Source: Bryobacteraceae bacterium
GTDB lineage: Bacteria; Acidobacteriota; Terriglobia; Bryobacterales; Bryobacteraceae
Length of the DNA stretch: 58,441 nt
Reading direction: 5' to 3'
Assembly (NCBI GenBank): GCA_025055455.1
Contig: JANWXD010000016.1
Span: 1-58,441 of the forward strand
Position numbers and translations under genes: made by a program. Every line of letters begins with the position of its first letter. The first letter of the stretch is position 1. The notes beneath the pieces were generated by a model. That model saw nothing but the letters and a program-made list of their open reading frames with translations. It was not told where the DNA came from and did no database searches. This document shows, in pieces, positions 1 through 58,441 of this stretch.

Positions 1-2
1 GG

Positions 3-236
<234 letters not shown>

Positions 237-256
237 GCGGCTGGCAGGAGTGACGT

Positions 257-409
257 ATGGCACGGGAGATGATCACCTTGCAGTGCACGGAATGCAAGCG
301 CCGCAACTACACGAGCACGAAGAACAAGAAGACCGTCACGGAGCGCATCGAGCTGCGGAAATATTGCCCCCACTGCCGCAAGCACCAAGTGCATCGGGAA
401 ATCAAGTAA
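257..409 (+). CDS. rpmG: 50S ribosomal protein L33
   Basis: A 50-residue protein beginning [10 protein letters not shown], the typical length for L33 of the large ribosomal subunit. It has two cysteine pairs, CTEC near residue 10 and CPHC near residue 40, so it is the zinc-binding (C+) form that does not depend on zinc-free paralogues. The basic stretch between the pairs (YTSTKNKK) matches the family. A GGAG lies about 8 bp before the ATG. It sits between tuf and tRNA-Trp, as in many bacteria. Confidence 0.97.
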
Positions 410-464
410 ACTAAGGGAAGGATCGAGCAGCAGAGGTCCGCGCCACGGTGAGTTACAACGCCGC

Positions 465-539
465 AGGGGCGTAGGTTGAACGGTAGACCAGCGGTCTCCA
501 AAACCGCGAGTGGGGGTTCGAATCCCTCCGCCCCTGCCA
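465..539 (+). tRNA. trpT: tRNA-Trp (anticodon CCA)
   Basis: A complete cloverleaf can be drawn by eye. The acceptor arms AGGGGCG and CGCCCCT pair over 7 bp, with discriminator G and an encoded CCA end. The D-arm is GGTT/GACC with a GAACGGTA loop. The anticodon stem GCGGT/ACCGC carries the loop CTCCAAA, giving anticodon CCA for tryptophan. The T-arm loop is TTCGAAT. The gene lies between rpmG and secE, the same position as trpT in the tufB-secE region of many bacteria, so it is probably processed from the polycistronic transcript. The cognate synthetase gene trpS is also in this window, at 46695-47684. Confidence 0.97.
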
Positions 540-575
540 CATGCTCTCCCAGGGCTGCCGCGCGGCGAAACCGCT

Positions 576-812
576 ATGGACAAGAAGCAAAGTTTCACGG
601 AACGAGTGTTAAGCTGGCCCGTCCGCGTCAAGAATTATATTGGCGAATTGCAGGCGGAGATGCGCCGGGTCACCTGGCCGACGTGGAAGCAGGTCCGCGC
701 CACGACGGCGGTGGTGATTGCCGCAGTGTTCGCCTTTGCGGCGTATTTCTTCGTCGTGGACTACATTTTAGGGCGCGCGATCACGAAAGTGTTCGACACC
801 TTCACGCGCTGA
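576..812 (+). CDS. secE: preprotein translocase subunit SecE
   Basis: A 78-residue single-pass membrane protein of the SecYEG channel. An amphipathic cytoplasmic part contains the family signature around EMRRVTWPTWKQV, followed by one hydrophobic segment (VVIAAVFAFAAYFFVVDYIL). I place the start at the ATG beginning MDKKQS. A longer in-frame reading would begin inside the tRNA-Trp gene and adds a proline-rich stretch with no family resemblance. It is followed after 18 bp by nusG, the standard secE-nusG pair. Confidence 0.95.
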   Translation: MDKKQSFTERVLSWPVRVKNYIGELQAEMRRVTWPTWKQVRATTAVVIAAVFAFAAYFFVVDYILGRAITKVFDTFTR

Positions 813-830
813 GCAAAGGAACGGTCTTCC

Positions 831-1640
831 ATGACGGAACAGCAGGATGAGCGGGAAGATTCTCCGGCGGCGCAGCCGGAGGGGGCTGTGACCGCGCCGG
901 AGGCGGGTGCGAATACGTCGGAGCCGGATGTGACCGCACCGGGGATGGAATTGTCCTCCGAGGGGGTCCAGGCGGAGGAGGGTGCGTCCGCCGAGGAACC
1001 GACACCCGCCGCCGACAGCGAGATCCCCAGCCCGGAGGAAGAGGCGGTCGAAGCTGCGGCAGAGCCCGTGAAGCGAGGGCCGGCGGCGGGCCGGGAAGAG
1101 GTGCCGCCCTCCAACAAGAAGTGGTACATTCTGCACACCTACTCCGGCTTCGAGCAGAAGGTGGCGGATTCGTTGCGGACCCGCGCCGAGGCCTTGGGCT
1201 ACGCCGACAAGGTTGGGCAGATCCTCATTCCGACCGAGGAGGTCGTCGAGCTGCGCGGCGGCAAGAAGGTCGTCAGCAAGCGGCTGCTGTATCCGGGTTA
1301 CGTGATCGCCGAGCTGGAGATGAGCGACGAGTTGTGGCACCTGGTTCGTTCCACGCCGCGCGTGACGGGCTTCGTCGGCGGAGGGAACAATCCGGTTCCC
1401 TTAAGCCCGGAGGAAGTCAACCAGATCCTATACCGGCAAGTGGCGGCGGCGGACCGGCCGCGGCCGAAGTTGTCCTTCGAAAAGGGCGAGACGGTGCGGA
1501 TCATTGACGGGCCCTTCACCAGCTTCTCGGGCAAGGTGGACGAGGTCAACCCGGAACGGAACACGCTGCGCGTGCTGGTAACGATCTTCGGGCGGGCGAC
1601 GCCCGTGGAGCTGGACTTCCTACAGGTGGAGAAGATCTAA
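831..1640 (+). CDS. nusG: transcription termination/antitermination protein NusG with acidic N-terminal extension
   Basis: NusG binds the RNA polymerase clamp and links it to Rho or to the ribosome. The NGN domain starts near residue 95 ([14 protein letters not shown]) and the KOW domain covers about residues 213-269 ([14 protein letters not shown]). The protein is 269 residues, whereas NusG is usually about 180. The extra 94 residues at the N-terminus are rich in Glu, Ala and Pro, have no hydrophobic segment and look disordered. AAGGAA lies upstream of the ATG. The extension is an open continuous frame with biased acidic composition. A downstream start near the NGN domain cannot be excluded, but I see no good ATG with a Shine-Dalgarno there. 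Confidence 0.95.
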
Positions 1641-1652
1641 GCACGAGGAGAT

Positions 1653-1678
1653 CCGCCGCGCTTCAGACGGCACGGCGG
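1653..1678 (+). repeat. small inverted repeat in the nusG-rplK spacer
   Basis: Arms CCGCCG and CGGCGG enclose about 14 nt just upstream of rplK. It could be a weak mRNA hairpin in the leader where L1 autoregulation acts in other bacteria. I cannot recognise the L1 target motif, so the role is unassigned. Confidence 0.3.
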
Positions 1679-1690
1679 GGAAGATGTCAT

Positions 1691-2119
1691 ATGGCAAAGA
1701 AAGTTCAAGCGGTGGTGAAACTACAGATCCCGGCGGGGAAGGCCACGCCGGCGCCGCCGGTGGGCACGGCCCTAGGCCCGCAAGGGGTAAACATCATGGA
1801 GTTTTGCAAGCAGTTCAACGCCAAGACCTCCGCGAAGGATCAGGAGGGGCTCATCATCCCGGTGGTGATCACGATCTATTCAGACCGCTCCTTCACCTTC
1901 GTGACAAAAACGCCGCCGGTGCCGGTGCTGATCAAACGCGCCGTGAACATCGCCAAGGGCTCCTCGGAGCCAAACAAGACCAAGGTGGGCCGGATCACCG
2001 AAAAGCAGGTCGAGGAGATCGCCCGCATCAAGATGCAGGATCTCAATTGCTTCGATTTGGAAGCTGCGATCCGTTGCGTCAAAGGCACGGCGCGGAGCAT
2101 GGGCGTGGAAGTGGTCTGA
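1691..2119 (+). CDS. rplK: 50S ribosomal protein L11
   Basis: A 142-residue protein, the normal length. It has the conserved start [25 protein letters not shown] and the rRNA-binding C-terminal half ([20 protein letters not shown]). L11 binds the GTPase-associated centre of 23S rRNA and is needed for stringent-response sensing. GGGGAAG lies 7 bp before the ATG. It follows nusG after 50 bp that contain a small CCGCCG/CGGCGG inverted repeat (see 1653-1678), and precedes rplA in the usual L11-L1 pair. Confidence 0.97.
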
Positions 2120-2245
2120 CGCCAGCCGGGCGAACTTGGACAGCGGGATCGGAGTCTGCTAGGATAGGAGCACCAGCCGAACGGAGTTCTCTCAATGGGA
2201 GGCGCGGGCAGGCGGCTGCCAGCGCCGTCGGAACCAAGGTAGTCT

Positions 2246-2950
2246 ATGGCGAAACCGAGTAAGAGGTATCAAGCTGCGGCTGCGCAGGTGGAACGACGCG
2301 TTTATGCGCTCGAGGAGGCCGTGCCGCTGGTGCAGCGCCTCAAGTCGGCCAAGTTCGACGAGACCGTGGAACTGCACATGCGGCTCGGGGTGGACCCCAA
2401 GCACGCCGACCAGATGGTGCGCGGCACGGTGGTGCTGCCCAATGGTTTAGGCAAGTCGAAGCGAGTGCTGGTGATCACCTCGGGCGAAAAGATCCGAGAG
2501 GCGGAGCAGGCAGGCGCCGATTACGTGGGCGGCGAGGAGATGGTCAACAGGATTCAGTCGGAGGGCTGGCTGGACTTTGACGCGGTGATCGCGACGCCCG
2601 ACATGATGCGCGCCGTGGGCAAACTGGGCAAGATCCTGGGCCCTCGCGGTCTGATGCCCAATCCGAAGACGGGCACCGTGACGATGGACGTGGCGCGGGC
2701 GGTGAAAGAGATCAAGGCGGGAAAAGTGGAGTTTCGCGTGGACAAGACGGGCGTCATTCACGCGCCCATTGGCAAGGTGAGCTTTCCCCAGGACAAGCTG
2801 GTGGAAAACGCGCAAGCGCTCATTCAGGCGGTGCTCCGGGCCAAGCCGGCGGCCGCCAAAGGCAAGTACGTCAAGAGCGCCACGCTGTGCTCCACCATGG
2901 GGCCGGGCGTACGGCTGGACGTGACGCCGTTCAACACCCGGGTGCAATAA
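2246..2950 (+). CDS. rplA: 50S ribosomal protein L1
   Basis: 234 residues, the usual L1 length. It starts [12 protein letters not shown] and contains the conserved GRGLMPNPK-like segment, here [15 protein letters not shown]1 forms the mobile stalk near the ribosomal E site and often represses its own operon. AAGGTAGTCT precedes the ATG. The 126-bp spacer from rplK is longer than elsewhere in the cluster and has only a weak promoter-like pair (TTGGAC, 18 bp, TAGGAT near 2134-2163). Confidence 0.97.
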
Positions 2951-2959
2951 GGTGCAGGC

Positions 2960-3499
2960 ATGAAAAGCCGCCAGGACAAACGTAAAGACGTTGCCGAACT
3001 GCGCCAAGAGCTGGAGCGCGCCGAGCATCTGTTCGTGACAGGGTTCGAGCGGCTCACGGTAGCGCAGGATTTCGAGTTGCGCAAGGCGGTGCGCGCGGCC
3101 GGGGGTCGCTATCGGGTGATCAAGAACAACCTGGCCGAGAAGGCGGCGGCGGGCACGCGCGCCGCGCCGTTGTTCCAGGGCTTGACCGGTATGACGTCGG
3201 TGGCTTGGACCTACGGGGACCCTGTCGCGCTGGCCAAGGCGCTGACCAATTACGCCAAAGACAACCCCACCTTTACCTTCAAAGCAGGGATGGTGGAGGG
3301 CCGCGTGGTGGACGTGGCGGCGATTCGCGAACTGGCGGGGCTGCCGTCCAAAGAAGAGCTCATTGCGCGCCTGATGTGGCTGCTGAATTCCTCAGCGCAG
3401 CGCTTGGCGGCGGCCTTGAGCGGCGTGGCGCGCAATCTGGCGGTGGCTCTGGATCAGGCGGTGCAGCAAGGGAAATTTCCGCAGCCTGGGAACAGCTAG
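2960..3499 (+). CDS. rplJ: 50S ribosomal protein L10
   Basis: 179 residues. The N-terminal rRNA-binding part is recognisable ([22 protein letters not shown] and [11 protein letters not shown]) and the C-terminal helix for L7/L12 dimers is alanine-rich. L10 is the base of the L7/L12 stalk. The ATG lies only 9 bp after the rplA stop, with AAGGTG overlapping that stop. There is therefore no room for the long L10-binding leader found upstream of rplJ in many bacteria, and any autoregulation must act elsewhere. Confidence 0.96.
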
Positions 3500-3533
3500 G
3501 TCCGCGGGAACGAATTCTTGGAGAGAGGGAAAG

Positions 3534-3914
3534 ATGGCAGACGTCAATGCGATCTTGGAGCAAATCAAGGGCCTGACGCTTTTGGAGGCGGCCCAACTCG
3601 TCAAGGGAATCGAGGAGGCCTTCGGCGTGTCCGCCGCTGCGGCTACCGTGGCGGTGGCGGCGCCCGCGGCCGGGGCGCCTGCGGCGCCGGCGGCGGAGGA
3701 GAAAACTGAGTTCACGGTGGTGCTGACAGCGGTCGGCGGCAACAAGATCAACGTGATCAAGGCGGTGCGGGAAGTGACCAGCCTTGGGCTGAAGGAAGCC
3801 AAGGATCTGGTGGAAAGCGCCCCGAAAGTGATCAAGGAAGGCGTCACAAAGGAAGAGGCTGAGGCCATCAAGAAGAAGTTCGTCGAGGCTGGCGCGACGG
3901 TCGAGATCAAGTAG
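3534..3914 (+). CDS. rplL: 50S ribosomal protein L7/L12
   Basis: 126 residues: an N-terminal dimerisation helix ([22 protein letters not shown]), an Ala/Pro-rich hinge (about residues 37-57) and a globular C-terminal domain ([23 protein letters not shown]) that recruits translational GTPases. A strong purine-rich site (GAGAGAGGGAAAG) precedes the ATG. It is followed by a hairpin and promoter before rpoB. Confidence 0.97.
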
Positions 3915-3928
3915 GGCTGCCGTCGGCG

Positions 3929-3959
3929 AAAGGGGCATTTGACTTGGGCGGGCCCCTTT
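3929..3959 (+). terminator. rplL-rpoB hairpin (attenuator-like)
   Basis: AAAGGGGC (3929-3936) pairs perfectly with GCCCCTTT (3952-3959) around a 15-nt loop, just after rplL. It is followed by a few T residues but no long T-tract, so partial termination or attenuation is more likely than full termination. A -35 hexamer sits in its loop. Confidence 0.55.
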
Positions 3960-3967
3960 GATAGACT
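3939..3967 (+). promoter_or_regulatory. predicted sigma-70 promoter for rpoBC
   Basis: TTGACT (3939-3944) and TAGACT (3962-3967) are separated by exactly 17 bp, 300 bp upstream of rpoB. The -35 element lies in the loop of the preceding hairpin, so read-through from rplL and initiation here share the same DNA. Confidence 0.5.
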
Positions 3968-4271
3968 GGAGGTGTCCTTGACCGGAGCCGAGCCGGGAAC
4001 TGTCATCTGTGTGTCCTGAAATTTCCGCCGACGGCCTTGGTGTGCCCACCAGCGGGGGTGTGTGCCCACCCATCGCCCGGGCCGTCCTTGCAATCTCCGG
4101 GCGGCTTCCGGTCCAACCTGCGATAGGGCGCACTTGCGGTGTGCTTGGTCAAGGGATCTCACTGCGGGTTTTTTCGGCCCTCGGCTGCCCGCCTGAGGCG
4201 CTGAGACGCATGCGGCAGATTCGGCCGCCTGGCGATCTCTGAGATCTTAGGGGCTTGCGAAGGAGTAGGTG
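3968..4271 (+). other. long untranslated leader before rpoB
   Basis: About 300 bp without a convincing gene. A 77-codon frame inside it (4009-4242) has no Shine-Dalgarno or family resemblance. A direct repeat TGTGCCCACC occurs at 4041-4050 and 4061-4070, one copy every 20 bp. I recognise no riboswitch. The stretch would be the 5' untranslated region of rpoBC if the promoter at 3939 is used. Confidence 0.5.
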
Positions 4272-8696
<4,425 letters not shown>

Positions 8697-8754
8697 CACG
8701 GGGCCGGGGGCGGCGCTCCGGCAGCGGGAGCCGCCTGCTGGCAAGGAGGCAGAC

Positions 8755-12987
<4,233 letters not shown>

Positions 12988-13012
12988 CGGCTTCGGCTGC
13001 GGGAGCGGCGCC

Positions 13013-13891
13013 GTGAAACGTGCGGTGGTGGTGCTGGTCGCCACCATCGCGTTGCTCGGACAGGATCTTGCGGGCGTGGTGGACATCCACGCTCACGCGG
13101 ACCCGGATAGCCTTCCTCGGGCGATCGATGCGCTGGAGCTGGCGCGGCTGGCGCGGCAGCGCGGGCTGCGGGGGCTTGTTGTGAAGAACCACTACGAGCC
13201 CACCGCCTCTCTAGCGTGGCTAGCGCGCAAAGAAGCGCCCGGACTGGAAGTCTTTGGCGGCATCGCCCTGAACCTCTCCGTGGGCGGCGTCAATCCCGCG
13301 GCCGTGGAGCGCATGACGCGCGTCAGGGGCGGTTTGGGGCGCGTGGTGTGGATGCCCACGTTCGACGCGGAGCACCACGTGCGGGCGGCTGGTGAACCCC
13401 GCCCGTTCGTCTCCGTTGCGCGCGACGGCAAGCTGCTCCCGGAAGTGCTCGAGGTGCTGGCGCTGGTCGCCCGCCATGGCCTGGTGCTCGCCACCGGACA
13501 TTCCTCCCCGACGGAAGCCTTGCTGCTCGTCGCCGAGGCGCGCCGGCGGGGCGTGGAACGGATCGTGGTGACGCACGCCATGCTGGCGCCCGTAACCATG
13601 AGCATTCCACAGATGCAGCGGGCGGCTGCGGCGGGAGCGTATATCGAGTTTGTGGGCAACGCGCTCCTGGGTCCACACCGCTCCCTCACGCCGCGGCAGT
13701 ACGCCGAAGCGATCCGCGCCGTCGGGCCGGAGCACTGCATTCTGTCGAGCGATTTGGGACAAGCGGGCAATCCGCTGCATCCCGACGGCTTGGAAACATT
13801 GTTCGGTCTGCTCCGGCACGAGGGTCTGTCGGTAGAGGAGATCGAGCAGATGGCGAAGCGCAATCCCGCCCGCCTGCTCGGCCTGCCGTGA
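13013..13891 (+). CDS. predicted secreted metal-dependent hydrolase (amidohydrolase fold, DUF6282-like)
   Basis: 292 residues. The N-terminus is basic then hydrophobic (MKRAVVVLVATIALL), consistent with a signal peptide or anchor. It is followed directly by DIHAHAD (H26, H28), the first metal ligands of amidohydrolase-type TIM barrels. Further motifs are LATGHSSPTEA, VVTHAM and LSSDLGQ, which fit the later His and Asp ligands, and a C-terminal NPARLLGLP tail. The start is GTG with GGGAG 7 nt upstream. It is 25 bp behind rpoC and overlaps the next gene by 4 bp, so the two are probably co-translated. The substrate is unknown; the amidohydrolase fold is inferred from motifs. Confidence 0.75.
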   Translation: MKRAVVVLVATIALLGQDLAGVVDIHAHADPDSLPRAIDALELARLARQRGLRGLVVKNHYEPTASLAWLARKEAPGLEVFGGIALNLSVGGVNPAAVERMTRVRGGLGRVVWMPTFDAEHHVRAAGEPRPFVSVARDGKLLPEVLEVLALVARHGLVLATGHSSPTEALLLVAEARRRGVERIVVTHAMLAPVTMSIPQMQRAAAAGAYIEFVGNALLGPHRSLTPRQYAEAIRAVGPEHCILSSDLGQAGNPLHPDGLETLFGLLRHEGLSVEEIEQMAKRNPARLLGLP

Positions 13892-15597
13892 TCCGCCGTT
13901 TGCTTTTCGTTCTGGCATCCGCCGGGCCCGCCTTGGCCGCCTGGATCCGGCTCGATTCGGCGCACTTCGAGCTGTATACCGACGCCGGCGCGAGCCGCGG
14001 CCGCCAGATCCTCGAACGTCTGGAGCTGGTGCGCCACGCGTTCGCTGCAGCGCCCGGCGCTCCGGCGCTGCCGCGGCTTCCGGTGCGCGTCCTCCTGTTT
14101 GACTCCGCCGCAGGCTTCCGCCCCCTGCGCCCGTCCGAATCCACGGTGGGCTTTTTCCAGGCAGGTCCCGAACGGAGTTGGATCGTGCTTCATTGGGCGG
14201 GCGCGGAGACGGGCCGGGTCGCGGCGCACGAATATGTGCATCTCGTGCTGAATCACACCACCTTGGCGCTTCCCCGGTGGCTGGAGGAAGGCATGGCGGA
14301 GTTTTACTCGACGCTCCGCGCCGACGCCGAGGGCCTCGTGGTCGGCACGCCCATCCCGACCCACGTGGCGACGCTCCGGCGCGGAGCGCGGCTGGACGCG
14401 TCGACGTTGGCCACCGTCACTCGCGATTCGCCTTTCTATAACCAGCCCGACAAGGCGGGGGTTTTTTACGCGCAGAGCTGGGCTTTGGTCCACATGCTGA
14501 ACCTGGGTGAGCCATACCGCGGTGCGCTGGCGCGTTTCGTGGAGGTGCTCGACCAGGGCGCCGACGTAGCGCTGGAACTGGCCTTCGGCAAGAGCCTGGA
14601 AGCGCTGCTCCACGACCTGGAACGCTACGTCGCCCAGGGTAGGTTCCCGGTCGTCCGCGTGGGGTGGCACCCTGGCGAGGTCCGGGAAATCGGCGCCGCG
14701 CGGCCGGTCGGAGAGGAAGAGGCGCTGCTGGTGCAGGCCGAGCTGCTGCTCGACATGGGCAGAGACGAAGAGGCCACCCGTCTGTATCGCCGGCTCGCGG
14801 CCCGCTGGCCCGATTCCCCAGCCGTGGACACGGGTCTGGGCGCCCTGGCCTTGCGGCGGCGCGATCATGCCGAGGCCCGGCAGCGTCTGGCGCGGGCGAT
14901 CGAACGGGGCGTCTTCGACGCCCGGGCGCACTTCGAATACGCCATGCTGTTGCGGGAGTCCGGCGGTTCCCCGGAGGCTGTGCGTGCAGCGCTCGAGACG
15001 GCCGTGCGCCTGAACCCGCAGTTCGCGGAAGCGCACTTCATGCTCGGCGGGACGCTGCTTCGGGCGGGACGGCGCAGCGAGGCCATCGGCCACCTGGAGC
15101 AAGCCGCAGCCCTACTGCCCCGGCAGTCCTTCATTTGGCACGCCTTAGCGCTCGCCTTGCACGAGGCCGGCCGCACGGACGAAGCGCGTCGCGCGGCTTG
15201 GCGCGCCGTGCAAACCGCTACGACGGACGCTGAGGCGGAGATGGCCCGGGCGGCCGTTCAAAAAACCGGCGAGGCTCGCCCCACGCCCCGGGCCGCGCGC
15301 CGCGGCATCACGATCCCTCCCTCCTGGGAGCCTGAGAAAGGAAAGGTGGTCGCAGGCGAACTGGTTCAGGTGGACTGCCTGGAACGTGCGGCGCGGGTAT
15401 ACCTGCGCGTGGAACGGCGCACGCTGGCGCTGTTCATCCGGGATCCCTCCCGAGTGCGCATCCGGAGCGCGGGTGCCGAGCCAGTGGAGCTGCGCTGCGG
15501 CCCGCATGCTTCCACCCGGGCGACAGTCGAATATATTGAGCGCGCGGATGCACGTTATCACACCGACGGCGACGTCATCGCCATGGAGTTGCAGTAA
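13888..15597 (+). CDS. gluzincin-type metallopeptidase with TPR repeats
   Basis: 569 residues. A short signal peptide is likely (MIRRLLFVLASAGPALAA). A zinc-peptidase signature HEYVH lies at residues 114-118, with the third-ligand segment WLEEGMAEFY about 16 residues later, as in DUF1570/M61-like gluzincins. Residues about 245-450 form tetratricopeptide repeats (for example EEATRLYRRLAARWPDSPAVDTGLG and HFMLGGTLLRAGRRSEAIGHLEQA). The last 120 residues form an uncharacterised basic/beta part. The GTG start overlaps the stop of the preceding hydrolase. It is probably a periplasmic protease or scaffold; the target is unknown. Confidence 0.75.
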   Translation: MIRRLLFVLASAGPALAAWIRLDSAHFELYTDAGASRGRQILERLELVRHAFAAAPGAPALPRLPVRVLLFDSAAGFRPLRPSESTVGFFQAGPERSWIVLHWAGAETGRVAAHEYVHLVLNHTTLALPRWLEEGMAEFYSTLRADAEGLVVGTPIPTHVATLRRGARLDASTLATVTRDSPFYNQPDKAGVFYAQSWALVHMLNLGEPYRGALARFVEVLDQGADVALELAFGKSLEALLHDLERYVAQGRFPVVRVGWHPGEVREIGAARPVGEEEALLVQAELLLDMGRDEEATRLYRRLAARWPDSPAVDTGLGALALRRRDHAEARQRLARAIERGVFDARAHFEYAMLLRESGGSPEAVRAALETAVRLNPQFAEAHFMLGGTLLRAGRRSEAIGHLEQAAALLPRQSFIWHALALALHEAGRTDEARRAAWRAVQTATTDAEAEMARAAVQKTGEARPTPRAARRGITIPPSWEPEKGKVVAGELVQVDCLERAARVYLRVERRTLALFIRDPSRVRIRSAGAEPVELRCGPHASTRATVEYIERADARYHTDGDVIAMELQ

Positions 15598-15602
15598 GCC
15601 CT

Positions 15603-16562
15603 TCAGAGCGGCAGGCGCCCTTCCTGGTAAAGGCGCTCGAAGCACTCGAGCGTGCGACGCACGCCTTCTTCGAGAGGCGTTTTCGGCAGGCCTGGTACGG
15701 CCTTCCGCAGGGCTCCGTCCTCCATCCAACAGGCCACGGGCACCGTGGGACCGGAGGCGGAGATCAGCTCACGCGCGCCGGGGCGGAGGCGGTCGAGGAG
15801 CGCAATGAACTCCTCCATCGAGACCACTTCCCCGGCCAGATTGAACACGTGCGCACCCTCGAGCGGGGCCAGCAGACAGCGCACGAACGCCTCCGCCACA
15901 TCCTCGACGTACTGTAGGTCCATGCGCCCGCTGAGGCGGATCTGGTAGGGCCTGCGCAACGCCACGGCCTTCATGGCCAGAGTCGGATCGGCGGTGAGTC
16001 CGGTGTCGCGGCCGACCCCGTACACCGTCCACGGCCGCAGGCCCACGCTCGAGATGCCGTCGGAAAGATAGAACGCCCGTGCCGAGGCCTCATTGGCTTG
16101 CTTGAAGACGCCGTAATGCGTCGTGGGCTTCGGCAGGTCCTCCTCGGTAAGGGGACGGTCCGGGTACTGTTCCGGCGGCCCCCAGACGGCGGAGGAACTG
16201 GCGTAGACGACCCGCACCGGCCGCCCGGCATCGCGCGCCGCCTCGAAGACATTCAGCGTGCCGATTACGTTGATCAACCCTCCTCGGACGGGCTCCCGCT
16301 GGCAGTACGGCATGAGCACCGCGGCCAGGTGCACGATATGGGTGATGTCGGCCTCCCGGACCAGGTTCTTGATGCGGACCGTGTCCTCGATCGCGCCCGT
16401 CTGGACGTTTATCCGCGCGCTGGCGCTCGCTGGAGCGATCAGCGAAAGCCGGTGGAGGTCGCCGGTCAGGTCGTAAGCGACCACATCCACCCCCCGGTCG
16501 AGGAGATTCTTCACGACCCACGCGCCGATGCAGCCCTCCGACCCCGTCACCAGCACCCGCAT
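15603..16562 (-). CDS. NAD-dependent epimerase/dehydratase family protein
   Basis: 319 residues of the extended short-chain dehydrogenase family. The Rossmann glycine motif is TGSEGCIG near residue 6. Also present are DLTGD, HLAAVLMP, YASSSAVWG and the catalytic YGVFK (Tyr-x3-Lys), then LRPWTVYGVGRD. Such enzymes epimerise or oxidise nucleotide sugars or free sugars. I chose the ATG at the conserved MRVLVTG; the frame stays open much further upstream but runs antisense through the neighbouring gene. Its start faces the enolase-family gene 33 bp away, so the two may share a control region. The exact substrate cannot be told. Confidence 0.85.
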   Translation of the reverse strand: MRVLVTGSEGCIGAWVVKNLLDRGVDVVAYDLTGDLHRLSLIAPASASARINVQTGAIEDTVRIKNLVREADITHIVHLAAVLMPYCQREPVRGGLINVIGTLNVFEAARDAGRPVRVVYASSSAVWGPPEQYPDRPLTEEDLPKPTTHYGVFKQANEASARAFYLSDGISSVGLRPWTVYGVGRDTGLTADPTLAMKAVALRRPYQIRLSGRMDLQYVEDVAEAFVRCLLAPLEGAHVFNLAGEVVSMEEFIALLDRLRPGARELISASGPTVPVACWMEDGALRKAVPGLPKTPLEEGVRRTLECFERLYQEGRLPL

Positions 16563-16595
16563 CGCCGTTGCCGAAATTGCTACTGTAACGGATCT

Positions 16596-17843
16596 ATGCG
16601 GGTCACGCACGTCAGCACGGCCGTCATCGAGGCCAACTTCGACTGGACCATCGTCAAGGTGGAGACGGATGAAGGAATCATTGGCTACGGCGAGGCCTTC
16701 CTCGGGCCGGGGCTCACCGCGGTGATCCGCGAATTTGCCACGGTCGTCGAAGGCGAGGACCCGACGTCCATCGACCGGCTCGTGCGGCGGATGAAAATGC
16801 GCTCGGTGCACTGCTCGCCGGGGCTGGCGCTGCACGCCATCCACGGCATCGAAGCGGCCCTGCTGGATGCCGTCGGCAAGCGGCACAAGCTCCCGGTGTG
16901 GCAGATGCTCGGCGGCAAGTACCGGGAGACCGTGACGGTTTACGCGGACTGCCATGCCGGCGAGGCGCTGGAAAGCCTGGGTCCGCTGGTGAATCCCCGC
17001 ACGCCGCAGTGGATGCAGTCGGCCGGCGCGCCGGAACGGCAGGCGGTCATCAGCCTGAAGCACCACGGCTGGGATGCAGCCAAACGGGAGCATCTCACTC
17101 CGGAAGCCTACGCCGCGCGGGCCAAGGACATGGCGGCGCGCGGCTTCCGGATGCTCAAGTTCGACGTGGACGTGCCCACGCCGTACGACACCGATGAGTA
17201 CAACCGCGACCTGAGCCAGCCGGAGGTCGAATTCGCCGAGTCGCTGGTGGCGGCGGTGCGCCGGGCGCTGCCGGCAGAGATCGGGCTGGCGGTGGACTGT
17301 CACTGGAACTACAACGTTCAGGCTGCCGTCGAACTGGCGCGCGCCCTGGAACCGCATCGGTTGCTGTGGCTGGAAGATCCCGTCCCGCCGGACAATGTGC
17401 GCGCATTGGCGACCGTGCAGGCTGCCACCCGGACCACGATCGCGACGGGCGAAAATCACTACCAGCGGCTGGATTTCGAGCGGCTCATCGTCGAAGGGGG
17501 CCTGCGCCTGCTGGCGCCGGACGTGCAAAAAATCGGCCTGTGGGAGGGCCGCAAGGTGGCCGACCTGGCCGACATGCACCACGTCAATCTTACGCTCCAC
17601 AACATCAGCGGCCCGCTTGGGACGATGGCCGGCGTGCACCTGTGTGCCGCCATCCCCAATTGTCTGGCGCTCGAGTTCCATGCCGCCGACGTGCCGTTCT
17701 TTGACGCGCTGGTGAAAGGTCGGGACGAGCCGCTGATTCAGAACGGGAGGATCCGCGTGCCGGACGCTCCCGGCTTCGGCATCGAGCTGGATTTGGACGT
17801 GGCCTGGCGCTACCGCAAGCCCGGCGAGCCGTTTTTCGAGTAG
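16596..17843 (+). CDS. mandelate racemase/muconate lactonizing enzyme family dehydratase
   Basis: 415 residues of the enolase superfamily, which abstracts a proton alpha to a carboxylate, usually to dehydrate sugar acids. The capping domain is at the N-terminus. In the barrel I see LKFDVD (K188, D190), VDCHWNY (D234), LEDPVP (E260) and TGENHY (E286) as likely metal ligands, and LHNISGP with H335 as likely general base. This fits galactonate or gluconate dehydratase-like members. It diverges from the epimerase, suggesting a sugar-acid catabolic pair. No Shine-Dalgarno precedes the ATG; TGTAAC lies 6 bp upstream. Confidence 0.88.
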   Translation: MRVTHVSTAVIEANFDWTIVKVETDEGIIGYGEAFLGPGLTAVIREFATVVEGEDPTSIDRLVRRMKMRSVHCSPGLALHAIHGIEAALLDAVGKRHKLPVWQMLGGKYRETVTVYADCHAGEALESLGPLVNPRTPQWMQSAGAPERQAVISLKHHGWDAAKREHLTPEAYAARAKDMAARGFRMLKFDVDVPTPYDTDEYNRDLSQPEVEFAESLVAAVRRALPAEIGLAVDCHWNYNVQAAVELARALEPHRLLWLEDPVPPDNVRALATVQAATRTTIATGENHYQRLDFERLIVEGGLRLLAPDVQKIGLWEGRKVADLADMHHVNLTLHNISGPLGTMAGVHLCAAIPNCLALEFHAADVPFFDALVKGRDEPLIQNGRIRVPDAPGFGIELDLDVAWRYRKPGEPFFE

Positions 17844-17861
17844 GCCACACTCGCACCCACC

Positions 17862-17879
17862 CGGAGAACCGCTTCTCCG
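17862..17879 (+). terminator. short hairpin after enolase-family gene
   Basis: CGGAGAA and TTCTCCG form a 7-bp stem with a 4-nt CCGC loop, 18 bp after the stop codon. There is no T-tract, so this is a weak terminator candidate or RNA-stabilising hairpin. Confidence 0.4.
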
Positions 17880-17940
17880 CACGTTTCGGAAGCCTCCTGG
17901 CGCCATTGGCGGCCCCAGGGGCCAATTGGAACGGTACTGG

Positions 17941-17969
17941 TTGACAGTCCCCGCCAGCGGCGGTATGTT
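17941..17969 (+). promoter_or_regulatory. strong sigma-70 promoter before FecA-like receptor
   Basis: A perfect TTGACA (17941-17946), 17-bp spacer and TATGTT (17964-17969). The next codon ATG is only 6 bp beyond the -10, at the expected transcription start, which suggests a leaderless mRNA. Confidence 0.65.
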
Positions 17970-17975
17970 CGGGGT

Positions 17976-20453
17976 ATGGAAGCGCAATTGGTTTGCAACA
18001 TAGATTCGGATTCCTATGTCCTCCAATCTCGCGCTGGTCGCGCGAAGTTCCGATTTTTCAGAGCGATAGCTGCGCCCCGGGCGGGCGGGCTCGAGCTGGC
18101 CGCGCTGGTATTTGCAGCCCAGTTACTCCAAGCGACGTCCGCGGGTCCGCCGCCCGCCCGCCTGGCGGGGCGCGTGCTCGACCCGAGCGGGGCGGCGGTG
18201 CCGGGGGCGGTGATGAGTGTCCGGCTGCGCGCCACCGGCTGGGAGCGCCGGGCGGTCTGCGACGGCCAGGGTCGCTTCCACGTGGGAGATCTAGGCCCCG
18301 GTGATTACTCGGTCACCGTCGTCGCGCCCGGGTTTGCGGAAAGCACCCGAATCGTGGTGCTGCGCCCCGGCGAGGAGGCGGAGCTGGTCATTCCTCTCCA
18401 GACGGCCACCCTACGGCAAGAAGTCTTCGTGTACGGAAACCGAATTGCAGCAGGCGCGCCGGAGACCCCTGGCGCCCTGACGGTCCTCGATCCAGCCGCG
18501 CTGGCCGAGAGCCGGCCGTTCAACGTGGACGAGGTCTTGCGCCGCGTGCCCGGAGTCTTCGTCCGCCCGAACGAGGAAGGCTTCGGTTTGCGGCCCCACA
18601 TCGGCATCCGCGGGTTGAATCCCACTCGCTCTTCCAAGGTCCTGCTGCTGGAGGACGGCATCCCACTGACGTACGCCCCTTACGGCGACAACGCCAGCTA
18701 CTATCATCCGCCGATCGACCGCTTCGAGAGCATCGAAGTGGTCAAGGGCGCCGGACAGATTCTTTACGGACCGTCCACCATCGGCGGCGTGATCAACTAC
18801 CTGACGCCCGCGATTCCGGACCGTCCCGCAGGCGAGTTGCTCCTGACCGGAGGCAACCGGGATTTTTTGAGCGGCCACCTGCGCTACGGGCGCATGCGAG
18901 GCCGCACCGGCTTCCTGGCGGACGTCACGCGTAAGCAGGGGGAGGGGAGCCGCGAGAATACACGCGTGGGCTATTCGGATTTCAACCTCAAGGTCTCCAC
19001 GGCCTGGGACGCCGACCAACTGCTGACACTGAGATTCAACTATTACCGGGAACGGTCGCAGGTTACGTACTCAGGCCTCACGGAGGAGGAATTTCGGGTC
19101 AATCCCCGGCAAAACCCGTTCCTCTATGACCGCTTCACGCCGGATCGGATCGGCGCCTCGCTCTCTTACGCCCACAGCCTGAGCCCGTCCCTGGCGTTTA
19201 CGGCCAACCTGTATGGCTCGCATTTCAACCGCGATTGGTGGCGGCAGTCGAGCAATTCCGCGCAACGGCCCAACCGGCGCGGAGATCCCGGTTGCGCAGG
19301 GATGGCGGACCTGCTAACGAGTTGCGGAAACGAAGGACGGCTGCGAGGCTACTACAGTTGGGGCGTCGAGCCGCGCTTCCGTTGGGCGCATCGCTTGCTG
19401 GGCTTCGGCAACGCGGCCGACTTCGGCGTGCGGGCGCACCTGGAGGATCAGGACCGCCAGCAAAAAAACGGCCCCTTGCCGTGGTCCCGGGATGGGCGCT
19501 TAGTGGAGGACAACAAGCGTCGCACGCAGGCGTATTCGGCCTTCTGGCAGAACCGGCTCAGCCGGGGCCGGCTCGGATTGACTCCCGGGGTGCGCCTGGA
19601 GCATGTGCGGTACTATCGCAACAACCGGCTGAACGGCGCGGTCGGACGAACGGCGCTGACGGAGCTGATTCCCGGGCTCGGGGTCTCGTTCACCCAGGGC
19701 GAGTTGACGTTGTTTGCCGGCGTGCACCGCGGATTTGCGCCGCCCCGGGCGGAGGACATCATCAATAACAACGGCGGCACGGTGGATCTCGATCCGGAGT
19801 TGAGCTGGAACTACGAGGTCGGCGGCCGGTGGCGTGCAGCGCGGCGCCTGTCGCTGGAAGCCACCGCCTTCCGCATGGATTACGAGAACCAGATCGTTCC
19901 GGCCAGCGTGGCCGGCGGCATCGGCGCCACGCTCACCAGCGCCGGGCGAACGCTGCACCAAGGCCTCGAGTGGTCGAGCCGCTGGGAGATGCCGCCGTGG
20001 TTCGGGGCGCGGCACAACCTCTCCCTGCGGACGGCCTACACTTGGCTGCCCGTGGCCCGATTCGCGGGGATCCGGTTTAGCGCGGTGCCCGGTTTTGCGC
20101 GTGTCTCGGTGCGGGGCAATCGGCTACCGTACGCCCCGCACCATCTGTTCAGCGGCTCGCTGTTGTATGCCCGTTCCGGGGGTATGAACGTACTGCTCGA
20201 GGCCAACGTGGTGTCCCGGCAATTCGGCGACGACCTCAACACGATTCGTCCCACACCGGATGGCCAGCGGGGGCTGTTGCCGGGCCACGCGCTGTGGAAC
20301 GCCACGCTGAACTATCCGCTGGAGGGCCGCCGCGCCACACTGTTCGTGACCGTCAAGAACCTTGCCGACCGGCTCGTGATCGTCGACCGCACGCGCGGGA
20401 TCCTCCCCAGCCCGCCCCGCCTGGTGCAATTCGGGGTGCGCTGGCGGCTGTAG
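17976..20453 (+). CDS. TonB-dependent receptor, Fe(3+)-dicitrate receptor (FecA)-like
   Basis: 825 residues. A long N-terminus ends in a hydrophobic segment (LELAALVFAAQLLQATSAG) before a carboxypeptidase-regulatory-like domain (LAGRVLDPSGAAVPGAV). The plug domain follows (VDEVLRRVPGVFVRPNEEGFGLRPHIGIRGL and GPSTIGGVINYLTP), then a 22-strand-type barrel. The barrel segment with YYRERSQVTYSGLTEEEF resembles FecA-like siderophore receptors; the ligand is an inference. It is probably an outer-membrane importer powered by TonB. The start codon lies at the predicted +1 of a strong promoter, without a clear ribosome-binding site. It precedes an Oar-like receptor on the same strand. Confidence 0.85.
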   Translation: MEAQLVCNIDSDSYVLQSRAGRAKFRFFRAIAAPRAGGLELAALVFAAQLLQATSAGPPPARLAGRVLDPSGAAVPGAVMSVRLRATGWERRAVCDGQGRFHVGDLGPGDYSVTVVAPGFAESTRIVVLRPGEEAELVIPLQTATLRQEVFVYGNRIAAGAPETPGALTVLDPAALAESRPFNVDEVLRRVPGVFVRPNEEGFGLRPHIGIRGLNPTRSSKVLLLEDGIPLTYAPYGDNASYYHPPIDRFESIEVVKGAGQILYGPSTIGGVINYLTPAIPDRPAGELLLTGGNRDFLSGHLRYGRMRGRTGFLADVTRKQGEGSRENTRVGYSDFNLKVSTAWDADQLLTLRFNYYRERSQVTYSGLTEEEFRVNPRQNPFLYDRFTPDRIGASLSYAHSLSPSLAFTANLYGSHFNRDWWRQSSNSAQRPNRRGDPGCAGMADLLTSCGNEGRLRGYYSWGVEPRFRWAHRLLGFGNAADFGVRAHLEDQDRQQKNGPLPWSRDGRLVEDNKRRTQAYSAFWQNRLSRGRLGLTPGVRLEHVRYYRNNRLNGAVGRTALTELIPGLGVSFTQGELTLFAGVHRGFAPPRAEDIINNNGGTVDLDPELSWNYEVGGRWRAARRLSLEATAFRMDYENQIVPASVAGGIGATLTSAGRTLHQGLEWSSRWEMPPWFGARHNLSLRTAYTWLPVARFAGIRFSAVPGFARVSVRGNRLPYAPHHLFSGSLLYARSGGMNVLLEANVVSRQFGDDLNTIRPTPDGQRGLLPGHALWNATLNYPLEGRRATLFVTVKNLADRLVIVDRTRGILPSPPRLVQFGVRWRL

Positions 20454-20555
20454 CGATCGGCAGCTCCTTTCCGTCCCTCCCCGCATCGGCGCCTTGACCG
20501 CCGGCGACACCGGTTGCTAGCATGTTGGGGCATTTCCGCTGGGAGGGATAGGACC

Positions 20556-23500
20556 ATGGTGACGGGACGGGCTTGGAGGGTCGTCGTGTTGGCGGCCGCC
20601 TCCCTGAACCTTGCCGCGCAGGTGAACACCGGCGAGATCCGGGGGACCGTGCTGGATCCGAGCGGCGGCGTCCTCACCGGCGTCCGGGTGACGGCGGTAG
20701 ATTCGGATCGGGGAACGACGCGGTGGGTCCAAACCGATTCGCAGGGGAGCTACTCGTTTACGGCGTTGTCTTCCGGCATCTACCGGATGCGTTTTGAAGC
20801 TTCGGGCTTCAACACCCACGTCATGGAGGGCGTGGAGCTGCGGGTCGGAGATGTGCTTGTCCTCGAGACCGTGATGCAAGTCGGGACGGTGACCACGGAG
20901 GTCAACGTGACCGCCGAGCCGCCGCTGATCGATCCGGGCCGAACCCAGCAGGCCAACACGCTCGACCTGACGCGCATCGAAAATCTTCCCATCAACCGGC
21001 GCAACTACTTGGACTTTGCCCTGCTGGCCCCCGGCGTCGTCGAGACGGACCATCTGGTGGACGACACCGACTTCCGCGTGGCCCAAACGCCCCAGTCCGG
21101 CCTCAGCTTCGGGGGCAGCAATGGCCGCGGCAATATGGTCTCCATTGACGGCATGGAGAATTACTACAATTCTGGCGGCGTCCGCCCATCGCTGAGTCAG
21201 GAGGCGGTTCAGGAGTTTCAGATCAACCGCAACAGTTTCTCCGCCGAGCTGGGCAACGCCTTCGGCGGCGTCATCAACATCGTCTCGAAATCCGGCACCA
21301 ACGAATTCCGCGGCAACCTGTTCGGTTTTCTCCGCCACCGTCACGTGCAGGCGCGCAACTATTTTGACCCGGGCAAATCCGCGTTCACGCGGGGACAGTA
21401 CGGCGCCACGGCTGGGGGCCCGCTGCGCCGGGACAAAGCGTTCCTGTTTGCCGCTTTCGAACGCCTGGACCGCCAGGAGACGGCGTTTGTGCCCATCTTG
21501 CAGGACCGGTCGGTATTCACCGGCCTGACGCCTTCCCAGCAGCAGCTAGTGGATTTCTTCGACGCCTCCGGTTCGCCGCAATTACGAAGCTTGGCAGCCG
21601 CGATGCGCCAGGCCTTGATCCCCGCCAACCACCCGCGCACCGTCGCCTTGTTTGACCGCAACAGCGGGAATTTTCCGTTCAGCGAAGACACCACGCAATT
21701 CTCCATGCGCGTGGATTTGCGCCCTTCGGAACGCCACAGCGTTTTCGTGCGCGGCAACATGACCAAGAGTTTCAGCCAGAACGCGCAGTTCGGCGCCCTG
21801 ATCGGCTTCAACCGGGGCCGCAGTGTGGACGTCTTCGACGGCACGGTCATGGCCAACCACACCTGGGTGCCCGGACCGCGGTGGGTCGTGGAGACCCGGG
21901 CGGGCTACGGCTACAACACGCTGGACGTGCAACCTACGGATCCCTTCGGGCCGGAGATCAACATCTCGGGGTTCGGATTTTTCGGCCGGGACATTTTCCT
22001 GCCTTCGACGGCCTTCGAACGGCATTACCAGTTCCAGCAGCATTGGAGCGCGCACTGGGGCCGGCACGGCCTGAAGTTCGGGTTGGACATCAACCCGGTT
22101 CGGGACCGGGTCCGTTCGGAGACGTTCTTCAGCGGTCGGTTCAGTTTCGGCGGCCGCGTACCGCTGGGGCTGGTGCTCAACAACTTCGCTGGAGACCCTA
22201 ATTTCACCACCCGCCTGGCGGAGACGCTGGCCGCCGCTGGTCAGGCGCGCCTGATTCCCAACCTGTCGGCGCCCCTGAGCGCTCTCCAGGCCTTCAGTCT
22301 GGGGCTGCCCGAGTTTTACCAACAGGGTTTTGGCGACCCCAATTGGATCGGGTGGAGCAAACGGTACAACCTTTTCGTTCAAGATGCCTGGCGGCTGTCG
22401 CCGCGGTTGACGGTGAACCTCGGCGCACGCTATGAACTCGAGGAAAACCCCGAGCCGGTCCGCACCGACCCCAACAACATCGCCGGGCGCATCGGACTGG
22501 CCTGGACGCCAGGCGCCGCGGCCAAGACGGTGATCCGCGCCGGGTACGGTCTCTACTACTCGCAGATCAACATCCAGGTGGCGAACGTGGCGGACACGCT
22601 GGCCGGCCGACAGATCGCTCAAACCTTCGTGCCGCTCACGGGCATCGCGGGCCTGCTGAACCCGCAGACCGGGCGCCTGCTGACGGCAGCGGACATTTAT
22701 CAGACCTTGCTGGCCCAGGGAGTCATCGGCCGCCGCTCGATCCGCCTGGAGGATCTGGCCCAGTTCGGTCTGCGGCCCTCCCCGACAGCGCCTTTCGCCG
22801 TTGTCTTCGGCATCGTGGATGACTTCGTGAACCCTTACGCGCACCAAGCTAGCTTCGAACTGGAGCGGGCTGTGGGCGGATTCAACCTTTCGCTGGGCTA
22901 CAACTTCAACCGCGGCGCCCATATTGTGCGCAATCTGGACCGCAACCTGTACTACGCCGGGAGGCGGCCAGACGGCGCCCCTACCTTCGGTTTCTTCAAC
23001 CCCTTGATTGCCCAGCGCAACGTCTTCGAGTCCACGGCGAACTCCTTCTACCACGCTGGCATCGTTCAGCTGACGCGCCGGTTCGCCGGGCGCTCGCTTC
23101 TTCATGCCAGCTACACGTGGAGCAAAGCCATCGACGAGGTCACGGACTTCAACACGGACTTCCAGCCGCACGACCAGCTGAATGCGCGCGCCGAGCGCGC
23201 CCTGTCGGCCTTCCATCAGGCGCACCGTCTGGTGCTGTATGCCGTGCTGGAATCGCCGCTCACTCCCGGACGCACCCGTGGACTGGCTCGGAATCTTTTC
23301 GGCGGGTTTCTCCTAGCGCCGATTTTCATCGCCAGCTCCGGCCGGCCGTTCAACATACTGGCGGGAGTGGACAATCTGGGCGACCGGCACGTGAACACCC
23401 ACCGCCCGCTTGGAGCGGGACGGAACATCGGCAAGGGGCCCGACTTCTTGAGCTTGGACTTGCGGCTTTCGCGAACCTTCCGTTTGGGGCTTGGCGAGCG

Positions 23501-23705
23501 GCCAAGCTTGGAGTTGATCGCCGAGGGCTTTAACCTTTTCAATCGGACCAACTTCAAAACCGTCAACAACACGGTCGGCGACGTGCCCTTGGCCACTTTG
23601 CCGCGGCCGCTAGTGGGACGCCGCGGGACTCCCACCGATCCGCTGTCGTTCACCTCGGCTTTCGATCCCCGGCAGTTTCAGTTCGGATTGAAGATCCATT
23701 TCTAG
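20556..23705 (+). CDS. Oar-like TonB-dependent outer-membrane protein with carboxypeptidase-regulatory domain
   Basis: 1049 residues. A signal peptide (VVVLAAASLNLAAQ) is followed by a carboxypeptidase-regulatory-like domain (GEIRGTVLDPSGGVLTGVRVTA), a plug (QEFQINRNSFSAELGNAFGGVINIVSKSGTN) and a long barrel ending in Phe (FGLKIHF), as expected for BAM-inserted proteins. I chose the ATG at 20556, about 8 bp after GGGAGGGA, rather than upstream TTG. Proteins of this kind are abundant in Acidobacteria and probably import oligosaccharides or peptides; no ligand can be named. It lies 102 bp after the FecA-like gene and has no SusD-like partner. Confidence 0.85.
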   Translation: MVTGRAWRVVVLAAASLNLAAQVNTGEIRGTVLDPSGGVLTGVRVTAVDSDRGTTRWVQTDSQGSYSFTALSSGIYRMRFEASGFNTHVMEGVELRVGDVLVLETVMQVGTVTTEVNVTAEPPLIDPGRTQQANTLDLTRIENLPINRRNYLDFALLAPGVVETDHLVDDTDFRVAQTPQSGLSFGGSNGRGNMVSIDGMENYYNSGGVRPSLSQEAVQEFQINRNSFSAELGNAFGGVINIVSKSGTNEFRGNLFGFLRHRHVQARNYFDPGKSAFTRGQYGATAGGPLRRDKAFLFAAFERLDRQETAFVPILQDRSVFTGLTPSQQQLVDFFDASGSPQLRSLAAAMRQALIPANHPRTVALFDRNSGNFPFSEDTTQFSMRVDLRPSERHSVFVRGNMTKSFSQNAQFGALIGFNRGRSVDVFDGTVMANHTWVPGPRWVVETRAGYGYNTLDVQPTDPFGPEINISGFGFFGRDIFLPSTAFERHYQFQQHWSAHWGRHGLKFGLDINPVRDRVRSETFFSGRFSFGGRVPLGLVLNNFAGDPNFTTRLAETLAAAGQARLIPNLSAPLSALQAFSLGLPEFYQQGFGDPNWIGWSKRYNLFVQDAWRLSPRLTVNLGARYELEENPEPVRTDPNNIAGRIGLAWTPGAAAKTVIRAGYGLYYSQINIQVANVADTLAGRQIAQTFVPLTGIAGLLNPQTGRLLTAADIYQTLLAQGVIGRRSIRLEDLAQFGLRPSPTAPFAVVFGIVDDFVNPYAHQASFELERAVGGFNLSLGYNFNRGAHIVRNLDRNLYYAGRRPDGAPTFGFFNPLIAQRNVFESTANSFYHAGIVQLTRRFAGRSLLHASYTWSKAIDEVTDFNTDFQPHDQLNARAERALSAFHQAHRLVLYAVLESPLTPGRTRGLARNLFGGFLLAPIFIASSGRPFNILAGVDNLGDRHVNTHRPLGAGRNIGKGPDFLSLDLRLSRTFRLGLGERPSLELIAEGFNLFNRTNFKTVNNTVGDVPLATLPRPLVGRRGTPTDPLSFTSAFDPRQFQFGLKIHF

Positions 23706-23721
23706 CCGTGCTCCGGGCGCT

Positions 23722-23766
23722 CCGGGGCCCACGGCATGACATGACGTCCCGGCCGATGGGCCCCGG
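23722..23766 (+). terminator. 10-bp inverted repeat after Oar-like gene
   Basis: CCGGGGCCCA (23722-23731) pairs perfectly with TGGGCCCCGG (23757-23766) around a 25-nt loop, 16 bp after the stop codon. It is GC-rich without a T-tract, so it may be a terminator or a chromosomal palindrome. Confidence 0.45.
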
Positions 23767-23774
23767 ACCGGGTA

Positions 23775-23803
23775 TTGACTTCGAGCACGCTTGGGGGTAC
23801 TTA
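23775..23803 (+). promoter_or_regulatory. weak promoter candidate before the RsbRD_N-like gene
   Basis: TTGACT (23775-23780), 17 bp, TACTTA (23798-23803), about 37 bp before the ATG of the sensor gene. The -10 match is poor. Confidence 0.3.
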
Positions 23804-23840
23804 CAAAGTGGGGCCTGTGCGAGTGCCCCGGGAGGCGATC

Positions 23841-24293
23841 ATGCGGCCTTATACCCTCGTCCAGATGATCGAGTCTCACTCCGATCAGATCACACAGACC
23901 ATTCTGGGCCGGATCCGGCAAACCTCCTCGCTCCGCGAGATCCGGAAGCTGCCGGAGTCGGAGTTACAGGCCAGGGCGCAGGAGGTCCTCCGCCGGCTCG
24001 GCCACTGGCTCGCTCTCCGAGACGAGTCGGAGCTGGCCGCGCATTACGAGGCTCTGGGCAGACGCCGCTTCGAGGAGGGCATCCCGCTCCACGAACTTGT
24101 GGAGGGCTTCCAGATCGTCAAAGACTGTACCCTCGACTATATCCGCGGGCAGGGTTTGGGGCAGACCACCGTAGAGCTATACGCAGAAGAAGAGCTGGAG
24201 TACCGTCTGGGGCGTTTTTTTGACCGGCTGATCTACCACGTGGTGCGCGGCTACGAAACCGCCTTGCGGGCGGCCGCGCACCGGGCCGCCTGA
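23841..24293 (+). CDS. stand-alone RsbRD-type N-terminal sensor domain protein
   Basis: 150 residues, starting MRPYTLVQMIESH; GGGAGG lies 5 nt before the ATG, which decides this start over a TTG upstream. The all-helical sequence resembles the N-terminal sensor domain of RsbRD-like stressosome proteins and related histidine kinases (RsbRD_N): LREIRKLPESELQARAQEVL, YEALGRRRFEEGIPLHELVEGFQIVKD. There is no STAS, kinase or other output domain. It sits alone between two TonB receptor genes, followed by a hairpin. The family assignment is from memory of sequence character, and the role is unknown. Confidence 0.6.
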   Translation: MRPYTLVQMIESHSDQITQTILGRIRQTSSLREIRKLPESELQARAQEVLRRLGHWLALRDESELAAHYEALGRRRFEEGIPLHELVEGFQIVKDCTLDYIRGQGLGQTTVELYAEEELEYRLGRFFDRLIYHVVRGYETALRAAAHRAA

Positions 24294-24300
24294 AGAAAGT

Positions 24301-24332
24301 GGGGACAGGCCCCGCAGCGGAGCGCTGTCCCC
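24301..24332. terminator. bidirectional hairpin between convergent genes
   Basis: GGGGACAG (24301-24308) and CTGTCCCC (24325-24332) form an 8-bp stem around 16 nt, between the ends of a forward and a reverse gene. The AGTGGGGACAG type of sequence also resembles REP-like palindromes; only this copy is seen here. Confidence 0.5.
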
Positions 24333-24342
24333 TGCCTAAGCT

Positions 24343-27300
24343 TTAGAAGTAAATCTTCAGCGAAAGCTGGATGATGCGCGCGTCGCGCGCGCTCGAATAG
24401 GCGCCGAAGTTGGGATCCACCTGCCTGCCAGCCGGGTCGAAGCGGGCTGTCGTGTACAGGCCGGAGAACTGGGTGTGGTTCCAGGCGTTGAACAGCTCGG
24501 TGCGGAACTGGATGAACCTCTCCTCCGACCTTAAGGGGACTCGCTTGCTGATGGCGATGTCCCAGTTGTTCACGCCGGGCCCGTAGAGGAAGTTCACGCC
24601 CGCGTTGCCGAAGTCGCCCCGGGGCGTGCGGGCGAACATCTCGGTCTTGAAGTTGCGGAAGAAGGTCCGCTCGCCTTTCGGGAGGCGGGGATTCCCGATG
24701 ACCGTGATGCGGGCCCCTTCGGTGGAGCCGGTGATATCGGCGCCGTCGGTCGTGCTGAATCCCGGTGTGAAGGGCGCGCCGGTGATGAACGAGGTGATAC
24801 CGCTGATCTGCCAGTTGTCCAGGATCCAGCCGAGCGGCCGAGAACCGAGCCTCGCCCCGAGCTTGGGCAGATCGTAGATGTAGTTGACCACGAACACGTT
24901 CGGCCGGTCATAGGCGAGCGGCCCGTAGTTGCGCTGGCGGGGCGAGAAATACGGGCTTACGCCGGTGTAGTCGTCGTTGGCGACGCCGAGGGTCTTCGAA
25001 CGGGTGTAGGCCAGCCCGAACTGAAGTCCCCGCGTGAAGCGGCGATTCACCGCAACCTGAAGCGAGTTGTAGTTCGACGTTCCCGTGAACTCCTGCAAGT
25101 TGATGTCACCGTAGCCGTAGTACGGCCGCAGGAAGTTATCCGGCAGCGGGCGCCCCGGTTGGGTGGGATCCTCGTTCCTCGGATCGAAGCGGGCGAACAT
25201 GGGGATGGGGTTGAGGTTGCGCCGGACGATCAGGTGCCGCGACAAACCGCCCACATAGGCCACGTCAATGGTGGTGTCCCAGATCTGGTGCTGGATGCCC
25301 AGACTGAAATTCATCGTGGTGGCGTGCTTGTTGTGACCGAGCAGCGTAAGCAGGTTGGAAGGGCCAATCGCGCCGCCGCCCTGCGCATAGGTGTCCAAGT
25401 TGCCGTAGAAGAGCGTCGGAGAGTAGGCGATCGGCGGGTTGCCGTTGGCATAGAACGTCGGGTTGCCTTGCGGCCGGTCCTTGAACATGCCGAAGCCGCC
25501 CCGCAGCGCCGTGCGGCCGTTGCCGAAAAGGTCATAAGCGAAGCCGAAGCGGGGCCCGAACGCCAGCTTGGAAGTGGTGTACAGTCCCGGAGGATAGCCG
25601 TCGCGGCCGCCCACCTTCATGCCGTTGGCGGGCTCCCCAGAGCCGGGAACGAATTGCCCGATCAGCGGCACGGGAGCCAAGTTTCCGGTCAGCGGATCCA
25701 TGGCGACGCGCCGTCCGGACGGGTCCCGCGCGGGCACGTACAAGGCCGGAGCTCGGGCGCGGCTGTAGTAGCGCGGGTCAAAGGTGCTGATGGTCCGGTT
25801 CAGGTCCTCCATCGGCGGCAGATGGTAAAAGCGCATGCCGATATCGAGCGTCAGCCGTTTCGTGACACGCCAATTGTCCTGAAGGTACCACTCGAAATTC
25901 CAGAACCACCAGTCGCCATCCACCCGAGCCGTAGCTTCCGAGTAAGACTGGAAGTTCCCTAGCAGCGCGTTGGCGAAGCTGTGGTTGGAGTCGAACGGGT
26001 TGTTGACGTCGCGCGAGAAGTTGAACGCGCCACGGTAGTTGCCGCCGCCCACCTGGAACTTGCCCGTGCGCTCCAAGTAGATGCCGGCCTTGAGCTGGTG
26101 TGCGCCTTTGACCTTGCTGACGTTGGCGACGAAGCTGTAGATGTCGTTCCAATTCTGATAGGGCACGTTGCCCATGCCGGAGTTGGGCGCGTTGGCCGGC
26201 TGGCCGCCGAACACGACGTTGGGGATGTAATTGTTGGCTCGCGCCGGGAGGTATTTCGTCATGCCCGACTGCGAGTCCGCAAACCACTGCGGCGGGTTGC
26301 CCATCCGGGCGCGGTCGACTTTTTCCTTGTCCACCGGGTCGAAGTACAGATTGTTGCGGCTTTTGCCGAAGATGAACTCGGTGACGAGCGTCGGCGACGC
26401 CGTGTACGTCACGTGGGCGACGTGGCCCTTGCCGGGTTGTCCGAACCGCGTCGGCGTCAGCAGGAAGTTCATGCCGCCGTTGACCCACATGCCGTAGGGC
26501 GTGTCCTGTTCATCCTTGTCCTTGATGAAACGCCAGTAGACGCGCAGCGCGGAGGTGGGATTGGAGTCGATCCGGATCACGTCCTGCCGCTTGGGGTAGG
26601 CGCCGCTGTAGACGGAGCGGTGATTCCAGCGGTAGCGGTTGTTGGGATCCGGGTCGGTGTAGTTGGGAGTTGGGTAGAAGTTCAGGATCGCCTGTCCGAG
26701 CCGGTTGATCCGGGTGGGCGGGATCACGTTGCCGGGGAACGGTTGGCCGGTGAGCGGGTCACGCACCGGGATCAAGGCGCCATTGACGTCGAAGCTTTGG
26801 GAGAAGTCGCCGCGGCGCTCCAGTTCCGTGGGCATGTTGACGAAACGCGTGCCATAGTCCCGGCGCATCCCAATATATTCCTGCGAAAAGAAGAAGAACA
26901 GTTTGTCCCGGTCCGTATTGAACTTCTTGGGAATGTAAACCGGTCCCCCGATCGAGTAACCGCTGATGCGATACCGGTACGGGGACTTGAGAGTGCCGGT
27001 GCGGTTGTTGAAGAAGTTGTTGGCGTTCAGGCTCTCGTGCCGGTAAAAGTTATACGCTGTTCCGTGGAACTCCCGCGTGCCTGACTTGGTGATGACGGTG
27101 ATGACGCCGCCCGCATTTCTGCCAAATTCGGCCTGGTAGTTGGACGTCATGATTTTGATTTCAGCGATGGCGTCCATGTTGGGCTGAAAGTGGATGGTTT
27201 CGTTGGAGCCGGTGTCGAGATTGGTAATGCCGTCAATGGCGAGGTTCTTTTGGTTCTGGCGAGTGCCGTTGATGAACGTGCCGCGAATCGAGTCGGGCGA

Positions 27301-27813
27301 GATCGTCTCGCGGCGCTGGGAGAAGTTGTCCACGACGCCCGGAACGGTCAGCAGGAACGCGAAGAAATCGCGGCCCTTGATGGCGATGTTTTGGATCTGT
27401 TGTTCGGTAATGATACCGGACTTTTCGGCGCTGGCAAGTTGGATGGCTGCGGCTTCCGCGGTCACGCTCACGCTCTCGCGGACTTCGCCCACCTCGAGCG
27501 TGAGGGTGCCGAGGGTACGGATCTCGCTCGTGGTGATGACGATGTCCCGGGTTTCCAGAGCCTTAAAGCCGCTTGCCTTGACGGTGAGCGTGTAGGTTCC
27601 GGCCAGAACGTTGGGGAACACCACCACGCCGTCGGCGCCCGAAGTGGCGGTGATGGCCGCCCCAGTGGCTTGATTAGTGAGCGTGCAAGCCGCCCCAGGC
27701 ACGGCGGCGCCGGTCGGGTCGGCGATGGTCGCTTTCACGGAGCTGGAGATGGTTTGCGCAGCCAGCGCGGCTGGCAGGAGAATGAGGAACAGAGCTAAGT
27801 GCTTGGTCTTCAT
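24343..27813 (-). CDS. Oar-like TonB-dependent outer-membrane protein with carboxypeptidase-regulatory domain
   Basis: 1156 residues. The signal peptide (MKTKHLALFLILLPAALAAQ) leads to a carboxypeptidase-regulatory-like domain (ATIADPTGAAVPGAACTLTNQATG), a plug (EIKIMTSNYQAEFGRNAGGVITVITKSGTREFHG) and a large beta-barrel ending LSLKIYF with terminal Phe. I chose the ATG 10 bp after GGAGG. It belongs to the same broad family as the receptor at 20556-23705 but is clearly a distinct paralogue and not a recent copy. Outer-membrane import of an unidentified polymer product is the likely role. It has no partner gene; the 116 bp upstream contain TTGACA at 27912-27917 without a good -10. Confidence 0.85.
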   Translation of the reverse strand: MKTKHLALFLILLPAALAAQTISSSVKATIADPTGAAVPGAACTLTNQATGAAITATSGADGVVVFPNVLAGTYTLTVKASGFKALETRDIVITTSEIRTLGTLTLEVGEVRESVSVTAEAAAIQLASAEKSGIITEQQIQNIAIKGRDFFAFLLTVPGVVDNFSQRRETISPDSIRGTFINGTRQNQKNLAIDGITNLDTGSNETIHFQPNMDAIAEIKIMTSNYQAEFGRNAGGVITVITKSGTREFHGTAYNFYRHESLNANNFFNNRTGTLKSPYRYRISGYSIGGPVYIPKKFNTDRDKLFFFFSQEYIGMRRDYGTRFVNMPTELERRGDFSQSFDVNGALIPVRDPLTGQPFPGNVIPPTRINRLGQAILNFYPTPNYTDPDPNNRYRWNHRSVYSGAYPKRQDVIRIDSNPTSALRVYWRFIKDKDEQDTPYGMWVNGGMNFLLTPTRFGQPGKGHVAHVTYTASPTLVTEFIFGKSRNNLYFDPVDKEKVDRARMGNPPQWFADSQSGMTKYLPARANNYIPNVVFGGQPANAPNSGMGNVPYQNWNDIYSFVANVSKVKGAHQLKAGIYLERTGKFQVGGGNYRGAFNFSRDVNNPFDSNHSFANALLGNFQSYSEATARVDGDWWFWNFEWYLQDNWRVTKRLTLDIGMRFYHLPPMEDLNRTISTFDPRYYSRARAPALYVPARDPSGRRVAMDPLTGNLAPVPLIGQFVPGSGEPANGMKVGGRDGYPPGLYTTSKLAFGPRFGFAYDLFGNGRTALRGGFGMFKDRPQGNPTFYANGNPPIAYSPTLFYGNLDTYAQGGGAIGPSNLLTLLGHNKHATTMNFSLGIQHQIWDTTIDVAYVGGLSRHLIVRRNLNPIPMFARFDPRNEDPTQPGRPLPDNFLRPYYGYGDINLQEFTGTSNYNSLQVAVNRRFTRGLQFGLAYTRSKTLGVANDDYTGVSPYFSPRQRNYGPLAYDRPNVFVVNYIYDLPKLGARLGSRPLGWILDNWQISGITSFITGAPFTPGFSTTDGADITGSTEGARITVIGNPRLPKGERTFFRNFKTEMFARTPRGDFGNAGVNFLYGPGVNNWDIAISKRVPLRSEERFIQFRTELFNAWNHTQFSGLYTTARFDPAGRQVDPNFGAYSSARDARIIQLSLKIYF

Positions 27814-27929
27814 TGGAGCTTTTCCTCCAAGGGTGGGTGTAAGTGTACGGTAGGTTTGGCACGTTGTGAGAATTGTACTAACCTCTCGGCTTAGCACGGT
27901 CGCCGGGCGCTGTCAATATGATTTTGATG

Positions 27930-29084
27930 TTATGTCGCCCGGCCGCAGCCTTCCGTCGGGCTGATGCCAGCCGGCGCACGGGCCTCGGTCAAGGTCGCCA
28001 AGGTCAGCTCGGCCGCCCGCCGCCAGGAATAGGCCCGTGCCCGCTCCGGACCAGCGGCCGCCAAGCGCGCACGGACGGTTTCGTCGGAGACCAGGCGCTC
28101 CAGGGCCGTCAAGAGTGCTTCCTCGTCGCGCGGATCGAACAGCAACGCAGCGCCATCGGCGAGACTCCGCAGCGGTTCGATGTCGGAGCAGGCCGTCGGG
28201 ATGCCAGCGGCCCACGCCTCGAGCACGGGCAGGCCGAAGCCCTCGAACAGGGATGGATACAGGAACGCCGCGGCATCGCGGTACAGCTCGTAGAGTTCCT
28301 CCCTGGGGATCCAGCCCGTCAGGCGGACCGAACGGCTCAGATCCGCCTCGGCCACGGCGCGTTCCACGGCTTTTGTATGGAACCCTCGCAGTCCAGCCAG
28401 CACGAGAGAGTATTCCGGATGGCGCGCCCGAAAGCGGCCGAAGACGCGCACGAGCCGCTCCAGGTTCTTGTGAGGGTGTAGCGTGGAGACCGTCAGGACG
28501 AGCGGCGCGCACGGCCGCCTCTGGCGCTCCCGGCCGATGTCGAAGAATCGCTCCTCCACGCCGTGGCCGATGACGCGGATCTTTTCCACCGGCGTCGCGT
28601 AATAGCGGGCCAGGTCTGCGGCCGTCGCCTGGGAAACCGCCACGAGCAGCGCCGAGCGGCGCGCCGCCGCCCAAAGCAGCAAGCGCCAGAACGGCAGATC
28701 GAACCAGCGGAAGTATTCGGGGTGCCGCTTGTGTTGGAGGTCGTGGAATACCGTCACTTGCGGACAGGGACAGCACACGGGCGCCGTGAAGCCGGGATTG
28801 AACAGCACGTCCAGCCGCTGGCGTCGCGCCTCGATCGGCAGCACGGTTTGCTCCCAGAGGATGCGCGCGGGGCGGAAGGAGGCGGGCACCGGCTGGGGCG
28901 CGGTCTGGAAGTTCGGGCGTCTCGGAGTCAGGTCGGCGCCCGTTTCCCGATTCGTGAAGATCACGTACTCGTTGACCGGATCCACCTCCGCCAGGGCGCC
29001 GAGCAAATTCCGCAGGTAGATTTCCGTTCCTCCAACGCGGCCGGGGATCAGATAGAGCGCATTCACGCCGATCCGCAGGGGCAT
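27930..29084 (-). CDS. glycosyltransferase family 4 protein
   Basis: 384 residues with the GT-B architecture. The N-terminal part has PGRVGGTEIYLRNLL. The C-terminal part has VSTLHPHKNLERLVRVF and the family signature FEGFGLPVLEAWAAGIPTACSDIEPL (E-x7-E type). Such enzymes transfer a sugar from a nucleotide-sugar with retention of configuration. The start is MPLRIGVNALYL, whose ATG lies 1 nt after the stop of the preceding membrane TPR gene. It is the last gene of a five-gene glycosylation operon. Donor and acceptor are unknown. Confidence 0.88.
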   Translation of the reverse strand: MPLRIGVNALYLIPGRVGGTEIYLRNLLGALAEVDPVNEYVIFTNRETGADLTPRRPNFQTAPQPVPASFRPARILWEQTVLPIEARRQRLDVLFNPGFTAPVCCPCPQVTVFHDLQHKRHPEYFRWFDLPFWRLLLWAAARRSALLVAVSQATAADLARYYATPVEKIRVIGHGVEERFFDIGRERQRRPCAPLVLTVSTLHPHKNLERLVRVFGRFRARHPEYSLVLAGLRGFHTKAVERAVAEADLSRSVRLTGWIPREELYELYRDAAAFLYPSLFEGFGLPVLEAWAAGIPTACSDIEPLRSLADGAALLFDPRDEEALLTALERLVSDETVRARLAAAGPERARAYSWRRAAELTLATLTEARAPAGISPTEGCGRAT

Positions 29085-29085
29085 C

Positions 29086-30798
29086 TTAGCGGAGGCGATT
29101 TCCGATCCGGAGCAGCGCCCGTCGGGCCGCTTCATTTTTGGGATTCAATTGCAGCGCGCGGTGGTAATCCTCGCGGGCCTGCTCCAGCCGCCCGGCGACG
29201 GCATGGACATTGCCGCGGTAGTAGTAAATCAGGTCGTAGTTTGGCTCGAGGGCGGCGGCTTGTTCCAGGGCCTGCAAGGCCTCCTCCAGCCGACCCAGTT
29301 TGCCGTGAACCATGCCGATCTGGGTATAAACGTGCGCGTTGGGTTCGAGCCGAGCGGCTTCCCGGAGTTTCTCCAGGGCCGCGGCGGGCCGTCCGGCGCA
29401 GTCCTCTGCGAGGCCCCAGTCGACCAGCAGGCGGGCATCGGGTTTGCTCAGGCGGGCGGCTTCGGCGAAGTGGCGCAGTGCCTCCGGGCAGCGCTTCTCG
29501 ACGTAGTAGGCCACCGCCAGTTGGAAGTGAGCACGGGCGTTGTGTGGGGACTTGCGGACGGAATCCTCCCACAACGCCACCTCGCTGCCCCAGACTTGCG
29601 CCCGGCGGTGCGTGAGGATTCCCAGCAGCAGCACCCCGGCCATGCCCGCGGCGACGGCGCCCCGGCTCAACTTCGCTCGCCGGAGGAACTCTACTAGGAT
29701 GAAGAGCAATCCCACGAAGGGCAGATAGAGCCGGCGCTCGGCGACGGCGTCGCGGATCGGCACCACGGACGACGTCGGCGCGAAGAGGATCAGCGTAACC
29801 AGCGTGCCGTACCAGGCAAGCGGATAACGGCGGCGGAAGAAAAATGCGGCTCCCACGGCGGCGATAAGCGCCGCCAGCCCCAGGACCGCGCCGTGGTCGA
29901 AGATGCTCCGCGAGATCGGATAAGCATAGTCCACATTCTGGCCCGCGGGCCATAGGAACAGCCGCACATACACCCAAAAAGCGCGCCACTGGGTGAAGAA
30001 GTAATGATGCCAGGGCAGGTCCGGCATGCCGAAACCGGCGGTTTGCGCCGAGGCCAGCACGCGCCAGACAAACCACAGGCCCCCTGCCCCGAGCACGGCG
30101 AGCAAGCTGTACAGGCGCCAGTTGCGAGCGATGGTCCGCCAACCGCCCCACGAGTAGTCCGTGGCCAGCAGCAGGGCGGGCAGCACCGCGGTGTGCTCTT
30201 TAGTCGAGACGGCGGCTCCGTACAGCGCGCTGATGCCGGCCGCGGCCGGCCAAGAAATCGCTTCGTGCCGCCGGTACAGGAAGAGGGCGAAGGCGGCGAG
30301 GAAGAAGAGCACGCTGAGATTTTCCGAGCGGCTGGCGACGTAAGCGACCGCCTCGGTTTGCACAGGGTGAAGGAGGAAGACCGCGGAGGCGAAGGCGGCA
30401 AGCAACTCCCGCCGGACTGTGGCCGTCCCGTCGCCCGCTAGCGTGAGCGCTTTGCGGACCACCCAGAACACCAGCACGGCGTTGGCTACGTGGAACAGCA
30501 GGTTGAACAGATGGTAGGTGTAAGGTTCCAGCTCCGACAGCCGGTAGTTCAACCAGAAGGTCAGCATCAACAAGGGTCGTACGCCGCTCACGACGGCTCT
30601 CAGCGGCTTGTCGCCGAAGTCGTAAGAGTAGAACGGCAGATACTGGTCGTCAAAGACGAAAGGCCCGTGCAGCGCCGGTCGATAAGCTTCGTGCGCCGCC
30701 AGCGAGAGCACGACCGCTCCGGCCGCGACGTGCCAAAATTTCAGGGCGAACTCGGGCGCGGCTCGATTAGCGCGCCGCTTGGCTCTGCCGGCGTCCAT
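29086..30798 (-). CDS. multi-pass membrane protein with C-terminal TPR repeats (TMTC/O-mannosyltransferase-like)
   Basis: 570 residues. About ten hydrophobic segments cover residues 22-380. The first periplasmic loop has GPFVFDDQYLPFY, the DD-type motif typical of TMTC and PMT-like GT-C glycosyltransferases. The C-terminal 170 residues are tetratricopeptide repeats (LRHFAEAARLSKPDARLLVDWGLAEDC, EEALQALEQAAALEPNYDLIYYYRGN). Members of this type are proposed to use lipid-linked sugars, which suits the dolichyl/undecaprenyl-phosphate sugar synthase gene upstream. The start overlaps the end of the DUF2304 gene by 32 nt. Activity is inferred from architecture only. Confidence 0.75.
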   Translation of the reverse strand: MDAGRAKRRANRAAPEFALKFWHVAAGAVVLSLAAHEAYRPALHGPFVFDDQYLPFYSYDFGDKPLRAVVSGVRPLLMLTFWLNYRLSELEPYTYHLFNLLFHVANAVLVFWVVRKALTLAGDGTATVRRELLAAFASAVFLLHPVQTEAVAYVASRSENLSVLFFLAAFALFLYRRHEAISWPAAAGISALYGAAVSTKEHTAVLPALLLATDYSWGGWRTIARNWRLYSLLAVLGAGGLWFVWRVLASAQTAGFGMPDLPWHHYFFTQWRAFWVYVRLFLWPAGQNVDYAYPISRSIFDHGAVLGLAALIAAVGAAFFFRRRYPLAWYGTLVTLILFAPTSSVVPIRDAVAERRLYLPFVGLLFILVEFLRRAKLSRGAVAAGMAGVLLLGILTHRRAQVWGSEVALWEDSVRKSPHNARAHFQLAVAYYVEKRCPEALRHFAEAARLSKPDARLLVDWGLAEDCAGRPAAALEKLREAARLEPNAHVYTQIGMVHGKLGRLEEALQALEQAAALEPNYDLIYYYRGNVHAVAGRLEQAREDYHRALQLNPKNEAARRALLRIGNRLR

Positions 30799-31141
30799 GA
30801 CCCTCGTAGAGGCGGTACTCCAGGATCGCCACGCGCTGCGCCAAGGCGATATTGGCGTCCTTCAGATCTGAAATGACGATCGAGAATCGGTAGAAGACGA
30901 TAAGAAAGAGGCAGCCGACGGCGAAGACCAGAGCCAGGGGGGCGTCCGCGATGCCGGTCAGGGCAGCGATCTGCTCCAAGGCCCAAGGCGAGCGGGAAAT
31001 CGCTAGGAGAACCAGCGCCGCGCTGAGCCAGCTCACGGAGTATTCGACGCGGATGTGGGCGCGCCGTACCGAGCGCAACACCAGCAGGATCAGCAACAGG
31101 CTGAATCCCGTCATGAAATTGGTCAGGCGATCCATAGTCAT
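30767..31141 (-). CDS. DUF2304 family small membrane protein
   Basis: 124 residues. Three hydrophobic segments (FMTGFSLLLILLVL, VSWLSAALVLLAI, APLALVFAVGCLFLIVFYRFS) are followed by a C-terminal coiled coil (LKDANIALAQRVAILEYRLYE), the standard layout of DUF2304 proteins encoded beside polyprenyl-phosphate glycosyltransferases. I chose the ATG that overlaps the upstream stop as ATGA; another ATG lies two codons later. It may hold the GT2 enzyme at the membrane or assist lipid-sugar flipping; this is inference. Confidence 0.75.
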   Translation of the reverse strand: MTMDRLTNFMTGFSLLLILLVLRSVRRAHIRVEYSVSWLSAALVLLAISRSPWALEQIAALTGIADAPLALVFAVGCLFLIVFYRFSIVISDLKDANIALAQRVAILEYRLYEGHGRRQSQAAR

Positions 31142-31866
31142 CTCTTCCAAAGCCGGTGCTCGAATTTCAAAATATTGACGAAGACGCCGAGCAGCACGTG
31201 CACGATGTAGTAAATGGACTTCACCGCGGTGATCGTGCTCTTGCCGGCGAGTCTCGGCCGCATCCGGCAGGGCACTTCGACAAAATCGAACCGCCGGCGC
31301 TGCAACACTACCAAGGCTTCGATCTCGGGATATTCGAGGGGAAAGCTCTTGCTGAAGACTTCGAGAGCGGCGCGGTTGACTCCGACGAATCCCGAAGTCG
31401 GGTCGCGCACCGTCTTGCCCAGGATGGGGCGCAACACCAAGCGAAAAAACTTGGTGCCGGCCAGCCGCAACAGGCTGGTGCGATTCTCGTCTCCGTCCAG
31501 GTAGCGGGAGCCGATCACCATCTGGCAGCCGGAGGTGCGGAGCGCTTCGTACAGCCGCGGGATGTCGCGCGGGTCATGTTGCCCGTCGCCGTCCACCCGA
31601 ATCACGTACTGATAGCCGAGTTCGTAAGCCAACTTGTAGCCTGCCTGCACGGCGCCGCCCAATCCGAGATGGTGCGGCAGCGAGAGCACGGCAGCTCCAG
31701 CGTCGCGGGCGACGCGCGCCGTTCCGTCCGTAGAGCAGTCGTCGATCACGAGCACCGGGATGGCGGGCCACACGGCCTGGATCTCGCGAACGACCCGGCC
31801 CACGGCCTGCTCTTCGTTGAAGGCCGGCACGATGACCAGCAGGGCCGCGTCGGCCGGCGGAGTCAT
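31138..31866 (-). CDS. GT2 family polyprenyl-phosphate sugar synthase (DPM1-like)
   Basis: 242 residues. GT-A signatures are VIVPAFNEEQAVGRVVREI, VIDDCSTDGTARVARDAGA and VDGDGQHDP, followed by GSRYLDG and the C-terminal amphipathic DPM1-like part (SGFVGVNRAALEVF). Such enzymes charge undecaprenyl or dolichyl phosphate with a sugar at the cytoplasmic face. The ATG overlaps the previous stop (ATGA), and its own stop overlaps the DUF2304 start in the same way, indicating tight translational coupling. It likely supplies the lipid-linked donor for the TMTC-like protein in this operon. Confidence 0.85.
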   Translation of the reverse strand: MTPPADAALLVIVPAFNEEQAVGRVVREIQAVWPAIPVLVIDDCSTDGTARVARDAGAAVLSLPHHLGLGGAVQAGYKLAYELGYQYVIRVDGDGQHDPRDIPRLYEALRTSGCQMVIGSRYLDGDENRTSLLRLAGTKFFRLVLRPILGKTVRDPTSGFVGVNRAALEVFSKSFPLEYPEIEALVVLQRRRFDFVEVPCRMRPRLAGKSTITAVKSIYYIVHVLLGVFVNILKFEHRLWKR

Positions 31867-32873
31867 AAGGCTGCCACCTCGCGCAGCGGGATCGCGTGGC
31901 TCGCGAGAAGACGCCGAAATTCCTCCGATGGAATGCGCGCGCCGCGGCGGATGGCGCGGCGCTGGCGCCACAGCGTGGGTAACCGCCAGGCGGCGGCAGC
32001 ATGCGCGCGCGCCACGAACCAGGCCAAGCGCCAAGTGGGGTGGCCCTGACGCTGGAAGGCCGCCGCAGCGCCGCGACCCCGCAGCAGGAACGCTACGTGC
32101 CAGGCGTAGCGGGCCGGCGCCGCCAGCAGAGCGCGCAGCAGCGAGCTGGCGGGAAAGTTCTTGGCGATCACGAACAGTCGATTGCGCTCCACGTAATATG
32201 CCTTTAGCGCGGAAGCCCGACCCGCGGTGTACGAGTAACGGTGTTCCACAATGGCTTGGGGCACGTACAGGCACCGCCACCCCGCCCAGCGCGCCCGTAA
32301 ACCCAAGTCGACGTCCTCACAATACAGGAAGAATTCTTCGTCGAAGCCGCCGATCTGCTCGATCATCGCCCGCCGGTAGAGCGCCGCACAAGCGCTGGGA
32401 AACAGGACCTCCTCCTCACGGGCGTATTCCCAAGCCGGACGGCCGTGTCCCCGCTGCTTGCTGCTGCCGTCGGCGGCCACCAGCATACCGGCGGAATCCA
32501 GCACTTCGGTCCCCGCCAGAAGGATTTGCGGCGCGCACATGCCCACATCGGGATGTCGCTCCATGGCCTGGACGAGTGTGGCGAGCCACTCCGGGTGAGC
32601 CACGATATCGTCGTTAAGAGCCCCCAGAAACGGGGCGCTCGAAGTGCGCCAGCCACAGTTCACGGCCGCGCCGAAACCTTCGTTACGAACATTCTCCACA
32701 AGCCGCGCGCCGAGCGCACAGGCCAAGGAGCGACTCCGTCTTTGACCGCTGTTGTCCACCACGACGACGTCGAAGTTAGGGTATGTCTGCATGCGAAGCG
32801 ACTGTAAGCACGCTTCCAGGGCGGCGTCCGCCTCGAGCGTCGGAACGACCAGGGTGACACGGGGACCGGACAA
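31863..32873 (-). CDS. GT2 family glycosyltransferase (rhamnosyltransferase-like)
   Basis: 336 residues. GT-A motifs are LVVPTLEADAALEACLQSL, VVVDNSG, GFGAAVNCGWR and LNDDIV (the DxD-like site), followed by FDEEFFLYCEDVDLGLRARWAGW, typical of rhamnosyl- and galactofuranosyl-transferases. The C-terminal part is basic with a long helical stretch. It is the first gene of the five-gene operon. The only start that keeps VTLVVP is a TTG; no Shine-Dalgarno precedes it, while TACAAT lies 6 bp upstream, so a leaderless start is possible. Confidence 0.85.
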   Translation of the reverse strand: MSGPRVTLVVPTLEADAALEACLQSLRMQTYPNFDVVVVDNSGQRRSRSLACALGARLVENVRNEGFGAAVNCGWRTSSAPFLGALNDDIVAHPEWLATLVQAMERHPDVGMCAPQILLAGTEVLDSAGMLVAADGSSKQRGHGRPAWEYAREEEVLFPSACAALYRRAMIEQIGGFDEEFFLYCEDVDLGLRARWAGWRCLYVPQAIVEHRYSYTAGRASALKAYYVERNRLFVIAKNFPASSLLRALLAAPARYAWHVAFLLRGRGAAAAFQRQGHPTWRLAWFVARAHAAAAWRLPTLWRQRRAIRRGARIPSEEFRRLLASHAIPLREVAAL

Positions 32874-32986
32874 AACTCGATTGTAATGGATCTTCTTAGA
32901 TCGCCTGCGGGGCTGGGAAGCCGGCGCGGCGGCCAGGGGCAGAGGAGGGGCGCGAGCTACTTAGGGATAGCCGCAGCCGATGAGAC

Positions 32987-34054
32987 TTATCCGCGGTTCA
33001 TTAGGTAGAGCATTAGGAAGAAGACGGCGGTGAAAACTAAGCTTGTGGTCGCCACGATGGCGAGGTCCCCGGACAGAGAGCGTTCCGGGCGTTCGTGGGA
33101 CACCAGCTCGGAGGGTGGCGGAGCCGGGGCGGCAGTGTCGTGCGCCGCCCGCAGTGGCGCTTCGGCCGTTGCGGGAAGGATCTCGGCGGCCTGAATGCCG
33201 TCCCCGACGGCGACATCGTAGGCCCGCAAGCGTTCTTCGATCATTTGCTTCCAGTATTGCGGATCTACGGGTAGGCGCTCCCGCACAGCGATCGGCAGCC
33301 GGTCGCGGAGCCACTCCAAAGCCGGGACGTTCGCACTCGGCACCGCCCAATAGCCCAGGGCGTCGGCCATCTGGCAAGAAAACCACAGCAGGGAATCCGG
33401 CCCGGCGTCTTCTCCCGGCGCTTGATGGTGCTGGCGGGCGGCGCGCTGGATTTCCTGCGGCAGTCCCCAGCGCTGGGCCAGAATCTCGCCGGCCTCGCAG
33501 TGGTCAATACCAAAGGCTTGCCGCTCCAGCTCCAGCGGGTCGCCGCCTGCCTCGGCGAGTTGCCGAAGCAACTTGGTGTAGTCCTCCGGGTGGGCTACCA
33601 GCAGTCCCAAGCGGCCGATGTCGTGCAAGAGGCCGGCCGTATAGGCAGAGTCTTCCGGTTGCGAGAACAGCCGCGCCAGCTCGGCGCTGAGCAGGGCGGA
33701 GGCCAAACTGTGCAGCCAGCAACGGTGCAGCTCCCGGGTCCGTAGCGCCGAACGGAGATAGTTACTGGTGGCCGCCGTCATGGCCAGATTGTGCATGCGC
33801 CTCAGGCCAAGCACGACCAGCGCGTGTTGCAAACTGTCAACGCGCGCTGTCAGCCCGAACAGGGGGGAATTGGCCAGACGCAAGATCTGCGCGGAGAGCG
33901 CCGTATCGGCAGTGATCAGCTCCACCAGTTTCCGCACGTCCACTTCCTCGTCGGACGCCAAGTCCAACACCCGCAAGACAATGGGGGGGAAAGCGGGAAT
34001 TTTCGACAGAGCCGGAAGATCTTTCCCCATGACCTCCGGCTGCGAGCCGGACAC
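32987..34054 (-). CDS. HDOD domain protein with C-terminal membrane anchor
   Basis: 355 residues from a GTG that lies 7 nt after GGAG; the ATG eight codons later is too close to its purine run. The HDOD domain covers about residues 14-215 (IPAFPPIVLRVLDLASDEEVDVRKLVELITAD, ILRLANSPLFGL, LLHDIGRLGLLVAHPE). HDOD proteins are HD-like but usually non-catalytic regulators in signalling and c-di-GMP networks. A linker rich in Ala/Pro (APLRAAHDTAAPAPPP) leads to one hydrophobic helix near the C-terminus (LAIVATTSLVFTAVFFLMLYLM). That places the domain in the cytoplasm as a tail-anchored protein. Downstream partner unknown. Confidence 0.82.
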   Translation of the reverse strand: MSGSQPEVMGKDLPALSKIPAFPPIVLRVLDLASDEEVDVRKLVELITADTALSAQILRLANSPLFGLTARVDSLQHALVVLGLRRMHNLAMTAATSNYLRSALRTRELHRCWLHSLASALLSAELARLFSQPEDSAYTAGLLHDIGRLGLLVAHPEDYTKLLRQLAEAGGDPLELERQAFGIDHCEAGEILAQRWGLPQEIQRAARQHHQAPGEDAGPDSLLWFSCQMADALGYWAVPSANVPALEWLRDRLPIAVRERLPVDPQYWKQMIEERLRAYDVAVGDGIQAAEILPATAEAPLRAAHDTAAPAPPPSELVSHERPERSLSGDLAIVATTSLVFTAVFFLMLYLMNRG

Positions 34055-34130
34055 GGTTGCTCTCCTGCTGGAAACATCGGGCGCTCGTGCGCAACCTTTA
34101 GGCCGGGAGGCGTCAATCCCTACTCGAAAG

Positions 34131-34167
34131 CCCGCCTCACCCGGCTTGGAACATCCCCTGAGGCGGG
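34131..34167 (-). terminator. 9-bp inverted repeat between yjbQ and the HDOD gene
   Basis: CCCGCCTCA (34131-34139) pairs with TGAGGCGGG (34159-34167) around 19 nt, in the 185-bp spacer. On the reverse strand it follows yjbQ and precedes the HDOD gene. It lacks a T-tract, so it could be a terminator of the yjbQ operon or leader structure. Confidence 0.4.
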
Positions 34168-34239
34168 AGAGGTCGGCATCGAATGCGGGGCAGGGAATGA
34201 TGCCCGTCCCGTGTTGCATGGGAAGCCGGTGGCGAAACC

Positions 34240-34659
34240 CTACTCGCCGACAACCGTCACCGTGACCTCGCGCTCGCGGCTGCGGTTGTCGAAATCGCAC
34301 AACACAATTTGCTGCCACGTTCCGGTGCCGACTTTGCCCTCCACGACGGGGAAGCTCTTGGCCGTGCCGATCAGCGCACTCCTTAAGTGTGCGTATCCGT
34401 TGTCGTCCCCCCAACGGGCGTTGTGGGCGTAATTGCTGGTCACCGGGGCGATCTGATCCAGGGCCCTCCGCAGATCGGAGACGCAGCCTGGTTCGAACTC
34501 CAGCGTCGTGACGCCGAGCGTGGAACCCCGACCGGACACGTTGACGATTCCCGTCTTGATGCCGCTTTCGGCCACGATCCGTTCGACGTGGGCGCTGATG
34601 TCGATCACGTCGCAGTTGCCGCGCGTGGTAACACGGAACCGTTTTTGGAACACGGCCAC
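34240..34659 (-). CDS. YjbQ family protein (UPF0047)
   Basis: 139 residues of the YjbQ/UPF0047 family, known for weak thiamine-phosphate synthase activity in E. coli but of unknown main role. Motifs are TTRGNCDVIDISAHVERIV, GIVNVSGRGSTLGVTTLEFE and GTWQQIVLCDFDNRSREREV, matching the conserved trimeric fold. Start is GTG after GGAG, with 5 bp between it and the stop of the ParB-fold gene, so the two are probably one operon with the dCache gene. Confidence 0.88.
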   Translation of the reverse strand: MAVFQKRFRVTTRGNCDVIDISAHVERIVAESGIKTGIVNVSGRGSTLGVTTLEFEPGCVSDLRRALDQIAPVTSNYAHNARWGDDNGYAHLRSALIGTAKSFPVVEGKVGTGTWQQIVLCDFDNRSREREVTVTVVGE

Positions 34660-34664
34660 GTCTC

Positions 34665-35645
34665 TTACTCCTCCTGTTCCTCCGGGGGCCCAACGGCGCC
34701 CGCCAAATCTTCTTGCCTCACTGTTTCGATGTCGAAGCGCGCTGCGCGGTCGCGCATGGTTTTCAAGACCTGCTCGCTCGGAGGGATCCGGTCCCGGACC
34801 CAGCGCAGCGGGTTGATCCGCGCCACGACGAAGGTTCGAAGGTACGGGCTTTTGAGGCCGCGCTCTTTCAGTTTTGCCACGATCCGGCTCACCTCGTGGT
34901 CAAGGTCGAGAAGCGCCTCCGCCCGCCGCTCGCGACGCCGCAGCGCATCGCGCAAAGGCTCCTCGAAAAATTCATCCGTCCGCCGGAGGATCGGATGGTA
35001 CGCGCCTCCTGCAAAGGTGGGTGCGCGCTCGTAACACAATCCCAGTGTGACCAGCGCGGGCTCTTCCAGGTAAAACGCGAATTCGCCTTCCTTGCGGCCC
35101 GGTTGGTGGGCGAGCAGGTCGCGGTAGATGCGAATCACCTCCAGGGAACGCTCCCGCAAATTGTGGGCCTTCTCGGTATTGAGGGCCAGAATTTGCCAAG
35201 CCACTTGGGCGTCGGGAACGACGAGCGCGCTGATGGCCTTAGCGCCGAGGCGTCGCATGGCCGCCAGCCGGTGCCGTCCGTTCGGCGTCCAAAATCCTCC
35301 GCTCGGCGCAGGGATGACAATCACCGGATCCAGGAACCTTCCCGTACGCTGGATCACGTCCGCGAGCCTCTTGTGATGCGCCTCGGAAAGGTCGCGCTGA
35401 AACGGAGTGGGCTCGATGCGGTCCGTCGGCAGGATTGCCAACGCCAAGGGCGTGCCTCCGAGAGGATCCCGATAGGAGGCCACGAGCACGCCCCCCTCCC
35501 CTGCGATGCGATCCACCGCCGCTTCGAGGTCATGGCCCGTCGGAAGCAGGCACTCTCGAGGCTCCAAGCCCTGGCTTTGGGGCGCTGCTTTCCCAGGCCG
35601 CCGGCGTGGGGACCGCCGTGTCACTGGTTGGCTCTGTCGGGCCAC
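34665..35645 (-). CDS. ParB/Sulfiredoxin-fold protein, not part of a ParABS system
   Basis: 326 residues. Residues about 66-165 form a ParB N-terminal domain: LAILPTDRIEPTPFQRDLSEAHH, then the nucleotide-binding box NGRHRLAAM (122-130, the GERR-like motif), then ALNTEKAHNLRERSLEV, matching the ENIQR-type segment. There is no recognisable ParB helix-turn-helix or dimerisation tail; residues 180-326 are helical and charged. No parA or parS-like repeat is nearby. The GTG start follows GGGAG. It probably binds CTP or another nucleotide; the role is unknown. Confidence 0.7.
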   Translation of the reverse strand: MARQSQPVTRRSPRRRPGKAAPQSQGLEPRECLLPTGHDLEAAVDRIAGEGGVLVASYRDPLGGTPLALAILPTDRIEPTPFQRDLSEAHHKRLADVIQRTGRFLDPVIVIPAPSGGFWTPNGRHRLAAMRRLGAKAISALVVPDAQVAWQILALNTEKAHNLRERSLEVIRIYRDLLAHQPGRKEGEFAFYLEEPALVTLGLCYERAPTFAGGAYHPILRRTDEFFEEPLRDALRRRERRAEALLDLDHEVSRIVAKLKERGLKSPYLRTFVVARINPLRWVRDRIPPSEQVLKTMRDRAARFDIETVRQEDLAGAVGPPEEQEE

Positions 35646-35656
35646 GATGCTCCCGC

Positions 35657-36772
35657 TTAGGTGGTCACGCGCTGGGGCGATTCGATGTCCGTGATCGGTT
35701 GTTCACGGTGCACCGACAGGTACATCGCCAACAGCACCACCATCGCCAGACCGATCAGCGCCATCAATGCCACCAAGCGCCCCACGGCTCGCGTCGGAGC
35801 GAAAGCCTCCTGCACGTCCTGGCTGACCAGGACGATCCAGGCCAAGTTCCGGTAATCGTCCTTTAGCCCAGTATCGGCGAATCCAATGAGCCTGCGCGAC
35901 CCACCGGGAACGTCCGCCACCACGTAGCCCGTCTGTCGGCCTTCGAGGGTCTGAAGCGCATCCCGCACGGCCGAGTACTCGGCCGACTTGAGATTGGCCG
36001 AAAGGCTGGCTTCCGGCGAAACGATGATGGTGCCGTCTTCTTTGACCAGCGAGGCCCGTGCCGCCGCTCCCAACCGCAAGCGGTTGACGAAGGGAAACAG
36101 GCTGGAGAGGTCCACCAGCGCGTCGACCGCTCCCAAGAACCGGTTGGTACCCTCCTCGAGCACCGGCACGCCGATGCCGAAGTAATAGGATTTCGTCACT
36201 TCGTCGTACAAGACGTCGGTGACGTTCACCGCGCCGCGCCCGTCGGCGTAGATGGCGCGCCAAAAGTCCTCGTCGGCCTGAAAGTAGTCCAGCGTTTTGT
36301 GGGTGGCGGCGACGGTGGCGCCCCGTCCGTCGGTGACGGTAATTCGGAGGAAACGGGGATCGAGCTCCCGGTGTCGCCGGAGCATGCGCGAAGCTCGCGA
36401 GGCGAGCATCTGCGTCACAAAAGGCTCGGCCCCCGGCGTATTCCAGATTTTTTCGGTGCGGTCGATTCGTGCGGCGACGGCCTCCTCGCTCAAGCCTTGA
36501 TAACTGCGGTTGGCCTCCTCGATGACATCCCGGATCGCCGGACTGGAAGCCATCACGCCGACGTCCATGACCCGGTCGTGAATGAACTGGGCGACCTCGG
36601 CCGCTGTGGCCTCTGCGATCGTCTTGAAGTGGGTTCCGATGGTTCGCTCCAGCGATCTTTCGCTTTCCGAAAGGCTGTACAGCCCTGCCACGCTGATCGG
36701 CAATACCGTCAGCAACATGCCGACAAGCAGCCGCCGTGCGGGGATGCGCAGTTCGTACGCTTGCGGGGACAT
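35657..36772 (-). CDS. dCache-type membrane sensor without output domain
   Basis: 371 residues. One N-terminal transmembrane helix (LLVGMLLTVLPISVAGLYSL), a large extracytoplasmic region about residues 35-325 with dCache features (ITVTDGRGATVAATHKTLDYFQADEDFWRAIYADGRGAVNVTDVLYDE, SLVKEDGTIIVSPEASL), and a second transmembrane helix (LVALMALIGLAMVVLLAMYL). Only about 18 cytoplasmic residues remain, so there is no kinase, GGDEF or chemotaxis output. GGAGGTGAATC precedes the ATG. It is followed after 11 bp by the ParB-fold gene. Signalling must go through a partner, if any. Confidence 0.75.
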   Translation of the reverse strand: MSPQAYELRIPARRLLVGMLLTVLPISVAGLYSLSESERSLERTIGTHFKTIAEATAAEVAQFIHDRVMDVGVMASSPAIRDVIEEANRSYQGLSEEAVAARIDRTEKIWNTPGAEPFVTQMLASRASRMLRRHRELDPRFLRITVTDGRGATVAATHKTLDYFQADEDFWRAIYADGRGAVNVTDVLYDEVTKSYYFGIGVPVLEEGTNRFLGAVDALVDLSSLFPFVNRLRLGAAARASLVKEDGTIIVSPEASLSANLKSAEYSAVRDALQTLEGRQTGYVVADVPGGSRRLIGFADTGLKDDYRNLAWIVLVSQDVQEAFAPTRAVGRLVALMALIGLAMVVLLAMYLSVHREQPITDIESPQRVTT

Positions 36773-37103
36773 GATTCACCTCCGGGAACGGTGCTTTGGA
36801 CGAGAGTGAGCCTCCGCCAGGATGCCTCCAAAGCTAGCGGAGGCAGGTGGAGGCCGGAACTTCGCAAGAGGGACGAAGGCTGCCGCATCATTGCGGCCTC
36901 CTTAACTTCAGGATAGATCCGGAGTGCTCCCCCGAGAATAGCCGAACGCTGGCTCCCGGGTTTCAATCGGCAGCACCGATCGGACCATGGAGAGGAAAAT
37001 GTCGAGGGCGTGGGGCCGCTCGCTGCGCCTCAGCGGGACGGGGGGTGCCGCTCGGATTCCGGACGCTGTTGCAACTGGCTTTCATGTTTTCCCCCCGGCA
37101 TCC
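36773..37103. other. structured intergenic region between the dCache gene and feoA
   Basis: A 330-bp stretch without a convincing gene. Near the dCache gene it is packed with inverted GGAGGC/GCCTCC elements: GCCTCCGC at 36810-36817 with GCGGAGGC at 36837-36844, and GGAGGCCG at 36849-36856 with CGGCCTCC at 36894-36901, the latter enclosing CTTCG/CGAAG at 36860-36878. On the reverse strand these would fold into two stem-loops ahead of the dCache start. I recognise no known riboswitch. Confidence 0.45.
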
Positions 37104-37133
37104 TTGACAAGCCGCGGCGCTTGGATTGATACT
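37104..37133 (+). promoter_or_regulatory. predicted promoter for feoAB
   Basis: TTGACA (37104-37109), an 18-bp spacer and GATACT (37128-37133). The proposed feoA GTG is only 9 bp beyond, so the leader would be very short. Confidence 0.5.
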
Positions 37134-37142
37134 GAAGGTGCG

Positions 37143-37430
37143 GTGCAACCCAATCGCAACAGCCTTCCCCGACATGGATCCGGTACGGGGCTGGGGTCGC
37201 TGACCGATCTGCGCGAAGGCGAGGAGGCCATCCTGGATCGCCTTGAACTGCCGGAAGATTTTGCCCGCCGATTGATGGAACTTGGGTTTCTGCCCGGGAC
37301 TCGCGTCAGGGCGGCGCGCAGCGCCCCGGGAGGCGACCCGCGTGTGTACCGAGTGGACGGCTCGGAAATCGCCCTGCGCCGGGAGACCGCTTCCCGCTTG
37401 AAAATCCGCCCGGCGCAGGACGGTGCGTGA
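37143..37430 (+). CDS. feoA: FeoA family protein
   Basis: 95 residues from GTG 37143. The SH3-like FeoA domain covers residues about 22-90 (LTDLREGEEAILDRLELPEDFARRLMELGFLPGTRVRAA, ending DGSEIALRRETASRLKI). FeoA is a small cytoplasmic partner of the ferrous-iron transporter FeoB. The frame is open to 36987, but that longer start has no family resemblance and a TTGACA/GATACT promoter lies inside it. GAAGGTG lies just before the GTG. feoB follows with the ATG 7 bp after the stop. Confidence 0.85.
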   Translation: MQPNRNSLPRHGSGTGLGSLTDLREGEEAILDRLELPEDFARRLMELGFLPGTRVRAARSAPGGDPRVYRVDGSEIALRRETASRLKIRPAQDGA

Positions 37431-37437
37431 GCCGGAT

Positions 37438-39336
37438 ATGAGCACTGACCAGGAATCCCGCTCCGGCCCCATCTCGGTCGCGGTGCCGGGGCCATCCCTT
37501 GCCGCCCGCTATACGGTGGCCATCGTTGGCCCGCCCAACTCGGGTAAGTCGACGCTGTTCAACCGTCTCACCGGCCTTCATCAGAAAGTGGCCAACTTTC
37601 CCGGCGTCACGGTGGAGCAGCGCACCGGGCGCGCGCGGGTTTCGGGGCGCGAAGTGCAAGTGATCGACCTGCCCGGGTTGTACAGTCTGGAGCCGCGTTC
37701 GGAGGACGAACGCGTGGCCTGCGACGTGCTCCACGGGCGCATGAAGGGAGTCGCCAAGCCCGACGCCATTCTGCTGATCCTGGACGCCACCAACTTGGCG
37801 CGTCACCTGGTGCTGGCTGCCCCTGTGTTGGCTCTCGGAATCCCGACCCTTGTGATCCTGAACATGGCCGACGAGCTGCGGCGCCGCGGCGGCCGGGTGG
37901 ACGTCGAGGCGCTGGCCCGCCAATTGGGCGCGCCCGTGGCCCTTGTGAGCGCCGCCAAAGGGGAAGGTCTCGAGCCGGTTTTCGAATTTCTCTCGGGCGC
38001 CTTCGGCGTGCCGGCGCCGCTGGAATTGCCGGTGCTCCAAGACGTACCGCGGTGCCGCCAGTGGGCGGGCCGGGTAGGCGAGCGCGCTGGCTATCACCCG
38101 CCGGCGCCCCCGCTTTGGACCCGTCGGCTGGACGCCGTGCTTCTCCACCCAGTGGCCGGTCCCGTCATTTTCGCCCTGGTGGTGCTGGCCGTCTTTCAAT
38201 CCATCTTCTCCTGGGCGCGTCCCTTGATGGACGCGGTTCAGGGCTTGGTGTTGGCCTCCGGAGCGTGGGTTGAAGCCCGGCTGCCGGAGTCGCCCTTGCG
38301 GGCGTTGCTGGTGGAGGGCGTCTGGGGCGGGGTAGGTTCCGTAGTCGTCTTCTTACCCCAGATCCTGTTGCTGTTCCTGTTCATCGGCATCCTCGAGGAC
38401 TCCGGATATTTGGCGCGCGCCGCCCTGATTGCCGACCGCACCATGGCGCGCGTGGGCTTGCAAGGAAAGTCCTTCATCCCGCTGCTTTCCGCCTACGCCT
38501 GCGCGGTGCCAGCCATCTTAGCCACGCGAACGATCGAGAACAAGCGCGACCGCATCGCCACCATCCTGATCGCTCCGTTCATGACCTGTTCGGCGCGCTT
38601 GCCGGTCTACACCCTCATCATTGCGGCATTTCTGCCAGAACAGCCTTTGCTCGGACCGTTTCTGGGCACCCGAGCCGCGGCCCTGCTGGGTCTGTACGCC
38701 CTCGGCTTTTTTGCCGCTGTCGCCACAGCCCGCGTGTTGAAGTCCTCCATCCTCAAGAGCGAGCGCACGCCCTTTCTGCTCGAAATGCCGCCCTACCGCT
38801 GGCCGACGCTTCAGTCTCTGGGCCTGCGCTTGCTGGATCGGTCGAAGATTTTCCTCCGCCGCGCCGGCACGGTGATCCTGTGCGTCGCGATTCTCCTCTG
38901 GATTCTGGCTCACTTGCCGTTCAAAGACGGGCGGCCAGTTCCCATCCAGGAGAGCGTGGCCGGCACGCTGGGTCGGGCCATCGAGCCGCTGATCGAACCG
39001 CTGGGCTTCAACTGGAAGATCGGCATCGGGCTGATCACCTCGCTGGCGGCGCGCGAAGTGATCGTGGGGACGCTGGGCACCATTTACGGCATCGAGGGGG
39101 ACGCGCGCTCGGCCGGTCTTCAGGCCGCGCTGCGTCAAGACCTGACTCCGGGAGGCGCCGTGGCGCTGCTGGTCTTCTTCGCCTTCGCCATGCAATGCAT
39201 GTCCACAGTGGCGGTGGTGCGCCGGGAGACGGCGGGCTGGCGCTGGCCCGCGCTGCAATTCCTCTACATGGGATCGCTGGCCTACGCGAGTGCGTTTGTG
39301 GCGCACCGCCTCGTGAACTGGTGGGCGGCAGCTTGA
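37438..39336 (+). CDS. feoB: ferrous iron transport protein B
   Basis: 632 residues. The N-terminal G domain has G1 GPPNSGKST (31-39), the G2 region NFPGVTVEQ, G3 DLPGLYS (77-83) and G4 NMAD (142-145). It is followed by a multi-pass membrane part with the paired Gate motifs (PLLSAYACAVPAI, TCSARLPVY) and the C-terminal LITSLAAREVIVGTLGTIYG. FeoB imports Fe(II) across the inner membrane. I use ATG 37438; a GTG at 37423 overlapping the feoA stop is an alternative. The membrane part is somewhat short compared with the 770-residue E. coli protein, as is common in other phyla. Confidence 0.93.
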   Translation: MSTDQESRSGPISVAVPGPSLAARYTVAIVGPPNSGKSTLFNRLTGLHQKVANFPGVTVEQRTGRARVSGREVQVIDLPGLYSLEPRSEDERVACDVLHGRMKGVAKPDAILLILDATNLARHLVLAAPVLALGIPTLVILNMADELRRRGGRVDVEALARQLGAPVALVSAAKGEGLEPVFEFLSGAFGVPAPLELPVLQDVPRCRQWAGRVGERAGYHPPAPPLWTRRLDAVLLHPVAGPVIFALVVLAVFQSIFSWARPLMDAVQGLVLASGAWVEARLPESPLRALLVEGVWGGVGSVVVFLPQILLLFLFIGILEDSGYLARAALIADRTMARVGLQGKSFIPLLSAYACAVPAILATRTIENKRDRIATILIAPFMTCSARLPVYTLIIAAFLPEQPLLGPFLGTRAAALLGLYALGFFAAVATARVLKSSILKSERTPFLLEMPPYRWPTLQSLGLRLLDRSKIFLRRAGTVILCVAILLWILAHLPFKDGRPVPIQESVAGTLGRAIEPLIEPLGFNWKIGIGLITSLAAREVIVGTLGTIYGIEGDARSAGLQAALRQDLTPGGAVALLVFFAFAMQCMSTVAVVRRETAGWRWPALQFLYMGSLAYASAFVAHRLVNWWAAA

Positions 39337-39379
39337 GGGGCGGCCCGTGCTAGCATGATAGTCTCTTCTTCGGTTGGGT

Positions 39380-40303
39380 ATGCGGAATGTGATCATCGTC
39401 GGCTCGGGTTGTGCCGGCAACACGGCCGCCCTGTATACCGCGCGCGCCAACCTCAAGCCGCTGGTCGTGACAGGGCATGAGCCCGGGGGCCAGCTCTCGC
39501 TCACGACGCTCGTCGAGAACTATCCGGGCTTCCCCGACGGGATCAACGGGCCGGAACTGGTCGAGAACATGCGCCGCCAAGCCGAAAAATTCGGCGCCGA
39601 ATACGTGAATGGCTCGGTGGTGGAGGTGGACTTGTCGCGGCGGCCGTTCCGAATCAAGATCGAAGACGCCTGGGAGGAAGCCCGGGCGCTAATCATCGCC
39701 TCGGGCGCTTCGGCGCGCTGGCTCGGCCTGCCCTCCGAGCAGAAATTGATCGGACGCGGCGTGAGCTCCTGCGCCACCTGCGACGGGTTCTTCTTCCGAG
39801 ACAAAGAGATCATGGTGGTCGGAGGCGGGGACTCGGCCATGGAGGAGGCGATCTTCCTGACGCGGTTCGGCCGCCGCGTGACAGTGGTACACCGCCGCGA
39901 TGAATTCCGCGCCTCGAAGATCATGCTCGAACGGGCGCGGAAGAATCCGAAGATCCGCTGGATCACCAGCGCCGTGGTGGATGAGGTCTTCGACGTGGAC
40001 AAGGGTGTCGTGACGGGCGTGCGGCTCAAGAGCACCAAGAACGGGGCCGTTTGGGAAGAGCCCGTGGACGGTCTGTTCATCGCCATCGGCCATGTGCCGA
40101 ACACGAAGGTGTTCCAAGGGCAGATCGAATTGGACGCCGACGGATACATCGTCTCCAAGGGCGGGGCGCGCACGAGCGTGCCCGGCGTCTTTCATGCCGG
40201 AGACGTGCAAGACCGAGTCTACCGGCAGGCGGTGACGGCGGCAGCGGCGGGTTGCATGGCGGCCATCGAGGCGGAGCGGTTTCTAGAGGCCGAGGGTCAC
40301 TGA
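39380..40303 (+). CDS. trxB: thioredoxin reductase
   Basis: 307 residues, the low-molecular-weight type. FAD binding is by GSGCAG (8-13) and GGQLSLTTLVENYPGFP. The redox-active pair is CATC (131-134). NADPH binding is VVGGGDSAMEEA and HRRDEFRASK, followed by the C-terminal GVFHAGDVQD FAD segment. It reduces thioredoxin using NADPH. The first glycine-rich loop reads GSGCAG where GSGPAG is the common form. It lies 43 bp after feoB on the same strand and ends 6 bp from the convergent asnB-like gene. No thioredoxin gene is in the window. I chose ATG 39380 over a TTG two codons earlier. Confidence 0.92.
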   Translation: MRNVIIVGSGCAGNTAALYTARANLKPLVVTGHEPGGQLSLTTLVENYPGFPDGINGPELVENMRRQAEKFGAEYVNGSVVEVDLSRRPFRIKIEDAWEEARALIIASGASARWLGLPSEQKLIGRGVSSCATCDGFFFRDKEIMVVGGGDSAMEEAIFLTRFGRRVTVVHRRDEFRASKIMLERARKNPKIRWITSAVVDEVFDVDKGVVTGVRLKSTKNGAVWEEPVDGLFIAIGHVPNTKVFQGQIELDADGYIVSKGGARTSVPGVFHAGDVQDRVYRQAVTAAAAGCMAAIEAERFLEAEGH

Positions 40304-40309
40304 GCCGGT

Positions 40310-42235
40310 TCAGGCCGCCGTCGGGGTGAGACATACCTGGCGCGTCCGGGCCAACCAGTGTCCGAGCGTGTTCAACGCCCACACCGGCGTCCACGCGAAG
40401 TTTTGCGACTCTTCCAAGAATCGGCGCCAGATGTGCTCCACGCCCGCGGGTTCGACCAAGCCGGAGTGCTTGACAGTTTGCAACCCCTCACGGACCGGTT
40501 CTTCCAGAGGGCCGCGGATCCAGACGGAAAAGGGCGCCGCGAATCCTCGCTTGGCGCGCCGGAGCTGCTCCTCGGAATAGAATTCGCGGCAGATCTGCCG
40601 CAACCAGAACTTGTCCGCCACTCCGTTGGGCAACAACACGTCGCCGGGCATGCGAAAGGCCCATTCGGCCACGTCGCGATCCAGCAGGGGAACGCGAATC
40701 TCCAAGGAATTGGCCATGCCGAAGACGTCGCCGTCTCGCAGCAGCGTGGAACCCAGGTAGAAGCGAGCTTCCAGCCGCGAGACCGAGGCGATGACGTCCC
40801 CCTCGACGATGCAATCCGCGCCGTCGATTTCCGGATCGTGGAACGAGGGCGTGAGACCCAAAGGTTCGGCGCGGAACCCGAGTCTCTCCATGTCGCGGTC
40901 GGGTAAGAGGCGCTGGTAGGAAAAGTAAATCGAGAGGATGCCCCCGTCCCCTCGGGCCAAGTCCCGACCTTTCTCGCGGATCAGGGAGGGCCGGCGCAGG
41001 CCCGCCAGTTCCACCAGACCGATCCGTGCGCGCTCCGGCATCCAGCGCAGCCAGCGCCTGCGGCGCACCCAACGGCGCACGCCATCGAAAGTCCAATAGC
41101 CGCCGAAGATTTCGTCGCCGCCTTGGCCCGAAAGCGCTACGACGATGCCCTCGCGCCGTACGGCGCGCGAGACCATATACGCGTTGACGCCGTCCACGGT
41201 GGGCTGGTCCAGGTGCCGGATGGCGTCGGTGGCCCACTCGAGCGCGCTGGCCGAATCCACGGTGCAAACGTGATGTGTGACGCCCAGCCGGGCTGCGGTT
41301 TGACGCGCCACAGCCGCTTCGTCCTGAAACCGGTCTTCGGGGAAGGACACAGTGAAGGCGTGGATTTGCTCCCCCGCCCCGTGGGCTGCGAGTCCGAGCA
41401 CCGCCGTCGAATCGAGACCAGAGCTGAGAAACACGCCCACAGGCACATCGCTGATCATATGGCGGTGCACGGAGCGTTCCAGCAGAGCACGTCCTTCCTC
41501 GACGAGCGTCGCGCGCGGCAGATGGCGCCGTGCCGGGTCGGGGGCGGGAAAGCTCCAGTAACGCTTTTGGCGGATCACGTTGCCGGCGAGATCCGTGACC
41601 ATCCACGATCCGGCCGGAAGCATCCGCACGCCCTCGACGATCGTCAACGGCTCCTGCACGGCGCCGTATGCCAGGTAGCTCGCCAAACCTCGAGGATCCA
41701 CCTCGGGGGGAATCAGACCGCTCGCCAGCAGTGCGCGCAGCTCCGAGCCGAACAGGAAGCACTCGCGACGCGCGGCGCAGTAAAGGGGCTTGATGCCGAG
41801 GTGATCCCGGGCGAGAAAGAGCTGTCGGCGTCGTGCGTCCCAAAGGGCGAAGGCGAACATGCCTCGGAACTTGTCCAGGCACTGCGTGCCCCAGTGTTCG
41901 TAGGCTCGCAGCAGCACCTCGGTGTCGCAGCGGCTGCGGAAGCGATAGCCGGCCTGCTCCAACGCGGTGCGCAGATCCCAGAAGTTATAAATTTCCCCGT
42001 TGTAGACGACCAGATCGCCGGTATCGGGATTTTCCATGGGCTGGTGGCCGAGCGGGGAGAGGTCCAGAATGGCTAGCCGTCGGTGGCCTAGGGCGAGGGT
42101 GTGTGAGCCGAATTGACGCAGCTCGAGGCCCTCGTCGTCCGGGCCCCGATGCGCCTGAGCGCAGGCCATGCGTCGCACCGCGCCGCGCGCCACCAAGGGT
42201 TCAACCGATCCGAGCAGGCCGGCGATGCCGCACAT
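40310..42235 (-). CDS. asnB: asparagine synthase (glutamine-hydrolysing) family protein
   Basis: 641 residues. The glutaminase domain starts with the nucleophile Cys2 (MCGIAGLLG), followed by AHRGPDDEG and YNGEIYNF. The synthetase domain has the pyrophosphate loop SSGLDST (271-277) and SGQGGDEIFGGY. These proteins amidate aspartate; in polysaccharide clusters many members modify sugars or proteins instead, and the link to the upstream GT4 and O-antigen ligase favours that here. The gene is 27 bp behind the GT4 gene but lacks a close Shine-Dalgarno; GATACT lies 6 bp before the ATG, so a separate leaderless start is possible. Confidence 0.88.
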   Translation of the reverse strand: MCGIAGLLGSVEPLVARGAVRRMACAQAHRGPDDEGLELRQFGSHTLALGHRRLAILDLSPLGHQPMENPDTGDLVVYNGEIYNFWDLRTALEQAGYRFRSRCDTEVLLRAYEHWGTQCLDKFRGMFAFALWDARRRQLFLARDHLGIKPLYCAARRECFLFGSELRALLASGLIPPEVDPRGLASYLAYGAVQEPLTIVEGVRMLPAGSWMVTDLAGNVIRQKRYWSFPAPDPARRHLPRATLVEEGRALLERSVHRHMISDVPVGVFLSSGLDSTAVLGLAAHGAGEQIHAFTVSFPEDRFQDEAAVARQTAARLGVTHHVCTVDSASALEWATDAIRHLDQPTVDGVNAYMVSRAVRREGIVVALSGQGGDEIFGGYWTFDGVRRWVRRRRWLRWMPERARIGLVELAGLRRPSLIREKGRDLARGDGGILSIYFSYQRLLPDRDMERLGFRAEPLGLTPSFHDPEIDGADCIVEGDVIASVSRLEARFYLGSTLLRDGDVFGMANSLEIRVPLLDRDVAEWAFRMPGDVLLPNGVADKFWLRQICREFYSEEQLRRAKRGFAAPFSVWIRGPLEEPVREGLQTVKHSGLVEPAGVEHIWRRFLEESQNFAWTPVWALNTLGHWLARTRQVCLTPTAA

Positions 42236-42262
42236 AAACCTAGTATCCCTTATCGGACCTCC

Positions 42263-43384
42263 TCAGGCGGAGTTCCGATCGCGGCGCAGCAAATGCTCCT
42301 CATAGATCTGCTCCATCTGCCGCACGGCCTTTTCCAGAGAATAATGCTGCTGAATGAAGGCCGCCGCCGCCTGACTGGTCGCTTGCCGGAGCGGTTCCTC
42401 GGCAATCGCTCGGCGCAGCTGGCCAACCAGGTCCTCGAGATCGTTGCTCCGGAACAGCAACCCGGTCTTCTCGTGGGTCACCAACTCCGGGCAACCTCCC
42501 ACAGCGGAGGCAACCACACAGCAGCCGCACGCCATGGCCTCCATCACGGCGTTCGGTAGTCCTTCGGTGAGCGAGGAGCAGACGAAAATGTCGATGCTGG
42601 CAAGCACCGGGGCCACGTCCGGTGTACGGGGATGGAACACCGTGCGTTTCGCGATCCCCAAGGCCTTCGCCCGCTCCTGGAGCGGTCGGCGTTCCGGCCC
42701 ATCGCCGGCGATGAGAAGTCGGGCGTTCGGGTAGTCCGGGGCCAGTTGTGCAAAGGCTTCCAGCAGCAGGCCGAGATTTTTCTCCGGCCGCAACACCGAA
42801 ACTGTGCCGATCACGACGCTTGCCTCTCGCAATTCCGGCAGCCTCTGCCGCCGATGGGGGCGGAACGCTTCCGTATCCACACCGTTAGGGCACACATGGA
42901 TGCGCTCTGGCCTGGCCGCCCTTTCGCACAACAGGTGTTCTCGCAGCGCCCGGGAGTTCACCACGACCCCGTCGGCTAGTCGGAGCGCGGCGCGCAAAGG
43001 CAGGCGGTACTTTGTCGGCACCAGTTCTAGGAAGCACCTCTGGCTGGCCAGCGCAACGACACCCGGGCACGTTCGCGCCGTCGGCACGGCGAACACGGTC
43101 AGTGTGAAATCGAACGGGTGGACAAGCTGGATGCGGTTGCGCTGGACGTAGTCGCGCAACTGGCGCGCGGATTCGACCGCGCTCCAATCCGCAAAGGAGC
43201 GCAGCGGCAGCCTCCAGACCGGCACGGCCGCCTGGCGCAAGATGGACTCGTTGAAGCCGCCGGCCACCGAGGCCACATGCGGCTGGAAGCGGTCGCGCGC
43301 CAGGCGCTTGGCGGTTTGCGCGAGCTGTCGCTCGCTGCCGCCTTCGCCCAACGAGTGGGCCAGCAGCAGCACGTTTACCGGCAT
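42263..43384 (-). CDS. glycosyltransferase family 4 protein
   Basis: 373 residues of GT-B fold. The N-terminal HSLGEGGSERQLAQTAKRL loop binds the acceptor. The C-terminal half has VIGTVSVLRPEKNLGLLLEAF, LLIAGDGPERRPLQERA and CSSLTEGLPNAVMEAMACGCCVVA, the nucleotide-sugar signature of GT4. It probably elongates a lipid-linked glycan in the cytoplasm. The ATG lies 1 nt after the stop of the O-antigen ligase gene, so the two are translationally coupled. Sugar donor unknown. Confidence 0.9.
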   Translation of the reverse strand: MPVNVLLLAHSLGEGGSERQLAQTAKRLARDRFQPHVASVAGGFNESILRQAAVPVWRLPLRSFADWSAVESARQLRDYVQRNRIQLVHPFDFTLTVFAVPTARTCPGVVALASQRCFLELVPTKYRLPLRAALRLADGVVVNSRALREHLLCERAARPERIHVCPNGVDTEAFRPHRRQRLPELREASVVIGTVSVLRPEKNLGLLLEAFAQLAPDYPNARLLIAGDGPERRPLQERAKALGIAKRTVFHPRTPDVAPVLASIDIFVCSSLTEGLPNAVMEAMACGCCVVASAVGGCPELVTHEKTGLLFRSNDLEDLVGQLRRAIAEEPLRQATSQAAAAFIQQHYSLEKAVRQMEQIYEEHLLRRDRNSA

Positions 43385-43385
43385 G

Positions 43386-44759
43386 TCAGCTGCGAGAACG
43401 TCCGCCGCCCAGTTCCTGCTGCATCGCCAGGTGATTGGCTGCAGTCAGTCCCACAAGGAAGGGCAAATAGTAAGCGTACGCAAGATGGGAAAACAGGGTT
43501 CCGACCGCATATGCGATGGTGGCGAGCAGCAACGATAACGACTGGCCAGCCCCCATCCGATGGCCCGCGGCGCGCGCCCATTTCATAGCGCGATGGTTGA
43601 GGCGGAGACATAGAACGATCGTCCAAAGGTAAAACAGCAAACCTGGAAGCCCCGTCTCGCTGGATATCTGCAAATAGGCATTGTGGGGACCTTGCCATGT
43701 GGATTTTCGACCCGTTTCTGCGCGCACGCGCAGGTCCACTGCCGGTTCGAACATGTGGGGCCCGACCCCGAGCAACGGATGTTGCAACGTTAGCCGGATG
43801 GCGTGCTTTTGCAGCTGGCGCCGAGCCTCCTGCGACTGGATCGCGCGCTCGACTTCCGAGTCTCCCGCGGGCGCTTCGTCGGAAAACAGATACATCAGCG
43901 TCCGGAGACGATCCAAAGTGCTCCGCGGAACTAAGGGTAAAACGGCGGGAATGGTGACTAGCAAGAGCACAACAGCGGCCAGGCGCTGGCTGCGCCGAGC
44001 CGTGATCAGAAACGTGAGCACCATCGCCGCGAGTGTGATGAAATTGCCTCGGGATCCGGTCTTGAGGAGGTACATGAGAGCAACCGGGGTCGCCAGCAAC
44101 ACGAACGCCCGGGCCGGCAAGGATTTGGTCCACAAAAACAGCATCAAAAACGAGAAAGTGAACAATAAGTGCAGGGCGAGATCGTTCGGATTTCCGAGAC
44201 TGGTATGTGGGATATCAAATCTGCCGCCGTCGAACTCTCCGTACCGCCAGCAGTACAAAAGCACCATCACGCCGCCTGCACCGGCCCAATACAGGAGCAG
44301 GCGGACCTGGCGCAGGGACAGGGCCGCCGCACAGAGGAAAAATGGCGCGGCATGGAACCGAAGGCCGTACTCCCATAGGAAATCCAAGCACACGCGCGGC
44401 CACAAGCCGAACAAACTCGCCCACCCGTACCAGACGAACAGAAGGAGCCACGGCAGGGCGAGGGGCGTCTTGAGAAATCGCGTCAGATGGCCGTGAAACA
44501 AGCACAAAAGCAGAGCGGCCAAACCTGTCGCGGCAGCACTGTGGACTTTGATGTGGAAGCGGGTCAGCAAAATTTCGGGAACGACGGCCAGGTGCGAAAA
44601 CATGTAGCAACCCAACAGAAAAGCGCAAGCGCTCGCCAGAACCGTGGGTTTGTCGGCGACCGCTGACGCCGCTCTGGGGACAGCGACGGGAGTTTGCGTG
44701 CTCCAGTGGGAACGGGGGAGACTGGCGGCGGGCCAGGAAGTCGGCGTCTGGCGCAACAC
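43386..44759 (-). CDS. O-antigen ligase/polymerase family membrane protein
   Basis: 457 residues with about 12 hydrophobic segments. The periplasmic Wzy_C-type loop includes HAIRLTLQHPLLGVGPHMF and QGPHNAYLQISSETGLPGLLFYLW, the hallmark H-N-x(L/Y) region of WaaL/Wzy proteins. The first 40 residues are a proline/serine-rich cytoplasmic tail. It would ligate or polymerise lipid-linked glycans at the periplasmic face. Start is GTG with no Shine-Dalgarno; a TTGGCA-17-GGTAAT pair ends 8 bp upstream. First gene of the ligase, GT4, asnB cluster. Confidence 0.85.
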   Translation of the reverse strand: MLRQTPTSWPAASLPRSHWSTQTPVAVPRAASAVADKPTVLASACAFLLGCYMFSHLAVVPEILLTRFHIKVHSAAATGLAALLLCLFHGHLTRFLKTPLALPWLLLFVWYGWASLFGLWPRVCLDFLWEYGLRFHAAPFFLCAAALSLRQVRLLLYWAGAGGVMVLLYCWRYGEFDGGRFDIPHTSLGNPNDLALHLLFTFSFLMLFLWTKSLPARAFVLLATPVALMYLLKTGSRGNFITLAAMVLTFLITARRSQRLAAVVLLLVTIPAVLPLVPRSTLDRLRTLMYLFSDEAPAGDSEVERAIQSQEARRQLQKHAIRLTLQHPLLGVGPHMFEPAVDLRVRAETGRKSTWQGPHNAYLQISSETGLPGLLFYLWTIVLCLRLNHRAMKWARAAGHRMGAGQSLSLLLATIAYAVGTLFSHLAYAYYLPFLVGLTAANHLAMQQELGGGRSRS

Positions 44760-44767
44760 GTTCTCAG

Positions 44768-44796
44768 ATTACCAATGCCCGCCTGCGTGTTGCCAA
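44768..44796 (-). promoter_or_regulatory. predicted promoter for the O-antigen ligase cluster
   Basis: Read on the reverse strand: TTGGCA (44791-44796), 17 bp, GGTAAT (44768-44773). The GTG start at 44759 is 8 bp further, near the expected +1. Confidence 0.45.
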
Positions 44797-44866
44797 GGGC
44801 AGATCGCTTAGAGTCCCTCGGGGATTTCTCTGGCTTTGCTGCCTGGAAGCCCCACGGACCGATGAG

Positions 44867-45310
44867 TCACGCCGGATACACGCCGGCGATGTAATTCTTG
44901 AGCTGGTGAATGGTCGCTTCTTGCGCCGCGATGATGGAACGCACGAGATCCCCGATCGAGATCACGCCCACCAGCCGATCTCCATCCATGACTGGCAAGT
45001 GCCGGATGCGGTGGTGAGTCACGATGCGCATGCACTCCTCCACGGTATGATCGGGCGTTACCGTGATGACCGGGCTGCTCATGATCTCCCGAACCTGCGT
45101 ATGTTGCGACGACTTCCCTTTGAGGATCACCTTGCGCGCGTAATCGCGCTCGGAGACCACGCCGACAAGTTTGCCCTCACTGATCACGACAAGCGCGCCC
45201 ACCCCTTTGTCCGCCATCATGGCGATGGCCTCGTACACGGAGGCTTCCGGCGGCAGACCCCAGACTTGGTAACCCTTGCTGTTCAGAATCGAACGCACGG
45301 TTTCGGTCAT
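44867..45310 (-). CDS. CBS domain protein
   Basis: 147 residues made of two CBS domains: about 9-62 ([44 protein letters not shown]) and 74-128 ([45 protein letters not shown]). A Bateman pair of this kind binds adenine nucleotides and senses energy state. No fused effector domain is present. GGAAGAGG precedes the ATG, and a good promoter lies inside the end of the upstream MFS gene. Partner unknown. Confidence 0.9.
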
Positions 45311-45349
45311 CGTGGCCTCTTCCCGGCTCTCTGAGTTTCGTGTCCTTAC

Positions 45350-45378
45350 ACTCTACAGCCCTCGAGGCGGGCCGTCAA
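45350..45378 (-). promoter_or_regulatory. predicted promoter for the CBS gene, inside the MFS gene
   Basis: Read on the reverse strand: TTGACG (45373-45378), 17 bp, TAGAGT (45350-45355), giving a leader of about 35 nt before the CBS ATG. It overlaps the last codons of the MFS coding region. Confidence 0.5.
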
Positions 45379-46693
45379 GCGGCTGGGCGCGCTCAGCGCA
45401 GCTCGGGGTTGACGGCGCGGGGCGCTCCCACAAACGCAGGGCGAGAGTCCATGCCAGGGCGGGAATCAACCCCGACGACCCCGTGAGTGCCGCCAGCTTC
45501 TGGGGAGACATTCCCAGGTCCACCAGTAAGCCCCCCAGGTACGTCACCGAGGACATCGTCACCACGAAAAACGCGTAATCAGCAGAAAAAACGCGCCCGC
45601 GAAAGCGGTCGTCGGTGTGGATCTGCAATAGAGTGGTGGAGAAAACCCAAATGAGGGAGCCGCCGGCATGGGCGACAATTATGGCAGCCGCTGCCGCGGG
45701 CAGAGAAGGCGCGGCACCGAGGGCAAGATAGCCCGCCGCCCCTGCCAGGAAACCCAGGAGAATTCCTTTGCGTAGACGGGGCTCCTGCTGCCCAGCCCAG
45801 TAACTGCCGAGGATCGGACCGATCAGCGCGCCGATACCTCGGGCCCCCATCAGAAGGCTCATGCCCAGCATCCCGGCTCGCTGGGGATCCAAACGACCCA
45901 ACTCCACCGGGAAGACGCGCTCCCCCAGCACCGGCAGGATCACCCAGTTCGTTCCCATCAATCCCAAGCCAGCCTTGACCAGCAGCGTCGCCACCAGCCG
46001 CGCGTCGCTCCTCACGTAGCGGAATCCCTCGAACAGGGGCGAGAAATCCGTAAGGTCGCCCCAGCGGAGCGGGCGCGACCCTGTGACGTGCGGCTCGGAA
46101 AAGCACATGGCGCGTAACAGCAAAGCGGACAGCAGAAAGGTCGCGGCGTTGATCACGAAGACCGCCTGGCGCCCGAAAACGACCGCCACGGCCCCTCCGA
46201 TGGCTGAGCCTACCGCCAGATTGAACGACCACGTCGTCGACGACAGCGCGTTGGCGATGAGCACGTCCGGGCCGCGGCAAATGTTGGGGATCACTGCGTT
46301 GCGCGCCGGCTCGAAGAAGGCCCACATGGTGGTTTCGGCGAACAACAGCAGATAGATGCACCAGACCAGATCGGCGCGTTGGACCGCCAGCATGCCCAGC
46401 ACGATCGCCGCGCGCGCCACGTCGGCGAGAATCATGACGCGCTTGCGGCTCATGCGGTCGTTGAGGACTCCGGCGGCCGGGGCGATGAAAAACTGCGGGA
46501 GCACCTGGAGGACCACGGCGGTGGCCACCGACTTGGCGCTGCCCGTCAGCTCCAGCAGCAAGCTGTAGATGGCGATCGAGTACAGCCAGTCGCCGAGTTC
46601 GCTGACAATTTGCGCGAGCCAGAGGAGGCGGAAGTTCCGGTTGGACTGGACCAGACGCCAGTACGCGGTGAACGAGACCGGGCGTTGATCCAT
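45353..46693 (-). CDS. MFS transporter
   Basis: 446 residues with about 12 hydrophobic segments. Features typical of the MFS_3/EntS-like branch are WLAQIVSELGDWLYSIAIYSLLLELTGS in helix 1, GVLNDRMSRKRVMILADVARA (the motif A loop) and FFEPARNAVIPNI. This branch commonly exports siderophores or drugs; the substrate is not identifiable. The ATG is 1 nt after the trpS stop, so expression is probably coupled to trpS. Confidence 0.85.
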   Translation of the reverse strand: MDQRPVSFTAYWRLVQSNRNFRLLWLAQIVSELGDWLYSIAIYSLLLELTGSAKSVATAVVLQVLPQFFIAPAAGVLNDRMSRKRVMILADVARAAIVLGMLAVQRADLVWCIYLLLFAETTMWAFFEPARNAVIPNICRGPDVLIANALSSTTWSFNLAVGSAIGGAVAVVFGRQAVFVINAATFLLSALLLRAMCFSEPHVTGSRPLRWGDLTDFSPLFEGFRYVRSDARLVATLLVKAGLGLMGTNWVILPVLGERVFPVELGRLDPQRAGMLGMSLLMGARGIGALIGPILGSYWAGQQEPRLRKGILLGFLAGAAGYLALGAAPSLPAAAAAIIVAHAGGSLIWVFSTTLLQIHTDDRFRGRVFSADYAFFVVTMSSVTYLGGLLVDLGMSPQKLAALTGSSGLIPALAWTLALRLWERPAPSTPSCAERAQPLDGPPRGL

Positions 46694-46694
46694 G

Positions 46695-47684
46695 TCAGCA
46701 GGGAACGTACAGACCCATGCGGCGTTTCACCAACTCCACCGTAGCGTTGGCGATCGGCGCCACCCGCGCGGCGCCCTCCTTGAGGATGCGATCGACGTAT
46801 CCCGGCTCGCCGATAATCTCCCGGTAACGGCGCTGGAGCGGCTCCAGCTGCGCGATCACCAGGTCCGCCACCTCCTTCTTGAGCTGGCCGTAGCGCATCC
46901 CAGAAAAGTGCGCGCGCATCTGCTCGTCGCTCCAATCGCTGAAGGCTTGGAAGATGTTGAGCAGATTGGCGACCCCGGCGCCCAGGGCGTCGAAGTCCAC
47001 GGCCGGCCGCGAATCCGTGGTGGCGCGCTGGATCTTCCGGCGGATCACATCGGGGGGATCCAGCAACGCCACGGCGTGTCCGGAGGCAGCCTCGGACTTG
47101 CTCATTTTCTTCAGCGGATCGTCGAGGCCCATGATCCGCGCACCCACCGCCGGCAGTTTCGTCTCCGGCATCACGAAAGTCTCTCCGTATACCGAATTGA
47201 ATCGTTGGGCGATGTCGCGCGTCAGCTCGAGATGCTGGACCTGGTCATCGCCGACCGGAACGATCTGCGCCTGGTAGAGCAGGATGTCCGCCGCCATCAG
47301 CACCGGGTATTGCAGCAATCCGTCGCCGACGGTCTCCTGCTTCTCGGCTTTGGCTTTGTACTGCGTCATCCGGGTCAGCCAGCCCACAGGCGTCACACAG
47401 GTGAGCATCCAGGCCAGCTCGGCGTGCGCCGGCACCGAGGACTGCACCATGATCACGGACTGGGCCGGATCGATCCCGGCCGCCAGGAATAACGCCGCAA
47501 GCTCGGAGATCTTGGCGCGCAGCGTTGCCGGATCCTGATACACCGTCACCGCGTGCAGGTCCACGATGCAGTAAATGCATTCATAGTCATACTGGAGTTT
47601 GACCCAGTTTTTGAGCGCGCCGAGGTAGTTGCCGATGTGCAGGTTGCCCGACGGCTGTACGCCGGAAAACACTCGTGGTTTCAT
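46695..47684 (-). CDS. trpS: tryptophan--tRNA ligase
   Basis: 329 residues, the usual bacterial length. Class I signatures are HIGN (16-19, HIGH-like) and KMSKS (193-197). GDDQVQHLELTRDIAQRFN and the tryptophan pocket region (YCIVDLHAVTVYQ) match the family. It charges tRNA-Trp, whose gene is at 465-539. The start is the ATG of MKPRVFSGVQPSG; no clear Shine-Dalgarno precedes it. It diverges from the methyltransferase gene 31 bp away and leads into the MFS transporter gene. Confidence 0.95.
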   Translation of the reverse strand: MKPRVFSGVQPSGNLHIGNYLGALKNWVKLQYDYECIYCIVDLHAVTVYQDPATLRAKISELAALFLAAGIDPAQSVIMVQSSVPAHAELAWMLTCVTPVGWLTRMTQYKAKAEKQETVGDGLLQYPVLMAADILLYQAQIVPVGDDQVQHLELTRDIAQRFNSVYGETFVMPETKLPAVGARIMGLDDPLKKMSKSEAASGHAVALLDPPDVIRRKIQRATTDSRPAVDFDALGAGVANLLNIFQAFSDWSDEQMRAHFSGMRYGQLKKEVADLVIAQLEPLQRRYREIIGEPGYVDRILKEGAARVAPIANATVELVKRRMGLYVPC

Positions 47685-47715
47685 GCCGAGAGGGAGCGAC
47701 CTTTTATCGTAAGCG

Positions 47716-48936
47716 ATGCAGGCCGGCGGAACAACGCGGGAGAGGACGCTTGAGATCGCCGTGGAAAAGTGGATCTACGGCGGCAAGGGCCTGGGGCGCC
47801 TGGAGGGTCGCGCGGTTCTGGTGCCGTACGTCCTCCCCGGAGAGACCGCCCGGGTTCGCATCGCGCGGGAAAAGCCAGGATGGATCGAAGCCGATCTGGT
47901 GGAGGTGCTGGCACCAGCGCCCGGCCGGATCCCCGCGCCGTGTCCCTACTTCCAGCGCTGCGGGGGCTGCCACTACCAGCACGCCGCCTACGAGACGCAG
48001 CTCGAACAGAAGCGCCGCGTCCTCGTCGAGGTTCTGCGTCGGATCGGCAAAATGGAGCCTCCCGAGTCGGTGGAAGTCATCGCGGGCCCGGACTGGGAGT
48101 ATCGCAACCGGACCCAGTTCCACCTCGACGGGCGCCAAATCGGATATATGGAACCGGCTTCACACCGGCTGTGCTCGGTGGAGCGTTGCGCGATTTCCTC
48201 GCCCAAGATCAATGAAGCCCTGGCGGCGCTGCGCGGCATGCTGCACCACCGCCGGTTCCCGCGCTTTGTGCGCTGTATCGAGCTGTTCACGAACGAAAGC
48301 CAGGTGCAGCTCAATGTCCTCGAGTCGAGGCAACCGGTCGCCCGCTCGTTTTTCGAATGGTGCGCGGAACGGATCCCGGGCGCCGCCGCCGGCAGCTTGG
48401 ACTACCCGGCGGCTGGCGGCCTGTTCCGAGTCAGCCACGGGTCGTTCTTCCAGACCAACCGGTTTCTCATTGACCGGCTCGTCGAGTGCGTGGTCGAAGG
48501 AAAAGCGGGAAGGCACGCGGTGGATCTGTACGCGGGCGTCGGGTTGTTCTCCCTCCCGCTGGCCCGTTGCTTCGAGCAGGTGACCGCCGTGGAGGCCGCT
48601 CGGAACGCCTTCCAGGATCTGGAGTTCAACGCCGCCCGGGCGGCCGTGGCGGTCCGAGCGGTGCGGAGCACCTCGGAGGCTTTCTTAGAGCGGTGCACGG
48701 AACCGGTGGACCTCATCGTTGCCGATCCCCCGCGGATGGGCCTGGGTTCGAGCGTGGTGCGCGGGCTCTTGCGAGTCCGGCCTCCGCTACTCGTGATCGT
48801 CTCCTGCGACCCCGCGACCCTGGCCCGTGACCTGCGGGCCTTGGTCGCCGGAGGCTACCGTCTGACGAAGTTGACCTTCGTCGATCTGTTCCCGCAGACC
48901 TTCCACATCGAGAGCGTGGCGGAGCTGACGGCGTGA
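47716..48936 (+). CDS. 23S rRNA (uracil-5)-methyltransferase, RlmD/RumA-type
   Basis: 406 residues. The TRAM domain is at the N-terminus (EKWIYGGKGLGRLEGRAVLVPYVLPGE). A 4Fe-4S cluster is likely held by CPYFQRCGGC (C76, C82, C85) plus C153 or C158. The SAM-binding motif is VDLYAGVGLFSLPLA, and the catalytic SCDPATLARD carries the nucleophilic cysteine. Which uridine is modified (RlmC/RlmD/TrmA class) cannot be decided by eye. No Shine-Dalgarno; TATCGT lies 5 bp before the ATG. Divergent from trpS and convergent with the pilin gene. Confidence 0.9.
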   Translation: MQAGGTTRERTLEIAVEKWIYGGKGLGRLEGRAVLVPYVLPGETARVRIAREKPGWIEADLVEVLAPAPGRIPAPCPYFQRCGGCHYQHAAYETQLEQKRRVLVEVLRRIGKMEPPESVEVIAGPDWEYRNRTQFHLDGRQIGYMEPASHRLCSVERCAISSPKINEALAALRGMLHHRRFPRFVRCIELFTNESQVQLNVLESRQPVARSFFEWCAERIPGAAAGSLDYPAAGGLFRVSHGSFFQTNRFLIDRLVECVVEGKAGRHAVDLYAGVGLFSLPLARCFEQVTAVEAARNAFQDLEFNAARAAVAVRAVRSTSEAFLERCTEPVDLIVADPPRMGLGSSVVRGLLRVRPPLLVIVSCDPATLARDLRALVAGGYRLTKLTFVDLFPQTFHIESVAELTA

Positions 48937-48975
48937 ATCCCACCCGATGGTCGGCGTGCCGCAAAGGGCGGCGCG

Positions 48976-49470
48976 TCATTTCATCTCTGGGCTAGCTGCG
49001 GTCGCCGGTTCCTGGCCCCAGTTCTCCCGGATGACCATCGTTTGATCGGAGTAAAATGTCCGCCGCCCGGTGTTGCCGTAGGCCGTGGGCACCGCGATAA
49101 TCTTGTAACCTTGCGGCGTGGCCTCGAGCGTGAACCGGTAGCCGCCCTTCTCTCCTTCAGCCAAATCCTTCGGGATCAAGTCGGCGCCTGCTGGTCCGGG
49201 CTGCCCGCTGGCGGGCGGCCCCAGCTCGGCCAAAGACGCGGCGTACTTGCCGAACTGGGCCGAGTACTGCGCTTGGGCCGTGTGAATCGTCTGAATGTGG
49301 CGCGCCGCCGCCGTCTCGCGCGCATTCATCAGGATCTGGCTGAACTTCGGAGCCGCGGCGCTGATCAGGATGACGATGATGGCAATGACGATCAGCAGCT
49401 CGATGAGAGTAAAACCTCGCTGCCGTTTCAAGCGCTCACGCGGGCCTCGCATACCTCTAGCGTATCGCAT
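48976..49470 (-). CDS. type IV pilin-like / type II secretion pseudopilin
   Basis: 164 residues. The prepilin leader ends at G19 before FTLIELLIVIAIIVILISAAAPKF, with Glu at mature position 5 (E24), as needed for prepilin peptidase and assembly. The mature domain has repeated Tyr/Gln-rich helices (IQTIHTAQAQYSAQFG) and a short globular part, close to GspG-like pseudopilins. I favour the first ATG because AGGA lies 8 nt upstream. It stands 27 bp behind kdsA, without other pilus genes nearby. Confidence 0.85.
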   Translation of the reverse strand: MRYARGMRGPRERLKRQRGFTLIELLIVIAIIVILISAAAPKFSQILMNARETAAARHIQTIHTAQAQYSAQFGKYAASLAELGPPASGQPGPAGADLIPKDLAEGEKGGYRFTLEATPQGYKIIAVPTAYGNTGRRTFYSDQTMVIRENWGQEPATAASPEMK

Positions 49471-49497
49471 CCCAATAGTCCTGACGTGCGGTTGGTC

Positions 49498-50331
49498 TCA
49501 GGCGTTGACGAATTCCCCGGATTTGACCAGCGCGTCCAAGCGGCGCAGGCGCTCCCAAAAGGGTTCGAGCAAGTCCAGCCTCAGGGCATTCGGGCCGTCC
49601 GACAGGGCGCGTTCCGGGGCTTCGTGCACCTCCACGAAAATGCCGTCGATGCCGACCGCCGTCGCCGCCCGCGCCAGTGGCTCGATGAACTGCGGCTGGC
49701 CGGAGGAGGCCCCGCTTCCCGCTCCCGGAAGCTGCACGCTGTGGGTCGCGTCGAAGATCACCGGCCAGCCGAGGCTTCGCATGGTCACGAGCCCGCGCAT
49801 GTCCACGACTAAGTTGCGATACCCGAAGGTCGTGCCACGCTCGGTTAGCAGCAGCTTTGTATTCCCTGTGGATACGACTTTCTCGGCCGCCCAACGCATG
49901 TCCTCGGGGGCGAGAAACTGACCCTTTTTGATATTGACCACCCGACCCGTGCGCCCGGCGGCTATGAGCAGATCCGTCTGGCGGCACAGGAAAGCGGGAA
50001 TTTGCAAAATGTCCGCGACTTCGGCGGCGGGCTCGGCCTGGGCTGTTTCGTGGATGTCCGTTAGGATGGCGAAGCCCTCCTTCCTGAGGCCGCCGAGGAT
50101 TCGCAAACCTTCCCGCAAGCCCGGGCCACGATAGGACGCGACACTCGAGCGGTTGGCTTTGTCGAAGGAAGCTTTGAAGATGAACGGGCCCACGCGCCGG
50201 CGGATCTCGCGGGACAGCCAATGAACGTGCTCCTCGCTCTCGATGACGCAGGGACCGGCAATCAAGGCCAGCGGGGCGCCGTCTCCGAAAACGACGGCGT
50301 CCCCTTTCGGGGTCGTCACTTCAATCCGCAT
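49498..50331 (-). CDS. kdsA: 3-deoxy-8-phosphooctulonate synthase (KDO8P synthase)
   Basis: 277 residues. Conserved blocks are [65 protein letters not shown] and [11 protein letters not shown]. It condenses phosphoenolpyruvate with arabinose 5-phosphate to make KDO 8-phosphate for the lipid A core. The ATG overlaps the end of pyrG by 11 bp. With kdsB and pyrG it forms a KDO-activation operon, evidence for an LPS-bearing Gram-negative envelope. Confidence 0.95.
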
Positions 50332-51964
50332 GAGTCAGCTGCGCGGCCCGGGTCGACTGTCGCAGGCGCAGAGCGCGGTGCTCGAGCGCCGCCCCGATGA
50401 AGGCGCGGAACAACGGGTGCGGTTCGAGAGGCCGCGACTTGAACTCCGGATGGAACTGGCAGCCCAAAAACCACGGGTGATCCGGGATTTCGCAGATCTC
50501 GACGTACACTCCGTCCGGGGTCTGTCCGGCGATGCGCAGTCCCCGGGAGGTGAGGATCTGTTCGTACTCCCGGTTGAACTCGTAGCGGTGCCGGTGCCGT
50601 TCGCTGATCTGGCGCGTGCCGTAGGCGCGGTGGGCGAAGCTGCCCTCGGCCAGCACGCAGGGGTAAGCGCCGAGCCGCATCGTGCCGCCCAGTTCATCCA
50701 CGCCTTTGAGTTCACGCAGTTTGAAGATGACCGGATGGGGCGTGGCGGGTTCGAACTCGGTCGAGTTGGCCTCCGCCAGGCCGCAGACATGGCGCGCGAA
50801 CTCGATCACCGCCGTCTGCATGCCCAGGCAGATGCCGAAGTACGGCACTTTGCGCTCGCGCGCGAAGCGGATTGCCTGAATCATGCCTTCGATGCCCCGT
50901 TTGCCGAATCCTCCCGGCACGAGGATGCCATCGAATCCCTCCAACTGGCGTTCACAGCCCGATGCGGTGAGTCCTTCCGCATCGATCCAGTGGATGTTGA
51001 CACGCACGTCGTGCGCAAGGCCGCCGTGGAGGAGCGCCTCCCGCAGGCTCTTGTAGGAATCCTCGTAGGCCACGTACTTGCCGACTAAGGCGATGTCGAC
51101 CTCCCCCGAGGGACGGCGCATTCGCTCCACCATCGCGGTCCATTGCGTCAAGTCGCGGGGGCCCGCCTCGATCCGCAACCGCCGTAGGATGATCTCGTCC
51201 ACGCGCTGCTCGGCGAACACCAACGGCACCTCGTAGACGGAGTCCACGTCGCGGGCAGTGATGACCGCATCCACGTCCACGTCGCAGAACAGCGCGATTT
51301 TTTCTCGCACGTCCTGGGGCAAGAACCGCTCGGAGCGGCACAGCAGCATGTCCGGCTGAATGCCGATGGCGCGCAGTTCTTTGACGCTGTGCTGCGTCGG
51401 CTTGGTCTTGAGTTCGTGCGCGGCGGCGATCCAGGGCACCAGCGTGACGTGTATGAAGATGGTCTCCTCGCGGCCGAGTTCGTGCCGCATCTGACGGATG
51501 GCTTCCAAAAACGGCAACGACTCGATGTCCCCCACCGTCCCCCCGATTTCGACGATCACCACGTCGGCGCCGGGTGACACCTTGCGGATGGCGGCCTTGA
51601 TCTCGTTGGTCACGTGCGGGATCACCTGAACGGTCTTGCCCAGGTAATCGCCTCGGCGCTCGCGCGCGATGATCTGCTCGTAGATGCGTCCCGAGGTGAC
51701 GTTGTTGGCCTGCGTGAGGCGGGCGTGCGTGAAACGCTCGTAGTGGCCCAGGTCCAGGTCCGTCTCGGCGCCGTCGTCGGTCACGAACACCTCCCCGTGC
51801 TGAAACGGGCTCATGGTGCCCGGGTCCACGTTGAGATAGGGATCGAACTTCTGCAGCGTGACGCGCAAGCCCCGACTCTCGAGCAGACACCCGATCGAAG
51901 CCGCTGCGATGCCCTTTCCGAGAGAGGAAACCACGCCGCCCGTGACGAAGATGTACTTAGCCAT
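50321..51964 (-). CDS. pyrG: CTP synthase
   Basis: 547 residues. The amidoligase domain begins [25 protein letters not shown] and the glutaminase domain has the nucleophile motif GICLGMQ and the catalytic HPEF near the C-terminus. It makes CTP from UTP, ATP and glutamine. It is located between kdsB and kdsA, and its product CTP is the KdsB substrate. GAGGATCC precedes the ATG; it overlaps kdsA by 11 bp and starts 30 bp after kdsB. Confidence 0.97.
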
Positions 51965-51994
51965 AGCGGATCCTCATTGCGCCGTGCGCATGCC

Positions 51995-52750
51995 TTACCC
52001 CGTCGCCAGCTTCGCTTCGAGCAACGCCGCAACCCGTTCCAGGTCCTCCGGCGTGTCCACGCCCAGCGACTCGTACTCGGTTTCCACCACGCGGATGCGG
52101 TAGCCGTTTTCGAGCGCCCGGAGTTGCTCCAACCGCTCGGCCTGCTCGAGCGGGCCCACCCGCAGGCTGGGATAGGCCAGCAAGAAATCCCTCCGGTAGA
52201 CGTAGAGGCCGACGTGCTTGAAATGCACAGCGCGCTCATGGCGCACGAAAGGAATCAGAGAGCGCGAAAAGTAAAGCGCATGCCCGGCGTGGTCGGTGAC
52301 CACTTTGACCACGTTGGGGTCGGTGAGTTCCCGGGGATCCTCGATCCGCTTCTTGAGCGTGCTCATGGGCGCTTCGGCGGCCTCCAGCAGGCCGATCACC
52401 GCAGCGTCGATGGCCGCCGGGTCAATGAGCGGTTCGTCCCCCTGGATATTTACGACGAACTCGGCGCGTTCGGCCGAGGCCACCTCCGCGGCGCGGTCCG
52501 TCCCCGACGGATGGTCCGCTCGCGTCATCCGTGCGTCGGCTCCAAACGCTCTCGCCACGTCGAAGATACGCTCGTCGTCGGTGGCCACCACGATCTTGGA
52601 AAGGTAGCGCGCGCGGGAGGCCCGCTCCCACACATGCTGGAGCATGGGTTTTCCAGCGATGCGTGCGAGGGCTTTTCCAGGAAAGCGTGAGGAGGCGAAC
52701 CGGGCGGGAATCACGCCCAGGACCGTCTGCGGCACAACCGATATTACCAC
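51995..52750 (-). CDS. kdsB: 3-deoxy-manno-octulosonate cytidylyltransferase
   Basis: 251 residues. The nucleotidyltransferase signature is VIPARFASSRFPGKALA; other conserved blocks are VVATDDERI, SGTDRAAEV, NIQGDEPLI and HVGLYVYRRDFL. It transfers CMP from CTP to KDO. The start is a GTG (MVISVVPQTVLG); a second GTG lies five codons later. It is the first gene of kdsB-pyrG-kdsA-pilin, 70 bp after the Hsp70-like gene on the same strand. Confidence 0.95.
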   Translation of the reverse strand: MVISVVPQTVLGVIPARFASSRFPGKALARIAGKPMLQHVWERASRARYLSKIVVATDDERIFDVARAFGADARMTRADHPSGTDRAAEVASAERAEFVVNIQGDEPLIDPAAIDAAVIGLLEAAEAPMSTLKKRIEDPRELTDPNVVKVVTDHAGHALYFSRSLIPFVRHERAVHFKHVGLYVYRRDFLLAYPSLRVGPLEQAERLEQLRALENGYRIRVVETEYESLGVDTPEDLERVAALLEAKLATG

Positions 52751-52820
52751 ACCCCAGGTCGGTTGCGATCCCGCATGGCCTTCGCCAAAGTCGTGGAGGG
52801 CAACTGCCGACCCAGTGCGT

Positions 52821-54422
52821 CTAGGCCGAGCCGGCGCCTCTTCGGCGGACAGCGCTGGCCTTGGAGCTGGGCGGGCGGAGCGGGGCTTCCCGCGCCGCCC
52901 ACCGCGCCAGCCGGTACACGCGGCGGTGGCCCGTGGCGAGATTCGTGATCGTCACACTGACGGCGCCCCCGGCATCGCAAGCATACGTCTCCTCGACCCA
53001 TTGGCTGGAAGCCTCCGGGACGCGAATCACTGGCACCGCCTCCAGCTCCTGGCAGCTTTCTAGCGCCGGATCGAACGGATAGAGAATCTCATCCCAAAGC
53101 GTAAGGTCACCCGCCGGTCTTCCCGTCTCGTCCACGCGCGTGCACTCGAGGTACCGGAAGTGACCGATGTTGTGCGCCGGGCGGTACCGGCGGCAGATTT
53201 GAATCGGATTTTCGCCAGGCGCTGGCAGGCTGTGTCCCTTCGGGAACAAAATGTCGAAGGAGATCCGGGCGCCTTCGTCGGCTTCGCGCCACACGCCGAA
53301 ATTGCGCGTGAATCGGTCTCGGAGCCGATAACCGGCGCTGGCGTCAGCCTGGATGGCGAGACCGATGGCCGTGGCGGACCGCGCGTGCGCCGAGCGCTTG
53401 ACCCGCCGCTCGAAGCGCTCGCGCAGCTCCCGGGCCACCAAGGGCAGCTCGCTGCCGCCGCCAGTGACATACAATGCGTCCAGCCGCCGGCCGCCGTCCT
53501 CGCAGAAACCATGCGCTGCGAGCATCTCCTCGACCAATTGGATGGTCTCCTCGACCAAAGGCCGGCACGCCGCATAAAAGTCCGCCACCGGCACCGTGAC
53601 CTCGCCCCAGCCCGCACGCACTGTATCCAGATCCACGACAATCTTGCGCGTGTTGGGATGAAGCGCCTCTTTCTTGCCGCGGCACTCCTCGAGCAGCAAG
53701 AACGTCTCGGCGAGCGAGAGGGTGTCGAATTCCAGACCCGCCCGCTCCAGCGCCAGCCGCGCCAAAATTTCGTCGAAGTCGTCGCCGCCGAGCGTTTCCA
53801 GGCCCTCGGAGGCGATCACCGTGTGGGTTTGCTGATCGGCCTCGACCAGCGAGGCGTCGAAGGTGCCGCCGCCGAGGTCATAGACGAGCACGACCGTCGG
53901 GCCCCTGGCGGTCCCCGTCAGCCTGTGGAAATGGCCGAATTCGATGCTGGCCGCCGAGGGTTCGTTCAAAATGCCGAGCACTTGGAATCCCGCCCGGCGG
54001 AAGCCTTCGGCGGTGAGGAAGCGCTGGTTGGTGTTGGAGTTCGCCGGCACGCCGAGCATCACCTGCGGCGCGCCGCTCAACCGCAGATTGGAGCGCTCGA
54101 GCAGGTAGTGCTTGAGCGCACGACCCAAACCCTCCAGCAGCTCGGCTACTGTGAGCCGGCGGGGGCCCACTTCTACCTGCGTGTGCATCCCAGCCTGTCC
54201 AAGCAGTCGCTTCACCGAGCGCAGGACGGTCCAGCCGTCCTCCGCCTGGACCCCCCACGCGTCCCAGCCGTAGCGCACCTCGTCGCCGCGGACCGCCACT
54301 AGGGGCGGGAACCAGTCGCGCACGGCGCCGTCGGGGCATTCGAACGACACGACCGGGTAATTGCCGCGGTCGGCGGCGGCCACGGTCACACGCGTGGTGC
54401 CGAAATCGATGCCAAGTCTCAT
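52821..54422 (-). CDS. non-canonical Hsp70-family ATPase
   Basis: 533 residues. The actin-like ATPase domain is intact: phosphate-1 LGIDFGTT (3-10), NEPSAAS (153-159), phosphate-2 YDLGGGTFDASL (181-192), GGDDFDE (212-218), adenosine motif VTGGGSELP (319-327) and ATAIGLA (350-356). The C-terminal 170 residues are unlike DnaK's substrate-binding domain and lid; they are rich in beta-like and aromatic segments (FGVWREADEGARISFDILFPKGHSLPA). So the total is about 100 residues shorter than DnaK. No dnaJ or grpE is nearby. No Shine-Dalgarno is evident. It is divergent from galU, 80 bp away. Client and role unknown. Confidence 0.82.
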   Translation of the reverse strand: MRLGIDFGTTRVTVAAADRGNYPVVSFECPDGAVRDWFPPLVAVRGDEVRYGWDAWGVQAEDGWTVLRSVKRLLGQAGMHTQVEVGPRRLTVAELLEGLGRALKHYLLERSNLRLSGAPQVMLGVPANSNTNQRFLTAEGFRRAGFQVLGILNEPSAASIEFGHFHRLTGTARGPTVVLVYDLGGGTFDASLVEADQQTHTVIASEGLETLGGDDFDEILARLALERAGLEFDTLSLAETFLLLEECRGKKEALHPNTRKIVVDLDTVRAGWGEVTVPVADFYAACRPLVEETIQLVEEMLAAHGFCEDGGRRLDALYVTGGGSELPLVARELRERFERRVKRSAHARSATAIGLAIQADASAGYRLRDRFTRNFGVWREADEGARISFDILFPKGHSLPAPGENPIQICRRYRPAHNIGHFRYLECTRVDETGRPAGDLTLWDEILYPFDPALESCQELEAVPVIRVPEASSQWVEETYACDAGGAVSVTITNLATGHRRVYRLARWAAREAPLRPPSSKASAVRRRGAGSA

Positions 54423-54490
54423 TGGAGCGCTTCGTTAGCAGGCGAATTTTCACCCTAGCATAGGCATCGGCGCGGAGATGGCGTCCCGCA

Positions 54491-54496
54491 TACAAT
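54491..54496 (+). promoter_or_regulatory. -10-like TACAAT immediately before galU
   Basis: TACAAT ends 6 bp before the galU ATG; no ribosome-binding site lies between. No -35 match was found at the standard spacing. This fits leaderless initiation. Confidence 0.45.
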
Positions 54497-54502
54497 ATCC
54501 TC

Positions 54503-55414
54503 ATGGTCGCCAGGGTCCGTAAAGCCGTTTTCCCCGCTGCCGGACTGGGCACGCGCTTCCTGCCCGCCACTAAGGCCCAGCCCAAGGAGATGCTGCCGCT
54601 GGTGGACAAGCCGCTCATCCAGTACGGGGTCGAGGAGGCCGTCCGCTCGGGCATTCGCAACATCATCATCGTGACCGGACGCGGCAAGAGCGCCATCGAG
54701 GACCACTTCGACGTCAGCTTCGAGCTCGAGCAGATGCTCGAAGCCCGTGGCAAGACCGATCTTTTGGAGATCGTGCGGGCGATCTCGGACATGATCGACG
54801 TGGCGTACGTACGCCAAAAAGAGGCCCTGGGTCTGGGCCACGCCGTGCTCCGGGCCAGGGAGCTGGTGGGGGCTGAGCCGTTCGCGGTCGTCCTTTCCGA
54901 CGACGTCATAGACGCCGAGACGCCGTGCCTGCGCCAGCTGTTGGACATTTACGAGTACTACGGCGCTCCCGTGGTGGCCCTGATGGAGGTGCCGCCGGAG
55001 GCGGTGGAGGCGTACGGCATCGTGGCGGCCGACCCGGTAGCTCATAACGGCGAATGGGATCGCGTCTATCGTATCCACAACCTCGTCGAGAAGCCAGCGG
55101 CGGCCGAGGCCCCCTCCCGGCTGGCCATCATTGGCCGCTACGTCCTGACGCCGGAGATTTTCGATTCCATCGAAGCGGTGGGACCGGGCCGCGGCGGTGA
55201 GATTCAGCTCACGGACGCGCTGCGGCACCTCCTGGCCAAGCGCCCCCTCTACGGGTGCCGTTTCCGCGGCACGCGCTACGATGCCGGCGACAAGCTCGGC
55301 TTTTTGCAGGCCACAGTCGAGTTCGCCTTGCGTCGCCCCGACCTCGGCGAGGCCTTCCGCCGCTATCTGAAAACCCTCGACCTGAACGTGCCATGCGTCG
55401 CCGAAACTTCCTGA
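54503..55414 (+). CDS. galU: UTP--glucose-1-phosphate uridylyltransferase
   Basis: 303 residues. The signature KAVFPAAGLGTRFLPATKAQPKEMLPL is at the N-terminus, with LGHAVLRARELVG, VLSDDVID, VEKP and the C-terminal GTRYDAGDKLGFLQATVE. It makes UDP-glucose for surface polysaccharides, consistent with the several glycosyltransferases here. The start follows a TACAAT by 6 bp without a Shine-Dalgarno. Its end overlaps the next gene's start by 22 bp. Confidence 0.95.
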   Translation: MVARVRKAVFPAAGLGTRFLPATKAQPKEMLPLVDKPLIQYGVEEAVRSGIRNIIIVTGRGKSAIEDHFDVSFELEQMLEARGKTDLLEIVRAISDMIDVAYVRQKEALGLGHAVLRARELVGAEPFAVVLSDDVIDAETPCLRQLLDIYEYYGAPVVALMEVPPEAVEAYGIVAADPVAHNGEWDRVYRIHNLVEKPAAAEAPSRLAIIGRYVLTPEIFDSIEAVGPGRGGEIQLTDALRHLLAKRPLYGCRFRGTRYDAGDKLGFLQATVEFALRRPDLGEAFRRYLKTLDLNVPCVAETS

Positions 55415-56427
55415 CGGCCGGCGCCGCGGCGCTGGCCGGTCCGGTAGCGGCCCAGGAGCAACCGCTGGTGCGACTCGGAATCGATTTGTTCAGCCTGCGC
55501 TCGCAGGGCTGGTCGGCGTTCGAGTCGCTGGAGTATTGCGCCCGTTGGGGCGCCCGCGTGGTGCAATTCTCCGAGGTTCGCTTCCTCGGCAGCCTGGAAA
55601 CCGAACACTTGCGGCGGGTGCGGACGCGCGCCCAGGAGCTCGGCATCGAACTCGAAATCGGCATGCGCTCGATCTGTCCGAGCTCGAAGCTGTTCGACCC
55701 CAGCCAAGGCACGGCCGAAGAGCAGGTGCTGCGCATGGTTCAGGCGGCTCGCGTGGTCGGATCGCCCATCGTGCGCGCCTTCGTGGGCAGCATGGCCGAC
55801 CGCACCGGGGGCCTCCCCATCGAGGCCCACATCGAGAATACGGTCCGGGTGCTCCGCAACGTGCGGTCCCAGGTGTTGGATTCGGGCGTCAAGATCGCGG
55901 TCGAGAATCACGCCGGCGATCTGCAAGGCCGCGAGCTGAAGACGCTCATCGAGGAGGCCGGCAAGGATTTCGTGGGGGCATGCCTGGACTCGGGCAACCC
56001 GCTGTGGACCCTGGAGGATCCGCACCACACCCTGGAAGTGCTCCACCCTTACGTGCTCACCAGCCACCTCCGCGACAGCGCCGTCTGGCGCGTACCGGCA
56101 GGGGCCGCCGTACGCTGGGTGCGCCTGGGCGAAGGCAACGTCGCAATCGGCGATTACATCCGCGATTACTTGCGGCTGTGCCCCGGTCGTGCGCTCACGC
56201 TCGAGATTATCGTCACACCGCCCCGCGTGTTCCCGTATCTGGAGCCGGCCTTTTGGGACGGCTACCGGAATGTACCGGCCTGGGAATTCGCGCGGTTCCT
56301 CAGGCTGGTCGAGGCCGGAAAGCCTCTCGAGGGTCCGCCGCCGCCCTCCAAAGGGGAAATCGCACAACGCGAGCGTGAGGACCTCCAGGCCAGCCTCCGC
56401 TGGGTTCGCCAGTTCCTAGAGCTATGA
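55393..56427 (+). CDS. Tat-exported sugar phosphate isomerase/epimerase-like TIM-barrel protein
   Basis: 344 residues. The leader MRRRNFLTAGAAALAGPVAAQE is a twin-arginine signal (RRxFL) with an Ala-x-Ala-type cleavage region. The rest is an AP_endonuc_2 fold barrel: VRLGIDLFSLRSQGW, VVQFSEV, KIAVENHAGDL (metal-binding Glu/His) and CLDSGNP, then SHLRDSAVW and LTLEIIVTPPRVF. Exported relatives act on sugars or inositols outside the cytoplasm. I chose ATG 55393 inside the galU end; a longer frame has no signal. The SDR follows with an ATGA overlap. Confidence 0.85.
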   Translation: MRRRNFLTAGAAALAGPVAAQEQPLVRLGIDLFSLRSQGWSAFESLEYCARWGARVVQFSEVRFLGSLETEHLRRVRTRAQELGIELEIGMRSICPSSKLFDPSQGTAEEQVLRMVQAARVVGSPIVRAFVGSMADRTGGLPIEAHIENTVRVLRNVRSQVLDSGVKIAVENHAGDLQGRELKTLIEEAGKDFVGACLDSGNPLWTLEDPHHTLEVLHPYVLTSHLRDSAVWRVPAGAAVRWVRLGEGNVAIGDYIRDYLRLCPGRALTLEIIVTPPRVFPYLEPAFWDGYRNVPAWEFARFLRLVEAGKPLEGPPPPSKGEIAQREREDLQASLRWVRQFLEL

Positions 56428-57173
56428 ACCGCTTGGCGGACAAGGTCGCCCTGGTGACGGGCTCGAGCCGCGGTATCGGCAAAGCCATCGCCCAAGCCTT
56501 CTGTCGCGAAGGCGCGTCGGTGGTTCTCTGCGGCCGGCGGCAGGAAAGCTTGGAGGCCGCCGCGCGGGAACTGCCCTCAGAGCGCGTGCTCGCCATGACG
56601 TGTCATGTCGGGCGCTTGGAGGAGTTGGAAAGCTTGGTCCAGCGGACCCGGCAGGTATTCGGCCGCATCGATATTCTGGTCAACAATGCCGCCACGAATA
56701 TCGCCTTCGGTCCGTGCCTGGAGATGGACGATGCGCAGTTCGACAAGATGGTCGAAATCAACGTCAAGAGCGCGTTTCGTCTGGTGCGGCTGGTCGCGCC
56801 CGAGATGTGCGCCCGCCGTTCGGGAGTGATTCTCAACATCGCCTCCACCTCGGGCCTGCGTCCCCAGCCGCACGCCATGCTCTACAGCATGACGAAGGCG
56901 GCGCTGATCATGATGACGAAGTCCTGGGCTCTAGAGCTGGGCGCCCATGGCGTGCGCGTGAATGCCATCGCGCCCGGACTCGTCGAGACACGCTTCAGCG
57001 AATACTACTGGAAGGACCCCGACCGCCTGGCCCGCTACCTGGGCCGGCAGCCGTTAGGCCGCGCCGGGCGCCCCGAAGAAGTGGCCGAAGTGGCCGTGAT
57101 GCTGGCCAGCGATGACGCTTCGTACATGACCGGCGGAGTCGTGGTCGTAGACGGCGGGTTGCTGGTGTCATAA
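56424..57173 (+). CDS. short-chain dehydrogenase/reductase
   Basis: 249 residues, classical SDR. The cofactor loop is TGSSRGIG (13-20), then NNAA near residue 88, the catalytic Ser in IASTSG, YSMTK (Tyr-x3-Lys), and APGLVETRF. C-terminal DDASYMTGGVVVVDGGLLVS is standard. It oxidises or reduces a hydroxyl/carbonyl, possibly on a sugar given the upstream isomerase-like gene and the 4-bp overlap with it. Substrate unknown. Confidence 0.92.
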   Translation: MNRLADKVALVTGSSRGIGKAIAQAFCREGASVVLCGRRQESLEAAARELPSERVLAMTCHVGRLEELESLVQRTRQVFGRIDILVNNAATNIAFGPCLEMDDAQFDKMVEINVKSAFRLVRLVAPEMCARRSGVILNIASTSGLRPQPHAMLYSMTKAALIMMTKSWALELGAHGVRVNAIAPGLVETRFSEYYWKDPDRLARYLGRQPLGRAGRPEEVAEVAVMLASDDASYMTGGVVVVDGGLLVS

Positions 57174-57200
57174 GTTTCGGAAATCGTGGGATGGTCCGCG

Positions 57201-58441
57201 ATGAAGCCCCGCGCGCCATTTCGCACTCCGCGCTCGGCGGTCGCCGCGTTCCTCACAGCGCTGTCACTGGCTAGAGTGCTGGCTGAGACCGTGTACGAGC
57301 TGCGCGGCAACGATCCGCGCAACTGGCGAGTCTCCTTCGCCGTGCAGACTTCTCCGGAACGCGGTTCACTTACCAGCCCGTACGTGATCGTGGTCGGCGG
57401 TAGCCGGAACTTCGTGCCGACGCGGCTCGCCGTGGACACTTTGGGCAACGTCTATGTGGGCGGCACGGTCTCCTGGGAATTCGGCACGGACGCGGCCCTG
57501 GTCAAGGTAGATAACACCGGTCGGATCGTCTTCACGACGATCGTCGGTGGCGACGGTTTCGAGACCGTCAGCGCCGTGGCCGTGGACGGCGCCGGACGCG
57601 CCTATCTGGCCGGCACGACGACCTCGCCGGATTTTCCCGGCATCCGGCTCGGTGGGACCCCCGGCGAGACGGGACCATGGGACGGATTTATCGTTCGCCT
57701 GACGCCGGAAGGCGGCCTCGCTTATGCCGTGCGCCTCGGCGGAAGCCGTCGCACCGAGGTGGGCGGGCTGGCGGTCGACCGGGAGGGTGCCGCGTACCTG
57801 GCGGGTTGGACAGAGGCGCAAGACTTCCCCTTCACCGCCGGGGCTTTCGAGTCCGCCACTCCCGGCGGCGCGGTGCAAAGCGTCGCCTTCGTGTCGAAGT
57901 TGAGTCCGGCCGGGGACCGGCTGATCTACGCCGCGGCGCTCGGCGGCGCCAAGATCGTTTGCGCTGAAGCGGGACCCTGCTTGCACCCTCTCGCTGCCCG
58001 TTCGAGTGCGGAGGCGATTGTTGTGGATGGGGCAGGGAACGCTTACGTCGCGGGGCTGACGAACGCAACGGATTTTCCCGTGACGCCAGGCGCGCTTTCT
58101 TCCGACTGCCGGTGCAGCGTCGACCGGCCGAATGCGTTCGTGACCAGACTTGCGGCAGACGGCAGTCGCTTGTTGTTTTCCACGTTTCTGGCCGCGCCGA
58201 GCGCGGTTGCGTTTCGGCCGGGGGTTACCGTGGCGGGCCTCGCGCTGCATCCCTCGGGCAGCGTGTTCGTTACGGGTGCCACGACTTCGGATCAGTTCCC
58301 GGTAACGCCAGGCGCATGGCGGACCGTGCGCGATCCGGCCACCGCGCCACCGGGCGAGCCGGCCGCCTTCGTGGCCAGACTTAGCCCGGATGCAAGCCGT
58401 TTAGAGTACTCGACGCTTCTGAGCGGATTGGGGGGAGAGCG
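57201..58441 (+). CDS. SBBP-repeat beta-propeller protein, truncated by the window edge
   Basis: An open frame from ATG 57201 to the right edge, 413 codons so far, with no stop. A hydrophobic leader (AVAAFLTALSLARVLA) suggests secretion. The body carries SBBP beta-propeller repeats of the type AVDTLGNVYVGGT (57430-57480), AVDGAGRAYLAGTTTSPDFPG, AVDREGAAYLAGWTEAQDFPF, VVDGAGNAYVAGLTNATDFPVTPGA and ALHPSGSVFVTGATTSDQFPVTPGA, at least five copies. Such proteins are secreted, large and common in Solibacter-type acidobacteria. The function and C-terminal sorting domain cannot be seen. Confidence 0.85.
   Translation, partial: MKPRAPFRTPRSAVAAFLTALSLARVLAETVYELRGNDPRNWRVSFAVQTSPERGSLTSPYVIVVGGSRNFVPTRLAVDTLGNVYVGGTVSWEFGTDAALVKVDNTGRIVFTTIVGGDGFETVSAVAVDGAGRAYLAGTTTSPDFPGIRLGGTPGETGPWDGFIVRLTPEGGLAYAVRLGGSRRTEVGGLAVDREGAAYLAGWTEAQDFPFTAGAFESATPGGAVQSVAFVSKLSPAGDRLIYAAALGGAKIVCAEAGPCLHPLAARSSAEAIVVDGAGNAYVAGLTNATDFPVTPGALSSDCRCSVDRPNAFVTRLAADGSRLLFSTFLAAPSAVAFRPGVTVAGLALHPSGSVFVTGATTSDQFPVTPGAWRTVRDPATAPPGEPAAFVARLSPDASRLEYSTLLSGLGGE

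Follow-up and report, generated by a model that had tools for sequence, protein, structure and literature searches.

In a Bryobacteraceae bacterium we find a gene for a ParB-like protein whose nucleotide-binding domain, in a confident structure model, has the fold of Noc and ParB. The family profile, the model and the presence of a separate ParB in the same genome make it very likely that this predicted nucleotide-binding fold works outside chromosome segregation. We consider it fairly probable that the product is a stand-alone chromosomal NTP-binding protein with a target supplied in trans, that the dCache gene before it encodes an orphan sensor, that the YjbQ gene after it is separate and that the trio is not a conserved arrangement. 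A sequence-only reading of this DNA had joined the three genes in a membrane-cued nucleotide switch; its ParB-type fold outside segregation stands as very likely, and its three-gene switch does not hold.

The window, by which we mean the whole stretch of 58,441 nucleotides analysed, is part of one contig in a 3.95-Mb genome assembly of 145 contigs. Inspection of its open reading frames finds the three minus-strand genes intact, with gaps of 11 bp (dCache/ParB-like) and 5 bp (ParB-like/YjbQ), just as they were first read:

35657..36772, minus strand: dCache sensor gene, TM - dCache_1 - TM (371 aa, ATG start)
34665..35645, minus strand: ParB-fold protein gene, P0002 (326 aa, GTG start)
34240..34659, minus strand: YjbQ / UPF0047 gene, P0003 (139 aa, GTG start)
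32987..34054, minus strand: HDOD-domain gene, 185 bp beyond YjbQ and next in line on that strand (start picked by its AGGAG)

Judged from spacing alone, the trio is probably co-transcribed. A scan for promoters and terminators returned a single site resembling each; both lie on the plus strand, and neither suits the trio. A defence role was also considered: PADLOC has no match for any of the three window proteins, nor for the ParB-like family member L097, and for another member, L144, it gives a 12.5-bit methyltransferase match only.

Fold and boxes of the ParB-like protein

A scan of GTDB contigs confirmed 561 ParB-like loci, the best 80 of which were used. Among these, L142 and L148 hold no complete gene; L112 (175 aa, truncated) and L098 (404 aa, the longest ORF taken, considered as a possible fusion that might hint at function but with an end that resembles read-through) were left out of the alignment, and L112 also out of the tree. 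The 77 aligned sequences are 49-67% identical to the window protein and share 52 invariant columns. The window copy keeps 104 of the 105 positions that at least 90% of the 76 other sequences share; it is therefore probably functional, despite its long branch in a quick tree (0.71, against a median of 0.12).

The ParB_N model of Pfam (PF02195) gives no match to the window protein at E≤0.1. It reaches E≤0.01 in 3 of the 77 family sequences, and ten out of ten other members have either 12.2-14.4 bits or no match, against a gathering score of 26.3. TIGR00180 gives the window protein 15.5 bits (cut-off 58.45); the genome's separate ParB, encoded on a different contig, lies above that cut-off. The profile of the ParB-like family matches a ParB structure at 1.6e-4, and the window protein is modelled with a pLDDT of 90.9. 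Its modelled residues 67-161 align with Noc and chromosomal ParB, both CTP-dependent DNA clamps, at Z 10.9-10.3 and an rmsd of 2.2-2.9; Noc is best (Z 10.9, rmsd 2.2) and ParB reaches 10.7. The domains and boxes are arranged as follows:

N-terminus: basic tail
Residues ~61-180: ParB/Srx-type nucleotide-binding domain
Residues ~183-316: helical C-terminal domain
35391..35411, minus strand: box I-like PTPFQRD, residues 79-85 (T80, P81, Q83, R84 and D85 invariant, 77/77)
35256..35291, minus strand: box II-like WTPNGRHRLAAM, residues 119-130 (NGxHR in place of the GERR of ParB)
35139..35183, minus strand: box III-like LNTEKAHNLRERSLE, residues 155-169 (aligned near ENIQREDLNPLE of 4umk)

The Gln and Arg of box I, placed by an alignment with 4umk, are kept in all 77 ParB-like sequences, as in Noc and ParB. 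The NGRHRLAAM box singled out in the sequence-only reading is present in the window protein. Unlike Noc and ParB, the family has NGxHR in box II, and box III, which reads LNTEKAHN, is altered relative to ParB. The first 25 residues contain on average 9.6 Lys and Arg across the 77 sequences, whose start codons were chosen by hand, and G26 is invariant.

Contrary to the ParABS arrangement, the window has neither a parA neighbour nor a parS site, in agreement with what had been noted earlier: the genes beside the ParB-like gene are those for dCache and YjbQ, and no parS-like site occurs within the window with up to two mismatches to the consensus. The ParA-binding motif found in ParB proteins, (L/F/I)G(K/R)G(L/F/I) as defined in PMC12704722, is absent from the first 60 residues in 77 of 77 sequences.

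No HTH family scores above its cut-off in the window protein or the members scanned; a sub-threshold HTH_AsnC match lies near the N-terminus of L119 (14.4 against 27 bits). The earlier statement that the protein lacks an HTH thus stands at the level of sequence. In the model, the alignment with Noc extends to residue 207 of the window protein and residue 166 of Noc; it takes in helices 186-193 and 196-207, which may form a degenerate HTH. The C-terminus, for which a structure prediction had been proposed, is modelled confidently (pLDDT 93.0 for its 144 residues alone). Taken alone it has no PDB match at E≤0.001 and no Z≥5 among the 93 chains compared, the best being 4.8. The modelled domain is thus, again in contrast to Noc and ParB, one with no clear PDB match, which is not by itself proof of a new fold.

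The same fold occurs in enzymes, and it is possible, though we doubt it, that the ParB-like protein belongs with SerK, SbnI and sulfiredoxin (Srx) and catalyses adenine-nucleotide-dependent phosphotransfer with no conformational switch. Structures of all three align over its nucleotide-binding domain (Z 8.9 to 7.0), the free serine kinases SerK and SbnI at 8.9-7.5 and sulfiredoxin 6ky4 at 8.9. Its NGxHR resembles the GxHR-type box II of SerK and sulfiredoxin more than it resembles GERR. SerK is also its best NCBIfam match (NF053625), far under the cut-off at 19.3 against 380 bits, and the invariant D85 (77/77) aligns with position 29 of the SerK profile, close to Glu30, the catalytic residue of that kinase. 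However, Noc and ParB align better than any of these enzymes, box III, though altered, is still present, and no SerK match is seen past the N-terminal domain. Sulfiredoxin itself is rejected: the position of its catalytic Cys corresponds to residue 124 in box II, which is R in 52 of the 77 sequences, G in 15, L in 5, M in 4, N in 1 and Cys in none. The ParB-like protein is also much longer than sulfiredoxin.

Distribution of the gene and its neighbours

By record title, mostly that of a metagenome bin, the 77 sequences belong to Acidobacteriota, Myxococcota, Pseudomonadota, Verrucomicrobiota, Planctomycetota and Chloroflexota, a spread that is that of the best 80 of the 561 loci. These labels cluster on the quick tree, with 6 changes where the minimum possible is 5 and shuffled labels give 39.4. 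The exceptions are the acidobacterial L150, which groups with Polyangium, and a few sequences titled Betaproteobacteria that group with Verrucomicrobiota or Chloroflexota. Occurrence within taxa is sparse. Matches are found in 7 of 101 genomes, our own included (the weak one in G015 is a different ParB, that in G063 a 57-residue stretch), in 31 of the 396 genomes searched in the phylum, counting our own and one very weak match, and in 18 of 298 genomes in the order of G497, some by fragments only.

Each of the eight genomes searched individually has one copy. Extra copies or fragments are matched in G089, G267, G328, G672 and G760, so that a single copy is not universal, which counts against a stand-alone protein. 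The tail-to-tail repeat in G328 was rejected as a gene duplication: its 127-bp identical overlap spans a run of N and marks an assembly gap.

The neighbours differ from locus to locus. From 127 listed neighbours we scanned 83, hand-picked to thin near-copies and small doubtful ORFs, and found 78 Pfam families, the commonest of them in four neighbours; UPF0047 (YjbQ) and one further family reach that number. In a neighbour survey assessed by eye, gene calling relied on a crude composition score, so that single names there are unsure; among the rows read, toxin-antitoxin-like genes stand beside the members L149 and L150. The differing neighbours and the clustering by phylum indicate, as far as sequence comparison goes, that the gene is mostly alone, patchy and inherited largely within phyla.

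Neighbourhoods were compared at 6 + 80 + 29 + 31 other ParB-like loci, overlaps, re-fetches and fragments among them. The flanks covered 4 kb for the best 80 of 561 loci and 1.5 kb for loci from genome searches, and a partner farther away would escape. The neighbourhoods fetched for six other genomes show no dCache, YjbQ, HDOD or FeoB relative near the ParB-like gene. At the best 80 of 561 loci there is no dCache relative, and YjbQ occurs at 4; at 29 other loci from the phylum search neither is near. The 31 further loci, which include re-fetches of eight of the best 80 and several fragments, have dCache at none and YjbQ at four, two of these four being re-fetches. Several of the YjbQ and dCache loci compared below, for example L050, L052, L058, L059, L064 and L067, finish close to the end of a contig, with one side only partly visible. 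Four genes each appear under two labels (L075 and L012, L077 and L010, L105 and L011, L150 and L013).

The window YjbQ is a full-length member of its family, from which no difference was found: UPF0047 matches it at 1.8e-31 and TIGR00149 at 99.9 bits (cut-off 67.75; positions 5-132 of 132). YjbQ relatives occur in all 61 genomes compared, with 139 matches or 2.3 per genome, and 16 genomes besides our own have a copy at least 60% identical to it. Our genome has three paralogues, and the subgroup of P0003 is distinct from the other two.

We think it unlikely, though worth weighing, that the ParB-like protein works together with this YjbQ subgroup, for example as a nucleotide-dependent regulator or kinase alongside a YjbQ enzyme, with the pair having arisen twice independently and the window being one case. 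Directly upstream of the ParB-like gene and on the same strand, a YjbQ gene is found in L088, L092, L096, L115, L195 and L211; in the window the order is reversed, with YjbQ downstream, and the two pairings therefore probably arose separately. The paired YjbQ proteins all come from the P0003 subgroup, apart from the other paralogues: those of the six pair-bearing acidobacterial genomes form one clade (97%) that joins it (96% SH-aLRT, quick tree).

Against such a partnership, YjbQ accompanies the ParB-like gene at only 4 of the best 80 loci, at 0 of 29 and in two further genomes among the 31. Since the six pairs form a single lineage, they represent one event. A seventh genome (L104) keeps a YjbQ remnant upstream of its ParB-like gene, and in L211 the ParB-like gene is reduced to its first codons, which argues that neither gene depends on the other. 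The P0003 subgroup is mostly unpaired (19 of 20 unlinked rows are relatives' loci, none with the pair). With so many YjbQ genes per genome, one chance pairing among dozens of independent contexts would be unsurprising. Altogether, the comparison lends weak support to a ParB-like/YjbQ link, and we regard YjbQ as a separate enzyme-like protein. The reversed pair in six acidobacterial genomes and the tight spacing in the window do count against the stand-alone reading.

The dCache protein and the three-gene arrangement

The dCache_1 domain of the window sensor is clear (E 1.9e-18; 67.3 bits against a cut-off of 45). Its two membrane helices had been reported with about 18 residues inside the cell; from the best hydropathy windows we place the second helix at ~333-352, with ~19-20 residues remaining inside. 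The domain scan finds no output or cytoplasmic signalling domain. The protein thus shares the TM - dCache_1 - TM layout of chemoreceptors and sensor kinases and differs from them in having no output domain. The same build is seen in 11 homologues, which align over their full length and all stop shortly past the second membrane helix, the longest tail being ~48 residues and the others short. On this ground we reject a frameshifted or truncated chemoreceptor or kinase, the possibility raised earlier as fatal to the proposal. By comparison with its homologues, the window protein is an output-less sensor that is conserved as such.

Its gene is present in 11 of the 61 genomes, our own counted. At the 11 dCache loci of relatives, no neighbour family recurs except the gene itself, antisense ORFs and two-locus pairs. 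Some of them cut by contig ends, neither these loci, from 10 genomes, nor 17 YjbQ loci of relatives contain either of the other two genes; relaxing the threshold to E 1e-3 changes nothing, and HDOD and FeoB are likewise absent there. In G063 all three genes are matched, but on three different short contigs.

It is very improbable, then, that the three proteins form a membrane-cued nucleotide switch particular to the lineage of the window. The common strand, the two short gaps and a sensor with no output domain of its own would all suit such a device. Yet dCache is confined to a minority of genomes and stands apart from the other two genes at its 11 other loci, no dCache relative lies beside any other ParB-like gene examined, and across the six labelled phyla ParB-like genes are found in its absence. 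Conservation of the neighbourhood, on which the switch had been made to depend, was not found outside our own genome, and we reject a conserved three-gene unit because dCache is never beside the ParB-like or YjbQ gene at the loci examined. By these comparisons, the trio consists of genes of separate history that are adjacent in one genome and form no conserved system.

A partition protein left from a plasmid or prophage is hardly tenable either: the ParB fold, the weak similarity of P0002 (1.5e-6) and L144 (3.6e-7) to ParB-like partition proteins in PHROG and the toxin-antitoxin-like genes by L149 and L150 would fit it, but a plasmid collection of 72,556 records contains no relative, none of 25 pattern-matched stretches in IMG/VR encodes one, phylum labels cluster on the tree, and ParA neighbour, parS and ParA motif are missing as described above.

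A probable stand-alone ParB-type protein and its meaning

We therefore return to a stand-alone chromosomal protein. Its fold and invariant boxes lead us to infer that it binds an NTP in a ParB-type pocket formed by box I (PTPFQRD), box II (NGxHR) and box III (LNTEKAHN). The basic N-terminal tail and the helical C-terminal domain would together link the state of the nucleotide with a target provided in trans, the coupling presumably running in that direction; given the basic tail, a nucleic acid is the likeliest target. The dCache gene would then be an orphan sensor.

ParB folds outside segregation are already in print. Kaljevic et al. 2025 (PMC12704722) describe ParB-fold proteins that bind CTP, ATP or GTP, and report that neither sequence nor AlphaFold3 predicts which nucleotide. 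The orphan ParB-CTPase-fold proteins described there are, like ours, long, with one ParB-type fold and an unnamed extra domain. Unlike them, the ParB-like members fall below the PF02195 gathering score, and we found no relative in the plasmid and viral collections searched. The survey in that paper ran hmmsearch at the gathering cut-off of PF02195. The present family would probably have been missed, since ten out of ten members lie below that cut-off and so few reach even E 0.01; the version of the model that we used differs from that of the survey. In the open-access literature searched, no paper describing the family was found.

A bolder version, which we likewise hold to be unlikely, would make the family a widespread, sharply conserved chromosomal nucleotide switch that needs neither ParA nor parS. 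It would combine its ParB-type pocket and basic tail with a helical domain of a new kind, would have been missed by surveys of the fold and would twice have been paired with one YjbQ subgroup in some Acidobacteriota. If true, this repeated pairing would give both families a first shared pathway. The three-gene operon is not worth pursuing. The ParB fold has lately been recognised as a class of nucleotide-binding modules beyond segregation, and a family that holds its identity to the window protein across several labelled phyla, has no fixed neighbour and lies below the usual cut-off is a good test case for the other roles of this fold.

The dCache-only sensor and the flanks of the trio

The dCache-only sensor (window 35657-36772) was found in 11 of 61 genomes, its own included. 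No recurring neighbour of its gene was seen in the 11 loci of relatives checked; the sensor is a conserved orphan. Divergent from the trio that it forms with the ParB-like and YjbQ genes lie FeoA-like and FeoB genes (window 36987-39336), of which FeoB was confirmed by Pfam and FeoA named by eye.

The ParB-like gene in relatives

The acidobacterial pair, with YjbQ directly upstream of the ParB-like gene, shows decay: only the first codons of the ParB-like gene are left in locus L211, YjbQ is a remnant in L104, and the ParB-like gene is broken on contig G760:C105 (L209, L212, L214, L216, L217).

In genome G089 (locus L013), two fragments of the 3' end, with 87.7% and 93.0% DNA identity, lie downstream of a ParB-like gene that is itself intact:

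L013:2723-3670, intact ParB-like gene
L013:4334-4602, 3'-end fragment
L013:7591-7748, 3'-end fragment

Between them sit genes named by eye as HicB/HicA-like and RecQ-like. Recombination or insertion may take place at the gene's 3' end.

In Steroidobacteraceae and their kin (L089, L097, L102, L109, L110, L117), accA, tilS and pyrG (CTP synthase) lie downstream of the ParB-like gene, tilS and pyrG being named by eye. This context is common to the lineage and probably coincidental.

The segregation ParB of the own genome

In the own genome, G000:C69:42210-42740 encodes a separate ParB above the TIGR00180 cut-off (185.6 bits), so there is a ParB dedicated to segregation. A second match, a weak one, is at G000:C87:94-324.
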